Part shown: positions 1-64,000 of the stretch, piece by piece
Numbering within the stretch: position 1 is the first letter of the stretch
Layout of the letters: each line of letters starts with the position of its first letter
DNA from: Lachnospiraceae bacterium
GTDB lineage: Bacteria > Bacillota > Clostridia > Lachnospirales > Lachnospiraceae
Length of the DNA stretch: 64,000 nt
Direction of reading: 5' to 3'
Assembly: GCA_017936785.1 (NCBI GenBank)
Contig: JAGBEV010000057.1
Location: forward strand, 1 to 64,000
Translations under genes and position numbers: made by a program
The notes under the pieces: generated by a model
Seen by the model: the letters and a program-made list of their open reading frames with translations, nothing else
The model's database searches: none
What the model was told of the DNA's origin: nothing

Positions 1-458
<458 letters not shown>

Positions 459-468
459 GGGTGATTAA

Positions 469-873
469 GTGGCAAGTGAAAGAGCATTTGAATTAAAAAT
501 CATTACACCTGATCGTGTCTTTTACGAAGGAAGCGCAGAAATGGTAGAGTTCAACACCACTGAAGGAGAAATCGGTGTGTACAAAAACCATATTCCCATG
601 ACTGTCATCATCAGCCCGGGAATCCTGACCATTACCGAGGAAGAGGAAACCAAAGAAGCCGCTCTTCATGCCGGCTTTGCTGAAATCCTCCCCGACAAGA
701 TCACGATCATGGCAGAGATCATTGAATGGCCTGCAGAAATCGACGAAGAAAGAGCCGAGCAGGCAAAAGAACGTGCCATGGACCGCTTACAGCACAAAAC
801 ATCCGAAACTGATGTAGCCCGAGCCGAAACCGCTCTCCAGCGTGCCATCGCCCGTATCGAAGTACTAAAATAA
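469..873 (+). CDS. atpC: F1 ATP synthase subunit epsilon
   Basis: This 134-residue protein matches the usual epsilon length. It has an N-terminal beta-sandwich (about residues 1-85; FELKIITPDRVFYEG and GEIGVYKNHIPMT are typical) followed by a C-terminal two-helix domain (about 90-134) rich in Glu, Arg and Ala. It is part of the central stalk and modulates ATPase activity. The start is GTG, chosen because AGGGGTGA lies about six bases upstream and because no ATG gives the conserved N-terminus. It directly follows atpD and is followed by a strong terminator, so it is the last gene of the atp operon. Confidence 0.96.
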   Translation: MASERAFELKIITPDRVFYEGSAEMVEFNTTEGEIGVYKNHIPMTVIISPGILTITEEEETKEAALHAGFAEILPDKITIMAEIIEWPAEIDEERAEQAKERAMDRLQHKTSETDVARAETALQRAIARIEVLK

Positions 874-911
874 ACCAAAACCAAACGGCAGGAAGTTTTT
901 TCAGCCGTCCC

Positions 912-946
912 GGGGGATGCCGGCTTAAAGCCGCATCCCCCATTTT
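912..946 (+). terminator. Rho-independent terminator of the atp operon
   Basis: GGGGGATG (912-919) pairs with CATCCCCC (934-941). Inside it CGGCT pairs with AGCCG, leaving a single bulged C. A short T run follows at 943-946. It stands 38 bases after the atpC stop. Confidence 0.85.
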
Positions 947-1113
947 GAAATCAAAAAACGAAAACCAAAATAATTTCATAAAAATTACATATTTTCTGCA
1001 TAGAATAAAACCGAAAAAAATAGAAACAAAAATAGAAACTAAATAGTAGATACACCCCAAAAGAACCATTCCCAAAATGGGAAAGCCCTAAAAACGGAGA
1101 CAGCCAGAAAACA

Positions 1114-1345
1114 GGAGATTTGCATATTGCTTGGTTTTTCAAGCCGTATGTAAAGAAGTGCCAATTTTTCTTACAGAATGCCTCACAACCAGGGTAATCC
1201 TGCCATGGATGGCAGGATTAGGTTCCTTCGTGCATGGATGCACGTTGGAACCGACCCGTCCGCCTTCTAACACCTATTGCCGCATTCTGTTAGAAAAATG
1301 CACTTCGTACTCCGGCTTGAAAAACCAAGCAATATGCAAATCTCC
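1114..1345. repeat. 232-bp cruciform-like inverted-repeat element (MITE-like or structured RNA)
   Basis: Bases 1114-1146 and 1313-1345 are perfect 33-bp reverse complements (left arm begins GGAGATTTGCATATTGC). The pairing continues inward imperfectly for about 35 bases (AAGAAGTG...TTACAGAATGC at 1153-1181 against GCATTCTG...CACTTCGTA). The centre holds two further hairpins. The first is a perfect 12-bp stem at 1195-1220 with a GG loop. The second, at 1221-1252, has GGTTCC/GGAACC outside and CGTGCAT/ATGCACG inside, again with a GG loop. No transposase gene and no clear target-site duplication is visible. It lies between the atp terminator and the CBS gene, 60 bases before that start. The 950-1113 stretch before it is AT-rich and shows no gene. 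Confidence 0.85.
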
Positions 1346-1405
1346 GTCCGGCGTCACTTTCCCCATGCATCTACTATTCCCCATACATACAAAGGAGGAC
1401 CTCCA

Positions 1406-1807
1406 ATGAACGTCATAACCCTTTTAATGCCCAAGACTCAGGTTGCCTATCTGGAAGAAGACGATTCCATCCGTCAGGGGCTTGAAAAAATGCACGCTCA
1501 CAAATACACAGCAATTCCCGTTTTGTCAAAAGACGGTCATTATAGGGGAACCGTCAGTGAAGGCGATTTCTTATGGCATATTTTAGACCGGAAAAACAAC
1601 AGCCTGCGGGAGCAGGAAATGCTTTTCGTCAAAGAAGTATTGCGTGAAAATTTCAATCCGGCGGTTAAGATCGGTGTTTCCATGGAAGAACTATTGGAAA
1701 GAGCAATGCAGCAAAACTTTGTGCCTGTAGTGGATGACAGGGATTTCTTTATCGGGATCGTTACCAGACAGAGCATTATCAGGAATCTGACCACTATGAA
1801 GAAATAG
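1406..1807 (+). CDS. CBS-domain pair protein
   Basis: This 133-residue protein consists almost entirely of two CBS repeats (about residues 1-60 and 72-130). Typical segments are YTAIPVLSKDGHYRGTVSEGD in the first repeat and FVPVVDDRDFFIGIVTRQSI in the second. Such stand-alone pairs usually bind adenine nucleotides; Firmicute relatives of the CbpB type bind cyclic di-AMP, but that specific role is an inference here. The frame stays open 43 codons upstream. The ATG at 1406 is chosen because AAAGGAGG sits at 1391-1398 and the upstream extension runs into the palindromic element. It has no obvious operon partner; the next gene is 34 bases downstream. Confidence 0.85.
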   Translation: MNVITLLMPKTQVAYLEEDDSIRQGLEKMHAHKYTAIPVLSKDGHYRGTVSEGDFLWHILDRKNNSLREQEMLFVKEVLRENFNPAVKIGVSMEELLERAMQQNFVPVVDDRDFFIGIVTRQSIIRNLTTMKK

Positions 1808-1841
1808 ATTTTACGAAGTGAAATGATTGTGAGGTCGGAAT

Positions 1842-2648
1842 ATGAAGGAATTGTATTCCATTGGAGAAGTGGCAAAAATAATGGGAATTTCTGTACAGAC
1901 TTTAAGAAATTATTCTAATTCAGAATTGTTGAAACCCCAATATATTGATGAGAAAACAGGATATCGTTATTATTCTTTTAAGCAGTTTCATGTGATTGAC
2001 AGAATCCGTTATCTGAGAAGTCTGGATATGCCCCTTTCGGAAATTGAAGAGGTCATGAAAAGCGGCAATGTAGATGGATTAAGTGAGCATTTGGAAATTC
2101 AGAAAAACAGAATTGCAGAAGAAATAGAGGAACTTAAGGAAAAATATAATGATATATGCTGGTATGAACAATATTTTGCATATATGAAAGAGGATTCTCT
2201 GGATGGACATACTTACAAAATCATATTGCCGGAGAGATATGCTATCTATGAAGAATATAGGGAAGATGATACAGTAGAAACTATTGAGACAAGGCTTGCT
2301 ATTTTAAAGCACCGGTGCGAGGCATATGGATTCCGTTATTTCAGGCAATATGGATTTGTTGTGGATTGTCAGGACCTTTTGCAAAAAAAACTGACCAGGA
2401 AACGATATATTACTTATTTGAAGGAAAAACCAAAGCATAGTCTGGAATGTACCATGGTATTGCCGGCAGGCGAATATTTATGCTTTAGAGGAAGAATCTG
2501 TACCGATCATTGGAATCCCTTTGAGGCTGCGGATTTTCTGCGAGAAAAGGGAAATAATTTATTTGCAGTAGCAAACGAGTATGAGGATAATCTTGTAGAA
2601 TACAGAAATTGTCCATATGAAGTCCAGATTTTAATAAAAGAAAATTAG
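1842..2648 (+). CDS. MerR-family transcriptional regulator with C-terminal effector-binding domain
   Basis: This is a 268-residue protein. Residues 1-70 are a MerR winged helix (YSIGEVAKIMGISVQTLRNY, then KTGYRYYSFKQ). A dimerisation coiled coil follows at about 75-115 (LSEHLEIQKNRIAEEIEELKEKY). Residues 120-268 look like the GyrI/BmrR-type ligand-binding fold of multidrug-responsive MerR proteins. Proteins of this class activate transcription from promoters with an over-long spacer when a small hydrophobic ligand binds. No drug pump is adjacent, so its target is unknown. It ends at a bidirectional terminator facing the convergent PLP-enzyme gene. Confidence 0.88.
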   Translation: MKELYSIGEVAKIMGISVQTLRNYSNSELLKPQYIDEKTGYRYYSFKQFHVIDRIRYLRSLDMPLSEIEEVMKSGNVDGLSEHLEIQKNRIAEEIEELKEKYNDICWYEQYFAYMKEDSLDGHTYKIILPERYAIYEEYREDDTVETIETRLAILKHRCEAYGFRYFRQYGFVVDCQDLLQKKLTRKRYITYLKEKPKHSLECTMVLPAGEYLCFRGRICTDHWNPFEAADFLREKGNNLFAVANEYEDNLVEYRNCPYEVQILIKEN

Positions 2649-2670
2649 TTTGTCTGCTATAAGGAAAAAA

Positions 2671-2712
2671 GGCTGTCCTACCTATTGGTAAAAGGTAAGA
2701 CAGCCTTTTTTG
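2671..2712. terminator. Bidirectional terminator between merR-like and PLP-enzyme genes
   Basis: GGCTGTCCTACC pairs with GGTAAGACAGCC (one mismatch). A runs precede the stem and T runs follow it, so it can work for both convergent genes. Confidence 0.88.
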
Positions 2713-2752
2713 AAGGGAATGATATATATAAGATAAGGTAACGGCAAAATAA

Positions 2753-3964
2753 TCAGTCAAATGCCTTTAAGGCATGTGTAAAGTCAGCGATCAGATCCTC
2801 AGGATTTTCAATCCCCACAGATACACGCATCAAGCCGCCTGTAATATTCATTTTCTTTCTGTCTTCTTCCGGTACATGCATATGGGAAGAAAGAAGCGGA
2901 TAAGAAAGAGTGGTACGGATGCCGCCTAAGGTGGGAGCATAGTTTGCAATATGCAGCCTGTCCATAAAAGCATTGATCTTATTTCTGTCATCGGGCATTT
3001 CAAAGCTCAGCATTCCCGTCATAAGAGAAGGAGAGGCAAAAAGCTTTTTACCCAGCTCATATTGGGGGTGTGTAGATACTGATGGATGATTTACTACACT
3101 GACATGAGGATTTTCATTCAATGCGGCAGCAAGCTTTGCAGCATTGTCACACTGTCTGCGGATGCGCAGATCGGCAGTGTGGATACCCCGGTAAACAAGC
3201 CAGGAAGCATAAGGGCATCCGGAAGTACCTGTCAGCATGCGGACGGTATGTATTTTTTCATATAAATCCATATCTTTAATGGTAATGGAGCCTGCAAGGG
3301 CATCGGAATGTCCATTGATAAATTTGGTTAAACTGTTGATTACGATATCTGCGCCCAGGGTAAGGGGTTTTATACAGATCGGGGTAGTGAAGGTGTTGTC
3401 TACCATCAGCAGAGCATCCTGCTCATGTGCGATCCTGGCAAGGGCTTCAATATCACAAAGGCGGTCAGTGGGATTGCTTGCCACTTCCGTATATAACATT
3501 TTGGTGTTAGGGCGCATAGCCTCTCTGACTGCCTCTAAGTTATCAAAAGGAACAAATGTAGTTTCTACGCCATAATTTTTTAAAAGAGAAGTAATGGCAT
3601 CAAAGGTTTCTCCATAGATATTTTCATTACAGAGCATGTGATCGCCCGGTGCCAACAGAGCAAAATGAGTGGTTGTAATAGCACCCATGCCCGAAGAAAA
3701 GATCAGGGTATCCGTTCCCTGCTCAAGATAAGTCAGTACATCTGCAAGTGCCTTGCGGTTAGGGTTTCTGGTACGGATATAAGTATAACCTTTTTCATCA
3801 TATGTCTGTTCCACTTCTTTCAGATTTTTGCCGATGTTGAATGCACTGGTCATAAATAAGGGAAATGCTTCAGGGGAAATATCCAGTCCGTTGACATTTC
3901 TGCCCTCGTATAAAAGACGGGTTCCTTCGCTGAAAGAAATATCATCAAATTCAAAATGTTCCAT
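2753..3964 (-). CDS. Cys/Met-metabolism PLP-dependent enzyme (trans-sulfuration family)
   Basis: This 403-residue protein of the cystathionine gamma-synthase fold has the usual length. The PLP lysine is K214 in NSLTKFINGHSD, the cofactor-binding Asp is D189 in MVDNTF, and the phosphate-binding loop is SGMGA at about 91-95. The family includes cystathionine gamma-synthase, cystathionine lyases, O-acetylhomoserine sulfhydrylase and methionine gamma-lyase, which cannot be told apart reliably by eye. It acts in cytosolic sulfur amino acid metabolism. It is monocistronic, with AGGAGG just before the ATG and its own promoter at 4017-4045. The short leader of about 45 bases leaves no room for a SAM riboswitch. 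Confidence 0.92.
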   Translation of the reverse strand: MEHFEFDDISFSEGTRLLYEGRNVNGLDISPEAFPLFMTSAFNIGKNLKEVEQTYDEKGYTYIRTRNPNRKALADVLTYLEQGTDTLIFSSGMGAITTTHFALLAPGDHMLCNENIYGETFDAITSLLKNYGVETTFVPFDNLEAVREAMRPNTKMLYTEVASNPTDRLCDIEALARIAHEQDALLMVDNTFTTPICIKPLTLGADIVINSLTKFINGHSDALAGSITIKDMDLYEKIHTVRMLTGTSGCPYASWLVYRGIHTADLRIRRQCDNAAKLAAALNENPHVSVVNHPSVSTHPQYELGKKLFASPSLMTGMLSFEMPDDRNKINAFMDRLHIANYAPTLGGIRTTLSYPLLSSHMHVPEEDRKKMNITGGLMRVSVGIENPEDLIADFTHALKAFD

Positions 3965-4016
3965 AAATTAGCCTCCTCATTGTTTTTATTTATCCTTGAC
4001 GGATATCTAATCATTT

Positions 4017-4045
4017 TATAAACTCTATAATAGTATTAGAGTCAA
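4017..4045 (-). promoter_or_regulatory. SigA-type promoter for the PLP enzyme
   Basis: On the minus strand TTGACT (complement of 4040-4045) and TTTATA (complement of 4017-4022) are separated by exactly 17 bases. Confidence 0.7.
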
Positions 4046-4162
4046 GAGGAAAAATGAAAAAAATAAAAAGCCTTTGTTGAAAAAGCAAAAGGGGCGTATC
4101 AGAAAAAGGAACTATCTGTATAAATCATACATAATATAATAAAAAACGGAGTCACTTCAGTT

Positions 4163-4552
4163 ATGGACAATCGAAAAATTCTTCCTTTCTACATGACATA
4201 TCCGCTTCCTTTATATTATGAAGACGAGCATGAGCTGATTAAAGATATGGAATATCTTCAAGGTCAGCATCCATTAGAGATCAGAACCCTGCAGGGAGAA
4301 ATCGTACAGTTTATGAATATGATGGACTACAGCGGCAGTATGATCTATGATGAATATCCCGATAGATTTCTTTTGCAGAAATACGGAAAGGATATTGCGG
4401 AAAAAGTCCGCAGAAAACATAAAGATGATGTGGAAAATCCTGTCCACAAAATGCTTGACTGGGATGGATTTGAAGAGATCATCATGCTGCTGCTTCATGA
4501 AGAAATCCTGAAAAGACGCCATCGAAGAAACAGAGGGTATCTTAGGTTTTAG
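4163..4552 (+). CDS. Conserved hypothetical protein, 129 residues
   Basis: I do not recognise a domain. The protein is soluble, with an aromatic N-terminus (ILPFYMTYPLPLYYEDEHE), a charged acidic/basic middle (KYGKDIAEKVRRKHKDDVE) and a basic tail (ILKRRHRRNRGYLRF). The tail could contact nucleic acid, but that is only suggestive. The ATG is preceded by a GGAG. It is transcribed away from the PLP-enzyme gene and ends at a good terminator, so it forms its own unit. Codon usage resembles its neighbours, which argues for a real gene. Confidence 0.75.
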   Translation: MDNRKILPFYMTYPLPLYYEDEHELIKDMEYLQGQHPLEIRTLQGEIVQFMNMMDYSGSMIYDEYPDRFLLQKYGKDIAEKVRRKHKDDVENPVHKMLDWDGFEEIIMLLLHEEILKRRHRRNRGYLRF

Positions 4553-4587
4553 TATAATTTTTGGGGGATTTTGTGGGATAGTGTGGA

Positions 4588-4636
4588 AACGCCACCGGTT
4601 TGTGAAAGAAATATGCACCGGCGGCGTTTTTTTGAC
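4588..4636 (+). terminator. Rho-independent terminator
   Basis: AACGCC..CGGT pairs with ACCG..GGCGTT across a loop of about 17 bases, followed directly by seven T residues. Confidence 0.85.
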
Positions 4637-4767
4637 GCCTTTTAATAGAACTTGTTGAAAGAGGAGTTTGGAGAAATTTTAGTTGAGGTTTTGAAGGAAA
4701 GGAATTAGAATAGAGTCATACTTATGTACAAATGGAAAAAATAAGGGTATCATAAAGGAACTGCAGA

Positions 4768-5952
4768 ATGGATAAGTTAGAAGCACTTCTTTTACAAATA
4801 TTAAATGAAAATCTGAAACAGATCGTTATCAGCGGACCAAAGAAAAGCAATGCTGCTGATCCGGAGCATTTTGTCAGGAAAATTCAGATCCGCCCCATAT
4901 TATTAAAGGGACAGCTTTTATTTCAGGCAGCCAGCTATACGGAAAAACAGGTATTTCATGAAAATCTTTCAAGGCAACAGGCAATGGAGTTTATCGCAAA
5001 GGCAATGGAAGATTACAAACAGCTGCAAGCCTATGGGAATGGCATAAAAGCCAGTGTGATGTCCGGAAAAAAGGGAAATCTTTCTGTTAAAAGTGAAATA
5101 AAGCTTCAAGAAAAAAGGGAAGGGGAAAACGGGGAAGTAAGGGCAGCTCTTTCTCATAACCGGGAAAAGGAATATATTCTACCCAAAGATGAGCCGGTTC
5201 CATTTCTCGTAGATCTGGGGGTTCAGACAAAGGAAGGCAGAATTATAGCCGGCAAATATGATAAATTCCGCCAGATCAACCGCTTTTTGGAATTTATCAG
5301 GGATATTCTTCCCAGCCTGCCCAGAGACAGGCAGATTTCCATTCTGGATTTTGGCTGTGGTAAAAGCTATCTGACCTTTGCCATGTATTATTACCTGAAG
5401 ATCATGAACGGACTGGATGTTGATATTATAGGTCTGGATTTAAAGGAAGATGTTATTCAAAAATGCAATGCCTTAAAGGAGGCATATGGCTATGAGAATC
5501 TGCGCTTTCTGGTAGGGGATATCAGTCGATATGAAGGGAAATCCCAGGTAGATATGGTCGTTACCCTTCATGCCTGTGATACTGCAACAGATTATGCTCT
5601 GGCAAAAGCAGTAAAATGGGATGCAAAGGTAATCTTATCCGTGCCCTGCTGTCAGCATGAGTTAAACGGACAGATTTCCCAGGAATTGTTAAAGCCGGTT
5701 TTGAAATACGGGCTTTTGAAGGAACGGATATCCGCACTTCTTACAGACGGTATCAGAGCGTCTTTGCTGGAAGAGGCGGGATATGATGTACAGGTGATGG
5801 AATTTATTGATATGGAGCATACGCCCAAAAACATTTTGCTGCGCTGTGTTAAAAATACTCATATACGGTCTAAGAAAAATGATAATCTGGGAGCAATGCT
5901 GGAATTCCTTCAAGGGAAGCCTACATTGCAAAAATTGTTGGAAAATATGTAG
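4768..5952 (+). CDS. SAM-dependent methyltransferase (Methyltransf_32-like)
   Basis: This is a 394-residue protein. The N-terminal 150 residues are a variable domain. A class I methyltransferase fold follows, with motif I LDFGCGKSYLTFAMYYYL at about residues 193-210, motif II IIGLDLK, and an acidic VGDISRYEGK segment. LHACDTATDYALAKA and SVPCCQHELNGQ are typical of the Methyltransf_32 group, which includes predicted RNA methyltransferases. The substrate is unknown. The start follows AAAGGAACTGCAGA. The next gene begins 42 bases later and may be co-transcribed. Confidence 0.85.
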   Translation: MDKLEALLLQILNENLKQIVISGPKKSNAADPEHFVRKIQIRPILLKGQLLFQAASYTEKQVFHENLSRQQAMEFIAKAMEDYKQLQAYGNGIKASVMSGKKGNLSVKSEIKLQEKREGENGEVRAALSHNREKEYILPKDEPVPFLVDLGVQTKEGRIIAGKYDKFRQINRFLEFIRDILPSLPRDRQISILDFGCGKSYLTFAMYYYLKIMNGLDVDIIGLDLKEDVIQKCNALKEAYGYENLRFLVGDISRYEGKSQVDMVVTLHACDTATDYALAKAVKWDAKVILSVPCCQHELNGQISQELLKPVLKYGLLKERISALLTDGIRASLLEEAGYDVQVMEFIDMEHTPKNILLRCVKNTHIRSKKNDNLGAMLEFLQGKPTLQKLLENM

Positions 5953-5994
5953 ATAAGGTGAAAGTCGTTTTGTAAAAATGAATAAGAGGAAATT

Positions 5995-8526
5995 ATGAAA
6001 AAGGGATTGATAAAAGGAATTGTCTGTTTTGTGACATTTTTTGTATCTATTTTTGTGATCAGTGCGATCATGAACAGAGGAAATACGGATATGACCATGG
6101 AAATGAGCGCCGCATCCTATCCGTTAGTCTATATCAATTATGAAGGAGAGCACATTAATTGTCTTCATGGCTACAGCAATGAAATGGATGTGCCTTTTAT
6201 GCGTGACACGGTTACACCTTTGGGAGAAGACCGGCAGATTTCATTATATATTGATAAATTTAACAGCGATGTCACTTCCATTACTTTCGAAGTGCGGTCT
6301 GCAGATGGGGAAAGACTGATTGAAAATTCTGAGATATTTAATTATAAAGAAAAGGATGCAGGAATTTCCGCTGATGTGACCATCAAGGATCTGATCGAAA
6401 AGGACACAGAGTATGAGTTTATCGTGATCATAGGGACTTCTGCAGGAAAGACCATCCGGTACTATACCAGAATCATTCAAAGGAGTGAAAATCATGCCGG
6501 TGAGGAAATCCGTTTTGCAAAGGATTTTCATAATAAAACCTTTGATAAGACAGCGGCAAAGGAACTGGCAAAGTATCTGGAGACGGATGAAACAGGAGAT
6601 AATACTTCTTTCAGCAATGTGAATATTCACAGCAGTTTTTCGCAGCTGACATGGGGAAATCTGAATGTGGAAAGGATTTCCGAACCACAGATTTATGTTA
6701 CGGAATTCTTTTCTCAGACCATGCGGGTAAAACTGACTTATTTTGTGAAGGTGACTACGGAAGAGGGCGAAAGAAAGTGCCGGGTGGAGGAATTTTACAG
6801 GCTTCGTTACGGAACCCAGAGAATTTATCTGCTGGATTACGAGAGAACCATGAATGAAGTTTTTGAAATGGATATTGAAGCCTTTAACAAAAATAAGCTG
6901 GATATGGGTATCAGAGATGCGGATGTGGAATTTATGGAAAGTGAGGATGGAGGAATCTTTGCTTTTGTATCGGAAAACAGGTTATTCTGTTACAATTCCT
7001 CAAGCAACAGGTTTGCCCAGTTGTTTGGTTTTTATGGGAAGGATCAGGAAGACGAAAGGACTTATTACGATCAGAATGCCATCCGGATATTAAATGTGGA
7101 TGAGACGGGAAATGTCCAGTTTATGGTCTATGGTTATATGAACAGGGGAACTCATGAGGGGAATATGGGAATTGCGGTCTATTTTTATAACAGCGCCCTG
7201 AACACCATTGAAGAGGAAGTTTTTATTCCATATTCCAAGTCCTATGCAGTTCTTGCCAGCGACCTGGAACAATTGATCTATCTAAACAGCAGCAACGAAT
7301 TGTTTTTGTATTTAAACGGCAGTATCTTTCGTATCAGACTGGAGGAAAATACCTATGAAACCGTGGTAGAGAACCTGTCCCAGGACAGCTTAAAGGTATC
7401 CCGGTCCAATCGGATGGTAGTATGGTCCGAAGGGGGAGATGCAGAGGGCAGCACAAGCCTTTCGTTGATGAATTTAAGCAGCGGAAGCATTTCCAAGGTA
7501 GAAGCAGGCAATGGCAATTATATCAGACCCTTGGGATTTATGGATGAAGATCTGATTTATGGATTGGTACGGTCTTCGGATACCTATACGGATAATGCGG
7601 GAAGTATCCTGATGCCCATGTTTTGTGTAAGGATTTGCAGCGGATCAGATAATTCCATAACCATGAATTATGAAAAGTCCGGCATCTATGTATTGGATAT
7701 CACCATAGCCCATAACCAGATCAATCTGGAACGGGTAAGTAAAAATACAGCAGATGGGACATACAGCCCTGCATCGGCAGATCAGATCATGAGTACGGAA
7801 ACGGAACTGCAGGGAGAAAACCAGATTGAGGTTGTAGCTACGGAAGTGTTGGAAAAGATCGTGCAGATTGCGGCAAAGGGAACCATTGCCACTAAGTCAT
7901 TGAAATTCCTGACGCCTAAAGAGGTCATGTATGAAGGCGGTCATGAGGTAATTTTAAATTATCCGGAGCAGTCGGAAAATAAATATTATGTTTGTGGAGC
8001 AGATGGAATTGACGGCGTATATTCCAATGCCGCAGAGGCGGTAAGCACTGCAGAAAGTACAGCAGGTACAGTTATCAATGAATCAGGAGATTATGTCTGG
8101 GTAAAAGGAAACCGGGCAATCCGCAATCAGATCATGAAGATTGAAGGAACGGCTGCCGATGAAGAAAATTCATCTTTGGCAGTATGCCTGAATACCATGC
8201 TGGCAGCAGAAGGCATTACCAGAAACAGTCAGTATTTGCTGGATCAGGGGAAATCAGCGCTGTCCATTTTGGATGAACAGATGGAGGAAGCGCAGATACT
8301 GGATCTGAGCGGATGCAGCCTGGATGCGGTTCTTTATTATGTGGACAGGGATATCCCGGTTATGGCGATTTTACAGGATAGAAGTGCTGTTTTAATCGTG
8401 GGATTTAATGAATTGAATACGGTGATCATGGACCCGGCAACAGGAACTGTTTATAAAAAGGGAATGAATGATTCTACGGAATGGTTCAACCAGAATGGGA
8501 ATCAGTTTATTACGTATATTAATTAA
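5995..8526 (+). CDS. Membrane-anchored extracytoplasmic protein with C39-peptidase-like C-terminus
   Basis: This is an 843-residue protein. Residues 3-25 form one hydrophobic N-terminal segment (GIVCFVTFFVSIFVISAIM), so the bulk should lie outside the membrane. Residues 30-330 look like beta-rich domains and 330-600 like a WD/propeller-type series of short beta repeats. The final 115 residues resemble the Peptidase_C39-like fold: a Cys at C731 (SSLAVCLNTML), a helix with AVLYYVDRDIPVMAIL, then RSAVLIVGFN and MDPATG (D813). The residue where the catalytic His is expected appears to be S800, so it may be a non-catalytic binding module. Function is unknown. The RBS is AGAGGAAATT. It ends ten bases before a 169-bp palindrome. 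Confidence 0.75.
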   Translation: MKKGLIKGIVCFVTFFVSIFVISAIMNRGNTDMTMEMSAASYPLVYINYEGEHINCLHGYSNEMDVPFMRDTVTPLGEDRQISLYIDKFNSDVTSITFEVRSADGERLIENSEIFNYKEKDAGISADVTIKDLIEKDTEYEFIVIIGTSAGKTIRYYTRIIQRSENHAGEEIRFAKDFHNKTFDKTAAKELAKYLETDETGDNTSFSNVNIHSSFSQLTWGNLNVERISEPQIYVTEFFSQTMRVKLTYFVKVTTEEGERKCRVEEFYRLRYGTQRIYLLDYERTMNEVFEMDIEAFNKNKLDMGIRDADVEFMESEDGGIFAFVSENRLFCYNSSSNRFAQLFGFYGKDQEDERTYYDQNAIRILNVDETGNVQFMVYGYMNRGTHEGNMGIAVYFYNSALNTIEEEVFIPYSKSYAVLASDLEQLIYLNSSNELFLYLNGSIFRIRLEENTYETVVENLSQDSLKVSRSNRMVVWSEGGDAEGSTSLSLMNLSSGSISKVEAGNGNYIRPLGFMDEDLIYGLVRSSDTYTDNAGSILMPMFCVRICSGSDNSITMNYEKSGIYVLDITIAHNQINLERVSKNTADGTYSPASADQIMSTETELQGENQIEVVATEVLEKIVQIAAKGTIATKSLKFLTPKEVMYEGGHEVILNYPEQSENKYYVCGADGIDGVYSNAAEAVSTAESTAGTVINESGDYVWVKGNRAIRNQIMKIEGTAADEENSSLAVCLNTMLAAEGITRNSQYLLDQGKSALSILDEQMEEAQILDLSGCSLDAVLYYVDRDIPVMAILQDRSAVLIVGFNELNTVIMDPATGTVYKKGMNDSTEWFNQNGNQFITYIN

Positions 8527-8535
8527 AAACGGACG

Positions 8536-8704
8536 GCTGCGGGGATTATCAGATTTTATTTTATATAGTATCACGGGAACGCGCTTTCGCTCGGATAAAA
8601 ACGCAGCGGATGCGTAAGATTGCAAAGGACGCAATCTAAGCACCGGCGTTTTTATACGGTTCCCTTTGATACTATATAAAATAAAATCTGATAATCCCCG
8701 CAGC
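8536..8704. repeat. 169-bp long palindromic element between convergent genes
   Basis: Bases 8536-8573 and 8667-8704 are perfect 38-bp reverse complements (left arm starts GCTGCGGGGATTATCAG). Inside, GGGAAC (8575-8580) pairs with GTTCCC (8659-8664), ATAAAAACGC (8595-8604) with GCGTTTTTAT (8646-8655), and AGATTGC (8617-8623) with GCAATCT (8631-8637). AAAAAC and GTTTTTT extend the outer ends. It fills the gap between the 843-residue protein gene and the convergent queT and may terminate both transcripts, but it is far larger than a normal terminator. Confidence 0.85.
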
Positions 8705-8771
8705 CTGTTTTTTGATTAAATAGACCTTATTAAATTGAAGGGGTGAGTTTGTGTTGTACCCCGGGGTTATT

Positions 8772-9260
8772 TTATTGGCGGAAGAGGTGGGTGCGGTATT
8801 TTTGGAGGAGGAATAGCAGGAGCATTCCAAGGATGCCGCAGGATATTAGTTCACCGATGCCGATGGTCAGCATGAAAAAGGGGATGCCGCCGGGGAGACC
8901 GTAGGCGTATTGCAGGACAAAGGGGATGATCAGGACGTTTGCCAGAATCGGTGGGATTGGAGCACACCATTTCCATTTTCGCAGGGCATAGGTTCCAAGG
9001 GCACCTAATAAGGTTGCAAGGCTGCCAAAGATCACATCCCAGATAGGGGCACCTGTAATGAAATTACTTAACAGGCATCCGATAAATAAGCCGGGAACGG
9101 CAGCAGGTGTAAAAAAGGGTAAGATGGTAAGTGCCTCGGAAATACGGACCTGAATGGCGCCGCTTGCCAGATCAAAAGCATTGATGGCAACAGTGAGCAC
9201 CACATAGATAGCAGCGATAACCGCTGCCTGGGTGATAAAGTAAGCTTTTTTGTTTTTCAT
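8772..9260 (-). CDS. queT: QueT-family queuosine-precursor ECF transporter substrate-binding subunit
   Basis: This 162-residue integral membrane protein has about five or six hydrophobic segments, e.g. FITQAAVIAAIYVVLTVA, FFTPAAVPGLFIGCLLSNFI and IGIGELISCGILGMLLLFLL. VRISEALTILPFF and TGAPIWDVIFGSLATLLGA are typical of QueT (COG4708). QueT is the S-component that brings preQ1 or preQ0 to a shared ECF module, which is not encoded here. The frame is open to an ATG at 9365. The start at 9260 is chosen because AAGGAG lies eight bases before it and the upstream part is structured leader RNA. Riboswitch control is probable from the leader. Confidence 0.9.
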   Translation of the reverse strand: MKNKKAYFITQAAVIAAIYVVLTVAINAFDLASGAIQVRISEALTILPFFTPAAVPGLFIGCLLSNFITGAPIWDVIFGSLATLLGALGTYALRKWKWCAPIPPILANVLIIPFVLQYAYGLPGGIPFFMLTIGIGELISCGILGMLLLFLLQKYRTHLFRQ

Positions 9261-9303
9261 TTTGTTTTCTCCTTTAGTTTTGTTTTTGCGCAAGTAATGA
9301 GGA

Positions 9304-9439
9304 GAACTTTTTTCATGTTTACATGAACGAAAGTTCAACAAATACTGCGACAGTCTGGAAATCATGGGTTTCAGACTGAGGTCAGGAAGGTCTCGAACTG
9401 ACCGGTTTTGTTGTAAGTTTTTAGAATAGAGATTTACAA
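9304..9439 (-). promoter_or_regulatory. Structured 5' leader of queT, candidate preQ1 riboswitch
   Basis: Going 5' to 3' on the minus strand the leader holds four hairpins: TTGTAA/TTACAA (9411-9439), GGTCAG/CTGACC (about 9380-9403), CAGTCTG/CAGACTG (about 9351-9377), and a long GAACTTT/AAAGTTC hairpin enclosing TCATGT/ACATGA (9304-9336). Genes of the QueT family are often controlled by preQ1-sensing riboswitches. The presence of structure is seen here; the ligand and class are inferred. Confidence 0.55.
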
Positions 9440-9446
9440 CGTGGCT

Positions 9447-9475
9447 AGTGTAGCATAAAGAGAAGGAAAATGCAA
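9447..9475 (-). promoter_or_regulatory. SigA-type promoter for queT
   Basis: On the minus strand TTGCAT (complement of 9470-9475) and TACACT (complement of 9447-9452) are 17 bases apart. Transcription would begin about ten bases before the first leader hairpin. Confidence 0.7.
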
Positions 9476-9550
9476 CTAAAGGATGAAATATTCTGTCGAT
9501 AACTGCCGTTTCAAACAGATTAAATCTTTATAAAACCGCCTTTAAACACA

Positions 9551-9579
9551 TTGACTTTTGTAAAACCATATTTTACCAT
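9551..9579 (+). promoter_or_regulatory. Candidate promoter for zinc-ribbon gene
   Basis: TTGACT and TACCAT are separated by 17 bases, about 42 bases before the start codon at 9621. The -10 box is a weak match. Confidence 0.45.
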
Positions 9580-9620
9580 GAACATAACATTTAGTTTTAT
9601 AAATTATGGAGGGAATTAAG

Positions 9621-10031
9621 ATGGATTTTTTAAGTAAAGTATCTGCTAAGGCAGGAGAAACGTTTCAGACCATTAAAGATAGCGAAGTGACCAAAAAAGC
9701 AAAGAACTATGCGGGAATTCCCGGACTTCAGGTCCAGGTGGGAAAATGTGAGAGTCAGATAAAAAAAGCCTATGAAGAAATCGGTGAAGCATATTTCCAT
9801 GCCCATGAGCATGAAGAACAAAATGAATATGCAGAACAGTTTCAGTTGATCAAAGAAAATCAGAAAAAAATCGGACAGTTAAAAGCTGAAATAGAAGAAA
9901 AGAAAAAAGGCGGTGAAACCACAGCCGACGCAGCTCCCGGTTCAGTTTCCATTGAAAAAGTCTGTCCTATCTGCGGCAGGACTGTCCCTGACGATTCCGC
10001 CTTCTGCAACGTCTGCGGTCATCAATTTTAG
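9621..10031 (+). CDS. Zinc-ribbon protein with coiled-coil body
   Basis: This is a 136-residue protein. Residues 1-100 are mostly helical and charged (KCESQIKKAYEEIGEAYFH and QLIKENQKKIGQLKAEIEEKK suggest a coiled coil). The last 25 residues form a zinc ribbon with two CxxC pairs, CPICG and CNVCG. Such proteins are common and uncharacterised in Clostridia. An upstream in-frame ATG at 9606 is rejected because GGAGGG at 9608-9613 lies inside it and is well placed (seven bases) for the ATG at 9621. The gene is monocistronic and ends at a bidirectional terminator. Confidence 0.85.
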   Translation: MDFLSKVSAKAGETFQTIKDSEVTKKAKNYAGIPGLQVQVGKCESQIKKAYEEIGEAYFHAHEHEEQNEYAEQFQLIKENQKKIGQLKAEIEEKKKGGETTADAAPGSVSIEKVCPICGRTVPDDSAFCNVCGHQF

Positions 10032-10062
10032 TCATGATCATAGGAATATTTTCAAGATAATC

Positions 10063-10105
10063 AAAAAGAAGCTGAGTATTCATTATTAAATACCAGCTTC
10101 TTTTT
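10063..10105. terminator. Bidirectional terminator between zinc-ribbon gene and prs operon
   Basis: AAAAAGAAGCTG (10063-10074) pairs perfectly with CAGCTTCTTTTT (10094-10105) around a 19-base loop. The A and T runs serve both convergent transcripts. Confidence 0.9.
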
Positions 10106-10147
10106 CTATTTTGAAAATATAAGGAAAATCCAGCTGCCCCTTATATC

Positions 10148-11332
10148 CTAAACCTCTCCGTTCTTATACCTTGCCAGCAGACTCTGGATTCTGTCGCTTG
10201 GATTCAGCAGATCGCTGATAGAAGCGTCATGATTGAGCGTATCGATAATGTAAGCAATATATTTACTCATATCACAGTTGATATAATAAGGTCTTTCCAA
10301 CAATTCAGGAGTCTGATAGATCAGGTTTGTGGTCAGGATGTCATCAATGATACCATCTTCGTAAGCCTGGTCAAATTTAGCAAGTCCATTTGTAAACAAG
10401 CCAAAAGTTGCACAAATAAAGATACGGTTTGCTTTTCTTTTCTTCAATGCAGCAGCAACTTCCAATACACTTTCTCCAGAAGAAATCATATCGTCCACTA
10501 CGATAATGTCCTTGCCTTCCACACTGGAGCCCAAAAATTCATGAGCTACAATAGGATTACGTCCGTCTATGATCTGGGTATAATCCCTTCTCTTATAGAA
10601 CATACCCATATCCAGTCCCAATACATTGGCAATATAAATAGCACGGCTCATGCCGCCTTCATCAGGGCTGACTACCATCATATGGTCGGAATCAATGGTC
10701 AAGTCCTTAACATGGGAAAGAAGACCCTTAATAAACTGATAAGCCGGCTGCACGGTTTCAAAACCGTTTAAAGGAATGGCATTTTGTACTCTGGCATCAT
10801 GGGCATCAAAAGTAATAATGTTATCAACGCCCATGCTGACCAGTTCCTGAAGTGCAATAGCACAATCCAAAGACTCACGGGAACTTCTTTTATGTTGTCT
10901 GCTTTCATATAAGAAAGGCATGATAACAGTAATGCGTCGGGCCTTTCCGCCTACAGCAGCAATAATACGTTTTAAATCCTGAAAATGATCATCAGGTGAC
11001 ATGTGATTGGGATGTCCACATAAAGAATAGGTTAAAGAATAATTTGCTACATCTACGAGGAGATAGAGATCTGTACCTCTCACAGATTCTAAAATCACAC
11101 CTTTGGCTTCACCGGAACCAAAACGTGGAACCTTTGTTTTGATCAGGTAGGAATCCCTTTGATAGCCCTTAAATGCAAGGCTGTTACTATGGGCATTTTC
11201 ACGTTCTGTTCGCCAGTCAACCAGATAATTGTTGACTTTTTCTCCTAAAGCCTTACAGCCTTCCAGAGAGATAATTCCCAAAGAGCCTACGGGAATGGTT
11301 TCTAAGTTTCTCATTTCTTCACGCTTGGACAT
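10148..11332 (-). CDS. prs: Ribose-phosphate pyrophosphokinase (PRPP synthetase), long form
   Basis: This enzyme makes PRPP from ribose 5-phosphate and ATP in the cytosol, for nucleotide, His, Trp and NAD synthesis. The PRPP-binding loop DIIVVDDMISSGES is at about residues 280-293. The upstream catalytic region has ITVIMPFLYESRQHKRSSRES and NIITFDAHD. At 394 residues it is about 75 longer than the classical 315-residue bacterial enzyme, with an extended N-terminus and a longer C-terminal tail. It is the last gene of dnaD-dnaI-prs (22-base gap), preceded by GTGAGGA. PRPP also feeds pncB further along the window. Confidence 0.92.
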   Translation of the reverse strand: MSKREEMRNLETIPVGSLGIISLEGCKALGEKVNNYLVDWRTERENAHSNSLAFKGYQRDSYLIKTKVPRFGSGEAKGVILESVRGTDLYLLVDVANYSLTYSLCGHPNHMSPDDHFQDLKRIIAAVGGKARRITVIMPFLYESRQHKRSSRESLDCAIALQELVSMGVDNIITFDAHDARVQNAIPLNGFETVQPAYQFIKGLLSHVKDLTIDSDHMMVVSPDEGGMSRAIYIANVLGLDMGMFYKRRDYTQIIDGRNPIVAHEFLGSSVEGKDIIVVDDMISSGESVLEVAAALKKRKANRIFICATFGLFTNGLAKFDQAYEDGIIDDILTTNLIYQTPELLERPYYINCDMSKYIAYIIDTLNHDASISDLLNPSDRIQSLLARYKNGEV

Positions 11333-11354
11333 GATGAAAGATCCTCACTTTCTC

Positions 11355-12320
11355 TTATCTTGAAAATTTCTTTAGCATTCGTATATCTCGTCCCTCAAAT
11401 TTACAAAAAGTGAAATGACTGCTGACACGGGAAAAAATTCTTTCCGAGTAACGTCTGTTCAGTTCATCCAAAGTCAGGTTCGTAGAAATCAAGGTAGCCT
11501 TTTTTAATAAATCCCTGTTATTCAGACAGGTAAATAAATCTGCTCTTACTCTTTCGCTGATAGCCTCTGTTCCTAGATCATCAATGATCAGCAGATCACA
11601 CTGGTTAATTTCCTCCATAAATGAGAAATATGCTTCCCTGTCATCATTAAAGCGGAGATCCACCAGATTTTTAAATAATTTATCAGCGCTGCAATAGGTT
11701 ACAGAATAGCCTTTTTCCATCAGTTCCTTAGCAATACAACAGGATAAAAAAGTTTTACCAGTACCAACATTACCATAAAATACAAGATTTTGGTAGTCCG
11801 AGTTGAAATTTCCTGTAAAATTTTTGCTGATGTTTAAAGCGTTGGAATAAGAAGCAGCTTCTGCTTCATTGAAATATTCAAAAGAAAGGGTGTCAAAATT
11901 CTGCACCGTAATTAAGTCAAAAATACCGGACTGCTCAAATAAAAGTCTTGTCTGTGCTTCCACAAAGCAGGAACATTTTGTACGGCTTTCCGGAAGAAAG
12001 CCTGTATCGTGACATTTCTCACAGGAATATATGGGAGCAAGATAATCCTTGGGATATCCTCCATCTGTTAAGAGCCGGTCTCTTTTATCTATCAGCAGAT
12101 CTTCCTGGGATCGGATGATGGTCAATGCCTCACTATCCTGGTCCAGACTGGCCTGCATGTGTCTCATGCGGAGTGTGCGAAGTTCATCCTCTACATCAAA
12201 ATATGCAGGGATTTTTTGGTGGACTTCATCAGCACGTTCCATTTGGAGTCTGTGGTTATTCAAACGGATGCTGTCATATTTCTCCATGATGGAGTCGAAT
12301 TGCTTGTTGCTTAAACCCAT
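11355..12320 (-). CDS. dnaI: DnaI/DnaC-like helicase-loader ATPase
   Basis: This 321-residue AAA+ protein has Walker A GNVGTGKTF at about residues 182-190, Walker B CDLLIIDDLGTE at about 246-257, and the sensor-type ending STNLTLDELNRRYSERIFSR. An N-terminal zinc-binding motif CEKCHDTG...CSCF (about 98-118) matches the helicase-interaction domain of DnaI. It loads the replicative helicase during initiation and restart. The gene follows the DnaD-domain gene by 24 bases, the normal Firmicute partner. AGAGGTAGC precedes the ATG. Confidence 0.92.
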   Translation of the reverse strand: MGLSNKQFDSIMEKYDSIRLNNHRLQMERADEVHQKIPAYFDVEDELRTLRMRHMQASLDQDSEALTIIRSQEDLLIDKRDRLLTDGGYPKDYLAPIYSCEKCHDTGFLPESRTKCSCFVEAQTRLLFEQSGIFDLITVQNFDTLSFEYFNEAEAASYSNALNISKNFTGNFNSDYQNLVFYGNVGTGKTFLSCCIAKELMEKGYSVTYCSADKLFKNLVDLRFNDDREAYFSFMEEINQCDLLIIDDLGTEAISERVRADLFTCLNNRDLLKKATLISTNLTLDELNRRYSERIFSRVSSHFTFCKFEGRDIRMLKKFSR

Positions 12321-12344
12321 AATGCTACCTCTTTTGAGTGTAAA

Positions 12345-13424
12345 CTAATTGCTTAATAACATTTTCTCTAAAGCGTCATAGTCATAAGAACGCTGGCTGA
12401 AATCATTAAATCCTCCGTCCTTCCTGGCAGAAGGGCTGGGAGATTTTTGATAAGAAGCATCCAATGCATCAATATCCTTAAGATTTTTGACGTTTGCCTC
12501 ATGCCATTTGGTTAATATGGCATTGGTATATTGAAAACGGTTGTGGTCTGTAGCCAATACGGCACGTTCACAAGCCTTGAGAATAACCTCCGAAGAAAAA
12601 CCCAACTGCCCGGTCCATTTCTTTATGTAAGCGACCTCCGGTTCTGTAGGTTCGGAGCTTTTGCCCAGGGCACGCATGATGCTGTATACCTGTTTGTCAT
12701 ATTTTGTGGTCCGCAGTTTTGCCTGACGAACTGTAACAATATGCGCCTGTGCCCAATCCATGGCAACCTTTTCCATATAAGAAAACTGTTTCTTGCCCCT
12801 GCCTACGCAGTACTGAATCAGGTAATCGATCAGATCAATGGAAAATCCAAGGGTGTCATAAATAAAAAGCAGTGTCTCCAGATCGCTTCGGGAGAGCATT
12901 TTGCCCGTATACTGTTCTGCAATAAAGATAATCTGGGAAGTCTCATTATTATTCTGAAAGGCAGCCAGATCATCAGCAGAGAAAGGCATTCTTGCCGGAA
13001 CCGCATTCTTGGAAGCGGCAGCCTTGGCGGGTTTTGCAGTTTCTGAAACGGCAGCAGAAACCGGTGCAGGACTGCTTACTGCTGCTAATTTGGGCGTTAA
13101 GGGCACAATTTCAGCCTTAGGATTCATTGATGGAAAGGGGAGCACATGAACCGCCTTTAAATTCTGCTCGCTGTCATAATCCAAGGAGAGCAGTTTTAAT
13201 TTTTCCCAGTAACGAAGTGCGCGCAGCACGTCCTTTTCCGTATAATTAAAGCGGTCTGCAATATCGGAAATGCCAAAGGGCAGATTGGCGCCTGTCATAC
13301 GGATTAAATACAGATAAATCTTAATTTGGGCATCATTGGCGGATACCATATATTCATCAATAAACTGATTGGATATAATGGTAGCGTTCAATCCATGTTC
13401 CTCATAAACTGTTAAATGTGTCAT
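12345..13424 (-). CDS. dnaD: DnaD-domain primosome protein
   Basis: This is a 359-residue protein. The N-terminal winged-helix domain (about 1-95) includes MVSANDAQIKIYLYLIRMTG and FGISDIADRFNYTEKDVLRALRYWEKL. A low-complexity Ala/Pro/Lys linker spans about 120-150. The C-terminal DnaD/DnaB_2 domain ends in the YxxxIxxxW motif (YTNAILTKWHE, about 307-317). DnaD acts with DnaB and DnaI to bring the helicase to DnaA-opened origins and stalled forks. The track frame also allows a TTG start 21 bases upstream, but AGGTGATAAG immediately precedes the ATG at 13424. It heads dnaD-dnaI-prs and has a DnaA-box cluster upstream. Confidence 0.9.
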   Translation of the reverse strand: MTHLTVYEEHGLNATIISNQFIDEYMVSANDAQIKIYLYLIRMTGANLPFGISDIADRFNYTEKDVLRALRYWEKLKLLSLDYDSEQNLKAVHVLPFPSMNPKAEIVPLTPKLAAVSSPAPVSAAVSETAKPAKAAASKNAVPARMPFSADDLAAFQNNNETSQIIFIAEQYTGKMLSRSDLETLLFIYDTLGFSIDLIDYLIQYCVGRGKKQFSYMEKVAMDWAQAHIVTVRQAKLRTTKYDKQVYSIMRALGKSSEPTEPEVAYIKKWTGQLGFSSEVILKACERAVLATDHNRFQYTNAILTKWHEANVKNLKDIDALDASYQKSPSPSARKDGGFNDFSQRSYDYDALEKMLLSN

Positions 13425-13463
13425 CTTATCACCTGGTCTGTTCAATTCTTTAAAGCAAGTGAA

Positions 13464-13492
13464 AGTATAGCATAATCAAGTCAAAAATGAAA
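13464..13492 (-). promoter_or_regulatory. Candidate promoter for dnaD-dnaI-prs
   Basis: On the minus strand TTTCAT and TATACT are 17 bases apart, with the -10 box about 40 bases before the dnaD start. The -35 is weak. Confidence 0.5.
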
Positions 13493-13548
13493 TAGGAAAT
13501 TTTTCGTGAAGCCGCATAAATACTGGATTTGGAGACTTTTGTTCAAAT

Positions 13549-13711
13549 TGTGGATAATGTGGATAGCAGGTCCACATAATATAAAATTTTTGTCGATATT
13601 GTGGAAGAATCAAGGACTTTGTACTAAAAAATATAATGAGTTATGTAAATTAAAATATCCACAACAAAAAGTGTGTAATTTTTCACGCTGCGTTGTGGAT
13701 ATTGTGGATAA
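13549..13711. promoter_or_regulatory. DnaA-box cluster upstream of dnaD operon
   Basis: Compared with TGTGGATAA/TTATCCACA, perfect matches lie at 13549-13557 and 13703-13711. Eight-of-nine matches lie at 13558-13566, 13655-13663 (opposite orientation) and 13694-13702, and a seven-of-nine match at 13600-13608. The first two boxes abut and the last two overlap-abut in the same orientation. The region is AT-rich and has no gene. Confidence 0.75.
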
Positions 13712-15088
13712 TTATTTTTTTAAAAGATTTTCGCCGATATTTACAACATCTCCGGCACCCATAGTTATCAACAAATCACCTGGGGAATAATTTTTTTTCA
13801 AAAAGTTTTCAATTTCTTCAAAGGAAGGAAAATAATCACATTCGGTTCCAAGGTTCTGAATCTCCTTTTGTAAGGTTTCGGAACTGATTCCCAGTGTATC
13901 GGTTTCCCTGGCTGCATAAATATCTGCCAGTACCACATGATCCGCCGCAGAAAGGGCGTGGGCAAATTCAGGCAGGAAAGCCTTTGTCCTTGTATAAGTA
14001 TGGGGCTGGAAAACACACCACAGTTTCTGATGAGGATAATTCCGGGCGGCAGAAAGGGTTGCGGATATTTCTGTAGGATGATGAGCATAGTCATCAATAA
14101 TGGTTACACCGTCCGTTTTTCCCTTTAACTGGAAGCGCCTGTCAGTACCGTGGAAGTTTTCCAAAGCTTTACGCACATTTTCCATGGAAATGCCCAAAAT
14201 ATGTGAAAGCACTGCTGCTGCCATGGAATTGTATACATTATGCTCGCCGGGAACGCCTAAAGTGATTTTTTCACGGGTTCCTTTATGGCATAGATAATAA
14301 GTAGGTCTTGCCAGAGAATCATAGGTTATTCCTTCGGGATAATAATCGCAGGATGATGTCTTTCCATAGGTAACGATGCGGCATTTCAGACCATCGGTAA
14401 TTTCTGAGAGGTTTGGAATGTCTCCGTTAATGATCAATGTTCCATCTTCTGGAAGCAAAGATGCAAATTTTTGGAAAGAATGACGTATGTCCTGAATATC
14501 TTTAAAAAAGTCCAAGTGGTCTGCTTCAATATTTAAAATGAGGCTGATCTTAGGGTAAAAGCTCAAAAAGCTGTTTGTGTATTCACAAGCTTCAGTAACA
14601 AACAGGTTTGAACTGCCTACCCGGATATTGCCGTGGATGGACGGAAGAATACCGCCGATGGAAAGGGTAGGGTCGGAATCTGCTTCCAGAAGGATTTCGC
14701 TGATCATGGAAGTTGTTGTTGTTTTTCCATGGGTACCGCTGACTGCTATGGGAGTTTCATAATTGCGCATGATCTGTCCCAGAAGTTCAGCCCTAGTCAT
14801 ACAGGGAATATGGTGTTCTTTGGCAGCACACAGCTCCGGATTGTCAGCATGGATCGCAGCGGTATATACAACCACATCAATATGATCGGTAATGTTATGT
14901 GCGGATTGTCCATAGATGACGGATGCTCCCATTTCTTCCAGGTGGGTGGTCAGGGCGCTGCTTTTTGCATCAGAGCCGGAAACCGTAAATCCCCGGTCCA
15001 GTAAAACTTCTGCCAGCCCGCTCATGCTGATGCCGCCGATACCGATAAAATGGACATGGATTGGTTGATTAAAATTGATATGATACAT
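13712..15088 (-). CDS. murC: UDP-N-acetylmuramate--L-alanine ligase
   Basis: This 458-residue Mur ligase has the usual length. The N-terminal Rossmann-type domain begins HVHFIGIGGISMSGLAEVLL, characteristic of MurC. The ATP loop is SGTHGKTTTT (117-126). The central domain has NIEADHLDFF, and the C-terminal domain contains DDYAHHPTEI and the FQPHTYTRT segment. It adds L-Ala to UDP-MurNAc in the cytosol, the first peptide step of peptidoglycan synthesis. Its stop codon abuts the last DnaA box, so it lies upstream of dnaD on the same strand. The 287-base gap and the separate dnaD promoter suggest separate control. Confidence 0.96.
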   Translation of the reverse strand: MYHINFNQPIHVHFIGIGGISMSGLAEVLLDRGFTVSGSDAKSSALTTHLEEMGASVIYGQSAHNITDHIDVVVYTAAIHADNPELCAAKEHHIPCMTRAELLGQIMRNYETPIAVSGTHGKTTTTSMISEILLEADSDPTLSIGGILPSIHGNIRVGSSNLFVTEACEYTNSFLSFYPKISLILNIEADHLDFFKDIQDIRHSFQKFASLLPEDGTLIINGDIPNLSEITDGLKCRIVTYGKTSSCDYYPEGITYDSLARPTYYLCHKGTREKITLGVPGEHNVYNSMAAAVLSHILGISMENVRKALENFHGTDRRFQLKGKTDGVTIIDDYAHHPTEISATLSAARNYPHQKLWCVFQPHTYTRTKAFLPEFAHALSAADHVVLADIYAARETDTLGISSETLQKEIQNLGTECDYFPSFEEIENFLKKNYSPGDLLITMGAGDVVNIGENLLKK

Positions 15089-15132
15089 GGATACACTTCC
15101 TATTCATTATTCCTATTTCTTATTCTTTTTTC

Positions 15133-15161
15133 ATTATAACCATCTGGGGCAGAAAAACCAA
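15133..15161 (-). promoter_or_regulatory. SigA-type promoter for murC
   Basis: On the minus strand TTGGTT and TATAAT are 17 bases apart, with the -10 box about 45 bases before the murC start. The rest of 15162-15356 is AT-rich and shows no gene. Confidence 0.65.
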
Positions 15162-15356
15162 CTGTTATTTTGGCAGGGGTAAAAAAATTGTAAAAGGGGG
15201 AAAATTAGACAATTTTAACAAAAAATGGTACTAATATACCAGAATAAAAAAATGCCGTATGTGCAATTTAACGGAAAAAATGCACAAAAGAAAAAAGAAT
15301 TTGTGTATTTTTTACATAAACTTTCAAAAAATGGGAGAATTTATTTGTAAAAAATA

Positions 15357-15385
15357 TTCACTTTGCATAGATAGTATGCTATAAT
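15357..15385 (+). promoter_or_regulatory. SigA-type promoter for glgC-glgD
   Basis: TTCACT and TATAAT are separated by 17 bases, leaving a leader of about 75 bases before the glgC ATG. Confidence 0.65.
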
Positions 15386-15465
15386 CAATTTGTTATTTAT
15401 TAAAAAACATTCTTTTCGTAATATTGGGTGATTAGATATTTGGAGAGATAGCAAGAGGTGAGGAC

Positions 15466-16740
15466 ATGATTAAGAAAGAAATGATTGCCATGCTGTTAGC
15501 CGGCGGACAGGGCAGCAGACTTGGTGTATTGACAGCAAAGGTGGCAAAACCTGCCGTATCCTTTGGCGGGAAATACCGCATCATTGATTTCCCGCTCAGT
15601 AACTGTATCAATTCCGGGGTTGACACGGTGGGCGTGCTGACACAGTATCAGCCGCTTCGATTGAATACACATATCGGGATCGGTATTCCGTGGGATCTGG
15701 ACAGAAATATCGGAGGGGTAACGGTTCTTCCGCCTTATGAGAAGAGTTCCAATACGGAATGGTATACCGGTACTGCTAATGCAATTTATCAGAATATTGA
15801 TTATATGGATAGTTTTAATCCGGATTATGTTCTGATTTTATCCGGCGACCATATTTACAAGATGGATTATGAAGTAATGCTGGATTACCACAAGTCAAAA
15901 GGTGCAGAAGTTACTCTGGCAGCTATGCCGGTTCCCATGGAGGAAGCAAAGCGATTCGGTATTCTGATCACAGATGAAGACCGCAGGATCAATGAGTTTG
16001 AAGAAAAGCCGGAGCATCCCAGAAGCAACCTTGCCAGTATGGGTATTTACATATTTAATTGGAAAACCTTAAAAGAGGCTTTGATCGCAAATGCACAACA
16101 GCCGTCTCTGGATTTCGGTAAACATGTAATTCCGTATTGTCATGCAAAGGGTTCACCCTGCTACGCTTATGAATATAATGCATACTGGAAGGATGTAGGA
16201 ACTCTTCATTCTTACTGGGAAGCAAACATGGAACTGATCGATATCGTTCCTGAATTTAATCTATATGAGGAATACTGGAAGATCTATACAAAATGTGATA
16301 AGCTTCCGCCTCAGTATATTTCTGAAAACGGTGAAATTGAGAAATGTATCATTGGAGAAGGCACACAGATTTACGGAAAGGTTTACAATTCCGTTATCGG
16401 CTGCGGTGTTACCATAGGAGAAGGAACTGTAGTAAGGGATTCCATTATCATGAATGATGCAGTGATAGGTTTCGGCGGACATATTGAGAAAGCCATTATC
16501 GCAGAAAATGTTACCATCGGAGATAATGTAAACATCGGTGTCGGAGAAGAAGTGGACAATGATACCGCACCTCATATTTATAATCACGGACTGGTATGTG
16601 TAGGAGAGAAATCCGTTGTACCAAGCGGTGTAACCATTGGAAAGAATGTTGTGATTTCCGGTGTGACCGGTCCGGAGGATTATGAAGGCATGCAGTTGGC
16701 AAGCGGAAAATCTTTGATTAAGGCAGGTGACGAGGTATGA
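15466..16740 (+). CDS. glgC: Glucose-1-phosphate adenylyltransferase, catalytic subunit
   Basis: This 424-residue enzyme makes ADP-glucose, the committed step of glycogen synthesis. The nucleotide-binding loop is [15 protein letters not shown] at about 9-23, followed by [15 protein letters not shown]. The substrate-binding [12 protein letters not shown] and [11 protein letters not shown] segments are present. The C-terminal third is a left-handed beta-helix of hexapeptide repeats (e.g. [19 protein letters not shown]). The RBS is GAGGTGAGG. It overlaps glgD by four bases, indicating translational coupling of the two subunits. Confidence 0.95.
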
Positions 16741-17855
16741 GAGCAATAGGAATTATTTTAGCCGGCGGTAACAACCACAGAATGGGAGATTTATCCAAAA
16801 AAAGAGCTATTTCGGCTATGCCCATTGCAGGAAGTTACCGGGGTATCGATTTTGCATTGAGTAATATGACCAATTCCCATATTCAGAAAGTAGGCGTATT
16901 TACCCAATATAATGCCAGAAGTTTAAATGAACATCTGAGTTCTTCCAAATGGTGGGATTTTGGTAGAAAACAGGGAGGTCTGTTCGTGTTCACGCCAACA
17001 GTTACCAGTGATAATAACTCCTGGTACAGGGGAACTGCAGATGCGATCTATCAAAACCTTTCTTTTTTGAAAGCCAGCCATGAACCTTATGTTGTTATTG
17101 CATCCGGTGATTGTGTTTATAAGATGGACTACAACAAAGTGCTGGAATATCATATTGCAAAGAAAGCAGATATTACAGTGGTATGTAAAGAGATGGATGC
17201 CGGAGAAAATGTAGATCGTTATGGTACTGTTAAGATGAATGAAGATTTCCGTATTGAAGAATTTGAGGAAAAGCCCATTGTAGCAAAATCCAATACGATT
17301 TCCTGTGGTATTTATGTCATTCGTAGAAGACAGTTGATCGAACTGATTGAAAAATGTGCGGAAGAAAATCTTTATGATTTTGTTAAGGATATTTTGATCC
17401 GTTATAAGAGCCTGAAAAGAATTTACGGCTATAAGATGACGGACTACTGGAAGAATATTGCGACGATTGAAGATTACTTCAATACAAATATGGATTTCCT
17501 GAAACCGGAGATCCGCAGGCACTTCTTTAGGGAATATCCGGATATCTACTCCAAAGTAGATGATCTTCCGCCTGCAAAATACAATGTAGGGGCAAAATTG
17601 AAAAACTGCCTGATCTCCAGCGGAAGTATCATTAACGGAACAGTGGAAAATTCAGTTATCTTTAAGAAGGTATTTGTAGGCAATAATTGTACCATTAAAA
17701 ATTCCGTTATTTTGAATGATGTATACATTGGAGACAATACCTACATTGAAAATTGTATTGTGGAAAGCCATGATACGATTCGTGCCAATTCGTATCTGAA
17801 AGGGGAAGATGGCATAAAGGTTGTAGTAGAACAAAATGACAGATTTGTAATCTAA
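16737..17855 (+). CDS. glgD: Glucose-1-phosphate adenylyltransferase-like subunit GlgD
   Basis: This 372-residue GlgC paralogue is typical of Firmicute glgCD operons. It keeps the overall fold (N-terminal [21 protein letters not shown]-terminal hexapeptide helix). The nucleotide loop is altered: the Gly-Gln-Gly-Ser-Arg of GlgC is replaced by GGNNHRMG. This fits the family role as a non-catalytic or regulatory partner that boosts GlgC activity. The start ATG overlaps the glgC TGA (ATGA). It is followed after 27 bases by spoVG. Confidence 0.93.
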
Positions 17856-17882
17856 TCTGCAGAAAACTAAGGGGGACACCAG

Positions 17883-18158
17883 ATGAATATTACTGACGTA
17901 CATGTGCGGAAGATCAGCCATGAGGGAAAGATGAAAGCAGTTGTATCCATTACTCTGGATGACGTATTTGTAGTACATGACATCAAGGTGATTGACGGTG
18001 AAAAAGGATTATTCATTGCAATGCCAAGTAAAAAAACAGCTGATGGAGAATATCGGGATATCGCACATCCCATCAATTCAGCAACAAGACAGATTATCCA
18101 GACAACTATTCTCAGAGCTTATGAGGACGCATTGTCCACAGAAGAGCCTGAAGTATAA
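17883..18158 (+). CDS. spoVG: Septation regulator SpoVG
   Basis: This is a 91-residue SpoVG protein. The conserved core is present: [30 protein letters not shown], then the signature [11 protein letters not shown] and YRDIAHPI. SpoVG is a small DNA/RNA-binding protein affecting asymmetric septation, capsule and virulence genes in Firmicutes. The RBS GGGGGAC lies nine bases before the ATG. Its location directly after glgCD, ending at a strong terminator, suggests co-expression with glycogen synthesis. That pairing is an inference from context. Confidence 0.96.
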
Positions 18159-18192
18159 GGGACTGATATTTCGAGAAGGTTAAACGAGGGTA

Positions 18193-18229
18193 AAAAAGAG
18201 GCTGGTGCCATTGGCATCAGCTTCTTTTT
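18193..18229. terminator. Terminator after spoVG
   Basis: AAAAAGAGGCTGGTGCCA pairs with the following TTGGCATCAGCTTCTTTTT (two mismatches), with A and T runs on both sides. Confidence 0.9.
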
Positions 18230-18350
18230 ACGGGAAATGTCGGTATTTGTCGATTGATGCTGGTGGACATAAATCATTTTTTATACTAATATTATTGTAT
18301 AAGAAACACGAAAAATGTCAAAGTATGAAGACGTTTTTCAATTTCAGATG

Positions 18351-18556
18351 CCACATTACTTGCATGTCATGTAACGGCAATGCCATATCTTCCATAGGCA
18401 CTTTCGGACAATGATTCCGGAGTGTCCGCGTATCGGAATACGGCAGCTTATGTACCCCTTCGGATATTTGTCTGAAATAAGCCGCCGATTGCAGAAATAG
18501 AATTCTGCCTTGCCCGAAGTACCTTGGGTATTTGACGTTACAGGGATGCAATGTGG
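18351..18556 (+). ncRNA. Highly structured small RNA (unidentified class)
   Basis: A multipart closing stem pairs CCACATT (18351-18357) with AATGTGG (18550-18556), GCAT (18362-18365) with ATGC (18546-18549), and GTAACG (18371-18376) with CGTTAC (18536-18541). Inside are hairpins CGGACA/TGTCCG (18405-18428), CGTAT-CGGA-ATACG (18429-18442), CGGC.GCTTAT/ATAAGC.GCCG (about 18441-18487) and GCAGAA/TTCTGC (18491-18508). The unit lies between the spoVG terminator and its own terminator at 18581-18627. A minus-strand open frame across it looks like a shadow. Possible classes are raiA-type RNA or another large clostridial RNA; it lacks tmRNA and RNase P signatures. Strand is inferred from the following T-rich terminator. 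Confidence 0.6.
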
Positions 18557-18580
18557 AAAATAGATAACTGTAACACATTA

Positions 18581-18627
18581 AAATCAAGGATGGATTCCTG
18601 TATGGCAGGAACCCATCTTTGATTTTT
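18581..18627 (+). terminator. Terminator of the structured RNA unit
   Basis: ATCAAGGATGGATTCCTG pairs with CAGGAACCCATCTTTGAT, with few mismatches and a five-base loop, followed by TTTTT. Confidence 0.9.
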
Positions 18628-18648
18628 TACAGACCGGTCACATATTTA

Positions 18649-18678
18649 TTTACATTAGGTCAGGAAATTCCATAAAAT
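18649..18678 (+). promoter_or_regulatory. Promoter for ddh
   Basis: TTTACA and TAAAAT are 18 bases apart, downstream of the previous terminator and 124 bases before ddh. Confidence 0.6.
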
Positions 18679-18714
18679 CAAAAAATGAAGTTTATAAATG
18701 GGGAGGTTTTTGGT

Positions 18715-18762
18715 ATGATATTAAGGCAGGAAAGTGTAATGAGTAATATACTTTCACATTAG
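18715..18762 (+). CDS. Possible 15-codon leader peptide before ddh
   Basis: The frame reads MILRQESVMSNILSH and then stops. GGGGAGG sits nine bases before the ATG, a stronger Shine-Dalgarno than many genes here. Its 3' half overlaps a hairpin, GAAAGTGTA/TATACTTTC (18730-18755). There is no homology evidence at this length. It could be a leader peptide or chance. Confidence 0.3.
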   Translation: MILRQESVMSNILSH

Positions 18763-18801
18763 TTTTTGAATGATATACTATATGGAAGGGAAGGAAAAGA
18801 A

Positions 18802-19782
18802 ATGAAAATCGGAATTATCGGTTACGGAAATTTAGGAAGAGGAATTGAATGTGCCATTAAGCAGAATGCGGATATGGAGCTGGCAGCAGTATTTACCAGA
18901 AGAAATCCTTCGGACGTAAAGATATTGACAGAAGGAGTTCCGGTGTATCCTGTAGATGAGATCGAAAAGATGGAGGGTAAACTGGATGTAGTGGTTCTTT
19001 GCGGCGGAAGCGCAACTGACCTGCCAAGACAGACACCGGTATATGCAAAATATTTTAATGTTATTGACAGCTTTGATACCCATGCAAGAATACCGGAGCA
19101 TTTTGAACAGGTGGATGCTGCAGCAAAGGAAGGCGGTCATGTGGCATTGATCTCCTGCGGCTGGGACCCGGGTATGTTTTCTTTGAACAGATTATATGCA
19201 AATGCTATTTTGCCGGAAGGCAATGATTATACTTTCTGGGGAAAAGGTGTCAGCCAGGGACATTCAGACGCCATCCGCCGTGTAGAGGGAGTAAAGGACG
19301 GCAAACAATATACAATCCCTGTAGAGGAGGCTTTAAAGGAAGTCAGAAGCGGAAGCAATCCCCAGCTTTCTACAAGACAGAAACATATCAGAGAATGTTT
19401 TGTAGTTCCCGAGGAAGGAGCAGATCTGGCAAAGATCGAAGAGACCATCAAGAATATGCCCAATTACTTTGCGGATTATGATACCACTGTACATTTTATC
19501 AGTGAAGATGAATTAAAGAGAGATCACAGCGGAATACCCCATGGAGGATTTGTATTCAGAACAGGAGTTACAGGCTGGGACAAGGAAAACAAGCATGTTA
19601 TTGAATACAGCTTAAAGCTGGACTCCAATCCGGAATTTACTGCTTCCGTGCTTCTTGCTTTTGCAAGAGCTGTCAACCGCCTCCATCAGGAAGGACAGAC
19701 AGGCTGCAAGACCGTATTTGATATTGCGCCTGCATATCTCAGCCCTAAATCGGGAGAAGAATTGAGAAAGCATTTATTATAA
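18802..19782 (+). CDS. ddh: meso-Diaminopimelate D-dehydrogenase
   Basis: This 326-residue NADP-dependent enzyme has the same length as characterised Ddh. The N-terminal Rossmann motif is KIGIIGYGNLGRGIE. Substrate-domain signatures include SCGWDPGMFSLNRLYANAILP and GVSQGHSDAIRRVEGVKDG. It makes meso-diaminopimelate from tetrahydrodipicolinate in one step, for peptidoglycan and lysine. The frame extends upstream to a TTG, but the purine-rich GGAAGGGAAGGAAAAG just before the ATG at 18802 and the conserved N-terminus decide the start. It is followed 57 bases later by pth. Confidence 0.96.
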   Translation: MKIGIIGYGNLGRGIECAIKQNADMELAAVFTRRNPSDVKILTEGVPVYPVDEIEKMEGKLDVVVLCGGSATDLPRQTPVYAKYFNVIDSFDTHARIPEHFEQVDAAAKEGGHVALISCGWDPGMFSLNRLYANAILPEGNDYTFWGKGVSQGHSDAIRRVEGVKDGKQYTIPVEEALKEVRSGSNPQLSTRQKHIRECFVVPEEGADLAKIEETIKNMPNYFADYDTTVHFISEDELKRDHSGIPHGGFVFRTGVTGWDKENKHVIEYSLKLDSNPEFTASVLLAFARAVNRLHQEGQTGCKTVFDIAPAYLSPKSGEELRKHLL

Positions 19783-19839
19783 TCTGCTGACAGGCAAAAA
19801 TGAGAGTCAGAAAAAGCAGATCGGGGACAGGTAAGAACA

Positions 19840-20409
19840 ATGTTTATAATTGCAGGACTTGGAAATCCTTCCAGGGAATATGATAAAACAAGACATAATG
19901 CAGGCTTTGATACAGTTGACTATCTGGCAGAAAAGCATGGGATCAGCATCAGTGAAAAGAAACATAAGGCGCTGGTTGGAAAAGGCATCATCGCCGGTGA
20001 GAAAGTAATTCTCATAAAGCCTCAGACCTTTATGAATTTAAGCGGGGAGAGTATCCGTGCTGTATTGGATTTTTATAAGGCGGATGAGAGAGAAGAACTG
20101 ATCGTGGTTTATGATGATATTTCCTTGCCGCCGGGGCAGCTTCGAATCCGCAAAAAGGGCAGTGCAGGCGGACATAATGGCATTAAAAATATAATTGCCC
20201 ATCTGGGGCATGACACCTTTATGCGGGTAAAGGTCGGTGTAGGTGAAAAGCCTCAGGGATATGATCTGGCAGATTATGTACTGGGCAGGTTTTCCAAAGA
20301 GGACCGGGCGGTCATGGAGGAGGCTTTTAAGGAGGCTGCAGATGCCATTGAGGTCATGATAACAGAAGGACCGGATGCAGCGATGAATTTATATAATAAA
20401 AAGAAATGA
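19840..20409 (+). CDS. pth: Peptidyl-tRNA hydrolase
   Basis: This 189-residue enzyme recycles peptidyl-tRNA released from ribosomes. The N-terminus IIAGLGNPSREYDKTRHNAGF contains the conserved N9 and catalytic H19. LIKPQTFMNLSGESI, VVYDDISLPPGQLRIR and GGHNGIKNI are the family's other signatures. It stands directly upstream of mfd, the common Firmicute pth-mfd arrangement, with a 37-base gap. Confidence 0.97.
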   Translation: MFIIAGLGNPSREYDKTRHNAGFDTVDYLAEKHGISISEKKHKALVGKGIIAGEKVILIKPQTFMNLSGESIRAVLDFYKADEREELIVVYDDISLPPGQLRIRKKGSAGGHNGIKNIIAHLGHDTFMRVKVGVGEKPQGYDLADYVLGRFSKEDRAVMEEAFKEAADAIEVMITEGPDAAMNLYNKKK

Positions 20410-20446
20410 CTGCCTGAACGGAAAGAAATAGAAAGAGGAATAAACA

Positions 20447-23400
20447 GTGAAAGTATTACAGGATTGTCTAAAGGGGCTTTCGGATTTTGAGGAAATGCAA
20501 AAGAGTATACAGAGCGGAAAAAGCATAGCTGTTTCCGGCTGTGTGGATTCTCAAAAAGTTCATATGATGTGGGGGCTTTCCGAAGACTTTCCTTATCGGG
20601 TCGTTGCCACTTATTCCGATAAAAGGGCAAGGGAGCTTTATGAGGACTTTTCCTTTTATACTAAGGATGTGCTGTATTTTCCGGCAAAGGATTTTATCTT
20701 TTTCCAGGCAGATATTCACAGCAACAAGGTAACAAGGGAAAGAATAGCAGTATACCGCAGAATTTTAGAGGCGGAACCGGTTACGATCATTACGACTTTT
20801 GATGCTTTTATGGCTCCCTGTATGCCATTGGGTGTTATGGAAAAGAACGTTATCATGCTGGATGGGGACAGTGTGGTGGATGAAAAAGCGCTGGCAGCCA
20901 AACTGGTGCGCATGGGATATGAAAGGGTTCCCCAGGTGGAAGCAGGAGGTCAGTTTTCCATTCGGGGCGGGATCATAGATGTATTTGATCTGACAGAGGA
21001 AAATCCTTATCGTATTGAACTGTGGGGGGATGAAATTGACTCCATCCGCAGCTTTGATGTGCTGAGCCAGAGGTCTATTGAACAGCTTTCAGAGATCATC
21101 ATTTATCCGGCTACAGAGCTCCTTCTGACTTCAAAACAGAGGGAAGAAGGGCTTGAAAAGATCCAAAAAGAAGCAAAACAGGTGGAAAAGACATTCCGGG
21201 AAGCACATGAGCCGGAGCTTGCCGCAAGAGTCAGGAATCAGATAGAGACTCTCCGGGAGCAGCTGGAGGAATTTGGTGTTCTGGCAAACCTGGATAGTTA
21301 TATCCACTATTTCTGTGAGGAAACTGCTTCTTTTCCCCAGCTTTTGTCAAAGGAAGAGACCATATTTTTTATAGATGAGCCCCTTCATGTGGCAGAGCAT
21401 ACAGATGCCATTGAACTGGAGTTTCGGGAAAGCATGAAAAACCGTCTGGAGAAAGGCTATACCCTGCCGGGACAGACTGAAATTCTCTATCCGGCGAAGG
21501 AGATATTGGCGGGATTGCAAAAGAGATTTCTTGCATGTATTTCCACTTTAGATGGAAGAACTCCGGGAATTGATATAGATAAGAAATATTATATTACGGC
21601 GAAAAGTATTCAGTCCTTTCATAACAGCTTTGAAGAACTTTGTAAAGAGTTAAAACGCTACAAAAAGAACAGTTATCAGGTACTGCTGGTTACGCCTTCC
21701 CGTACCAGGGCAAAAAGGCTGGCTGATGAATTGCGGGATATGGAGTTGTCATGCTTTTACAGTGAAAATGCAGAGGATGTCCCTGATAAGGGGCAGATCA
21801 TGTCCGTATATGGACAGATTTTAAAAGGATTTGAATACCCTCATTTGAAATTTGCAGTTATAGCGGAAAGTGATATATTCGGCAGCAAGGGTGTTAAGAA
21901 GAAAAAGAAAAAACGCTATGAAGGTCAGAAGATCAACGATTTTACGGACTTAAAGGTGGGAGATTATGTAGTTCATGAAAGCCATGGACTGGGTGTTTAC
22001 CAGGGCATTGAAAAGGTAGAGATCGATCATGTGGTCAAGGATTATATGAAGATTGCCTATCGGGACGGAGGAATCCTTTATGTACGTGCCACAGGTTTTG
22101 ATGTGATCCAAAAATATGCTGCCGCCGATGCAAAGAAGCCCAAATTAAATAAATTGGGCACTCAGGAATGGGAAAAGACCAAAACGAAGGTAAAGGGCGC
22201 AGTTTCTGAGGTGGCGAAGGAACTGGTGGAGCTTTATGCTGCACGTGCCAACAAGGAAGGCTTTGCATATGGAAAAGATACTGTATGGCAAAAGGAATTT
22301 GAAGAGTTGTTTCCCTATGAGGAGACGGAAGATCAGCTGATCGCCATTGAAGCTACCAAAAAGGACATGGAAAGCACAAAGATCATGGACCGTCTGGTCT
22401 GTGGGGACGTAGGCTTTGGTAAGACGGAGATCGCAATCCGTGCTGCTTTTAAGGCGGTTCAGGAAGGAAAGCAGGTAGTGTATCTGGTACCCACTACTAT
22501 TTTGGCAAAACAGCATTATGATACCTTCAAGCAAAGAATGAAAGATTATCCTGTTACCATAGAAATGCTGTCTCGTTTCCGTACTTCGGCAGAGCAGAAG
22601 CATACCATTGAAGAAATGAAAAAGGGCATGGTGGATATTGTCATAGGCACTCACAGAGTGCTCTCCAAGGATGTGGCATATAAGGATCTGGGACTTTTGA
22701 TCATTGATGAGGAACAGCGGTTCGGAGTTACCCACAAGGAAAAGATCAAGCAGCTAAAAAACAATGTGGATGTTCTGACGCTGACTGCCACCCCTATTCC
22801 CAGAACTCTTCATATGAGCCTGATCGGAATCAGGGATATGAGCGTACTGGAGGAGGCACCTAACGATCGTATGCCCATTCAGACCTATGTGATGGAATAC
22901 AATGAGGAGATGGTCAGGGAAGCCATTAACAGGGAATTAGCAAGGAACGGACAGGTTTATTATGTGTACAACCGGGTGGATTCCATTGCAGAGATCACAG
23001 CATCAGTACAGGCGCTGGTTCCCGATGCGGTAGTTGCATTTGCCCACGGGCAGATGAAGGAATCGGAACTGGAGAAGATATTGTACGAATTCATCAACGG
23101 TGAGATCGATGTGCTGGTGGCAACTACCATTATTGAGACAGGTATCGATATCCCCAATGTAAACACCATGATCATTCATGATTCAGACAGCATGGGGCTG
23201 TCCCAGCTTTACCAGTTGCGAGGCCGTGTGGGAAGAAGTAACCGAAATGCCTATGCCTTTCTGATGTACCGGAGGAATAAGGTATTAAAGGAAGTGGCGG
23301 AAAAGAGGCTGGAAGCCATCAAGGAGTTTACGGACTTAGGAAGCGGCTTTAAGATCGCCATGAAGGATCTGGAGATCAGGGGAGCCGGAAACCTTTTGGG

Positions 23401-23974
23401 AAAAATGCAGCATGGACATATGGAAGCAGTAGGATATGACCTTTACTGTAAAATGTTAAATGAAGCAGTAAAGCATTTGAAAGGAATTGATCTGAAAGAA
23501 GATTTCCAGACCACCATCGATCTGGACATCAATGCTTTCATTCCGGCAGAGTATATCTTAAACGAATTTCAAAAGCTGGATATCTATAAGAGAATCGCAG
23601 CAATTGAAAACGAGGAAGAATGTGATGACATGCGTGCCGAGCTTCTGGACCGTTTCGGAAGTCTTCCCGGGGCGGTGGAAAACCTGCTTCAGATATCCCT
23701 GATCCGTGCCAGGGCACACCGGATGTATGTGGAAGAGATCAAGGGCAAAAAAGATGGGATAACGGTAATCATGAATGTAAGAGCGGATATCAGGGCGGAG
23801 AATATTCCCCTTGTCATAGAAGAGCTGGGAGGAAAAATAAAATTTACCATGAAGAATATTCCAACATTTACCTATAAGCTTTACCCTACCGGATTTGACA
23901 AAAAGGATGAAGAAATGCTTTTGGAGACCACGGCAAAGATCATTGCCTGTATGGAAAAACATCTGATGCTGTAG
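20447..23974 (+). CDS. mfd: Transcription-repair coupling factor Mfd
   Basis: This 1175-residue SF2 translocase removes stalled RNA polymerase from lesions and recruits UvrA. The N-terminal UvrB-like region (about 1-340) includes [20 protein letters not shown]. The RNA-polymerase-interacting CarD-like domain (about 500-560) reads [19 protein letters not shown]. The motor has Walker A GDVGFGKT (653-660), the DEEQ box IIDEEQRFG, and motif [11 protein letters not shown]. The C-terminal TRCF domain follows. The start is GTG, preceded by AGAGGAATAAACA. It is in an operon with pth. Confidence 0.97.
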
Positions 23975-24032
23975 GATAGTATAGACTTGATCGGCAGGGA
24001 GATACACAAATCATACAAAGGAGGCTGTATGG

Positions 24033-24977
24033 ATGTATACTTATTCATTGCAGCAATGGCTGCTGTTCTTTTTTACTTATTGTTTTCTGGGCTGGTGCTG
24101 GGAGTCCGCTTATGTGTCCGTTAAACAGAAGCACTGGGTCAACAGGGGATTTTTAAACGGACCCTTTCTGCCCATTTACGGCTCCGGCGCACTGGCAGTT
24201 CTGGTAGCAACCCTTCCCGTTCGGGAATATCCGGCATTGGTCTATGTGTTCGGATTGATCGGGGCGACTCTTTTGGAACTGGTAACAGGTATCTGTATGG
24301 AGCGGTTGTTTCATGTGCGGTACTGGGATTACAGCAACCAGAAATTTAATTTTAAGGGGCATATTTGTTTGAGCTCATCTATTGCATGGGGATTTTTTTC
24401 TCTGGCGATGATCTATGGATTTCATAAACCAATCGAAAGCCTGGTGACGGGGCTGCCATATTGGTTAGAAAATACAGCCGCTTTTATTCTGACTGCCGTA
24501 ATTGCAGGAGACTTTGCAGTCAGCTTCAAAACAGCTATGGAACTGCGGGATATTCTGGATGGAATGGAACGTGTGAAAGAAGAGATGAGAAGGATGCAGA
24601 GAAGGGCGGAGATCATCGAAGCCTTCCTTGCAGACAGTGCAGAGAAGAAGAGCGAGGAACTGCAGGAAAAGAAGGAAGAATTGCTGGAACGCAGGGACGA
24701 GTTTAAGGAGGAATTGCAGGAATTCAAGGACGAATTCAAGGCAGGTGTACAGGGACGCAAAGAAGATGTTGTGGATGAATTGCGCCAGATCCGTGAAAAA
24801 CAGCAGATGTATGTTGAAAGAATGAAGAACGGCATCAGGAGAAATGTATCTGTAGAGCATATGTTAAAGAGAAATCCCACAGCGGTTTCCGGTAAATATG
24901 CTGCAGTTTTCAGGGAATATAAGGAACAATTCATAAACAATGTAAAAGAAGAAATAGAAGAGAGATTGAAGCGATGA
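24033..24977 (+). CDS. ABC_trans_CmpB-type (PF06541-like) membrane protein with coiled-coil tail
   Basis: This is a 314-residue protein. The first 170 residues carry about five transmembrane segments, with the family hallmarks FLGWCWESAYVS, RGFLNGPFLPIYGSGAL and LLELVTGICMERLF. The last 140 residues form a long charged coiled coil (repeated EELQEKKEELLERRDEF-type heptads). The family is annotated as putative ABC permease, but transport has not been shown. AAAGGAGG precedes the start. It overlaps the next gene by four bases. Position after mfd suggests read-through. Confidence 0.82.
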   Translation: MYTYSLQQWLLFFFTYCFLGWCWESAYVSVKQKHWVNRGFLNGPFLPIYGSGALAVLVATLPVREYPALVYVFGLIGATLLELVTGICMERLFHVRYWDYSNQKFNFKGHICLSSSIAWGFFSLAMIYGFHKPIESLVTGLPYWLENTAAFILTAVIAGDFAVSFKTAMELRDILDGMERVKEEMRRMQRRAEIIEAFLADSAEKKSEELQEKKEELLERRDEFKEELQEFKDEFKAGVQGRKEDVVDELRQIREKQQMYVERMKNGIRRNVSVEHMLKRNPTAVSGKYAAVFREYKEQFINNVKEEIEERLKR

Positions 24978-25336
24978 AATTTATACCTTTATCAAAAAAA
25001 GCAGGTTGGGATATGCCAACACAGGAAAGCCTGAAAGAAGAATTTGACAATGCCGGGCAATTTGGAGAAATCAGAGTCGGAAAGGACCATTTGTTTTATA
25101 GAAGCTTTATCCGCGTGCGTTTTGTGCCTTTCAGGGAATGCAGCCGGATCTTTTTGCGGATAGAATTTGGAGAATACGGAGAATTTCCTGTTCATGAGCA
25201 TTATATTATAGCAAAGACCAGACAGGAAGAAGAATTTGCTCTGCGGCTGGACCGGCCTGATGATGCTAAAAATGTCATGGTATTTTTGGCAAAGAATCAC
25301 AAGGGAATAGAGCTGGGAAAAGATAGGGAAAAATAG
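24974..25336 (+). CDS. Conserved hypothetical protein, 120 residues
   Basis: I do not recognise a domain. The protein looks soluble and beta-rich (FGEIRVGKDHLFYRSFIRVRFVPF, then IFLRIEFGEYGEF), with a conserved-looking HEHYIIAKT segment. The start ATG overlaps the stop of the membrane-protein gene (ATGA), so the two are probably translated together. It may be a small regulatory or accessory protein of that membrane protein; this is inferred only from coupling. Confidence 0.75.
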   Translation: MKFIPLSKKAGWDMPTQESLKEEFDNAGQFGEIRVGKDHLFYRSFIRVRFVPFRECSRIFLRIEFGEYGEFPVHEHYIIAKTRQEEEFALRLDRPDDAKNVMVFLAKNHKGIELGKDREK

Positions 25337-25378
25337 AAACTTAAAATGCGGGACGGAAATTTGCCAGGAGGTTTGAAT

Positions 25379-25594
25379 ATGGATGAAAATGCAATGATAG
25401 AAGAAATTTTAAAGCATTTGGATGGTGAAACCGGACAGGGAGTTGCACGAATGAGTGTACAGATCGATGAGAATTCCCGGGAGGATAAACAGGTAGATCA
25501 CGGGTGCTGTCATATGTATGGAAGACCGGCCAGTGAGACCGTAGCACTTTTGGATATGTATACGGATATCAGCCACGGGGAGGCTGATCGTTAA
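25379..25594 (+). CDS. Small hypothetical protein, 71 residues
   Basis: This is an acidic 71-residue protein with a Cys/His-containing segment VDHGCCHMYG in the middle. I see no recognised family. An earlier in-frame ATG at 25346 exists, but CAGGAGG at about 25366-25372 points to the ATG at 25379. It is sandwiched between the 120-residue protein gene and the large sensor kinase with short gaps, so it could belong to the same transcript. Confidence 0.65.
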   Translation: MDENAMIEEILKHLDGETGQGVARMSVQIDENSREDKQVDHGCCHMYGRPASETVALLDMYTDISHGEADR

Positions 25595-25621
25595 AAGGTG
25601 TATGTGTTAGGAGGGGACAAA

Positions 25622-28207
25622 ATGATGTATGTCATGATAAATATCATACAGATCATGGGTATCGTTGTTGGGTTTCTGGCGTTGGTGGTAGTTGCAATAC
25701 AAAAGCCTTCCGAAAACCAGAAAATTTTGATGATCGCATGCAGTTGTGCATTTTTGAGTATTTTGGCATATACCTTGGAGATCAATGCTAAAACCTTAGA
25801 GGCTATGGTCATGGCATTGAAATTTGGATATGTAGGAAAATGCTATGTACTGCTTTTCTTTCTGATGTTTATGGCTACTTATTGCAAAGTGCCCTTTCCC
25901 AAAAAGGTATTCGGCTTTTTTCTTTTCTTTAATACGATCATTCTGGCATTGATCTTAAGTTGTGAAAAACATTCTCTTTATTACAGAAATCTCCATATTA
26001 CATATGGCGGACTATTCCCACGCCTGGCATTTGATAAGGGAATATGTTATTGGATGTTTATGGCTGTTATGCTTTTTTTAATGGGATGGTATCTCGTAAT
26101 TTCCCTGATGGAATTGCACAAGCGGGAGGGAATTGAGAGAAAGCGGCTGATTTTGCTGTCCTTAGCGGGAATTATCCCTTCTATTATGCTGGCGGTTTAT
26201 CTGACAGGAATCTTAAATGTTTTTGATCTGGTTCCCCTGGGAATAGAAATATCCTGTACTTTATTGACATTTAATGTGGTAAAATACGGACTTTTGGATA
26301 CTTTGCAGCTGGCAAAAGAAAAGGTGATCGAAAGTACCAAGGAAGGTCTGGTCATAGTAGATCCCAACAATAATCTGCTCTATGCCAATAAGGTCGCAAG
26401 ACATCTTTTTCCGGATATTGACGATATCAAAAAAAGGGGCGATCAGATAAAGGAGATTTTTGGAGAAAACCACAGGGAAGCTATTTTTGAAATGAACGGA
26501 AGGAATTATGAAATCCGTGTTTCCCGGATCACAGATGATTCTTATCTGGAAACGGTAAAGGGATATCTGGCATGGATTTTTGATATGACCTTTATTAACC
26601 GGTATACGGAAGAAATGATAAAACTGCGGCAGGAAGCGGAAAAAGCAAATCTGGCAAAATCTTCTTTTCTTGCCCATATGTCTCATGAGATCAGAACGCC
26701 CATGAATGCCATTATCGGTTTTTCTGATTTATGTCTGAAGGAAAGACCTGAAGGGGAAATTGGAGAATATGTGAAAAATATACGGACTTCTGCAGGAACA
26801 TTGATGAATCTGATCAACGAAGTCCTGGATATATCCAAAATCGAATCAGGCAAAATGGATCTTGCAGAGATCGATTACAGCATCAAAGAAGTAATGGATG
26901 AAACAATTTCCCTTATCAGTCCTTCCATAAATGAAAAGAAACTGACTTTCCGTTATCTGCTGGGAGATCAGATGCCCTCCATACTCCGGGGTGACCGGAT
27001 GAGAGTGAGAGAGATCATTATCAACCTTTTGTCCAATGCCGTAAAATATACGGAAGAAGGAACCATCTTATTTAAGATCAAGGAAGTGGAACGCAAAGGG
27101 GAACGGATTCTTCTGGAGATTATTGTAAAGGATACGGGTATTGGAATCCGGCAGGAAGATAAGGAAAGAATTTTTAATAAATTTGAGCAGTATGATATTT
27201 ATAGAAATTATTCCGTAGAAGGAACCGGACTGGGACTGGCTATTGTAAAAAGCCTGACTGACCTGATGGATGGAAGTGTGGAGGTAGAGAGTACCTATGG
27301 GGAAGGAAGTACTTTCAGAGCCAGAATATGGCAGCAAATAGGCGATTCAACACCTATTGGCGAGTGCCGCGGCACAAACCGGGATCTGGAAAAAATGGAG
27401 AACACCCCTATCAATGTCCAATTTCCCAATACAGCAGTTTTGGTGGTAGATGATAATAAAGTGAATTTAAAGGTTGCATACGGTTTGTTGAAATTGTATG
27501 GAATAGAAGCACATTTGGCACAATCGGGTTTAGAGTGTCTGAAGGAAGCCGGGAACAGAGTTTATGATATGGTATTTATGGACCAGATGATGCCGGAAAT
27601 GGATGGAGTAGAGACTTTACATTGTTTAAGGAATGAAGTGGAAGGTTACGGAAAAGTTCCTGTTATTGTATTAACGGCAAATGCGCTGGTAGGTGTAAAA
27701 GAAGAAATGTTGGCGGCGGGCTTTGATGATTTTATGGGAAAACCTATGGAGCTGACAGAATTGGAGAGGATTCTGTATCGTTTTGCAGGAGACAAGAGTG
27801 TAGGCGTAACCGGTCATGACATGAATCCTCATGGACAGGAAAATGCGGAAAAATATAAGATCCTGTTACAAGAAGGAATCGAGGCGGAAAGGGGAGAAGC
27901 ATTTTGCGGGGGTGCAGAGGGATATAGGGAGATTTTGAAAACCTTCGCAGAAAATGGTTCTTTTCAAAAAAAAGATTTATGTGATGCACTAAAACAGCAT
28001 GATCTTAAACAGTATGAAATATTAGTACATGGATTAAAAAGCTCTGCTGCTGCCATTGGTGCCCATATGTTATCTCAATTGGCAAGAGACCATGAAGAGG
28101 CGGCAAGAGAAGAGGATCTGGATTTTATAAAAGAGCATTTTGAACAATTGCAGGAGGTTTACAGGAAAACCCTGGAAGCAATACGGGGGTATTTGGAGTC
28201 TGTTTAG
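25622..28207 (+). CDS. Hybrid histidine kinase: 7TM sensor, HisKA, HATPase, receiver and HPt domains
   Basis: This is an 861-residue protein. Residues 1-230 hold about seven hydrophobic segments like the 7TM histidine-kinase sensor module. A short PAS-like region follows at about 235-330. The phospho-accepting His is H355 in HMSHEIRTPMNA; the ATPase domain has NLLSNAVKYT, DTGIGI and GTGLGLAIV. The receiver has DD near VVDDNK and D654 in FMDQMMPEMDG. The HPt domain has H803 in HGLKSSAAAIG. All phosphorelay residues are present. No separate output regulator is adjacent. The RBS AGGAGGGG decides the ATG at 25622 over an upstream alternative. Confidence 0.93.
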   Translation: MMYVMINIIQIMGIVVGFLALVVVAIQKPSENQKILMIACSCAFLSILAYTLEINAKTLEAMVMALKFGYVGKCYVLLFFLMFMATYCKVPFPKKVFGFFLFFNTIILALILSCEKHSLYYRNLHITYGGLFPRLAFDKGICYWMFMAVMLFLMGWYLVISLMELHKREGIERKRLILLSLAGIIPSIMLAVYLTGILNVFDLVPLGIEISCTLLTFNVVKYGLLDTLQLAKEKVIESTKEGLVIVDPNNNLLYANKVARHLFPDIDDIKKRGDQIKEIFGENHREAIFEMNGRNYEIRVSRITDDSYLETVKGYLAWIFDMTFINRYTEEMIKLRQEAEKANLAKSSFLAHMSHEIRTPMNAIIGFSDLCLKERPEGEIGEYVKNIRTSAGTLMNLINEVLDISKIESGKMDLAEIDYSIKEVMDETISLISPSINEKKLTFRYLLGDQMPSILRGDRMRVREIIINLLSNAVKYTEEGTILFKIKEVERKGERILLEIIVKDTGIGIRQEDKERIFNKFEQYDIYRNYSVEGTGLGLAIVKSLTDLMDGSVEVESTYGEGSTFRARIWQQIGDSTPIGECRGTNRDLEKMENTPINVQFPNTAVLVVDDNKVNLKVAYGLLKLYGIEAHLAQSGLECLKEAGNRVYDMVFMDQMMPEMDGVETLHCLRNEVEGYGKVPVIVLTANALVGVKEEMLAAGFDDFMGKPMELTELERILYRFAGDKSVGVTGHDMNPHGQENAEKYKILLQEGIEAERGEAFCGGAEGYREILKTFAENGSFQKKDLCDALKQHDLKQYEILVHGLKSSAAAIGAHMLSQLARDHEEAAREEDLDFIKEHFEQLQEVYRKTLEAIRGYLESV

Positions 28208-28345
28208 AAAAAGATTTTATTTATTTGTTGAAAATGATTGTATATTTTGTGGGTTATGGTAGAATCAAGATAATGTTAGAACAAGTTTCTACAGATGCAG
28301 CTTTTAGTTAAGTTTTGGCAGGACCAAAGAGAAGGAGAAGGAGAG

Positions 28346-28738
28346 ATGAAGTGCTTAGCATGCGGTAAAGACAGTGTGGGGGAATTGTGTAATGCGTGCA
28401 TTCGCTCCGAAGAAGTGAAATATTCTAAGGACTGGGTGTATAAGGAAGGCCTTTTGATGAAAAAGACAGAGGATTTTAAGGTGGTCATATCTACCATGCG
28501 TGTTAGTGGGAAGTTCGCCATTTGTGACAATACTTCAGGTATGAACGCACGTCTGGATAGTGCATCACACTACATCAAAAATGTAAAAGGGATAGTTTCA
28601 GCTACTTATAATAAAAAAGAATGTATAGCAATTGCCATAGAGAATTCGGCAACGGGCATGAAGAGATTTCTTCTTATGCCGATGTTTGATGGCAATAAAG
28701 CCGATCTGGAAGCGGCTATTAAAGCCTGTCAGGGCTGA
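28346..28738 (+). CDS. Small protein with N-terminal zinc-binding Cys motif
   Basis: This is a 130-residue protein. It starts MKCLACGKDSVGELCNACIRSEE, four Cys in two CxxC pairs typical of a zinc ribbon. The remainder is a mixed alpha/beta region (MLMKKTEDFKVVIST and KGIVSATYNKKECIAIAIEN) that I do not recognise. The frame extends 17 codons upstream, but GAAGGAGAAGGAGAG precedes the ATG at 28346. A possible promoter (TTGTAT, 16 bases, TAGAAT) lies at about 28240-28267. It ends at a good terminator and is probably monocistronic. Confidence 0.78.
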   Translation: MKCLACGKDSVGELCNACIRSEEVKYSKDWVYKEGLLMKKTEDFKVVISTMRVSGKFAICDNTSGMNARLDSASHYIKNVKGIVSATYNKKECIAIAIENSATGMKRFLLMPMFDGNKADLEAAIKACQG

Positions 28739-28764
28739 TCAGTAAATGTGTTATGGGGAAAAGG

Positions 28765-28803
28765 GGCTGTTGTATTTAGAAATCGAATACAACAGCCTTT
28801 TAA
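28765..28803 (+). terminator. Rho-independent terminator
   Basis: GGCTGTTGTATT pairs perfectly with AATACAACAGCC across a nine-base loop and is followed by TTTTA. Confidence 0.88.
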
Positions 28804-28888
28804 TATGGGCGTTATCTCGTTTTTTTGCATAATTCTCATATTAAAGCTATAATAATGAAAAGTATGTTTGGAAAAAGGAGCATTTCCC

Positions 28889-30034
28889 ATGAAAGCATTG
28901 ATTTTATCCTGTAATACAGGAGGAGGGCACAATTCTGCCGGACTGGCAATGAAAGAGCGCATTGAGGCAGAAGGCGGAGAGGCATATTTTTTTGATTATC
29001 TGACCTTAGCAGGAAGAAAGGTATCACGGATTGTAGGGAATGGCTATGTTAATCTGGTACAGAAGACACCTGTGCTGTTTGGGCTGGTTTACCGGCTGGG
29101 TGCTATAGTAAGCAGAATAACCAAACGTTCACCGGTCTACTATATCAATGGAATGATGGCAAAATATTTGAATAAGTTTTTGGAGATCAATGATTTTGAT
29201 GTTATCATTATGCCCCATTTATATCCGGCGGAGACCATTACCTATATGAAGAGAAAGGAAATGCCCCTGCCCCTTACAATTGCCATCGGAACGGATTATA
29301 CCTGTATTCCTTTTTGGAGTGAGACAGAATGTGATTATTATATGATTCCCCATGAGGAACTGACAGATGAGTTTATTTCGGGAAAAATCACAAAGGATCA
29401 GTTATATTCTTCCGGAATTCCCGTATCCATGAGATATACGGAGAATATTGACAAAGAGGATGCAAAAAAGGAATTGTACCGGGAACTGGATTTATCAAAG
29501 GCGGATAAAGAGAGGCTGCTGTTGGTAATCGGAGGAAGCATGGGAGCAGGAAATCTAAAGGTGCTGACCCGGGTCATTTATTTGCTGAAAAAGCGAAAAG
29601 ACAGGATCATTGTCATCTGCGGAAGTAATGAGAGAATGAAAAGACGGCTGGAACATATTTTCCGAAAAAGGGAAAGTGTAACTATTTTAGGAAAAACTGA
29701 TGAAATGCCTTTGTTTATGAAAGCGGCAGATGTGATCTACACAAAGCCCGGCGGATTGACATCTACGGAAGCTGCGGTTGCAGGAAGTGCGCTGGTTCTT
29801 ACGACACCGATTCCCGGTTGTGAAACAAAAAACCGCCGCTTTTTTGGCAGACATGGGATGTGTGTCAGCGGAAGGAATCCTTATGCACAGGCAGCAGCCG
29901 GTTTACGTATATTGAACAATCATGAAAAGATTGATCAAATGATATACAATCAGCACAATGCCATACCTCAGGATGCGTCCTTGAGAATTTATCAGTTTAT
30001 AGAGGCAAAACTGAGGGAAAGGAATGATATATAA
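28889..30034 (+). CDS. MGDG-synthase-like glycosyltransferase (GT28), probable diacylglycerol glucosyltransferase
   Basis: This is a 381-residue protein. The N-terminal domain has LSCNTGGGHNSAGLAM, the MGDG-synthase signature, and the C-terminal GT28 domain has LLVIGGSMGAGN and the donor-binding KPGGLTSTEAAVAG. Relatives (UgtP type) transfer hexose from UDP-sugar to diacylglycerol at the cytosolic membrane face. The start is moved seven codons into the open frame because AAAAGGAG sits seven bases before 28889. It overlaps plsY by one base (TAATG), which places glycolipid and phospholipid synthesis in one transcript. Confidence 0.88.
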   Translation: MKALILSCNTGGGHNSAGLAMKERIEAEGGEAYFFDYLTLAGRKVSRIVGNGYVNLVQKTPVLFGLVYRLGAIVSRITKRSPVYYINGMMAKYLNKFLEINDFDVIIMPHLYPAETITYMKRKEMPLPLTIAIGTDYTCIPFWSETECDYYMIPHEELTDEFISGKITKDQLYSSGIPVSMRYTENIDKEDAKKELYRELDLSKADKERLLLVIGGSMGAGNLKVLTRVIYLLKKRKDRIIVICGSNERMKRRLEHIFRKRESVTILGKTDEMPLFMKAADVIYTKPGGLTSTEAAVAGSALVLTTPIPGCETKNRRFFGRHGMCVSGRNPYAQAAAGLRILNNHEKIDQMIYNQHNAIPQDASLRIYQFIEAKLRERNDI

Positions 30035-30654
30035 TGCAAAAAGCAGGCATGATCATTTTGGGGTATTTCCTGGGAAGCATTCTTTTTGGGGAGATCTTTT
30101 TGAAATCTATAAAAAAGAAGGATATAAGAGAAGCGGGGAAGGATGGAAACCCCGGTACATTCAATGCTTTTGCTGCAGGAGGAATGGTTTGCGGTATCTT
30201 AACTCTGCTCTGTGATATGGGAAAGGGAATACTGCCTGTGGCGCTGTATCTGAAATGTAATGGAAGACAGACAGGTGACTGGATGCTGACATTAGTAATG
30301 GCAGCTCCGGTGCTGGGTCATGCCTTTCCGGTCTATAAGGGATTTAAAGGCGGAGGAAAAGCAATTGCCGTTAGCTTTGGCTCACTATTGGGATTTTTTC
30401 CCGATCTGGTTCCCGCATTGATTCCGGCAGCATTTTATTTGATTTTTTCAGCATTCCGCATCCAGCCCCATGGAAAAAGAAGCATTCTGGCTTATGCCTG
30501 TACGATGATACTGTCTTTGGTTTTGGTCAAAGATCTGGTGGTAAGATTTGGCATGATGCTGATCAGCGTTATAGTGATTTCAAAACATCTGCCAGAGCTG
30601 TGGGAAAACTTTACAGAAGTTTTTTGTAAAACAAAATCCGACAGAAAAAATTAA
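30034..30654 (+). CDS. plsY: Acyl-phosphate glycerol-3-phosphate acyltransferase PlsY-like
   Basis: This 206-residue polytopic membrane protein has five or so transmembrane segments. Loop motif 1 is GNPGTFNAF (usually SGN-G-TN), loop 2 GHAFPVYKGFKGGGKAIA is the strongest signature, and the glycine-rich turn fits the catalytic motif. It acylates glycerol 3-phosphate with acyl phosphate, starting phospholipid synthesis. The first loop lacks the canonical Asn-Ile-Gly-Ala-Thr-Asn pattern (NPGTFNA instead), so it may be a divergent paralogue. It is translationally coupled to the upstream glycosyltransferase. Confidence 0.86.
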   Translation: MQKAGMIILGYFLGSILFGEIFLKSIKKKDIREAGKDGNPGTFNAFAAGGMVCGILTLLCDMGKGILPVALYLKCNGRQTGDWMLTLVMAAPVLGHAFPVYKGFKGGGKAIAVSFGSLLGFFPDLVPALIPAAFYLIFSAFRIQPHGKRSILAYACTMILSLVLVKDLVVRFGMMLISVIVISKHLPELWENFTEVFCKTKSDRKN

Positions 30655-30733
30655 GGTATAAAATGCCTTCATTTACAAATAATACTATCACGAAATAAGT
30701 GACAGAATGTTTGATAGATGGAGGAATTTTAAT

Positions 30734-31279
30734 ATGAAAGCCACAGGTATAGTCAGAAGAATTGATGATCTGGGACGTATTGTTATCCCAAAAGAAATCA
30801 GAAGGACATTACGCATCAGGGAAAGTGATCCCCTGGAAATTTTTACCGGAAGAGAAGGAGAAATTGTTTTAAAAAAGTATTCCCCTATAGGAGAAATGAG
30901 TTCCTTTGCAAAACAATATGCAGAAAGCCTTGCCCAGGTTTCCGGCAAAGTTGCCCTGATTGCTGACAGGGATCAGTTTATTGCAACAGCAGGAGGCGGA
31001 AAAGCCTTTAATGGCAAGGGGTTAAGCCGCCATCTGGAAGATGCGCTGGAGAGAAGAGAAACGATTTTAGCAGGTAAGGGAGAAAAACAGTTTTTGGAAA
31101 TCGCATCGGAAATAAAGGATGCTTATGAACAGGAAATGATTGCTCCCATTATCTGTGAAGGCGATGTGATCGGTGCCGTTATTTTACTGGAGACGGAAGA
31201 TAAGAGCAAAATGGGTGAAGTGGAAAAGAAATTGGCACAATCTGCTGCGGCTTTTCTGGGAAGGCAGATGGAGCAGTAA
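30734..31279 (+). CDS. spoVT: Stage V sporulation regulator SpoVT-like (AbrB family)
   Basis: This is a 181-residue protein. An N-terminal AbrB swapped-hairpin DNA-binding domain spans about 1-50 (MKATGIVRRIDDLGRIVIPKEIRRTLRI). A C-terminal GAF-like domain spans about 55-178 (IADRDQFIATAGG, MIAPIICEGDVIGAVIL). Length and architecture equal SpoVT, the late forespore regulator in Bacillus. GGAGG before the ATG at 30734 fixes the start; the frame is open nine codons further up. It is its own transcription unit, ending at a strong terminator. Confidence 0.93.
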   Translation: MKATGIVRRIDDLGRIVIPKEIRRTLRIRESDPLEIFTGREGEIVLKKYSPIGEMSSFAKQYAESLAQVSGKVALIADRDQFIATAGGGKAFNGKGLSRHLEDALERRETILAGKGEKQFLEIASEIKDAYEQEMIAPIICEGDVIGAVILLETEDKSKMGEVEKKLAQSAAAFLGRQMEQ

Positions 31280-31300
31280 TAAAATATGAAAAAAACGTGA

Positions 31301-31328
31301 AAAATGGAGTGGGATACTCCATTTTTTT
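31301..31328 (+). terminator. Terminator after spoVT
   Basis: AAAATGGAGT pairs perfectly with ACTCCATTTT around a five-base loop, followed by TTT. Confidence 0.9.
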
Positions 31329-31378
31329 CTATTTTATGATACCATTATAGCAATGGATAAAAATAAATGGTGGCTGAT

Positions 31379-34219
31379 ATGAAAAATTGTATGATGAAAA
31401 CAACCTTGAGGGAAATAAAAAGCAGTTTTGGAAGATATATGGCGATTATGGCGATCGTAGCCCTGGGCGTAGGGTTTTTTGCAGGTCTGAGAGTTACCAC
31501 ACCTGTAATGGTCAGGGCAGGAGATCAGTATACAGAGGAAAATGCTTTATATGATTATCGGTTATTAAATACGCTGGGATTTGAGGAAGAGGACGTTGAT
31601 GCCTTTATAAAGGATGAAAAGGTGGCGGCGGCAGAAGGCAGCATCAATGAAGATTTTATTTGCGGAACGGAAACCGGAGAAGCTTATGTAATAAAGGCGC
31701 ATTCCCTGACACAGAATATCAATCGTGTGGTTTTAAGGGAAGGACGTCTGCCGGAATCGGATGATGAATGTGTACTGGATAACCGTGCAAGAGATCTGGC
31801 AGGACTGACAGAGTTAAAGCCGGGGGATAAGATTTCTCTGGATGAAAGCAATGATGAAGATACTTTTGATGCTTTTACATATGATTCTTATACTGTTGTT
31901 GGTTTTGTGGATTCACCCTATTATCTGAACTATGAAAGGGGAACATCCAGACTGGGAAGCGGTAAGGTAAGTGCTTTTATCTATATGCCCATAGGCGGCT
32001 TTACAGCAGAATACTATACGGAGATTTTTGTGACGCTCAAAGGGCATGAAGAGCTGTTTTCCGACCAATATGATCAGTTAGTTGAAGATCATGAGAATGT
32101 AATAACGGACATTTGTAAGACACAGGCAATGCGCCGTTACGATTCTATTATGGAAGAGGCTTTGGGAGAACTGGATGATGCGCAAAAGGAACTGGATGAT
32201 AAAAAAGCAGAGGCGGAAGAGGAGTTAGCAGATGCCTATGACGAGCTGGTACAGGCACAGGAAGAACTGGATGATGCCAAAGCAAAATTAGATACACAGG
32301 AAAAGCAATTGAATGCGCAGGAAAATGAACTGCTTTTAATTCCGGAGGCAATGAGACCGGCGGAAGCGGTTGCTGCTGTTCAAAGTGGCAGAAATCAGAT
32401 AAAGAATGCAAAAGCTGAAATGAAAGATGCACAGCAGGAAATCGATGATGGCTGGATGGAATATGAAGATGCGCAGGCAGAATTTGATGAAGAGATTGCA
32501 GACGCCCAGGAGAAAATTGATGATGCCAGAAAAGAAGTTGATGATATAGAGGAGCCGGATAGCTTTGTGCTTACAAGGGACAGCAATATAGGTTATGTGT
32601 GTTTTGAAAATGATTCGGATATTGTGAGATCCATATCTGCCGTATTTCCTCTGTTTTTCTTTTTGGTGGCAGCTCTGGTGTGTATGACAACTATGAACCG
32701 TATGGTGGAGGAGCAGAGAACCCAGATCGGAGTGTTAAAGGCATTAGGCTACAGTGGTGCCAGGATCATGGGGAAATATATTTTCTATGCAGGCAGTGCG
32801 GCGGTCGCAGGCGGCGTTCTGGGATTTTCTTTTGGCAGTTATCTGTTTCCCAAGGTAATCTGGTCAGTTTATGATATCATGTACGGTTTTGCGGAAGTGG
32901 AATATTTATTTGATATTCCGTTGTTCCTTATATCCATGGCAGCCGCCCTTCTTTGTTCTGTGGGAGCTACTTATTTTACATGCAGGGTAGAGCTTATGAG
33001 CACGCCTGCGGATCTGATCCGCCCCAAGGCTCCTAAAGGAGGAAAAAGAATCCTTCTGGAACGGATTACATTTCTCTGGAACAGACTGAAGTTTTTGCAA
33101 AAGGTATCCATACGGAACCTGTTCCGATATAAAAAACGTTTTTTCATGATGGTCGTGGGAATCGGAGGATGTACAGCTCTTTTGGTAACAGGTTTTGGCA
33201 TTAAAGACTCTATTGGAGGAACAGTAGGACAGCAATATGATCATATACAGCTCTATGATGTGCTGGCTTCTTTTGATAAAGAGCTGACAGAGGAGCAGGT
33301 AGAAACATTAAAAGAAGAGACAGAAGAGGTTTCCGATGGATTTGTCCGCATCAGAGAGGAAACAGTCAATCTGCAGACCGGTAAAGGAGATAAGGGATGC
33401 ACTCTGGTGGTTCCTGAAAGTACAGAAGATCTGGGAGCATTTCTGGATCTGCATACATCTGGGGGTGAGCATATTGAGTATCCGGGAACCGGCGAAGCCG
33501 TACTCACAAGAAAGATGTCTGAGAAGTACAATTTAAAGGTAGGAGATACGCTGACTTTCAGGGATGATGATATGAATACCTTTACCTGTACCATCAGCGG
33601 AGTCTGTGAGAACTTTGTATACAATTATGTATATATCAACAGGGAAACTTATGAGCAGACTTTATCAGAAGAACCGGAATTTGCCCATGCATTTTTCAAA
33701 ATTAAAGAAGGAATGGATCTCCATGAAGCTGCTGCTGTGATCACTGAGGCTGACCATATCAGTGGGGTAACGGTCAATCAGGACTTCAGGGATCGTTTTG
33801 ACAATATGATCAAGAGCCTGAATTATATTGTTTTGTTGGTCATTATCTGCGCAGGAGCTTTGGCATTTATCGTATTATACAACCTGACCAACATCAACAT
33901 TACAGAACGAATCCGGGAAATCGCAACCATTAAGGTTCTCGGTTTCTACCCAAATGAAACTGCTTCTTATGTATTCAAGGAAAACTTCGCCCTGACAGGA
34001 ATCGGAGCTGCCGTCGGTCTTATACTGGGAATCTATCTCCACCGGTTTGTCATGTACAACATCGATATTGATGCCATAACCTTTGATGTGCACATAACTT
34101 CCATAAGTTTCCTATTAAGCTTCCTTATTACTTTCCTGTTCACTGCCTTTGTTGATGTGGTCATGTATTTCAAACTGGACCGTATCAATATGGTAGAATC
34201 TTTGAAATCTATAGAGTAG
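31379..34219 (+). CDS. FtsX/MacB-type ABC transporter permease with internal coiled coil
   Basis: This is a 946-residue protein with two FtsX-type permease units. The first transmembrane helix is at about 17-38 (YMAIMAIVALGVGFFAGLRV). A long extracytoplasmic region follows, with an acidic coiled coil at about 250-390 (ELDDAQKELDDKKAEAEEEL and similar heptads). There is a three-helix bundle at about 420-540, a second N-terminal helix near 590 (MVVGIGGCTALLVTGFGI), and three C-terminal helices after 810. Such proteins act as mechanotransmission or lipid/peptide permeases with a separate ATPase. No ATPase gene lies nearby. ATG at 31379 is preferred (weak GGTGG); 31367 is possible. Confidence 0.87.
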   Translation: MKNCMMKTTLREIKSSFGRYMAIMAIVALGVGFFAGLRVTTPVMVRAGDQYTEENALYDYRLLNTLGFEEEDVDAFIKDEKVAAAEGSINEDFICGTETGEAYVIKAHSLTQNINRVVLREGRLPESDDECVLDNRARDLAGLTELKPGDKISLDESNDEDTFDAFTYDSYTVVGFVDSPYYLNYERGTSRLGSGKVSAFIYMPIGGFTAEYYTEIFVTLKGHEELFSDQYDQLVEDHENVITDICKTQAMRRYDSIMEEALGELDDAQKELDDKKAEAEEELADAYDELVQAQEELDDAKAKLDTQEKQLNAQENELLLIPEAMRPAEAVAAVQSGRNQIKNAKAEMKDAQQEIDDGWMEYEDAQAEFDEEIADAQEKIDDARKEVDDIEEPDSFVLTRDSNIGYVCFENDSDIVRSISAVFPLFFFLVAALVCMTTMNRMVEEQRTQIGVLKALGYSGARIMGKYIFYAGSAAVAGGVLGFSFGSYLFPKVIWSVYDIMYGFAEVEYLFDIPLFLISMAAALLCSVGATYFTCRVELMSTPADLIRPKAPKGGKRILLERITFLWNRLKFLQKVSIRNLFRYKKRFFMMVVGIGGCTALLVTGFGIKDSIGGTVGQQYDHIQLYDVLASFDKELTEEQVETLKEETEEVSDGFVRIREETVNLQTGKGDKGCTLVVPESTEDLGAFLDLHTSGGEHIEYPGTGEAVLTRKMSEKYNLKVGDTLTFRDDDMNTFTCTISGVCENFVYNYVYINRETYEQTLSEEPEFAHAFFKIKEGMDLHEAAAVITEADHISGVTVNQDFRDRFDNMIKSLNYIVLLVIICAGALAFIVLYNLTNINITERIREIATIKVLGFYPNETASYVFKENFALTGIGAAVGLILGIYLHRFVMYNIDIDAITFDVHITSISFLLSFLITFLFTAFVDVVMYFKLDRINMVESLKSIE

Positions 34220-34263
34220 TATGTGATAATAAACAGAACATAGTGATTGGTATATAAAAAAGT

Positions 34264-34300
34264 TGGCACTAAGATTGGAATCTTTCCAAGCTTAGTGCCA
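34264..34300 (-). terminator. Terminator of the UMF1-pncB unit
   Basis: TGGCACTAAG and CTTAGTGCCA form a perfect 10-bp stem enclosing TTGGAA/TTCCAA. On the minus strand it is followed by ACTTTTTTAT. It may also stop the converging permease transcript. Confidence 0.85.
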
Positions 34301-34320
34301 TTACGTTATTTGGTATGTTG

Positions 34321-35775
34321 CTATTCCGCTCCCATGCGGTCCAGCAGCTCGATCTTAATGTCATACAATTTTTTAGACAGATCCACATAAACCTTATGAG
34401 GATTTACCAGTCTTCTGGTTTCCGGCCACAAGGTTTCAAGCTCCTGCCTGCAATATTCCCTGATTTCCATAACCTTAGGAGATTCGTAAACACATTCTCC
34501 GTTTTTGAAAACAGGAACCATCATTTCTCTCATGGTGTATGTGCCGCCTTTTAATTTGGTCTTTTTCCAGGGCTCAATAGGATCAAAGAGCATCAGATCA
34601 TCATCTTCATCAAATTTTTCATCTACAAGACAGATCAAATCCGCTTTTACTTTGCCGGAATCCTTTTCATAAATACGATAAATAGTTTTATTTCCGGGAT
34701 TGGTAACTTTTTCCGTATTTTCGGAAAGCTTGATCTTGGGAATAAACTGACCGTCAGCACCCTTTACAGCAGCCAGTTTATAGACGCCGCCAAAGGAAGG
34801 GCAGTCCTTTGCAGTGATCAGGTGTGTTCCAACACCCCAGGAAGTAATGGCTGCGCCCTGAACCTTTAAGGAATCGATCAGATACTCGTCCAGATCGTTA
34901 GATGCAGATATGATCGCATCAGGAAAACCGGCTGCATCTAACATTTTGCGGGCTTTTTTGGAAAGGTAGGCAAGGTCTCCGCTGTCCAGCCGGATGCCGT
35001 AGTTTTTTAATTCCATACCGGAATCCCGCATTTCCTGAAATACCCGGATCGCATTGGGAATACCGGATTTTAAGGTGTCATAAGTATCTACCAAAAGCAG
35101 ACAGGCATTGGGATAAATTTCTGAGTATGCCTTAAATGCTGTATATTCATCCGGAAAACTCATGATCCAGCTGTGTGCATGAGTTCCTTTTACGGGAATA
35201 TCAAAAAGCTGTCCTGCAAGCACATTGGATGTGCCGATACATCCGCCGATCACTGCTGCGCGGGCGCCATAGATACCTGCATCAGGACCCTGTGCCCGGC
35301 GGAGACCGAATTCCATGATTCCGTCACCTCTTGCGGCAAAGCATACTCTGGATGCTTTGGTGGCGATCAGGCTTTGATGATTTACGATGTTTAGGATTGC
35401 AGTTTCCACAAGCTGAGCCTGCATGATGGGAGCGATCACTTTGACCATGGGCTCTCTGGGGAACATAATGCTTCCTTCCGGAATCGCATAAATATCGCCG
35501 GTAAACTTAAAATCCTTCAGATAATCCAAAAAGTCCTCATCAAATAAATTCAGGCTGGCAAGATAATCAATATCTTCTTTAGAAAAATGAAGATTTTTGA
35601 TCAGGTTGATAACCTGCTCCAAGCCTGCACAGATGGAATAACCGCTGCCCATGGGGTTATTGCGGAAAAAGGCATCAAAAATAACGGTTTCATTCTGGTC
35701 TTTGTTGCGGAAATAGCCCTGCATCATGGTCAACTCATAAAGGTCTGTCAGCAGAGTCAGATTCTGTCTGTCCAT
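34321..35775 (-). CDS. pncB: Nicotinate phosphoribosyltransferase
   Basis: This 484-residue enzyme makes nicotinate mononucleotide from nicotinate and PRPP with ATP, the salvage entry to NAD. The N-terminus LLTDLYELTMMQGYF is the family signature. FGLRRAQGPDAGIYGARAA, GTHAHSW and GIRLDSGDLAYLSK line the active site. The ATG directly follows the UMF1 transporter's stop codon (TAAATG), and its RBS GGAGGAAAA lies inside the transporter's last codons, so the pair is translationally coupled. Confidence 0.95.
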   Translation of the reverse strand: MDRQNLTLLTDLYELTMMQGYFRNKDQNETVIFDAFFRNNPMGSGYSICAGLEQVINLIKNLHFSKEDIDYLASLNLFDEDFLDYLKDFKFTGDIYAIPEGSIMFPREPMVKVIAPIMQAQLVETAILNIVNHQSLIATKASRVCFAARGDGIMEFGLRRAQGPDAGIYGARAAVIGGCIGTSNVLAGQLFDIPVKGTHAHSWIMSFPDEYTAFKAYSEIYPNACLLLVDTYDTLKSGIPNAIRVFQEMRDSGMELKNYGIRLDSGDLAYLSKKARKMLDAAGFPDAIISASNDLDEYLIDSLKVQGAAITSWGVGTHLITAKDCPSFGGVYKLAAVKGADGQFIPKIKLSENTEKVTNPGNKTIYRIYEKDSGKVKADLICLVDEKFDEDDDLMLFDPIEPWKKTKLKGGTYTMREMMVPVFKNGECVYESPKVMEIREYCRQELETLWPETRRLVNPHKVYVDLSKKLYDIKIELLDRMGAE

Positions 35776-37032
35776 TTATTTTTCCTCCAAATTCTCTGCT
35801 TTCATGATTTTTTCAGATTTGCAAAGGAAGCAGAAACCTGTTGCAAATAATACTATTAGTGATAATACACCATATTTGGAACTGTGTAAAAAGAAAGCAC
35901 ATGCCGAAATGATCAAAGGACCAAAAAAGTCTGCAAATTTGCCGAAAATATCAAAGAATCCAAAATATTCGCTGGATTCCTTTTTGGGGATCATTTTACC
36001 AAACTGGGAACGGGATAGTGCCTGGATACCACCCTGGCAGATGCCTACACACAAGGCAAGAATCCAGAATTCCAATGCTGTATCCAGACCATATCCAAAG
36101 GCGCAGATACCCATATAAAGTATGATGTAGACTTTCATTACCCGGATGGTGCCGAACCTTTTGGCAAAGGAAGCGCTTAAAATGCTGAAGGGGAAAGCTA
36201 CGATCTGGGTTAAGAGCAGGGCTAAAACCATCTGAGTGGAATCAATGCCCACCTCTCCGCCATAGGTAGTTGCCATGGATATAATGGTGTAGACTCCGTC
36301 AATATAGAAAAAGTATCCCAAAATGTAAAATAACAATTTCCTGTCACGGCGCAATTTGAGGAATGTCACACCCAGACGTCGGAATGAGTGTGAAATTACA
36401 TGTTTTTTCGGTTTCAAATAATGGGTTTGTTTTACGTTTTTCAGAAGGGGAATGGATAAAACAAGCCACCAGACCATAGTGATAATGAAAGAAAGCTTGG
36501 TAGCAGTAACTGTATCCAGACCAAAAGGAGTCAGAAGAATCAGAAGGATTCCGATGACAAAGGGGATACAGCTTCCGATATAGCCGCAGGCAAAGCCCAT
36601 GGAGGAAATGTAATCCATCCGCTCATCTGAAGTCACATCGATCAGCATGGCATCATAGAAAATATTACAAGCTGCATAGCCGATACGGGCGATGATGATA
36701 CAGGATAGAAAAGAAATCCAGCCGGGAGCAAAGATCATTGCTAAGCCGCCTAAAATGCCCAGCCCCAGAAACCAGCCAAAGATCCGCTTCTTCATATTCT
36801 GGTAATCTGCCAATGCGCCTAAGATAGGAGAAAGGCATGCCAGAATCAAAAGTGCCACAGAGGTGGTTGTGCCCCAAATAGAGGTAGCATGCTCCGGTGC
36901 CACATTTGCTGCATCTGCAAGAGAACGGAAATAAATCGGTATGGTGGCTGTTAAGATCATGGTAAAGGCGGAATTTGCCACATCATATAAGATCCAGCTT
37001 ATTTCATGTTTGGTCAGTTTGGTTTTTTCCAT
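35776..37032 (-). CDS. UMF1-family MFS transporter, candidate niacin importer
   Basis: This 418-residue membrane protein has about twelve transmembrane segments. ISWILYDVANSAFTMILTATIPIYF is the UMF1 (Atg22-like) signature, and MFS loop residues appear at LADYQNMKKRI. The C-terminal half has GGIQALSRSQFGKMIPK, another UMF1 mark. The substrate is not known from sequence. Because the gene abuts pncB and shares its promoter, uptake of nicotinate or a related pyridine is the simplest inference; nucleobase or amino acid export is an alternative. Confidence 0.88.
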   Translation of the reverse strand: MEKTKLTKHEISWILYDVANSAFTMILTATIPIYFRSLADAANVAPEHATSIWGTTTSVALLILACLSPILGALADYQNMKKRIFGWFLGLGILGGLAMIFAPGWISFLSCIIIARIGYAACNIFYDAMLIDVTSDERMDYISSMGFACGYIGSCIPFVIGILLILLTPFGLDTVTATKLSFIITMVWWLVLSIPLLKNVKQTHYLKPKKHVISHSFRRLGVTFLKLRRDRKLLFYILGYFFYIDGVYTIISMATTYGGEVGIDSTQMVLALLLTQIVAFPFSILSASFAKRFGTIRVMKVYIILYMGICAFGYGLDTALEFWILALCVGICQGGIQALSRSQFGKMIPKKESSEYFGFFDIFGKFADFFGPLIISACAFFLHSSKYGVLSLIVLFATGFCFLCKSEKIMKAENLEEK

Positions 37033-37067
37033 AAATTCTCTTTCCGGGAAACGTAAAGCTTCCCTTT

Positions 37068-37096
37068 ATTTTATGCTTTTTGACATAAGGTGTCAA
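37068..37096 (-). promoter_or_regulatory. Promoter with overlapping palindromic operator for UMF1-pncB
   Basis: On the minus strand TTGACA and TAAAAT are 17 bases apart. The -35 is half of a perfect palindrome, TTGACA-N5-TGTCAA (37080-37096). A second, looser repeat AGACAG...CTGTCT lies upstream at about 37108-37132. This is the layout of a repressor site; a NAD-pathway regulator such as NiaR is a candidate. Confidence 0.65.
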
Positions 37097-37221
37097 TACA
37101 ACTGACAAGACAGCTGCAGCCTTTTCCTGTCTGTGTCTATCGGTTGTATATTCTGTTTATTATTAGTAGTATATCATTGGGGAGTTATTTAGACTATAAC
37201 TAATATTTGCAAAAAAAGTAA

Positions 37222-37273
37222 AAATATCGGTCAGATTTGTAAAGGGAGGGTAAAATAAATCTGACCGATATTT
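37222..37273 (-). terminator. Terminator of the MATE-kinase operon
   Basis: AAATATCGGTCAGATTT (37222-37238) and its exact 17-bp complement (37257-37273) enclose an 18-base loop. On the minus strand the stem is followed by TTACTTTTTTT. Confidence 0.85.
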
Positions 37274-37306
37274 GTTGGTTAGAACAAGATATTAGAATTT
37301 GGGGCT

Positions 37307-37900
37307 TTATTTGGCATTGTATAATGCGGCAAGGGTTTCAACACATTGGTCAATACCTAAAACGCCGCTGTCCAGAGCAACATGGTAGTTTTGGACAGAG
37401 CCCCATTTCATGTCGGTATAAAATTGATAGTATGCGGCACGGCGTTTATCCTTATCTCTTAATCTCTTCTCTGGGGCGATGTCACGTTCGCCGTATTGTT
37501 TTACAATACGTTCTGCACGTTTTTGAAGGTCGGAATGTATGAATACGGTTAAGCAGTCTGCTTTGTCACGCAGAATGTAATCAGCGCAGCGTCCTACGAT
37601 GACACAGGGACCTTTTTCGGCAAGCTCCAGGATTATCTTTCGTTGAACTGACCAGATATCATCCTGATAGGAATGTCCGTTAAAGTCACGGTCGGCAAAG
37701 GCGCTTCCCAGCCAGCCGCTGTGTGCGGTGTATTCGCCCCGTTCAGCAATATATTCTTTGGAAAAATTGCTTTCCTCAGCGATTTTTTCAATGAGTTCGT
37801 AGTCGTAACAGGGGATTCCTAATTTAGCAGCAACTTCTTTACCGATTGTTCTTCCGCCGCTTCCGAACTCCCTGCTGATTGTAATGATCCTGTTTTTCAT
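37307..37900 (-). CDS. Cytidylate kinase-like protein (Cytidylate_kin2)
   Basis: This 197-residue P-loop protein begins IITISREFGSGGRTIGKEVA, the GSGG-type loop of the Cytidylate_kin2 family, followed by LGIPCYDYELIEKIAEES. VIVGRCADYIL and the lid-like RAERIVKQYGERD segments also fit. The family's true substrate is uncertain; it may be a nucleotide or another small-molecule kinase. It overlaps the 3' end of the MATE gene by four bases, so the two are one operon ending at the terminator just downstream. Confidence 0.88.
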   Translation of the reverse strand: MKNRIITISREFGSGGRTIGKEVAAKLGIPCYDYELIEKIAEESNFSKEYIAERGEYTAHSGWLGSAFADRDFNGHSYQDDIWSVQRKIILELAEKGPCVIVGRCADYILRDKADCLTVFIHSDLQKRAERIVKQYGERDIAPEKRLRDKDKRRAAYYQFYTDMKWGSVQNYHVALDSGVLGIDQCVETLAALYNAK

Positions 37901-39309
37901 GAATTTTGCTCCTTTCCATCAGATTTTAAAAATTTATAAGTGTAGGCAATGACGATTGCCGAGATAATAAATGTCAGAACATCCGATACAGGCATGGAAT
38001 ACAATACGCCGTCCAGTCCAAAGAAACGTGGAAGCAATAATGCAAAACCTACGCCGAATACAACCTCACGGACCATGGAAAGCATAGTGGAAAGAAAAGC
38101 CTTGCCAAGGGATTGTAAATAAATGAAGGTTGCTTTATTCACTGTTGCTAAGATCATCATACACAGATAAAGGCGGAAGCATTTAACAGCAAAATCAGTG
38201 TAGTATACACTTTCATTGGCAGCACCGAAGATGCCGATCAGCTGTCTGGGAAGAAGTTCAACGATTAAGAGTGCCACTGCGCCTACAACAGCTTCTGCGA
38301 TCAGAAGGTGAGTAAAAAGGCTTGCGGCACGATCATTACGTTTAGCACCGATATTATACCCTACAATAGGGATACAGCCGGCTGCCATACCTACGGCAAT
38401 AGAGATTACGATCTGGAAAAATTTCATGACAATGCCCAGAACTGCCATAGGAATCTGGGCATATTGGGTCTGACCGAAAATCGGATCAAGGGCACCGTAT
38501 TTTAAAGTCATATTCTGGATGGCTGCCATAGCTGCTACCAGGGAAATCTGAGAAAGGAAGCTGCAGATACCTAAAGGAAGATATTTTCCTGCAAGCTTTC
38601 CGTGAATACGGAAACTGCCCTTTTCCAGATGAATGGCTTTCATGTGGCACAGATACCAGATGGATAATCCGGCAGTTAATACCTGACCCAGTACAGTTGC
38701 TACAGCGGCACCCATCATACCCCATTTACAAACAAAAATGAAAACAGGGTCTAAGATGATATTTACAAATGCACCTGCCAAAGTAGATATCATGGCGAAT
38801 TTAGGACTTCCGTCAGAACGGATAATAGGGTTCATTGCCTGACCGAACATATAGAAAGGAACTCCCAGTGTAATCCAAAAGAAATATTCCTTTGCATGAT
38901 AAAAGGTATCTTCGTTGACCCGTCCACCGAACATGGTTAAAATCTGTTCCTGAAAAACAAGATAGAATATCATAAGTATAATACCGCTGATGATACATAA
39001 AAGTATTGCACTGCCGATACTCTTGTGTGCATCTTCTTTTTTGTCAGCGCCCAGACAAATGCTGACAAAAGCACAGCAGCCGTCGCCGATCATGACTGCA
39101 ATTGCCAGTGCCACAACAGTCAATGGGAAAACAACAGTATTTGCTGCATTGCCATAAGAACCCAGATAGCTGGCATTGGCAATAAAAATTTGGTCAACGA
39201 TGTTGTAGAGTGCAGCGACCAACAGTGAAATAATACAGGGCACTGCATAGTTTCTCATTAGTGAACCGATTGGTTCAGTCTCAAGAAAGGCGTTAGATTT
39301 TTCGTTCAT
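37897..39309 (-). CDS. MATE-family efflux transporter
   Basis: This 470-residue protein has twelve transmembrane helices. Typical MATE features are LMRNYAVPCIISLLVAALYNIVDQIFIA in helix 1 and the PLTVVALAIAVMIGDGCCAFVSICLG loop, with the second half repeating the pattern. MATE proteins export cationic drugs or metabolites with Na+ or H+. The frame's first ATG (39324) holds the GGAGGAG Shine-Dalgarno itself, so the ATG at 39309 is the real start. Expression is probably controlled by the structured leader at 39339-39482. Confidence 0.92.
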   Translation of the reverse strand: MNEKSNAFLETEPIGSLMRNYAVPCIISLLVAALYNIVDQIFIANASYLGSYGNAANTVVFPLTVVALAIAVMIGDGCCAFVSICLGADKKEDAHKSIGSAILLCIISGIILMIFYLVFQEQILTMFGGRVNEDTFYHAKEYFFWITLGVPFYMFGQAMNPIIRSDGSPKFAMISTLAGAFVNIILDPVFIFVCKWGMMGAAVATVLGQVLTAGLSIWYLCHMKAIHLEKGSFRIHGKLAGKYLPLGICSFLSQISLVAAMAAIQNMTLKYGALDPIFGQTQYAQIPMAVLGIVMKFFQIVISIAVGMAAGCIPIVGYNIGAKRNDRAASLFTHLLIAEAVVGAVALLIVELLPRQLIGIFGAANESVYYTDFAVKCFRLYLCMMILATVNKATFIYLQSLGKAFLSTMLSMVREVVFGVGFALLLPRFFGLDGVLYSMPVSDVLTFIISAIVIAYTYKFLKSDGKEQNS

Positions 39310-39338
39310 TTTTTTCTCCTCCATTTTGCAAAATAAAA

Positions 39339-39482
39339 AAGCGTGAAACCAAAAGAGCTGGATTTATGCCCATGGCTACACGCTTTCAGCCAAATCTTAT
39401 AAAAAGATTTGAAATATTCTTTTCATAAAGAAAAACAGCATTTGGCAATCAACTGGTTTTACGCAATCATGCCACACGCTGT
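39339..39482 (-). promoter_or_regulatory. Two-hairpin leader of the MATE operon (candidate riboswitch or attenuator)
   Basis: On the minus strand hairpin A (39482-39435) pairs ACAGC/GCTGT and GGCA/TGCC and is followed by TTTTTCTTT. Hairpin B (39385-39339) pairs AAGCGTG/CACGCTT and is followed by TTTTATTTT, 30 bases before the start codon. A short AAATCTT/AAGATTT hairpin lies between them. The 5' halves of A and B share the pattern AGCGTGT.GC.ATG...GC.TAAA.CCAG, so they look like two copies of one motif. No known riboswitch class was recognised. Confidence 0.6.
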
Positions 39483-39488
39483 GTTATG

Positions 39489-39517
39489 ATTTTAATCGAT
39501 TTTTTTCATGGATTCAA
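39489..39517 (-). promoter_or_regulatory. SigA-type promoter for the MATE operon
   Basis: TTGAAT and TAAAAT on the minus strand are 17 bases apart. The predicted transcript begins at or just before hairpin A of the leader. Confidence 0.7.
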
Positions 39518-39565
39518 GGGTAAATTTCAACAAAAATATTTTTATCAATGTTTTTAAATTTTGTA

Positions 39566-39594
39566 TTGTGTTTTCAGAAATTATGTGCTAAAAT
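39566..39594 (+). promoter_or_regulatory. Promoter facing the nuclease-transposase remnant
   Basis: TTGTGT and TAAAAT are 17 bases apart. The following 39595-39780 stretch holds a self-complementary AGCGCGCGCT, a GTATTC/GAATAC hairpin and CAAACAGG/CCTGTTTG, then CAGGAGG and an eight-codon frame at 39786. These may be the intact leader of a gene that has since been deleted. Confidence 0.5.
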
Positions 39595-39843
39595 GTTGAT
39601 AGAAACGAAATAACGTTTAATAGTAAGCGCGCGCTAATCTATATTTTCAAGATGTATTCTCAGTTCTAAAGAATACAAGTCTTAGGTTTTTCGCCAAATT
39701 TTCAACCAATTTTATAAATGTATACAAACAGGCGGAAAGACCATTCTCCTGTTTGCGGCGTATGCAAAAACAGGAGGTTAACTGAATGAAGAAATACAAG
39801 AAAAACAGATAAGAAACTGCTTTTGCCCAAATAAGGGATATGA

Positions 39844-40413
39844 ATGGAAAGGACATTTTTGATGATCCGGTTGTATCCGGGGATCAGCAGGAATAAGAAC
39901 TTTCGTTATCCGCCTATCATTCCTGTTGTATATTATGAGGGGAGCGGGCAATGGACTGCCGATCTGCATTTAAAAGAACGCATTATGCTGCATGAGATTT
40001 TCGGGGAATTTATACCTGATTTTACATACAAAGTAGTAAAAATCCATGACTATTCTGATGAAGAGTTATTATCCAAAGAAGACGAAATGTCCTTTTTGAT
40101 GTTGATCAATAAGATACAGGAATCAAAGGATTTCAGTGAATTTTTAAAATTGCCTCAGGATAAAGTCAGCGCGATCGTTCAAAAGGCACCGGGGCATGTT
40201 CTGGAAATTATTGCCGGAACCATCTGGAGTTTGTGCATGAAAATGAATGTTCCGCAGGAGGAAGCAAAGCAGTGTGTAGAAAAAGTAAAGGAGAGGCATA
40301 TGGGGTATTTATTTGAAAATATGGAAAAGATAGATATACAGGCTGAAAGGAAGAAGGTGGATGAAGAGCGAAAGAAAGCAGAAAAAATCTTAGAGGTTTA
40401 TTGGGATGAATAG
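39844..40413 (+). pseudogene. Truncated PD-(D/E)XK nuclease-family transposase (Rpn/YhgA-like), C-terminal part
   Basis: The 189 residues match the C-terminal portion of this family: KNFRYPPIIPVVYYEGSGQW, LHEIFGEFIPDFTYKVV and SKEDEMSFLMLINKIQ, with a charged helical tail. Family members are normally about 300 residues and carry the nuclease motif in the missing N-terminal half. The first residues here have no proper RBS. Just upstream a good RBS (CAGGAGG) leads into only eight codons before a stop, as if the start survived and an internal segment was lost. It is therefore probably inactive. Confidence 0.75.
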
Positions 40414-40434
40414 TTTATTTTCCGGCTTCTGCTC

Positions 40435-40464
40435 TTGACAAGGGACTTTTTGCGGAATTATAAT
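40435..40464 (+). promoter_or_regulatory. SigA-type promoter for T-box-ileS
   Basis: TTGACA and TATAAT, both perfect consensus, are separated by 18 bases just upstream of the T-box leader. Confidence 0.8.
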
Positions 40465-40483
40465 ACAAACAGTTTAAAATAAG

Positions 40484-40760
40484 AAAGACGTTGACGAAGA
40501 GAGTACATTGTTTTTGAAAATTTAAGCGAGCCGGTGAGGGTGTAAGACCGGTATGAGTAGGAAACTATGGAAGATCACTTCTGAGTTGCGAGGACCAAAG
40601 ACAGAATAGATTTATTTTGCAGAAGCGAATGGTATTCAAGTCCAGTAGTCCGAGACGGAAATCCCCCGTTATGGGAAATCATATGAATCTATTAAGAGAG
40701 TATGCTGTAACAGGTGGTAACGAATTTTAACCTTCGTCCTTTTACGGGCGGAGGTTTTTT
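40484..40760 (+). promoter_or_regulatory. T-box riboswitch (tRNA-Ile sensing) upstream of ileS
   Basis: The leader has the stem I elements GAGAGTA and GAGCCGGTGAGGGTG...AAGACCGGT. A specifier ATC at 40574-40576, followed by A, lies in an internal loop flanked by GAAG/CTTC. The T-box AACAGGTGGTAACG at about 40709-40722 has the TGGT that pairs with a tRNA ACCA end. A terminator, AACCTTCGTCC/GGGCGGAGGTT with G-U pairs then TTTTTT, is at 40729-40760. Uncharged tRNA-Ile should prevent termination and raise ileS expression. Confidence 0.92.
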
Positions 40761-40803
40761 ATGTATGAAATACTTATTACAGCGAAAAGGAAAGGAGTAA
40801 ATC

Positions 40804-43800
40804 ATGTACCAAAAAGTTGAAACCAATGTCAATTTTGTTGAACATGAGAAAGCAACAGAAAAATTCTGGCGTGAAAACAACATTTTTCAAAAAAGTATGG
40901 ATAGCCGTAAGGAAGGACCTACTTATACCTTCTATGACGGACCGCCTACAGCTAACGGAAAACCCCATATCGGACACGTACTGACCCGTGTCATTAAGGA
41001 TATGATTCCCAGATACCGTACTATGAAGGGCTGTATGGTTCCCAGAAAAGCAGGATGGGATACCCATGGTCTGCCGGTTGAACTTGAAGTGGAAAAATTA
41101 CTGGGATTAGATGGTAAGGAACAGATTGAGGAATACGGTCTGGATCCCTTTATTCAGAAATGTAAGGAAAGCGTTTGGAAATACAAAGGTATGTGGGAAG
41201 ATTTCTCAGGCACCGTTGGTTTCTGGGCGGATATGGATGATCCTTATGTTACCTATCATGATGACTTTATCGAATCCGAATGGTGGGCTTTAAAAGAAAT
41301 CTGGAAGAAAGACTTATTATATAAAGGTTTTAAGATCGTACCTTATTGTCCCCGCTGCGGAACACCCTTATCATCTCATGAAGTTGCACAGGGCTATAAA
41401 GCGGTTAAAGAACGTTCTGCAACAGTTCGTTTTAAACTGGTAGGAAAAGACGAATATTTCCTTGCATGGACCACAACACCATGGACACTGCCAAGCAATA
41501 CGGCACTCTGTGTAAATCCGGAAGAGACTTATGCAAAGGTAAAGGCAGCAGACGGTTATACCTATATTATGGCTGAAGCACTTTTGGATACGGTTCTCGG
41601 CAAACTTGCAGAAGACGGCAAAGCTGCTTACGAGGTTGTAGAAACATATGCAGGTAAGGACCTGGTTGGTACAGAATATGAAGCACTTTACAAATGTGCT
41701 GCTGATCTTGCAGAGAAACAGCATAAAAAAGCGCACTTTGTTACAGCAGATAATTACGTTACATTGACAGACGGTACAGGAATCGTTCATATTGCTCCTG
41801 CATTTGGTGAAGATGATGCCAGAGTAGGACGTGAAAATGACCTTCCTTTTATCCAGTTTGTTGATGGAAAAGGTAATCTGACAGAAGAAACACCTTTTGC
41901 CGGATTATTTGTAAAAGATGCTGATCCTAAGGTATTAGTAGATCTGGATACCAGAGGCTTATTATTTGATGCACCGAAGTTCGAGCATGATTATCCATTC
42001 TGCTGGAGATGTGATACTCCCCTTATTTACTATGCCCGTGAGTCCTGGTTCATCAAAATGACAGCAGTAAAAGAGGATCTGATCCGCAACAATAATACTG
42101 TTAACTGGATTCCTGAATCCATCGGTAAAGGACGGTTTGGCGACTGGCTTGAAAATATTCAGGACTGGGGCGTTTCCCGTAACCGTTACTGGGGTACTCC
42201 TTTAAATGTATGGACATGTGAATGCGGTCATATGGAATCTATCGGAAGCCGCCAGGAATTATTTGAAATGAGCGGAAACGAAGCGGCAAAGACAGTAGAG
42301 CTGCACAGACCTTATATAGATGAGATTACGATTAAGTGTCCAAAGTGCGGCGGCACTATGAAACGTGTACCTGAAGTAATCGATTGCTGGTTTGACTCCG
42401 GTGCAATGCCTTTTGCACAGCATCATTATCCTTTTGAGAATAAGGAATTGTTTGAAAGCCAGTTCCCGGCACAGTTTATTTCCGAGGCTGTTGACCAGAC
42501 AAGAGGATGGTTCTACTCTCTGTTAGCGGAATCTACCTTATTATTTAATAAAGCACCTTATGAAAATGTTATTGTATTAGGTCACGTACAGGATGAGAAC
42601 GGTCAGAAGATGAGCAAATCCAAAGGAAATGCTGTTGATCCTTTTGAGGCTTTAGCAGAATACGGTGCTGATGCCATCCGTTGGTATTTTTATATCAATT
42701 CCGCTCCATGGCTGCCTAACCGTTTCCATGGAGATGCAGTAAAAGAAGGACGCAGCAAATTCATGGGTACCTTATGGAATACTTACGCATTCTTTGTGCT
42801 GTATGCCAATATTGATGATTTTGATGCAACAAAATATACTTTGGAATATGATAAATTGTCCGTTATGGATAAATGGCTTTTATCCAAACTGAATTCTGCA
42901 GTAAAGGCTGTAGATGAAAATCTGGATAATTACAGAATCCCCGAAGCTGCAAGGGCTTTGACCGGCTTTGTGGATAACATGAGCAACTGGTATGTGAGAA
43001 GAAGCCGTGAACGTTTCTGGGCAAAGGGAATGGAGCAGGATAAGATCAATGCTTACATGACTCTTTACACGGCACTTGTTACTATTGCCAAGGCAGCTGC
43101 GCCTATGGTTCCTTTTATGACAGAGGACATTTACCGCAATCTGGTCTGCAGCATTGATGAGAATGCACCTGAAAGTATTCATTTGTGCGATTTCCCCAAG
43201 GTAGAGGAATCCATGATTGATACAAAGTTAGAGCAGGATATGGATGAGGTATTAAAGATCGTCGTTATGGGACGTGCCGCAAGAAATGCAGCAAACATCA
43301 AGAACCGCCAGCCTATTGGAGATATGTATGTAAAAGCGCCCAGTGAATTATCCCAGTTCTATATTGATATTATTGAAGATGAGTTAAACGTAAAGAAAGT
43401 TGCATTTACAGATGATGTAAGCGCATTTACTACCTACAGCTTCAAGCCCCAGCTCCGTACTGTAGGACCTAAATACGGTAAACAGCTTGGGGGTATCCAG
43501 AAGACCCTTGCAGCGTTGGACGGCAGCAAGGCAATGGATGAACTGAATGAAAAGGGCATGTTGAAGTTTGACGTGGATGGTGTGGAAGTGACCTTATTCA
43601 AAGAAGATCTGCTGATTTCCATGGAGAAGAAGGAAGGTTTTGTAACAGAGGCAGACAATACGGTTACTGTAGTCCTTGATACAAACCTCACAGAAGAACT
43701 TATTGAGGAAGGCTTTGTATTTGAGATCATCAGCAAGATCCAGACCATGCGTAAAGACAGTAAGTTTGAAGTAACTGACCATATCAAAGTTGCTGTTACC

Positions 43801-43956
43801 GGCAATGAAAAGCTTGGAAATATTGTTATGGCAAATAAGGATTCCATTGCATCCAAGGTTCTTGCCGATGAAATGGTTACTGATGGAAGTTTTGCAAACA
43901 GTAAAGAGTGGACAGTTAACGGAGAAAAGGTTACAATCTCTTTAGAGAAAGCGTAA
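40804..43956 (+). CDS. ileS: Isoleucyl-tRNA synthetase, long (IleS2-like) form
   Basis: This 1050-residue class I synthetase charges tRNA-Ile. HIGH is at 55-58 (NGKPHIGHVL), the editing domain has AWTTTPWTLPSNTAL (about 220-235), and KMSKS is at 602-606. It is about 130 residues longer than the 920-residue classical bacterial IleS. The C-terminal part (LDTNLTEELIEEGFVFEI and QTMRKDSKFEVTDHI) matches the eukaryote-like IleS2 type. IleS2 enzymes are generally insensitive to mupirocin. The RBS is AAAGGAG and expression is T-box controlled. Confidence 0.96.
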   Translation: MYQKVETNVNFVEHEKATEKFWRENNIFQKSMDSRKEGPTYTFYDGPPTANGKPHIGHVLTRVIKDMIPRYRTMKGCMVPRKAGWDTHGLPVELEVEKLLGLDGKEQIEEYGLDPFIQKCKESVWKYKGMWEDFSGTVGFWADMDDPYVTYHDDFIESEWWALKEIWKKDLLYKGFKIVPYCPRCGTPLSSHEVAQGYKAVKERSATVRFKLVGKDEYFLAWTTTPWTLPSNTALCVNPEETYAKVKAADGYTYIMAEALLDTVLGKLAEDGKAAYEVVETYAGKDLVGTEYEALYKCAADLAEKQHKKAHFVTADNYVTLTDGTGIVHIAPAFGEDDARVGRENDLPFIQFVDGKGNLTEETPFAGLFVKDADPKVLVDLDTRGLLFDAPKFEHDYPFCWRCDTPLIYYARESWFIKMTAVKEDLIRNNNTVNWIPESIGKGRFGDWLENIQDWGVSRNRYWGTPLNVWTCECGHMESIGSRQELFEMSGNEAAKTVELHRPYIDEITIKCPKCGGTMKRVPEVIDCWFDSGAMPFAQHHYPFENKELFESQFPAQFISEAVDQTRGWFYSLLAESTLLFNKAPYENVIVLGHVQDENGQKMSKSKGNAVDPFEALAEYGADAIRWYFYINSAPWLPNRFHGDAVKEGRSKFMGTLWNTYAFFVLYANIDDFDATKYTLEYDKLSVMDKWLLSKLNSAVKAVDENLDNYRIPEAARALTGFVDNMSNWYVRRSRERFWAKGMEQDKINAYMTLYTALVTIAKAAAPMVPFMTEDIYRNLVCSIDENAPESIHLCDFPKVEESMIDTKLEQDMDEVLKIVVMGRAARNAANIKNRQPIGDMYVKAPSELSQFYIDIIEDELNVKKVAFTDDVSAFTTYSFKPQLRTVGPKYGKQLGGIQKTLAALDGSKAMDELNEKGMLKFDVDGVEVTLFKEDLLISMEKKEGFVTEADNTVTVVLDTNLTEELIEEGFVFEIISKIQTMRKDSKFEVTDHIKVAVTGNEKLGNIVMANKDSIASKVLADEMVTDGSFANSKEWTVNGEKVTISLEKA

Positions 43957-43968
43957 AGGAGTGCCTTC

Positions 43969-44433
43969 ATGGAACCGAGAAAAGAAATTATTATCAATGA
44001 AGAATTAAAGACTGCCATTAAAATGATGGCAGAAGACAATAACAGCAAAAACCAGAATGACATGATCGACATTCTGATGAAATCCAAACTGCTGATTCCG
44101 GTAAAGATTTCTCCTGCAGCAAAGAGGGATGACCAGGGAAATTACATTTTATCTCCCAAACATAAGATTACTTTTGCTACAGTAAAAAACTATCAGGATA
44201 TGAAAAATCCTGACTGGAACTATTTTATCGGATTTACTGACAGCGAGGAATTTAAGGCATGGACCAATGGCAAGCATATAGATGCTTTTCTGGCGGATTT
44301 CAATGACTATGCGGTTATGCTGTTGAAGCCTGATGCAAAGTGCAAAGGTTTTGTATTAAATCCTGCAGGCGGTAATGTTTGTTTCCCCACTGATGTGGTA
44401 AAGAAAATCATTAAGAGCAGGGAAGCAAAATAA
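43969..44433 (+). CDS. SseB-like N-terminal domain protein
   Basis: This 154-residue protein resembles the SseB N-terminal domain: an N-terminal helix, KSKLLIPVKIS, a central strand pattern WNYFIGFTDSEEFKAW, and the C-terminal FVLNPAGGNVCFP that is typical of the family. SseB proteins are named from enhanced serine sensitivity in E. coli and have no settled function in Firmicutes. The gene follows ileS by 12 bases with AAAGGAG before its ATG, so it shares the T-box-controlled transcript, and ends at a terminator. Confidence 0.8.
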   Translation: MEPRKEIIINEELKTAIKMMAEDNNSKNQNDMIDILMKSKLLIPVKISPAAKRDDQGNYILSPKHKITFATVKNYQDMKNPDWNYFIGFTDSEEFKAWTNGKHIDAFLADFNDYAVMLLKPDAKCKGFVLNPAGGNVCFPTDVVKKIIKSREAK

Positions 44434-44468
44434 GTATAGCTATTTTGTAATAATAATCAATCAGTAAA

Positions 44469-44510
44469 AAATACCCACTTTTGAACCGAAAAAGGTTGAA
44501 GTGGGTATTT
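44469..44510 (+). terminator. Terminator after the ileS operon
   Basis: AAATACCCACTT pairs perfectly with AAGTGGGTATTT; the inner AACC/GGTT continues the stem. The following 44511-44723 region holds a TATAAT at about 44632 as a likely -10 for glgP and no gene. Confidence 0.85.
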
Positions 44511-44723
44511 ATATGACCCGTGGCAGGAAAGAACTGTTTTTTGTATAATTTATCCATAAAAATTGAAAATTCAATAGGAAATATTTCATAGTTTGCAATT
44601 TTTCAACCCTTTTTATTTGTGAAAAGATATTGTATAATGGACTTTGGTGTAATGCACTTGAAATAAGTGTTATTATACATGAAATTTGAATTACGTTAGT
44701 CAGAGAACTTGAGGAGGAAATTT

Positions 44724-47216
44724 ATGGCAAAGAAAGAAACAACCGTATTATCAACCTTTGATAAAGAGTTATTTAAGAGAAGCGTTCTTTACAATGTAAA
44801 GACTCTTTACCGCAAGACTCTTGATGAAGCAACGGACCAGCAGATTTTTCAGGCTGTTTCCTATGCGATCAAAGATGCAATCGTAGATCATTGGTTAGAG
44901 ACACAGAAACAGTATGAAAAAGAGGACCCCAAGACCGTTTACTATATGTCTATGGAATTCTTAATGGGTCGTGCTCTTGGCAATAATATGATCAATTTAC
45001 AGGCATATACGGCTGTAAAGGAAGCACTGGATGAACTGGGACTGGATATCAATGTTGTTGAAGATCAGGAACCTGATGCAGCTTTAGGCAACGGTGGTTT
45101 GGGAAGACTTGCCGCATGTTTCCTGGATTCCCTTGCAACTCTGGGATATTCTGCATACGGATGCGGTATCCGTTACAGATATGGTATGTTCAAACAGGAA
45201 ATCCGTGACGGATATCAGGTAGAAGTACCGGATAACTGGTTAGCAGAAGGAAATCCTTTTGAATTGCGCCGTCCTGAATATGCAAAAGAAGTTAAATTTG
45301 GCGGTTATGTTTCTGTTCGTCAGGATGAAAACGGCAGAAATGTATTTACTCAGGAAGGTTATCAGTCAGTAACCGCTATTCCTTATGATATGCCTATCGT
45401 AGGCTATGGCAACGGCATTGTAAACACCCTTCGTATCTGGGATGCCCAGCCTGTAGAATGCTTCAAGCTGGATTCCTTTGATAAAGGTGACTATCAGAAG
45501 GCTGTTGAACAGGAAAACCTTGCAAGAAATATCGTAGAAGTTCTTTATCCTAATGACAATCACTATTCAGGCAAGGAGCTGCGTTTGAAACAGCAGTATT
45601 TCTTTGTATCTGCATCCGTTCAGGAAGCAGTTGCAAAATATATGAGAAATCATGACGATATTCATAAATTCTATGAGAAGGTAACATTCCAGTTAAATGA
45701 TACCCATCCTACTGTTGCAGTAGCAGAATTGATGAGAATCTTACTGGATGAATATTATCTGACATGGGAAGAAGCATGGGAAGTAACAACAAAGACCTGT
45801 GCATATACAAACCATACCATTATGGCAGAGGCTCTTGAGAAATGGCCCATTGAGTTATTCAGCCGCCTGCTTCCCCGTATCTATCAGATCGTGGAAGAGA
45901 TCAACCGCCGTTTTGTAGAGAAAATTGAAAATAAATATCCCGGCAATCAGGAAAAAGTCCGCAAGATGGCTATTATCTATGACGGACAGGTTAAGATGGC
46001 ACATCTTGCCATTGCAGCCGGCTATTCCGTAAACGGTGTTGCAAGATTACATACAGAGATCTTAAAAAATCAGGAATTAAAAGATTTCTATGAGTTAATG
46101 CCTGAGAAATTCAACAACAAGACAAACGGTATCACACAGAGACGTTTCCTGTTACACGGCAATCCGCTTCTTGCCGACTGGGTAACTGCCCATGTTGGCT
46201 CTGACTGGATCACAGACCTACCTAAGATCAAAAAGCTGAAAGTATTTGCAGAAGATGAGAAGGCCCAGCAGGAATTCATGAATATCAAGTACCAGAATAA
46301 GGTACGTCTTGCCAACTACATTTTAGAGCACAACGGTGTGGAGGTTGATCCCCGTTCCATCTTTGATGTACAGGTTAAGAGATTACATGAGTACAAACGC
46401 CAGTTATTGAACATTCTTCATGTTATGTACTTATATAATGAGATCAAAGAGCATCCTGAAATGGAATTCTATCCCAGAACTTTTATTTTCGGGGCAAAAG
46501 CAGCAGCAGGCTACAAAAATGCCAAGTTGACCATCAAGCTCATTAACTCCGTTGCAGATGTGGTAAATAATGACGCTTCCATCAACGGCAAGTTAAAAGT
46601 TGTATTTATTGAAAACTACCGCGTATCCAATGCAGAGTGGATTTTTGCCGCAGCAGATGTTTCCGAGCAGATCTCCACAGCTTCCAAAGAAGCATCCGGT
46701 ACAGGTAACATGAAATTTATGTTAAACGGTGCCCTGACTTTGGGAACCATGGACGGTGCCAATGTGGAAATCGTAGAAGAGGTTGGAGAAGAAAATGCTT
46801 TTATCTTCGGTTTGTCCTCTGATGAAGTTATTCAGTATGAGAACTACGGCGGATATAACCCTATGGATATCTTCAACAATGATGCAGATATCAGAAAGGT
46901 ATTGATGCAGTTGATCAACGGAACCTACAGCCAGGATACAGAGCTGTTCCGTGACCTGTATAACTCTCTGTTAAATACGCAGTGTACTGCAAAGGCAGAT
47001 ACTTACTTTATCTTAAAAGATTTCAAATCCTATGCAGAAGCACAGAAACGTGTAGAAGCAGCTTACAGGGATGAAAAAGGCTGGGCAAAGAGCGCTATCT
47101 TAAATGTGGCATGCAGCGGCAAATTTACATCCGACAGAACCATTCAGGAATATGTGGATGAAATCTGGCATTTGGATAAGGTAGTACTTCCTAAGAAAAA
47201 AGTGGAATCCAAATAA
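44724..47216 (+). CDS. glgP: Glycogen/maltodextrin phosphorylase
   Basis: This 830-residue phosphorylase releases glucose 1-phosphate from alpha-1,4-glucan in the cytosol. The PLP lysine is K664 in EASGTGNMKFMLNGALT. AALGNGGLGRLAACFLDSLAT and FQLNDTHPTVAVAELMRIL are classical family motifs. The frame opens five codons earlier, but GAGGAGG lies just before the ATG at 44724. It is monocistronic, separated from glgC-glgD by 27 kb, so synthesis and breakdown of glycogen are transcribed independently. Confidence 0.96.
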   Translation: MAKKETTVLSTFDKELFKRSVLYNVKTLYRKTLDEATDQQIFQAVSYAIKDAIVDHWLETQKQYEKEDPKTVYYMSMEFLMGRALGNNMINLQAYTAVKEALDELGLDINVVEDQEPDAALGNGGLGRLAACFLDSLATLGYSAYGCGIRYRYGMFKQEIRDGYQVEVPDNWLAEGNPFELRRPEYAKEVKFGGYVSVRQDENGRNVFTQEGYQSVTAIPYDMPIVGYGNGIVNTLRIWDAQPVECFKLDSFDKGDYQKAVEQENLARNIVEVLYPNDNHYSGKELRLKQQYFFVSASVQEAVAKYMRNHDDIHKFYEKVTFQLNDTHPTVAVAELMRILLDEYYLTWEEAWEVTTKTCAYTNHTIMAEALEKWPIELFSRLLPRIYQIVEEINRRFVEKIENKYPGNQEKVRKMAIIYDGQVKMAHLAIAAGYSVNGVARLHTEILKNQELKDFYELMPEKFNNKTNGITQRRFLLHGNPLLADWVTAHVGSDWITDLPKIKKLKVFAEDEKAQQEFMNIKYQNKVRLANYILEHNGVEVDPRSIFDVQVKRLHEYKRQLLNILHVMYLYNEIKEHPEMEFYPRTFIFGAKAAAGYKNAKLTIKLINSVADVVNNDASINGKLKVVFIENYRVSNAEWIFAAADVSEQISTASKEASGTGNMKFMLNGALTLGTMDGANVEIVEEVGEENAFIFGLSSDEVIQYENYGGYNPMDIFNNDADIRKVLMQLINGTYSQDTELFRDLYNSLLNTQCTAKADTYFILKDFKSYAEAQKRVEAAYRDEKGWAKSAILNVACSGKFTSDRTIQEYVDEIWHLDKVVLPKKKVESK

Positions 47217-47264
47217 TGTTTTTGGAAATGCTGATAATATAAGGCAATAAAATAAAGTTATGGT

Positions 47265-47296
47265 GATACCCGCTGATGGATAAATTGGCGGGTATC
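47265..47296 (+). terminator. Possible weak terminator after glgP
   Basis: GATACCCGC and GCGGGTATC form a perfect nine-base stem with a 14-base loop. No clear T run follows, so it may be a processing or attenuating hairpin instead. Confidence 0.4.
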
Positions 47297-47319
47297 TCTG
47301 TAATAAGGAGGAAATCAAA

Positions 47320-49053
47320 ATGCTCTGGATGGCGATCAGTTATCTGATGATGCTTATTTCCGGTTTTGGACTGGGGATGGGAGCGGTCAAAGGCTTGGCA
47401 TGCTTATGCGGACTAAAGAATAAAAGAATAAACCCGGTTCATTATCTGATAACAGGATTTGTCATTTTGACGGTTTATGCCCAGGTTGTCAGCCTGTTTA
47501 CCGGGGTTACCTATCTATTTGCCTTTATTGCGCTGGGAATCTCAATTATATTGTTGCTGGTATTCCATAAAAGCGTATTTATGGGAATAAAGGATTGTTT
47601 GAAGCATATTAAATGGTTTGAATGGATCTTATTTCTGGCTTTTCTGGTTTTTGTGATGTTTCTGACCAGCTTGTATCCCAAGCAGTATGATAATTACCTC
47701 TATCAGGCTCAGATGCTGCGTTACTATGAGGAGTACGGTTATATTAAGGGCATGGGCAATATCAGCACCAGACTGGGATTTAACAATTCCATTTATGCGC
47801 TGATGGCTTTGTACAGCTTTAAAGGAATATATGGTTTTTCACTGCATACGGTAAATTCAGCACTTTGTGTGTTCTTTGGCATCTTTGCCATTCATGGACT
47901 ATGCCATATCAGAGAGAGCCGGGCATATGTTTCTGCCGGGCTTCGGGGAGCGGTGCTGGCTTATGTATTTTATAATGCGGAGCTTTTAAATTGCATTGGA
48001 ACCGATCTTTCTGCAGGAATGTTGGGACTGCTGATTTTGATCCTGTTTGCGGAAGCGGTGGAGCAGAAAGAAAAAGATACTTTTGTTTATGGCTTGATCG
48101 CCCTTGATATTGTTTATGTAGTTACGATCAAGGTGTCCATGGGAATGTTGGGAATACTGGTCCTTTATCCGGCTGTCATGATGATAAAGAAAAAGGAATG
48201 GAAAAGAATCCTCCTGTTTATCATGTTCGGGCTGCTGATAGTTTTTCCATGGTTCATGAGAAATGTACTGATTTCCGGCTGGCTGCTCTATCCATTTCCG
48301 CCATTGGATTTATTTGATGTAAAATGGAAAATCCCTTATGAGTCCGCAGTTTATGAGATGGCTTTGATCAAGGGATGGGCAAGGATTCAGACTTCTAAAG
48401 TGTTTGATACCATGGAAATGGCATTTGGGGAATGGTTTCCGATCTGGTTCCGGTCATTGCCCCTTAGATATAGATTGTTATTATATTTAAATGCACTTTC
48501 TTTTGTTTATGAAATATTAGAAGTGGTTTATGGCATCTGGAAGAAGAAAAGAGAGATACTATCCTTCGGATTGCTGAAAATAACGGCTTTGGCAGGGGTT
48601 CTATACTGGCTGCTGTCGGCGCCGGATATTCGGTTTGGCTGGTGTTATCTGGTGGCATTTCCAATTATTTGTATTTTTTCTTCAAAAATTTGGCAGGAAA
48701 TTGAAAAAATTTCTATTTCCAAAGTACAGGTAAGTGGTGTACTATTTGGATGTATGGTTTTTTTAGTCTGCGGGTATACCTTCATAAAGGCAGACTGTCC
48801 GGAGGTTTTAAAGACTTCAGTAGCAGGAAGGATCAATTTACATGCCTTCTATATTTATCAGGGAGATTTCTCCGTACTTCCTGTAGAGGAATATGAAATC
48901 AACGGAGATACATTTTATTATTCTCCGGTAGGAGATCAGGTGGGATATTACGGTTTCCCCGGGACAACGGACAAAGCACTATTGGAAAATCTGGGTTATC
49001 TGGGAGAAAATTTTGAAGATGGTGTTTATTATAAAGGAGGACAATCATGGTAA
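47320..49053 (+). CDS. Polytopic membrane protein (LIC_10190-like), possible GT-C-type enzyme
   Basis: This 577-residue protein has about twelve hydrophobic segments and a C-terminal extracytoplasmic tail of about 80 residues. After the third or fourth helix a soluble loop reads [28 protein letters not shown], similar in position to the first loop of GT-C glycosyltransferases, which use membrane lipid-linked sugars. The exact function is not known. GGAGG precedes the ATG. It overlaps the next gene by seven bases, although that gene encodes a soluble aconitase-like enzyme with no obvious functional link. Confidence 0.75.
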
Positions 49054-51356
49054 AATTATCAAATGGCGGTGCCTATTTAGTAAACGGTACTGAACTGATT
49101 CCCGATGGAGCTGACGCACTGCAGGCAGTAGCGGCAAAAACCGGGAAAAACACAACAAAGGAAGAGGCTGCAAAGGGAACTATTGCATATGGCATTTTGG
49201 AGAACCACAATACTTCCGGCAACATGGATAAGCTGAAGATTAAATTTGATAAGCTGACTTCCCATGATATTACTTTTGTAGGCATTATTCAGACTGCAAG
49301 AGCTTCGGGATTGGAGAAGTTTCCCATTCCCTATGTTTTGACTAACTGCCACAACTCTCTTTGTGCGGTAGGCGGTACGATCAATGAAGATGACCACATG
49401 TTTGGTCTGACTTGTGCGAAGAAATACGGTGGTGTATATGTACCTCCTCATCAGGCTGTCATCCATCAGTTTGCAAGGGAAATGCTTGCAGGCGGCGGCA
49501 GGATGATCTTAGGTTCCGATTCCCATACTCGTTATGGTGCACTGGGAACTATGGCAATGGGCGAGGGCGGACCGGAGCTTGTAAAACAGTTATTGAATCA
49601 GACCTATGATATCAATATGCCCGGCGTGGTTGCTGTATATTTTACAGGAGCACCCCAAAAAGGCGTAGGACCTCAGGACGTGGCGCTTGCCATCATCGGT
49701 GCAGTATTTGGTAATGGATATGTAAAGAATAAAGTCATGGAATTTGTAGGACCCGGCGTGGCGAGCATGTCACCTGATTTCCGTATTGGTATTGACGTTA
49801 TGACCACGGAAACAACCTGTCTGTCTTCTATTTGGAAAACGGATGATCAGGTAAAAGAATTTTATGATATCCATGGCAGAGTGGAAGAGTATAAAGAATT
49901 AAATCCTGCTGATGTGGCTTATTATGATGGCTTGATCGAAATTGATTTATCTACTATTAAGCCCATGATCGCAATGCCTTTCCATCCCAGCAATACATAT
50001 ACTATTGAGGAAGTCAATGCTAACTTAATGGATATTCTGGATGATGTGGAAAAACGTGCGGCAGTTTCCCTGGATGGAGCAGTTGATTACACTCTGAAAA
50101 ATAAGGTAGTAAACGGTAAATTCATGGTAGACCAGGGTATTATCGCAGGCTGTGCAGGCGGCGGATTTGAAAATATCTGTGCGGCAGCGGATATTCTGAA
50201 AGGAAGCTATATCGGTTCCGACGGATTTACTTTAAGCGTATATCCTGCGTCCATGCCCATTTATATGGAGTTGATCAAAAACGGGTGTGCAGCAACCATT
50301 CTGGAAACAGGTGCGGTTATGAAAACAGCATTCTGCGGACCCTGTTTCGGTGCAGGAGATACGCCGGCAAACAATGCCTTCAGTATCCGACACTCCACAA
50401 GGAACTTCCCCAACCGAGAAGGCTCCAAGCTGCAGAACGGTCAGATCTCTTCCGTTGCATTGATGGATGCTCGTTCCATAGCCGCAACAGCAGCAAATAA
50501 AGGCGTGTTGACAGCAGCAACGGATTTTGACGGAGAAATCGGAAAATACAAATATCACTTCGATAAAAATATTTATGAAAACCGCGTATTTGATTCCAAG
50601 GGAGTGGCTGATCCTTCCGTAGAGATCCAGTTCGGTCCCAATATTAAGGACTGGCCCGCTATGGTGGCACTGACAGATAATCTGGTATTAAAGGTTGTAT
50701 CTGAGATCCACGATCCCGTTACCACTACCGATGAATTGATCCCTTCCGGAGAAACCAGCTCTTATCGTTCCAATCCTTTGGGATTAGCAGAGTTTGCTTT
50801 ATCCAGAAAAGATCCTGCTTATGTAGGGCGTGCCAAAGAGGTTCAAAAGGCGGAGAAAGCAAGAGAAGCTTTAGTTGGAGGAACTTCCACAGAGCATCCC
50901 TGCCAGATACTGCCGGAGATCAAGCCGGTCATGAACAAGATTAAAGAGAAATTCCCGAATCTGAATCATGAGTCCTTCGGTATCGGTTCTACGATCTTTG
51001 CAGTGAAACCCGGTGATGGTTCTGCAAGGGAGCAGGCTGCAAGCTGTCAGAAAGTATTGGGCGGCTGGGCGAATATCGCCAATGAGTATGCGACCAAGAG
51101 ATACCGTTCTAATCTGATCAACTGGGGAATGCTGCCATTTATCATTGATGAAGGAGAACTGCCTTTTAAGAATCTGGATTACATTTTTGTACCGGATATT
51201 AAGCAGGCGGTAATTGATAAAAAATCAGAGATCACGGCTTATGTGGTCAAAGAAGAGGGACTGAAAGAGTTTACTCTGAAGCTGGGCGAGCTGACGGATG
51301 AGGAAAGAGAGATCATCCTGAAAGGCTGTCTGATCAATTATAACAGAGTGTCATAA
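49047..51356 (+). CDS. Aconitase-superfamily hydratase
   Basis: This is a 769-residue protein. Residues 1-560 hold the aconitase iron-sulfur domains: NCHNSLC and the [20 protein letters not shown] loop near the N-terminus, [16 protein letters not shown] and [14 protein letters not shown] supplying the [4Fe-4S] cysteines. The swivel domain follows at about 600-769. Overall it resembles the uncharacterised YbhJ-type hydratases rather than AcnA, AcnB or LeuC. The substrate is unknown, and citrate/isocitrate is only one option. Its RBS AAAGGAGG lies inside the upstream membrane-protein gene. Confidence 0.86.
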
Positions 51357-51385
51357 TAACATAGCTTGTCAGTAACGGACGATGC

Positions 51386-51433
51386 AAGGGGCATTTGATA
51401 TTGGTTTTGCAAACAGGAATATCAAATGCCTTT
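51386..51433 (+). terminator. Terminator after aconitase-like gene
   Basis: AGGGGCATTTGATATT pairs with AATATCAAATGCC around a loop of about 15 bases, followed by TTTGTGTTT. Confidence 0.8.
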
Positions 51434-51447
51434 GTGTTTATGTAATG

Positions 51448-51492
51448 GATTCTTATGAATGTTTGTCCTACAGATTCTTATGAATGTCTGTC
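51448..51492. repeat. Short tandem direct repeat, two copies
   Basis: GATTCTTATGAATGTTTGTC (51448-51467) is repeated at 51473-51492 with one difference, giving a 25-base period. It lies upstream of the TTG-started hypothetical gene and could be a regulator site. Confidence 0.6.
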
Positions 51493-51578
51493 TGCATATC
51501 ATTGAAAGCATAATAAATGGATGATACAATTTTGATTAAATATGAAAATAGAATCGGAATCAAGGAGGTGTAGTAACA

Positions 51579-52103
51579 TTGAAAACGCTGCCTATAAGTG
51601 CCGGAAAAGAGGAAATAAAGAATTTGGTTATCCAGTGGATCGAGCTTTTAGCACAGGAGAAATATTCAGAAGCGTTAGATTTCATTTTGTATGATAATAC
51701 ACAGGAAATAGACGGGAAAATCTGGATATGGACACCTGAAAGGTTAGAAGCGGCTGTTTTTACATACGGGCAGCCATGGTACACAAAGGAGGACATGAAA
51801 AGGTTATATGGAATGGACTATCCTGTTGACCGCAAAGTGACATCTATTTTGAATAGTCCTGATAAAGAGGATTTGTTGGAAGATATTGAAGTGTCCATAG
51901 AATTTTTTGATAATGTCATATCTTTTGAAAAGGCGAAGATGTGGGGAATATCCGGGTTGGATTATAAAAATATCATTGGTGAAATACTTTTTGATGGTGT
52001 GCCTATAGATGGAGAACGAAGCGATTTAACAGCTCTGTTTTGGATAAAAAAGGTAAATGAAAACGATATTACATTGCTCTTTCATGATTTACATATGATG
52101 TAA
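51579..52103 (+). CDS. Hypothetical protein, possible immunity protein
   Basis: This 174-residue soluble acidic protein starts with TTG; CAAGGAGGTG ten bases upstream supports it. Helical N-terminus (EEIKNLVIQWIELLAQEKYSEALDFIL) and a C-terminal beta-rich part ending ITLLFHDLHMM resemble small domains found among polymorphic-toxin immunity proteins. The match is structural impression only. It sits before an LRR-like gene of similar nature, with no toxin gene visible. Its region has lower GC than the metabolic genes. Confidence 0.6.
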   Translation: MKTLPISAGKEEIKNLVIQWIELLAQEKYSEALDFILYDNTQEIDGKIWIWTPERLEAAVFTYGQPWYTKEDMKRLYGMDYPVDRKVTSILNSPDKEDLLEDIEVSIEFFDNVISFEKAKMWGISGLDYKNIIGEILFDGVPIDGERSDLTALFWIKKVNENDITLLFHDLHMM

Positions 52104-52176
52104 ATTTTTATTTATTTTCATTGTAAGAAGCAGTATTAAAATAGTCGGGCATTCATTAAGGGGATAACGATTATAC

Positions 52177-53085
52177 ATGGATAAAAATAGAGAATTTATT
52201 ATTTCATTAACAAGTGAAAATAGTCATAAAATCTCAATTCCCAGAGGACAGGGGACTCTTTCAATCGGAACAAAGGGAATTTCAAAAGGGAAGTATGATG
52301 TCTGGGTAGAAAAGGACAGTGTGATCAACTGGAATGCTTTTAATGATTTTTTTATAGGCGGCGATCAAGAAAGAAAGGCGAAATCTCCTTATGGCGACTG
52401 GCCGAGATGGTTCTATTATTCCGGCAACGATACGGGGTTTATTGAATGGTCCTATAAAAGAAAAATTGAAGAGTTTCATTGGTTTCCCAAAACAGATATG
52501 GCTGTTGATTTTACAAATGCAGACATCTATCGTTTGTTTATTCATTCGGAGGACAGCAAACTCCAAATTTTAACAGGAGAAAAAATAATCTCTCTTACGC
52601 TTTCCGGAAATCTTGAAAATTTTGATTTCAAAGAGTGTGCTAAGATTCCCTGTTTGACATTTCATCCGGACTGTCCAAAAGAAAAATCAGCTTATCAGTT
52701 ACCTGTTTACAAAACTTTGGCGCAGGCAACATATGTAGATATAAATAATTCTCCTGAAAAAGCAGCTTTTGACTGTGAGAGCTTACTCCAGTTTAAAAAT
52801 TTGAAGGTACTTAATCTTAGCGGAAATATGAAAAGTTTGAATGTACTGGCAGAGTTAAAGAACCTTGAGCACATTGGATTAAGATATATTCCTGATCTAC
52901 AGGATATGCCCGGGCTGAAAAGGTGGAGCAGTTTAAAAAGTTTTATCGGCTATAATATTGAAGAAACTGCGGGAAAAGCATTAAGGACAGAACTAAATAA
53001 ATTGAAGAAAGAAAAACCAATGGGTTATTCAAGTGTCACAAAATTGCGGAAACGGATATGGTTTGATGAAGTCAGAGAGTTTTAG
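52177..53085 (+). CDS. LRR-like protein, candidate immunity protein
   Basis: This is a 302-residue protein. The N-terminal half is rich in aromatic residues (DWPRWFYYSGNDTGFIEWSY). The C-terminal half has short leucine-rich repeats (LLQFKNLKVLNLSGN, then NVLAELKNLEHIGL, then DMPGLKRWSSL). This resembles solitary LRR-type immunity proteins in gut Firmicutes and is comparable in plan to the gene at 59717. There is no signal peptide or membrane segment. It is followed at once by a gene fragment (53114-53326). Confidence 0.65.
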   Translation: MDKNREFIISLTSENSHKISIPRGQGTLSIGTKGISKGKYDVWVEKDSVINWNAFNDFFIGGDQERKAKSPYGDWPRWFYYSGNDTGFIEWSYKRKIEEFHWFPKTDMAVDFTNADIYRLFIHSEDSKLQILTGEKIISLTLSGNLENFDFKECAKIPCLTFHPDCPKEKSAYQLPVYKTLAQATYVDINNSPEKAAFDCESLLQFKNLKVLNLSGNMKSLNVLAELKNLEHIGLRYIPDLQDMPGLKRWSSLKSFIGYNIEETAGKALRTELNKLKKEKPMGYSSVTKLRKRIWFDEVREF

Positions 53086-53113
53086 AAAAGATAATGGAAT
53101 GCAATATATATAA

Positions 53114-53326
53114 CAATACCCGGAAGTAAAAAAGTGGATAAATACATGTATATGCTGTGGTCAAAGCGGATATGATCCGAATATGCCGCAGGTGTTGACA
53201 ACAAACTGGGGGCAGGGTGAAGTTAAAACTGCCAAAGCATATTATATAAAGAAGTATTTTAGGGCAATGAGCGTCAATGACTTGGGAATCTGTGAAGATT
53301 GTCAAAAAGTACAAAGCAGATTATGA
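53114..53326 (+). pseudogene. Gene fragment encoding a CxxC-containing C-terminus
   Basis: After a stop at 53111, one frame reads 70 residues without ATG at its beginning. It includes TCICCGQSGYDPNMPQ and ends NDLGICEDCQKVQSRL. The Cys pairs (CICC and CEDC) and the non-random composition suggest the end of a real protein whose 5' part has been lost. No clear RBS or start exists, so it is called a remnant. Confidence 0.5.
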
Positions 53327-53368
53327 AGCGTCAGGGCATTGTATTATTAGAATCAAAAAATGAGAATT

Positions 53369-53433
53369 AAAAAAGAAATATGAGATTTTACGAATCTTTT
53401 CCATTTGGATAGTAAAATCCATATTTCTTTTTT
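53369..53433. terminator. Long bidirectional terminator
   Basis: AAAAAAGAAATATG..ATTTTAC pairs with GTAAAAT..ATATTTCTTTTTT across a loop of about 20 bases, with A and T runs at the ends. Confidence 0.82.
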
Positions 53434-53541
53434 GATTGCAAAACGATGATCTGATGTCCTTGCACCAACCTTTGGTGGAGAATTGTTCTGACATTTAGAT
53501 TTTTCTATAACATAGGGCTGGAATTGTTGGTAAAATTATTG

Positions 53542-53568
53542 TATACTGGTAGTTAGATAAAACTAACT
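53542..53568 (+). promoter_or_regulatory. -10 box and palindromic operator before small membrane gene
   Basis: TATACT at 53542-53547 is followed by AGTTAG-N6-CTAACT (53551-53568), so a bound protein would cover the transcription start. The -35 is not clear. The rest of 53434-53681 holds no gene. Confidence 0.5.
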
Positions 53569-53681
53569 TAAATGGTGGGATTACAACTGAAGAGGAAGGA
53601 AAATAAAGGGAATTAAGGATATAAGATTGATAGATTGAATGTTAAAAGTAAAGCCATAAATGGTGATTGGGAGGATTGGAA

Positions 53682-54182
53682 ATGATATTGAAAATCGTTA
53701 TTGAAATAATTATTTTATGGCTTGTATTTGCTTTGTATATGGAATTTTTGGTTCGAAAAAAAGGTCCTATTGGAGGAATACAATTTTATCCCAAGCAGGT
53801 ACAGGAACGAGTAGTGAAATTGGGATTGATTACCAAAGAAAAAATAAAAAAGCAGTCTGTGGTTTCTATGGTTTTGCTTTTGGCGATTGATCTGGTCCTT
53901 CCGTTTATTATGATCATATATGTAAATAATGCCAGGACTTATTGGGATATGGTATGGCAGTATTATGTGCTCTTTATGGGACAGGAATTGTATGACTGGT
54001 TCGTAGTGGATGTATGGTGGGTGGCAATATCTGACTGGTGGCTGATTCCCGGAACAGAAGACTTAAATCATTTATGGCACGATCCAAAGATAAAGTTTTT
54101 GGGTAAAATAAAACTAATTTTTGCGGCAGTGATCATTGCAGTATTAGCCGGTGGTATTTATTGGGGGATTATGGGAGTATGA
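53682..54182 (+). CDS. Small polytopic membrane protein, 166 residues
   Basis: Four hydrophobic segments are seen: 1-22 (MILKIVIEIIILWLVFALYM), about 62-84, about 90-110 and 142-165 (IKLIFAAVIIAVLAGGIYWG). A Trp/Asp-rich loop reads YDWFVVDVWWVAISDWW. I do not recognise a named family. The frame opens five codons earlier, but GGGAGGA favours the ATG at 53682. Its stop overlaps the start of the following broken gene (ATGA), so the two form a pair. Confidence 0.72.
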   Translation: MILKIVIEIIILWLVFALYMEFLVRKKGPIGGIQFYPKQVQERVVKLGLITKEKIKKQSVVSMVLLLAIDLVLPFIMIIYVNNARTYWDMVWQYYVLFMGQELYDWFVVDVWWVAISDWWLIPGTEDLNHLWHDPKIKFLGKIKLIFAAVIIAVLAGGIYWGIMGV

Positions 54183-54590
54183 AGGTAACTTTAATTTTAT
54201 CATTTATCATGATGGCGGCATTGTTTTTTATGATATTGGCGGTAGTAGCATTTATTCAATCCAAGAAGTTCTTGGGGTCAGCTCCGAAGGATATACAGGA
54301 AGCTATTCTGGAACATGAGGAGCGTTTTTTCGGAGCCAGAATCTTAGGCTGGCTTATTCTTGTAATCAGTGTTTTGGTTTTTCCGTGTGTATTTACTTAA
54401 AGCATTTGATATTATTTTTTTAGATTGGTTTTTACTTACAAAAACGCATTTTTACCAGCATTATTATCCGGAAACAGAGGGATGCGCAGGATTCCATCAG
54501 TTTGGATTTAATCGAAAGGAACAGCTTAGGCAAATTCTATTGTTTCCGTTTATTGCTTTACTGTCAGCATGGATATGTGCGCTTTTGTAA
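54179..54590 (+). pseudogene. Frameshifted small membrane protein gene
   Basis: The first frame (54179-54400, 73 codons) encodes two transmembrane segments and stops right after VISVLVFPCVFT. A second frame continues (to 54590) with KAFDIIFLDWFLLTKTHFYQ, a conserved-looking HHYYPETEGCAG-type stretch and a last hydrophobic segment (LLFPFIALLSAWICALL). The hydrophobic pattern is consistent with one protein of about 130-150 residues split by a frameshift, perhaps with a small deletion near 54390-54410. It is coupled to the upstream gene by an ATGA overlap. Confidence 0.65.
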
Positions 54591-54645
54591 GCAGAAAATT
54601 TCAGCTTAAAACTGGGGAAAAGGTGAATTTGAGCTGCAAAAATGC

Positions 54646-54960
54646 TTATTCTATTATTTTTGTAGGTACATATGAGAAGTCTGAGTTTAAAAGTTGCTGT
54701 AGTTCCTCTGTTCCTTCTGTAGAAATATCATCTTCGAAAGTATCATCTGATAAAATTTCGGTATTCATATCAAGATCAAGTGTTTCATCTAATGCTTCCT
54801 CTAATAAGTCGGCGGTCTGTTCCATTTGTTTTTCAGATTCAGTTATATAACGTTTTGCCGCTTCCGTTGCATTTTGGTATCCATGAATCATTTTTACACC
54901 GATCCCACCTATGATCGGAATCAGCAATAAGGCTGATAAAGTAGTTCTATAAAAGTTCAT
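54646..54960 (-). CDS. Small acidic single-pass membrane or secreted protein
   Basis: This 104-residue protein has an N-terminal hydrophobic segment (ALLLIPIIGGIGVKMI, about 8-24). The tail is strongly acidic (LLEEALDETLDLDMNTEIL, then DDTFEDDISTEG), and would face outside. No known domain was seen. CAGGAGC six bases before the ATG supports expression, so this frame is preferred over the overlapping plus-strand Ser-rich frame. It lies convergent to the broken membrane gene. Confidence 0.65.
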   Translation of the reverse strand: MNFYRTTLSALLLIPIIGGIGVKMIHGYQNATEAAKRYITESEKQMEQTADLLEEALDETLDLDMNTEILSDDTFEDDISTEGTEELQQLLNSDFSYVPTKIIE

Positions 54961-55121
54961 TGCAAGCTCCTGTTCTTGTTTGTTTCATAATGCGAAAAAT
55001 ATTTATTTCTAATAGGGATTATTGGATGTTTTTCAGAAATTTATACATCCGTTTTTACTATTGAAAAATATTTCTAATTAAATTAGGCTTTTTATAAAGA
55101 GAAAACAGGGAGGAAAGAACA

Positions 55122-55877
55122 ATGGAAGAATTATTTTATCAGATGATATTTAAGAGGAAATCTTTTCACATCTTTAGAGGAGAGAAAGGCTTAACAGAAG
55201 AAAAGCTGGCGGAGATTAAAAAGGTCTTTTGTGGTTTGCGACCACTTATTGAAGATATAGAGGTGGGAATTAAAATTATGCCAAGAGAAGAGACTTCTTG
55301 TAAAAGGGGAGAGTATTGTGTGTTATTGTTCAGTGAACAGAAAGAAGGGCATTTACAGAATATCGGATATCTTGGGGAACAATTGGATCTGTGGCTTGCT
55401 TCGCAGAATATCGGAGTGTGCTGGTATGGAATGGGAAAAGTGAAAGAAGAGGATAGTAAGCTGGGAGATTTGGATTTTGTTATTATGCTTGCCATAGAGC
55501 AGGCGGGGGAAGGGGATTTCAGAAAGGATATGTTTAAAAGTAAAAGAAAGCCCCTGAAGGAAATTTGGGAAGGAGAGCCGCTATCCGACGTCAGTGCAAT
55601 CGTCAGATTTGCGCCCAGTGCATGTAATACACAGCCCTGGATCGTGGAGAGAGACGGGAAGGAATTGAAAGTTTTTAGATATAAAAAACCGGGAAAAAGG
55701 GGAATGATGCCCATGGATAAAGTGGTTTATTATAACAGAATTGATATAGGCATTTTTCTGCTGTTTCTTGATGTGTGCCTGACTCATGAAAATATGAAAT
55801 ATGAAAGAACACTTTATCATGATAGTGGGGACGATTGTGCGGAGAAAACATTGGCTGCGGTGTACAGCGTGGGATAA
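55122..55877 (+). CDS. Nitroreductase-family protein
   Basis: This is a 251-residue protein. The N-terminal segment FKRKSFHIF and the later RFAPSACNTQPWIVERDGKELKV are typical of the putative TM-nitroreductase group, whose S-A-x-N-x-Q-P-W segment contacts FMN. GYLGEQLDLWLASQNIGVCWYGMGK is the usual middle helix. The enzyme should bind FMN and reduce quinone- or nitro-type acceptors, but the substrate is unknown. GGGAGG precedes the ATG. It is upstream of the TetR unit and may be independently transcribed. Confidence 0.85.
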   Translation: MEELFYQMIFKRKSFHIFRGEKGLTEEKLAEIKKVFCGLRPLIEDIEVGIKIMPREETSCKRGEYCVLLFSEQKEGHLQNIGYLGEQLDLWLASQNIGVCWYGMGKVKEEDSKLGDLDFVIMLAIEQAGEGDFRKDMFKSKRKPLKEIWEGEPLSDVSAIVRFAPSACNTQPWIVERDGKELKVFRYKKPGKRGMMPMDKVVYYNRIDIGIFLLFLDVCLTHENMKYERTLYHDSGDDCAEKTLAAVYSVG

Positions 55878-55912
55878 ATGTTTCCTATACTTTTTTAAAT
55901 ATAGAAATAGTC

Positions 55913-55969
55913 TTGACATTTATTTATTAGGGAGTTATATTGTTTTTAATCAATGAAAAAATATTCATT
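55913..55969 (+). promoter_or_regulatory. Promoter and palindromic operator for the TetR-SDR-condensation unit
   Basis: TTGACA (55913-55918) and TATATT (55936-55941) are 17 bases apart. Immediately downstream AATGAA-N6-TTCATT (55952-55969) is a perfect palindrome overlapping the start of transcription. It shares the half-site ATGAA-N6-TTCAT with the operators at 62284 and 62333. Confidence 0.75.
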
Positions 55970-55987
55970 CAATAAATGGAGGGTATT

Positions 55988-56584
55988 ATGCCTAAGTCAG
56001 CAGAGCGTTGTAAAGAGATCCGGGAGGAAATGAGAAATAAGATACTTCATGATTCCATGTTGTATTTTGCCAGGAATGGATTTTCGGGGACAAAGATCAG
56101 TGATCTTGCCAAACATATTGGAATCGGACAGGGAACCATCTATGTTTATTTTGAATCAAAGGAAGATCTGTTTCAGGAGATACACAAAATGATAAACAGG
56201 GATAAGGACATTAAACAGGTAAAATTACTTGCTGGACTTCCTATGCCGGCAAAGCAGAAGATACATAAGATGACCAAGGTCATATTGGAGAAGCTGAAGG
56301 AAGATGAGAGCTTTGCAGGTGTAATCGCCTTGAATACCCAGATGGTTTTAGAGCAGGATGAGGGAGGTTCAGCAGGCGATACCACCTATCAGTTGGAATT
56401 GTACAAGTACACAGCGAAGATCATAGAGCAGGGACAAAAAGAAGGAACTGTAGTAGAAGGGGAACCTATGAAGCTGGCGGATTATTATTGGGGCGTTGTG
56501 TATTTGTATTCTTTGAAAAAGTTATTTACCACCAAGTATGAAATGATCAATGAAGCAGATCTGGAGCGGACAATATTAAAATGA
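55988..56584 (+). CDS. TetR-family transcriptional regulator
   Basis: This 198-residue protein has a TetR HTH at about 20-65 (ARNGFSGTKISDLAKHIGIGQGTIYVYFESKEDLF). The C-terminal part is helical and probably binds a ligand. The frame opens four codons earlier, but GGAGGG before 55988 decides the start. It is the first gene of a three-gene run (SDR, condensation enzyme) with gaps of 28 and 11 bases. The palindrome at its promoter suggests it represses its own operon. Confidence 0.93.
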   Translation: MPKSAERCKEIREEMRNKILHDSMLYFARNGFSGTKISDLAKHIGIGQGTIYVYFESKEDLFQEIHKMINRDKDIKQVKLLAGLPMPAKQKIHKMTKVILEKLKEDESFAGVIALNTQMVLEQDEGGSAGDTTYQLELYKYTAKIIEQGQKEGTVVEGEPMKLADYYWGVVYLYSLKKLFTTKYEMINEADLERTILK

Positions 56585-56612
56585 TGGATCGTTTTATACA
56601 GGAGGAAGGAAT

Positions 56613-57383
56613 GTGGGAAATAAAATAGCGATCATAACAGGTGCCAGCGGCGGCATCGGAAGAGAATTTGTAAAAAAGCTTCTTGAAGAAGAGGTGGATG
56701 AAATCTGGGCAGTTGCCAGAAACAGGGAAAAGCTGGTGGCGTTACAAAAAGAAATGGGCAGGAAGATAGTTGTTATTCCAAAAGATCTGACAAAATCTAA
56801 AGAGCTGTATTCCATAGGTGAGATGCTTTATAAAGAAAAGCCGGTTGTTGCATATCTGGTCAATAATGCCGGTATCGCAAGAATGGGCTCGTACAAGGAA
56901 TTTACGGTAGAAGAAATAGAAAACACCATCAATATTAACTGCAGTGCGATGGCGGTCTTATGCACCATGTGTATTCCCTATATGCAGAAAGGCAGCAGGA
57001 TTTTGAATATTTCATCAGCTTCTGCTTTTCAACCGCAGCCTTATCTGAACCTGTATGGAGCGACAAAAGTTTTTGAACGAAATTATTCCCGTGCCTTAAA
57101 TGCGGAATTAAAAGGAAGCGGCATAACTGTAACGGCGGTATGTCCCGGCTGGGTGGATACGGAATTGCTGATGCGAAAGGTTAATGGAAAGACCGTAAAA
57201 TTCCCGGGAATGGTATCTGCCGCAAGGGTGGTGGAAACTGCTTTAAAAGACGCAAAGAGAGGAAAAGATATGTCAGTATGTTCCTTATATGTGAAGTATG
57301 AACATGTGATTGCAAAGCTGTTTCCTCAAAGAGCCGTTATGAGGGTATGGATTAAAGGAATCAGAAAATACGGATTTCAGTAG
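56613..57383 (+). CDS. Short-chain dehydrogenase/reductase
   Basis: This 256-residue classical SDR has the cofactor loop TGASGGIG (9-16), NNAG (about 88-91), a Ser-rich SSASAF strand before the active site, and the catalytic YxxxK at Y148/K152 (LYGATK). PGWVDTELLM is the usual C-terminal substrate loop. The start is GTG with GGAGGAAGG in front; the overlapping ATG is out of frame. An NAD(P)H-dependent carbonyl or alcohol substrate is expected, perhaps the same small molecule handled by the next enzyme. Confidence 0.9.
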   Translation: MGNKIAIITGASGGIGREFVKKLLEEEVDEIWAVARNREKLVALQKEMGRKIVVIPKDLTKSKELYSIGEMLYKEKPVVAYLVNNAGIARMGSYKEFTVEEIENTININCSAMAVLCTMCIPYMQKGSRILNISSASAFQPQPYLNLYGATKVFERNYSRALNAELKGSGITVTAVCPGWVDTELLMRKVNGKTVKFPGMVSAARVVETALKDAKRGKDMSVCSLYVKYEHVIAKLFPQRAVMRVWIKGIRKYGFQ

Positions 57384-57394
57384 AGGGGGATTTT

Positions 57395-58651
57395 ATGAAA
57401 AATTTTATCAGCTCAGAAAGAGTGGATTTGTTTGAACCTAATATTTATATTCAGTTTCTTGTAAAGATCACGGGCGATCCGACTGCCGATGACTTGATGA
57501 AAGCCGTAAAAGAAGCTTTTTTAGCAAATGAGTCCACCATGTCAAAGATTGTGCTTACAGAAGATGGAACAGCATTTTATGAAAGAATGTCTGAAAGCGG
57601 ATGCAGTGTAACAGTAACACAGAAAGATTGGGAGGTCCTGATCAGGGAAAATGAAAAACTTGCTTTTCAAATTGATAAAGGCGAGATGATGAGGGTGTTC
57701 ATTATTACTTCCGATGATGAAATCCGGATGCTTATTATGGCACACCACCTGGTGGGGGACGGTAAGTCTGTTGCTTATTTTCTGGAAGATGTCATGAGGG
57801 CATTATCCGGAGAGAAGATCGAATATAAACCGCTACATTTAATAAACGAGGATTTGCTTCCAAAAGAATCAAATCTGCCTCCATTTTATAAGCTCTATGC
57901 ACGCAGTTTCAATCGAAAATGGCGGCGAAACAGATGTACCTTTAACTGGGAAGATTATTATCATATCCACGAAGTTTATTGGAGGGAGAAAAGCTCCAAT
58001 ATCATTTGCAAAACTTTTTCTGTAGAAGATGTAGATAAACTTCGCATCAAAGCACAGAAGATGGGCATATCAGTTAATAGTCTGCTGACAACAGCTTTTC
58101 TAAGGGCGAATCCTGAAAATGGCTGCATAGGAATGCCTGTGGATGCAAGAAATGACCATAACCGTTCAATGGCAAATCAGGCAACGGGGATCAGTGTAGA
58201 TCACTATTATTCTGAAAAACTTTCTTTTGAAGAAAATGCAGGAATTGTTCATCAAAAGGTCCATAAAAAGTTAGACAGCCCTGTTTTTAGATATTTTATT
58301 TTGCGCTTTCTGCCATTATTTGATCCGGCTTTGCTGGATTCCATATTGTTTGCCACATATGATCTGTGTGACAATAAAACCAGTGCAAAACTGGCTGAGG
58401 TCATGGGATACAAGGGCGGAAAGACAAGGGAATTGGGCATTACCAATTTGATCAGGCTAGACATTCCCGATACTTATGGAAGTTATGGGATAAAAAATGT
58501 TTTGTTTGTTCCTCCGGTTGTATCTTATGCAAAGCATATCATAGGTGTGGTTACTACAGGGGATGGGATGAGGATTTCTTATCATTTTATGAGTGATCAG
58601 GATGCTGCAGAAGAGAAGAAGTTTTTTGAGCGGGCGATGGAGAATCTGTAA
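57395..58651 (+). CDS. Stand-alone condensation-domain/alcohol acyltransferase-like protein
   Basis: This 418-residue protein has the condensation-superfamily catalytic motif HHLVGD at H117-D122 (AHHLVGDGKS). The second half has the typical GMPVDARN segment at about 250, then late RISYHFMSDQD near the C-terminus, where the superfamily usually has a DFGW-type region. Enzymes of this fold join acyl groups to amines or alcohols (NRPS condensation, PapA5, alcohol acetyltransferase). No carrier-protein or NRPS gene is present in the window, so acyl-CoA or a free alcohol/ester substrate is more likely. It ends the TetR operon. Confidence 0.82.
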   Translation: MKNFISSERVDLFEPNIYIQFLVKITGDPTADDLMKAVKEAFLANESTMSKIVLTEDGTAFYERMSESGCSVTVTQKDWEVLIRENEKLAFQIDKGEMMRVFIITSDDEIRMLIMAHHLVGDGKSVAYFLEDVMRALSGEKIEYKPLHLINEDLLPKESNLPPFYKLYARSFNRKWRRNRCTFNWEDYYHIHEVYWREKSSNIICKTFSVEDVDKLRIKAQKMGISVNSLLTTAFLRANPENGCIGMPVDARNDHNRSMANQATGISVDHYYSEKLSFEENAGIVHQKVHKKLDSPVFRYFILRFLPLFDPALLDSILFATYDLCDNKTSAKLAEVMGYKGGKTRELGITNLIRLDIPDTYGSYGIKNVLFVPPVVSYAKHIIGVVTTGDGMRISYHFMSDQDAAEEKKFFERAMENL

Positions 58652-58657
58652 GAAGTG

Positions 58658-58717
58658 AAAGCTGTCATATTTTGAAATGTTTGATATGTAAAACGTTTCC
58701 GGATATGGCAGCTTTTT
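58658..58717. terminator. Terminator of the TetR-SDR-condensation unit
   Basis: AAAGCTGTCATAT pairs with GATATGGCAGCTTT (G-U and one mismatch) and is followed by TTT. The loop is about 30 bases with some internal pairing. It also stands at the end of the convergent 52-residue gene. Confidence 0.7.
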
Positions 58718-58726
58718 AATGGGTAA

Positions 58727-58885
58727 TTAATTATCTTCTATATTCTGCTGGGTGCGCTCTATCATTTCCTCCATGAGTTTTTCGGCTTTCTCATATTCAT
58801 GATTCTTCAGCGCATCATGAATTTGTTTTTGGACTACTAATTGTTCTCTTAAAAAACTTTTAAATACTGGCATTTCATTTTCCAT
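58727..58885 (-). CDS. Small helical protein, 52 residues
   Basis: A short minus-strand gene of 53 codons including the stop. The protein begins MENEMPVFKSFLREQLVV and ends RTQQNIEDN. The sequence is almost entirely predicted amphipathic helix rich in Glu, Lys and Gln. AAAGGGGTG stands seven bases before the ATG. It is not a Spo0E-type protein because the SQELD motif is absent. No family was recognised; a small regulator or antitoxin-like protein is possible. It is bordered by its own RBS and the shared terminator, which supports it as real. Confidence 0.68.
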   Translation of the reverse strand: MENEMPVFKSFLREQLVVQKQIHDALKNHEYEKAEKLMEEMIERTQQNIEDN

Positions 58886-59021
58886 GACCTACACCCCTTT
58901 CTGCTAGTTTAAGGATATTATAGGTCTTTTCCTTTCTCCCCGTCAAGCCGTTAGGAAAGCAAAAATATAATTTTCCGTTTAAATAATAAAAAAATTGCGT
59001 TCAAGATATATAGAGATAAAA

Positions 59022-59051
59022 TTGACACTATTATCAACGCAATGATAAGAT
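59022..59051 (+). promoter_or_regulatory. Promoter and palindrome before methyltransferase
   Basis: TTGACA (59022-59027) and TAAGAT (59046-59051) are 18 bases apart. Between them TTATCA-N6-TGATAA (59031-59048) is a perfect palindrome, an operator-like layout. 58886-59021 holds no gene. Confidence 0.55.
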
Positions 59052-59101
59052 AAATTAGATACTGTTTTAGTCAGGACTATAAATAAGGCGAGGGTTGATC
59101 A

Positions 59102-59713
59102 ATGAATAAAAAAATATGGGATATCTATGCTCCAATCTATGAAAAGGCGATGCGCGCAGACCGCAAAGTTTATAAGTTTATGTATGACCGTATTCCAAAG
59201 GTTATTGAGGGGAAAGAAGTATTGGAAATTGCCACCGGTCCGGGATTGTTGGCAAAGCATGTTGCGTATGCTGCAAATAGAATGGTTGCCACAGACTATT
59301 CGGATGGAATGATCGCAGAAGCCAGAAAAGGAGAGTATCCTGATAATCTGACATTTGAAGTTGCGGATGCGACGAATCTGCCGTATGATGATGATTCCTT
59401 TGACGTGGTGCTGATCGCCAATGCACTTCATATTATGCCGAATCCTGAGAAAGCACTTCAGGAGATAAACAGAGTATTGAAAAATAAGGGTATATTGATT
59501 GCTCCTAATTTTGTAAAACATAAGGGCGGCTTTATCAGTAGAACATGGTCCGGAATATTAAAAATCGCAGGTGTAAAGTTTGAGCATCAGTGGCAGACAG
59601 AGGATTATAAGGAGTTTCTTGAAAAGAACGGATGGAAAGTTAAGAATTGTAAAGAAATGAAGGCGCGCATTTCCATGGCGTATGTTGAATGTGTAAGAAA
59701 TAGGAGTAACTAA
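59102..59713 (+). CDS. Class I SAM-dependent methyltransferase
   Basis: This 203-residue protein has the class I motifs VLEIATGPGLLAKHV (motif I, about 40-54), ATDYSDGMI, ADATNLPYDDDSFD and the later ANALHIMPNPEKALQEINRVLK. The architecture resembles UbiE/COQ5-like methyltransferases, which act on small hydrophobic molecules. The exact substrate is unknown. GAGGG lies just before the ATG. It precedes the LRR-like gene by three bases (TAATTTATG), so the two are co-transcribed. Confidence 0.9.
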   Translation: MNKKIWDIYAPIYEKAMRADRKVYKFMYDRIPKVIEGKEVLEIATGPGLLAKHVAYAANRMVATDYSDGMIAEARKGEYPDNLTFEVADATNLPYDDDSFDVVLIANALHIMPNPEKALQEINRVLKNKGILIAPNFVKHKGGFISRTWSGILKIAGVKFEHQWQTEDYKEFLEKNGWKVKNCKEMKARISMAYVECVRNRSN

Positions 59714-59716
59714 TTT

Positions 59717-60574
59717 ATGCCAATAAAATTTACAGATAGCAAACCATTAACATTTGATAATTTCGATAATCGGGATAATTATCAAGCCTTTTTGTATGGT
59801 AATGCTGCAGACATTGGTGGTGGAACAATATTAAAAGAGGAAATAGATGTTTTGAGTCAATATCCTGATCTAAAGCGTATTGCTATTATGGGATTACATC
59901 AAGATACATTTGAATATTTTGTTGAGACATATGGGAAAAAGTTTGAAGCTATCTATTTTTGGAAAAATAAGTTAGTAGAGGATTGGTCTAAATTAAGTAA
60001 ATTGGAAAACATTGAGGTATTAGCTTACTTTCATAATCAGAGAATTGAAGTGCTGTGGGATATGAGAGAAAACAAAAAACTCAGGTTATTAGCTATTGAA
60101 GATTTCACCAGATTAAAAGACATGAGTGGAATTGAAAAGGCTCCTGTCCTGGAAGGATTATTGTTTGGAAATAAGGTCTGGGCAAGAACTTCAATAAATA
60201 GATTTCCGGATTTACAATTAACATCCATACGAAGAATAAATCACAATGCTGAAGTTTCTTTTGAAGATACATTTCGAATGTTGCAAATTCCATCTTTGGA
60301 AAATTTAGATTTTCGAACGAATTTGTATCCAACAGAGTTTATAGCCTGGATCTGTGCTAATTATCCAAATTTAAAGGGTTATTGCTTAAATCCGTATGTA
60401 AAGTTCACTGATAATAGTGCGGTTATTTGTGGCAAAAGAAAGCCTTGTATTGATGATATAACAGATGAAAAAGGATTGGCAAAGATCGAGAAAGCTGGAA
60501 AAAATTTTGAACAAATGAAAGAAAAATATAGAGGGTTTACATTTTCTCAAATAATGGATGTATTAAAAAGTTAG
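59717..60574 (+). CDS. LRR-like protein, candidate immunity protein
   Basis: This 285-residue soluble protein has irregular leucine-rich repeats: YPDLKRIAIMGL, WSKLSKLENIEVLAYF, ENKKLRLLAIEDFTRLKDMSGI, FPDLQLTSIRRI, IPSLENLDFRTN. The plan resembles the 52177 gene and known solitary immunity-like LRR proteins, but the sequences are not clearly homologous by eye. AGGAG before the ATG lies inside the methyltransferase gene's end. Lower GC and A-rich codons set it apart from neighbouring metabolic genes, in line with horizontal acquisition. Confidence 0.68.
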   Translation: MPIKFTDSKPLTFDNFDNRDNYQAFLYGNAADIGGGTILKEEIDVLSQYPDLKRIAIMGLHQDTFEYFVETYGKKFEAIYFWKNKLVEDWSKLSKLENIEVLAYFHNQRIEVLWDMRENKKLRLLAIEDFTRLKDMSGIEKAPVLEGLLFGNKVWARTSINRFPDLQLTSIRRINHNAEVSFEDTFRMLQIPSLENLDFRTNLYPTEFIAWICANYPNLKGYCLNPYVKFTDNSAVICGKRKPCIDDITDEKGLAKIEKAGKNFEQMKEKYRGFTFSQIMDVLKS

Positions 60575-60622
60575 CCGGATATATAATGAGAAAATACAGT
60601 TTAACGAGGAATAGGTGCATGA

Positions 60623-61288
60623 TCAGACTTCTATTCCTAAAAGATAATTTACAGTCTTTGCCATAGTTTGTAAAAGCATTTTGGGTTGATAATATTCAGC
60701 CATAGGTCCTTTGCGGTAACAATTGTTTACAATACAACACATCTGAATACCGGAGTATGCTGATGAGATATAAGTCAGAAGTTCCGTTTCGCTTACCTTT
60801 GCCTGTATTTCTCCCTTTTGCAGTTTTTGCTTAAAATAATCAGAAGTGCGCGACATGATGTATTCCATATGTCCAACACCATGAGCCCCGGCAAGAATCT
60901 TTTCGATTCTATGAGGTGCATTCATAGCAAGTACCGATAATTCAAAATCGATCTTTTCAATTCCCATCAGTTCATCTGACATAAAATCTGCAAGCATATC
61001 AAAAATATGGGTGGTAATTTCTTTTGCTGAGAGTTCATCTGCTCTTGCAAATATTTCATCAACCTTATCCTTAATAGAAACCCTTTTTCGCATTTCCACT
61101 AACATATCTGCAAATATTTCGTCAATATCGTGATAAAAACGATAAATTCCTCCTTGACTTAATCCGGTACGATTAATAATGTCCTGCATTGTGACGGTGC
61201 TTACAGTCTTTTCAATACACAGCTCATATGCAGCCCCTATAATGAGATTTTTTTTATTTGTAATATATTCCTCTGTTACTTTTGGCAT
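60623..61288 (-). CDS. TetR-family transcriptional regulator
   Basis: This 221-residue protein has the TetR HTH at about 25-65 (VTMQDIINRTGLSQGGIYRFYHDIDEIF). The C-terminal helical domain is long (to residue 221). It is the downstream gene of a two-gene minus-strand unit with the alpha/beta hydrolase (12-base gap; AGGAG before the ATG). Two matching 22-bp palindromes at the shared promoter are its most likely operators, so it should autoregulate. Confidence 0.92.
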   Translation of the reverse strand: MPKVTEEYITNKKNLIIGAAYELCIEKTVSTVTMQDIINRTGLSQGGIYRFYHDIDEIFADMLVEMRKRVSIKDKVDEIFARADELSAKEITTHIFDMLADFMSDELMGIEKIDFELSVLAMNAPHRIEKILAGAHGVGHMEYIMSRTSDYFKQKLQKGEIQAKVSETELLTYISSAYSGIQMCCIVNNCYRKGPMAEYYQPKMLLQTMAKTVNYLLGIEV

Positions 61289-61300
61289 ATTAACTTTCTC

Positions 61301-62266
61301 CTACAAATTTGATACATCAAGTAAAGTTTCAAATACAGTATCCATACCTTCTTTTCCCGGCATATGTCCGGAATTTTTGATAATACGGCAGTTCAAATAG
61401 GAATTTCCCAAAGATTCTACTGCTTTAAGAATATTCGATGTTGATGTCACGATATCTGTATCGCCCTGTAAAATGTAATAGGGTACGTTTACGTTAGAGA
61501 GATCTTCGGTCAGGTCCAATTTTAACAGCTCTGACCATAGACACGTACTTGTGGATGTGCCGTTTATCATAATTGCCTTAAAGTCCTTCAATTTATAGTC
61601 CGGACTTGTGATCAATCCTCTGATTATTGAACTCACGGGTGCAGGCTTACCTTTTTTATTGGTGTAGCCATCTGTATATTTGCGAATACTTCCAGATAAA
61701 AACTGCATGTCTTTGTCACTAAAATTGTCTGTTGTAATTGCCCGGACCCGCTGCATTTTCCTCTCAGAAAATCCGGCTTTCTCCAACGCTTCATATACTT
61801 CATCATTTAAAAACAGCTTTTTTAAAACCTGCCCCCAGATAACAACGGCGTCTACTTTTTTTCCAATCTTTTGTACAGCCTTTAAGGCGAGTACACTTCC
61901 CCATGACATACCCAAAAGAATTATTTTGTTAGCAGGAAAAAGTGTCTTGACTTCAGTGATCAAGTCTATGGTCATTTCCACAAAAGATTCCACGGTAAAC
62001 CGATCCTTCAAATTATAATTATTAATACCACAGCCTAACTGATCCCAGTACACCATGATGAAACGTTCTGTAAACATTGGAAATAGTCCTCTGCATCCTA
62101 CAGAAAAAGGTATGGGGCTTCCCGGACCGCCATGTAGATTAATGACAATGGGAAGGTCTTTGCTTTTTCCTTCGATCAGAATTTTCTGTGGGACTTTTCC
62201 CAAAGAAAAAGTATATATTTCAGAGATTTCATTTTCTTCTATGATCAGTTTTCGGGCTTTGTTCAT
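61301..62266 (-). CDS. Alpha/beta hydrolase (proline iminopeptidase-like)
   Basis: This 321-residue protein has the oxyanion loop HGGPGS (45-50), the nucleophile elbow GMSWGS with S121, an acid in QGDTDIV, and the late H in NSGHMPGK. HGGPGSP and MVYWDQLGCGIN are typical of the proline iminopeptidase-like group, which cleaves N-terminal Pro or related amides and esters. The frame is open 21 codons upstream, but AAGGAG ten bases before 62266 fixes the start. Expression should be relieved from TetR repression when a ligand, perhaps its own substrate, is present. Confidence 0.88.
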   Translation of the reverse strand: MNKARKLIIEENEISEIYTFSLGKVPQKILIEGKSKDLPIVINLHGGPGSPIPFSVGCRGLFPMFTERFIMVYWDQLGCGINNYNLKDRFTVESFVEMTIDLITEVKTLFPANKIILLGMSWGSVLALKAVQKIGKKVDAVVIWGQVLKKLFLNDEVYEALEKAGFSERKMQRVRAITTDNFSDKDMQFLSGSIRKYTDGYTNKKGKPAPVSSIIRGLITSPDYKLKDFKAIMINGTSTSTCLWSELLKLDLTEDLSNVNVPYYILQGDTDIVTSTSNILKAVESLGNSYLNCRIIKNSGHMPGKEGMDTVFETLLDVSNL

Positions 62267-62283
62267 GATATATCTGCTCCTTA

Positions 62284-62354
62284 AAAATGAAACTGGTTTC
62301 ATTTTAATGTGTACTATCATATTTGTCAATATAAAATGAATGCGTATTCATTTT
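62284..62354 (-). promoter_or_regulatory. Promoter with two 22-bp TetR-type operators
   Basis: On the minus strand TTGACA (complement of 62324-62329) and TAAAAT (complement of 62301-62306) are 17 bases apart. Two perfect 22-bp palindromes flank them. AAAATGAAAC-TG-GTTTCATTTT (62284-62305) covers the -10. AAAATGAATGCGTATTCATTTT, at 62333-62354, lies just before the -35. Both contain ATGAA-N6-TTCAT. Confidence 0.85.
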
Positions 62355-62523
62355 TAAAATTGTAAGAGTAGATTTATTAGTTTAATCAGTTCACATAGTC
62401 CATTCATAATGTGCTATAATTCAATATGTGAATGAGATGAGTTTTGCCTGGTAGACATATGGCTTGATTGCTTCAAAACATTTAACAGGGATACAAAATA
62501 ACTTAAGAAATTCGAGGAGAAAA

Positions 62524-63306
62524 ATGAGCGAGATAATTGCACAAAGACAATTCAGCCCCATGTATATTTATTTGGACACGGCATTTTTAATACTTCTGGC
62601 AGTTTTGCTGTTAAAGCAGAAAAAGTATATGACAGTGGCTGTGGGAGTGGCAGCAGGGGTGTTGTACATGATCGTAGATTACGGAATATTTCACTTATTA
62701 TGCCATACCCGCAGTATCAGTGCCGGGCACAGCCTGTTTTGGGTATTATTATGGATGAGCATGAGCTATGGCTTTACAAATTTTGTGTGGATATGGTTGT
62801 GGATATCCCGTGATAAAAATCTGAAGGAATGGTCGTTGCTGATCTTGATGTGGTGGTTCTGCTGTCCCATGCTTGCTGCAACCTTCGGAGGTACGGAAGA
62901 ACTCATAACCATTCAGCGTACCACGGGAGCCTATCATGGATATATGGCATTGATCTTATTTGTAGGCTATCTGGGTGTGATCATATGGAACCTAAGGCAT
63001 CAGAAATCTGAACAGAAAATTCCTATTGGATGGATTCTGGCGATCGGTATTCTGGTCCAGTTTGGGTGGGAAGCAGCTTTGCTGATCGGTGGAATCCGCA
63101 GTGCGACTATTGTTTCATGGGGCGATAAATTGCTTACACTGATCGTAAATTCTCTTTTGGAGACAAACCTAGGAATGCCCTATGTGTATGCACTATATAT
63201 ATTATATTCTTCCCATTTTACAGAACAGATCACAAAGCGTCATGAAAAGCTGTCCTTTCTGGAAGCTCTTGAAGAAAATAATACTATGGCTGGCATTCAC
63301 AGGTAA
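62524..63306 (+). CDS. Polytopic membrane protein, 260 residues, unrecognised
   Basis: About seven hydrophobic segments are present, e.g. YIYLDTAFLILLAVLLL, MTVAVGVAAGVLYMIVDYGI and WILAIGILVQFGWEAALLIG, with many Trp residues and the loop TFGGTEELITIQRTTGAYHG. I do not recognise a family. The frame opens 20 codons earlier, but GAGGAG before the ATG at 62524 fits. A TATAAT lies at 62415-62420. It stands between the hydrolase-TetR unit and an immunity-type gene; its job is unknown. Confidence 0.72.
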   Translation: MSEIIAQRQFSPMYIYLDTAFLILLAVLLLKQKKYMTVAVGVAAGVLYMIVDYGIFHLLCHTRSISAGHSLFWVLLWMSMSYGFTNFVWIWLWISRDKNLKEWSLLILMWWFCCPMLAATFGGTEELITIQRTTGAYHGYMALILFVGYLGVIIWNLRHQKSEQKIPIGWILAIGILVQFGWEAALLIGGIRSATIVSWGDKLLTLIVNSLLETNLGMPYVYALYILYSSHFTEQITKRHEKLSFLEALEENNTMAGIHR

Positions 63307-63351
63307 TACAGGGAATAAGCCTGATCAAAAAAAGGGATTGGAGGGGATACA

Positions 63352-63735
63352 TTGGAATTAAATATAAACAGTCCTGCATACTTTTCGGACCATTATGGTG
63401 TTGATGATGAAGTATATGATTATTGCCGCAGGCTGAGAGAGTTTGTAAGGGAAAAAGAATATAGCGAATCTTTACATACGGTAGGAATCATGCCGGTAGC
63501 AGCGCCGGAGGAGCTTTATGAGCAGGGGAAATGGAAAGAAAATATCAGATTTCTTGGTAATAAGTCTGTTGCAGCGATTGTGATCCATATGGATTTTGAA
63601 AAATATTATGAGGCAGGCAGTGATATAAAGATACAAATGATGAAGGAAACCGTTTTAACAGCTGTTAAAAGAATCAAAGCAAAGGGCAGATTTGATTATG
63701 AAAGATTTATGGAGGATATAGAATCTGTTGTGTGA
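63352..63735 (+). CDS. Imm44-like immunity protein
   Basis: This 127-residue protein resembles the Imm44 family: INSPAYFSDHYGVDDEVYDYCRRLREFV at the start, YSESLHTVGIMPVAAP in the middle and IKAKGRFDYERFMEDI at the end. Such proteins neutralise polymorphic toxins of rival strains. The start is TTG, with GGAGGGG about nine bases before it. No toxin gene is adjacent within the window, so it may be an orphan immunity gene retained as a defence. Confidence 0.7.
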   Translation: MELNINSPAYFSDHYGVDDEVYDYCRRLREFVREKEYSESLHTVGIMPVAAPEELYEQGKWKENIRFLGNKSVAAIVIHMDFEKYYEAGSDIKIQMMKETVLTAVKRIKAKGRFDYERFMEDIESVV

Positions 63736-63876
63736 AAATTTTCTGCCCATGAAGTGAAAATGCCCATATTTACTGGGATGCAACCGAAACTTTACATTTA
63801 GAAATCCAAAGATGATAGAGTTATTTGCCTGTAAAAAATATACTATGAGCAAATAAATGAAAAAGGAGAAAACATT

Positions 63877-64000
63877 ATGACATTAGGCAATAAACTATCA
63901 AAGCTGCGAAAACAAAATAATTATACTCAGGAACAGCTCTCGGATATACTGGGAGTTTCCCGACAGGCGATCAGTAAATGGGAATCAGACGTATCTTATC
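63877..64000 (+). CDS. XRE-family transcriptional regulator, N-terminal part (truncated by window end)
   Basis: The 41 visible residues form a helix-turn-helix of the XRE/Cro type: LGNKLSKLRKQNNYTQEQLSDIL, then GVSRQAISKWESDVSY. The RBS AAAGGAG lies seven bases before the ATG. The rest of the gene lies beyond the window. 63736-63876 holds no other gene. Confidence 0.88.
   Translation, partial: MTLGNKLSKLRKQNNYTQEQLSDILGVSRQAISKWESDVSY

What the first reader, a model, noticed from the sequence alone, without database searches (positions are those of the whole stretch)
18351..18556. Independent, highly structured 206-nt RNA between spoVG and ddh
The region has a three-part closing stem joining both ends (CCACATT/AATGTGG, GCAT/ATGC, GTAACG/CGTTAC) and at least four internal perfect hairpins, including CGTAT-CGGA-ATACG. 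It lies between the spoVG terminator (18193-18229) and its own strong terminator (18581-18627), before the ddh promoter, so it is not a ddh leader. It lacks tmRNA and RNase P signatures. raiA-type RNA, a 6S-like RNA or a new class are the options.
Basis: partly seen in the sequence, partly recalled or inferred. Interest (0 to 1): 0.75.

Follow-up and report, generated by a model that had tools for sequence, protein, structure and literature searches.

The report
Orphan folded intergenic insertion, possibly sRNA
Between two ordinary bacterial genes lies a strongly folding stretch, perhaps a small RNA gene of this one lineage, but no relative of it turned up, so it cannot yet be called a new RNA class.

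Summary
The 206-nt segment folds better than 500 of 500 dinucleotide shuffles (z -4.56) and better than 71 of 71 coding control windows. Cautions: the long closing stem alone is marginal (8 of 200 shuffles reach it); the minus strand folds about as well; the named hairpin CGTAT-CGGA-ATACG competes with a better-supported stem. The segment is the core of a ~440-bp stretch present here and absent in the three sisters with adjacent spoVG and ddh, which go from the spoVG terminator to the conserved ddh promoter. No homologue was found by Rfam, blastn, a single-sequence covariance model or exact-pattern scans. raiA and 6S are not supported; the genome's 6S lies elsewhere. Best reading (0.42): a lineage-specific small-RNA-like unit of roughly 330 nt with a weak promoter-like site and a strong terminator. 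Main rival (0.33): an inert DNA-level insertion. Without a second member no covariation test was possible, and transcription is unproven.

The parts
18230..18674 (.). segment present in this genome and absent between spoVG and ddh in G002, G006 and G004 (ends approximate; flanks are AT-rich and diverged)
   Evidence: MAFFT alignment of the four intergenic regions, and blastn coverage gaps 18199-18785 (vs G002) and 18202-18785 (vs G006); sequences
18264..18292 (+). weak promoter-like site TGGACA-17-TAATAT (9 of 12); start near 18299 inferred
   Evidence: consensus scan only, (7 sites found in 17800-18850, 3.4 expected)
18294..18321 (-). strong promoter-like site TTGACA-16-TACAAT (11 of 12) pointing away from the 206-nt segment, towards the spoVG terminator
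   Evidence: a hypothetical ~100-nt minus-strand RNA ending at the reversed spoVG terminator was folded
18310..18339 (+). 10-bp hairpin GAAAAATGTC / GACGTTTTTC upstream of the 206-nt domain
   Evidence: MFE fold of 18300-18630, and of 18300-18632
18351..18556 (+). multibranched folded domain closed by a three-part stem (18351-18357/18550-18556, 18360-18365/18546-18551, 18370-18376/18536-18542; the first two share 18550-18551) with inner hairpins
18441..18487 (+). best-supported inner arm: CGGC/GCCG, GCTTAT/ATAAGC, TTCGGAT/GTCTGAA (mean pair probabilities 0.97-0.99)
18491..18508 (+). hairpin GCAGAA/TTCTGC (0.96)
18580..18627 (+). strong intrinsic-terminator-like hairpin with T-run
   Evidence: fold -27.0 kcal/mol; inverted repeat I1; the scan flagged only the minus-strand reading of this hairpin
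18190..18231 (+). spoVG terminator hairpin
   Evidence: fold -26.0 kcal/mol; inverted repeat I2; not flagged by the scan; the sisters show a hairpin-like T-rich stretch there by eye
18688..18719 (+). ddh promoter region (AAGTTTATAAAT...TTTTTGGTATGAT) conserved in G002, G006 and G004
   Evidence: alignment; consensus scan (TTTATA-17-TATGAT, 9 of 12)

Best explanation
A lineage-specific, single-copy small-RNA-like transcription unit gained between spoVG and ddh. Transcription would start near 18299 and stop at the terminator ending near 18627, giving an RNA of about 330 nt: a short 5' hairpin, a compact 206-nt multibranched domain closed by its own ends, and the terminator. Shown: the sequence, the excess folding energy, the terminator-like hairpin, a conserved promoter region of its own for ddh, the absence of the segment in three sisters. 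Inferred: promoter use, strand, that the RNA accumulates. Proposed mechanism (inferred only): a stable RNA that acts by holding a protein or another RNA rather than by switching ddh. Neighbouring SpoVG, whose Listeria homologue binds RNA (PMC4959528, passages seen), is a candidate partner, with no evidence here.
For: z -4.56 with 0 of 500 shuffles and 0 of 71 CDS windows as low. Terminator hairpin -27.0 kcal/mol with T-run. Promoter-like site 9 of 12 upstream. ddh promoter region conserved downstream in four genomes, so the unit looks separate from ddh. No Pfam family for the 89-aa antisense and 69-aa sense frames; no NCBIfam family for the antisense frame.
Against: No homologue and hence no covariation. 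The minus strand folds about as well. Closing stem reached by 8 of 200 shuffles. The promoter match is weak, and the strongest promoter-like site points the other way. Folding energy is a poor marker of RNA genes here: two 6S RNAs over the Rfam cut-off give z -2.76 and -0.46 by the same test, so a strong z neither proves nor is needed for an RNA gene. No expression data. No unusual complementarity to the spoVG or ddh start regions: 28 of 60 and 32 of 60 mononucleotide shuffles do as well.
Confidence: 0.42

Rival explanations
1. A DNA-level insertion: a decayed or one-off foldback or mobile fragment whose inverted repeats fold on either strand and have no RNA function.
For: Nearly strand-symmetric folding; the segment is extra relative to three sisters; the same genome carries a genuine dispersed foldback repeat family (8530-8706, 18 blastn matches including self), so such insertions occur here; other blastn coverage gaps of 1.1-5.1 kb separate this genome from the fetched G002 stretches, so extra DNA is not rare.
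Against: Single copy in the genome (the only other match is 17 nt); no target-site duplication or terminal repeat recognised at its ends (by eye; the 13-nt inverted pair 18314-18326/18748-18760 encloses the conserved ddh promoter and was set aside); no sequence shared with the foldback family; it carries a terminator with T-run.
Confidence: 0.33
2. A 5' leader or attenuator (riboswitch-like) acting on ddh: closed aptamer-like domain followed by a terminator upstream of the gene.
For: Order domain - terminator - ddh on one strand. CTGTAAC (18568-18574) and CACATT (18574-18579) repeat 5' strands of the closing stems and could compete for their 3' partners; the alternative hairpin alone is -8.7 kcal/mol.
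Against: A promoter region for ddh is conserved after the terminator. Forcing the alternative pairing costs 9.9 kcal/mol (-115.6 to -105.7), or 6.7 without the terminator, and leaves the terminator intact. No antiterminator beyond chance: 13 of 100 shuffles as good. No riboswitch family matches.
Confidence: 0.08
3. The minus strand is the functional one: an antisense or divergent RNA.
For: z -5.5 on the minus strand of the 206 nt and an 11 of 12 promoter-like site on the minus strand.
Against: That site lies downstream of the 206-nt segment in minus-strand reading, so it cannot transcribe it; no other minus-strand promoter-like site was found in 17800-18850.
Confidence: 0.08
4. Divergent member of a known family (raiA/ModT or 6S).
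For: Length (206 nt; the raiA model has 209 positions and the 6S model 187) and a closing stem.
Against: Neither is among the matches at E <= 10; 6S is present elsewhere in the genome.
Confidence: 0.02

Closest known systems
raiA motif RNA / ModT (RF03072)
   Same: Free-standing structured RNA of about 200 nt in Gram-positive bacteria, with a terminator (PMC11706538, abstract and passages seen)
   Different: Not matched at E <= 10; raiA is conserved in more than 2,500 species (same abstract), this one was found in one genome
6S RNA (RF00013)
   Same: Similar size, ends joined by a stem
   Different: Multibranched interior instead of one long arm with a central bubble (6S architecture recalled); not matched; the genome's own 6S is on contig C65
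Lineage-specific intergenic sRNAs of bacteria (a kind, not a family; recalled)
   Same: Short unit with promoter-like site and terminator, no relatives in sister species
   Different: Transcription not shown here
Foldback or MITE-like intergenic repeats, e.g. the family at 8530-8706
   Same: Structured intergenic segment absent at a sister's site
   Different: Single copy, no shared sequence, no long near-perfect terminal arms

Membership tests
raiA / ModT RNA | matches RF03072 covariance model | tested here: not met
   not among matches at E <= 10 on 18150-18800 or 18340-18575. Whole genomes: 0 of 13 incl. own, but no control genome rang either, so alone shows nothing
raiA / ModT RNA | two pseudoknots and P1-P8 architecture (PMC11706538, passage) | not tested
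   pseudoknots were not modelled
6S RNA | matches RF00013 | tested here: not met
   the genome's 6S is G000:C65:22603-22788, 74.6 bits
6S RNA | binds RNA polymerase holoenzyme, templates pRNA (recalled) | not testable with these tools
   -
Free-standing small RNA gene | own promoter | tested here: inconclusive
   9 of 12 consensus site at 18264-18292; 7 sites found in 17800-18850 against 3.4 expected
Free-standing small RNA gene | own intrinsic terminator | tested here: met
   sequence criterion only: 18580-18626 hairpin, -27.0 kcal/mol, with T-run
Free-standing small RNA gene | transcript detected | not testable with these tools
   no expression data held
Structured RNA class | covariation in homologues | tested here: inconclusive
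   no homologue to test: model R1 matches 1 of 61, 3 of 397 and 1 of 392 genomes, own genome each time. The two others (19.7 and 18.6 bits) lie over the 3' end of a ROK-family gene and the gap after it and inside a 293-aa open frame
Riboswitch / attenuator | terminator versus antiterminator switching in the leader of the downstream gene | tested here: not met
   no antiterminator beyond chance, 13 of 100 shuffles; ddh promoter region conserved after the terminator. Computed only, not a bench test
MITE / foldback repeat | several copies in the genome | tested here: not met
   one copy

The most novel reading that the evidence does not exclude
The segment is the first seen member of a new free-standing structured RNA class, brought into this lineage as a complete promoter-RNA-terminator cassette, whose other members lie in genomes or mobile elements not held or not reached here.
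Probability: 0.12. Interest if true: 0.6.

Novelty: new member of a known kind. Interest (0 to 1): 0.25.

Why it matters
If transcribed, it is a clear case of a recently gained, strongly folded small-RNA gene with an empty site in three sisters, useful for asking how structured RNAs arise. As it stands it is an orphan and cannot support a new class; the lack of any relative in the sets searched is the main result.

Tried and rejected
Rfam at gathering threshold on the whole window and at E <= 10 on two stretches: nothing credible. The better rows (STnc390 at E 0.003, Esr41, mir-551 and others) sit mostly on the two terminators or the stretch between spoVG and the segment, all below gathering scores. 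One search gives four rows at E 3.7 or worse.

blastn for relatives: G075 39 nt at 82%, G005 37 nt at 84% over AT-rich promoter-like letters, 12 other family genomes with 20-52-nt pieces at E 0.003-0.01. All short and scattered over the query; G075 and G005 give no match to the covariance model at E <= 1. Judged chance. Phage and plasmid collections: none.

Single-sequence covariance model R1 (the segment given twice): two weak full-length matches of 19.7 and 18.6 bits, many pairs broken. L050 1501-1664 covers the last 95 nt of a ROK-family gene and the gap after it; L051 1501-1719 lies inside a 293-aa open frame. Rejected.

Exact patterns: 60 genome contigs stretches; R1 on 60 of 60 gives nothing above 12.8 bits. 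Viral contigs: 0, 81 reported of which 80 are listed, 11, 6, 3. R1 was run on 89 of the 100 listed viral loci (not the 11): no match. blastn over the loci then held: outside the locus itself only pieces of 18-53 nt among the 40 rows shown.

Protein reading: the 89-aa antisense and 69-aa sense frames match no Pfam family at E <= 10; the antisense frame matches no NCBIfam family and no phage record. In 397 genomes 8 incl. own match it at E <= 0.01; the other seven score 18.0-20.8 bits and four of the seven have stops inside. Judged chance. No dedicated small-peptide test was made for the shorter frames listed.

Alternative hairpin 18537-18574 as a switch: my first forced fold used a partner position one base off and its energy is not used; the corrected one costs 9.9 kcal/mol, less than I first wrote, and the odds of the leader rival were raised from 0.07 to 0.08. 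Base pairing with spoVG or ddh start regions: no better than shuffles.

Literature: listings (4 papers hold the terms, 4 listed; 28, 10 listed; 276, 10 listed); passages of PMC11706538 and PMC4959528. None of what I saw describes an RNA between spoVG and ddh; no wider claim of absence from print is made.

Full report
Observation. Folding of 18351-18556 is well beyond its own dinucleotide shuffles (z -4.75, 0 of 200 on 18350-18557; z -4.56, 0 of 500), and none of 71 control windows inside seven gene frames is as low (minimum -4.28). With the terminator, 18340-18640 gives z -6.39 (0 of 100). Several things weaken the picture. Across the window 12 of 620 tiles reach z <= -4.75 (20 shuffles each); among them are a known RNA (TwoAYGGAY), a foldback repeat (8530-8706), one tile over this locus with its terminator, and one tile inside a gene (17408-17613). 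The closing stem by itself is matched or beaten in 8 of 200 shuffles of 18230-18640. The minus strand folds about as well (-75.3 versus -74.1 kcal/mol on 18340-18560; z -5.5 on the 206 nt; z -5.57 versus -6.39 with the terminator), so folding hardly names the strand. Two 6S RNAs over the Rfam cut-off give z -2.76 and -0.46 by the same test, so z is a poor marker of RNA genes. Pairing probabilities support the three closing segments (0.82-0.96), the arm 18441-18487 (0.97-0.99) and the hairpin 18491-18508 (0.96), but not CGTAT-CGGA-ATACG; 18390-18438 is ambiguous.

Surroundings. The flanking genes are spoVG (NF009749, 145.7 bits) and diaminopimelate dehydrogenase ddh (TIGR01921, 446.7 bits), followed by pth and preceded by glgD (TIGR02092, over its cut-off). 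A terminator hairpin follows spoVG (18190-18231) and another lies at 18580-18626 with a T-run. A weak + strand promoter-like site lies at 18264-18292, and a stronger minus-strand one at 18321-18294 points away. A 10-bp hairpin at 18310-18339 precedes the domain.

Comparative anatomy. ddh was found in 34 of 61 genomes incl. own. Of the 30 loci held with up to 1.5 kb of flank (L004-L033), four including the own locus have spoVG beside ddh. In the three sisters (G002, G006, G004) the spoVG terminator is followed closely by a promoter region conserved in all four (AAGTTTATAAAT...TTTTTGGTATGAT); about 440 bp are extra in this genome, with uncertain ends. ddh nucleotide identities are own-G002 0.81, own-G006 0.81, G002-G006 0.87, own-G004 0.78, so G004 looks like the outgroup and one gain in this lineage is simpler than repeated loss; no formal tree was built. 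ddh therefore appears to have its own promoter, and the element is unlikely to be its ordinary leader.

Relatives. Own genome: one copy. blastn: no match judged real in 98 genomes incl. own, 9 genus genomes incl. own or 397 family genomes incl. own; none in phages or plasmids. The covariance model built from this one sequence finds only itself at credible scores in 61, 397 and 392 genomes; these sets overlap, and searches over 40 genomes use stricter filters. Exact-pattern scans of the viral and genome collections gave only chance hits by the tests made. A model from one sequence is weak, so distant relatives could be missed.

What it is. Not matched to raiA, 6S or any other Rfam family (6S elsewhere). 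Not coding by the tests made. A riboswitch-like role for ddh is disfavoured by the conserved downstream promoter and the lack of a convincing antiterminator, although 3' copies of closing-stem strands (18568-18579) leave it open. Two readings lead: a lineage-specific small RNA gene with its own terminator (0.42), and an inert structured DNA insertion (0.33). How an RNA would act is inference: a compact closed fold suggests a protein- or RNA-holding role; SpoVG next door is an RNA-binding protein in Listeria (PMC4959528, abstract and passages seen), which makes it a testable partner and no more than that.

Organism.

Noticed in passing
window 8530-8706: A foldback dispersed repeat (z -10.65 for 8500-8800) with 18 blastn matches in the own genome, two of them the element itself and its own reverse complement, so 17 places. 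In 9 of those 17 places aligned (the ones held as loci), 25 of 47 predicted pairs have changes on both sides; conserved core ACGCGCTYYCGCTCGGATAAAAACG, approximately; no Rfam match at gathering score. Its site falls in a coverage gap against G006 (8511-8793). It looks more promising than the finding itself.
   Followed up: partly
window 1148-1313 +: TwoAYGGAY RNA (RF01731, 92.6 bits), the only Rfam match over its gathering score in the window.
   Followed up: no
window 18187-18321 -: Strong promoter-like TTGACA-16-TACAAT on the minus strand that could give a ~100-nt RNA antisense to the spoVG terminator, ending at its reversed hairpin and T-run (folded).
   Followed up: partly
window 18370-18632: TGTAAC, GTTACA or parts of them recur alternately at 18370-18375, 18537-18543, 18568-18574 and 18627-18632, so several mutually exclusive pairings exist around the terminator.
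   Followed up: partly
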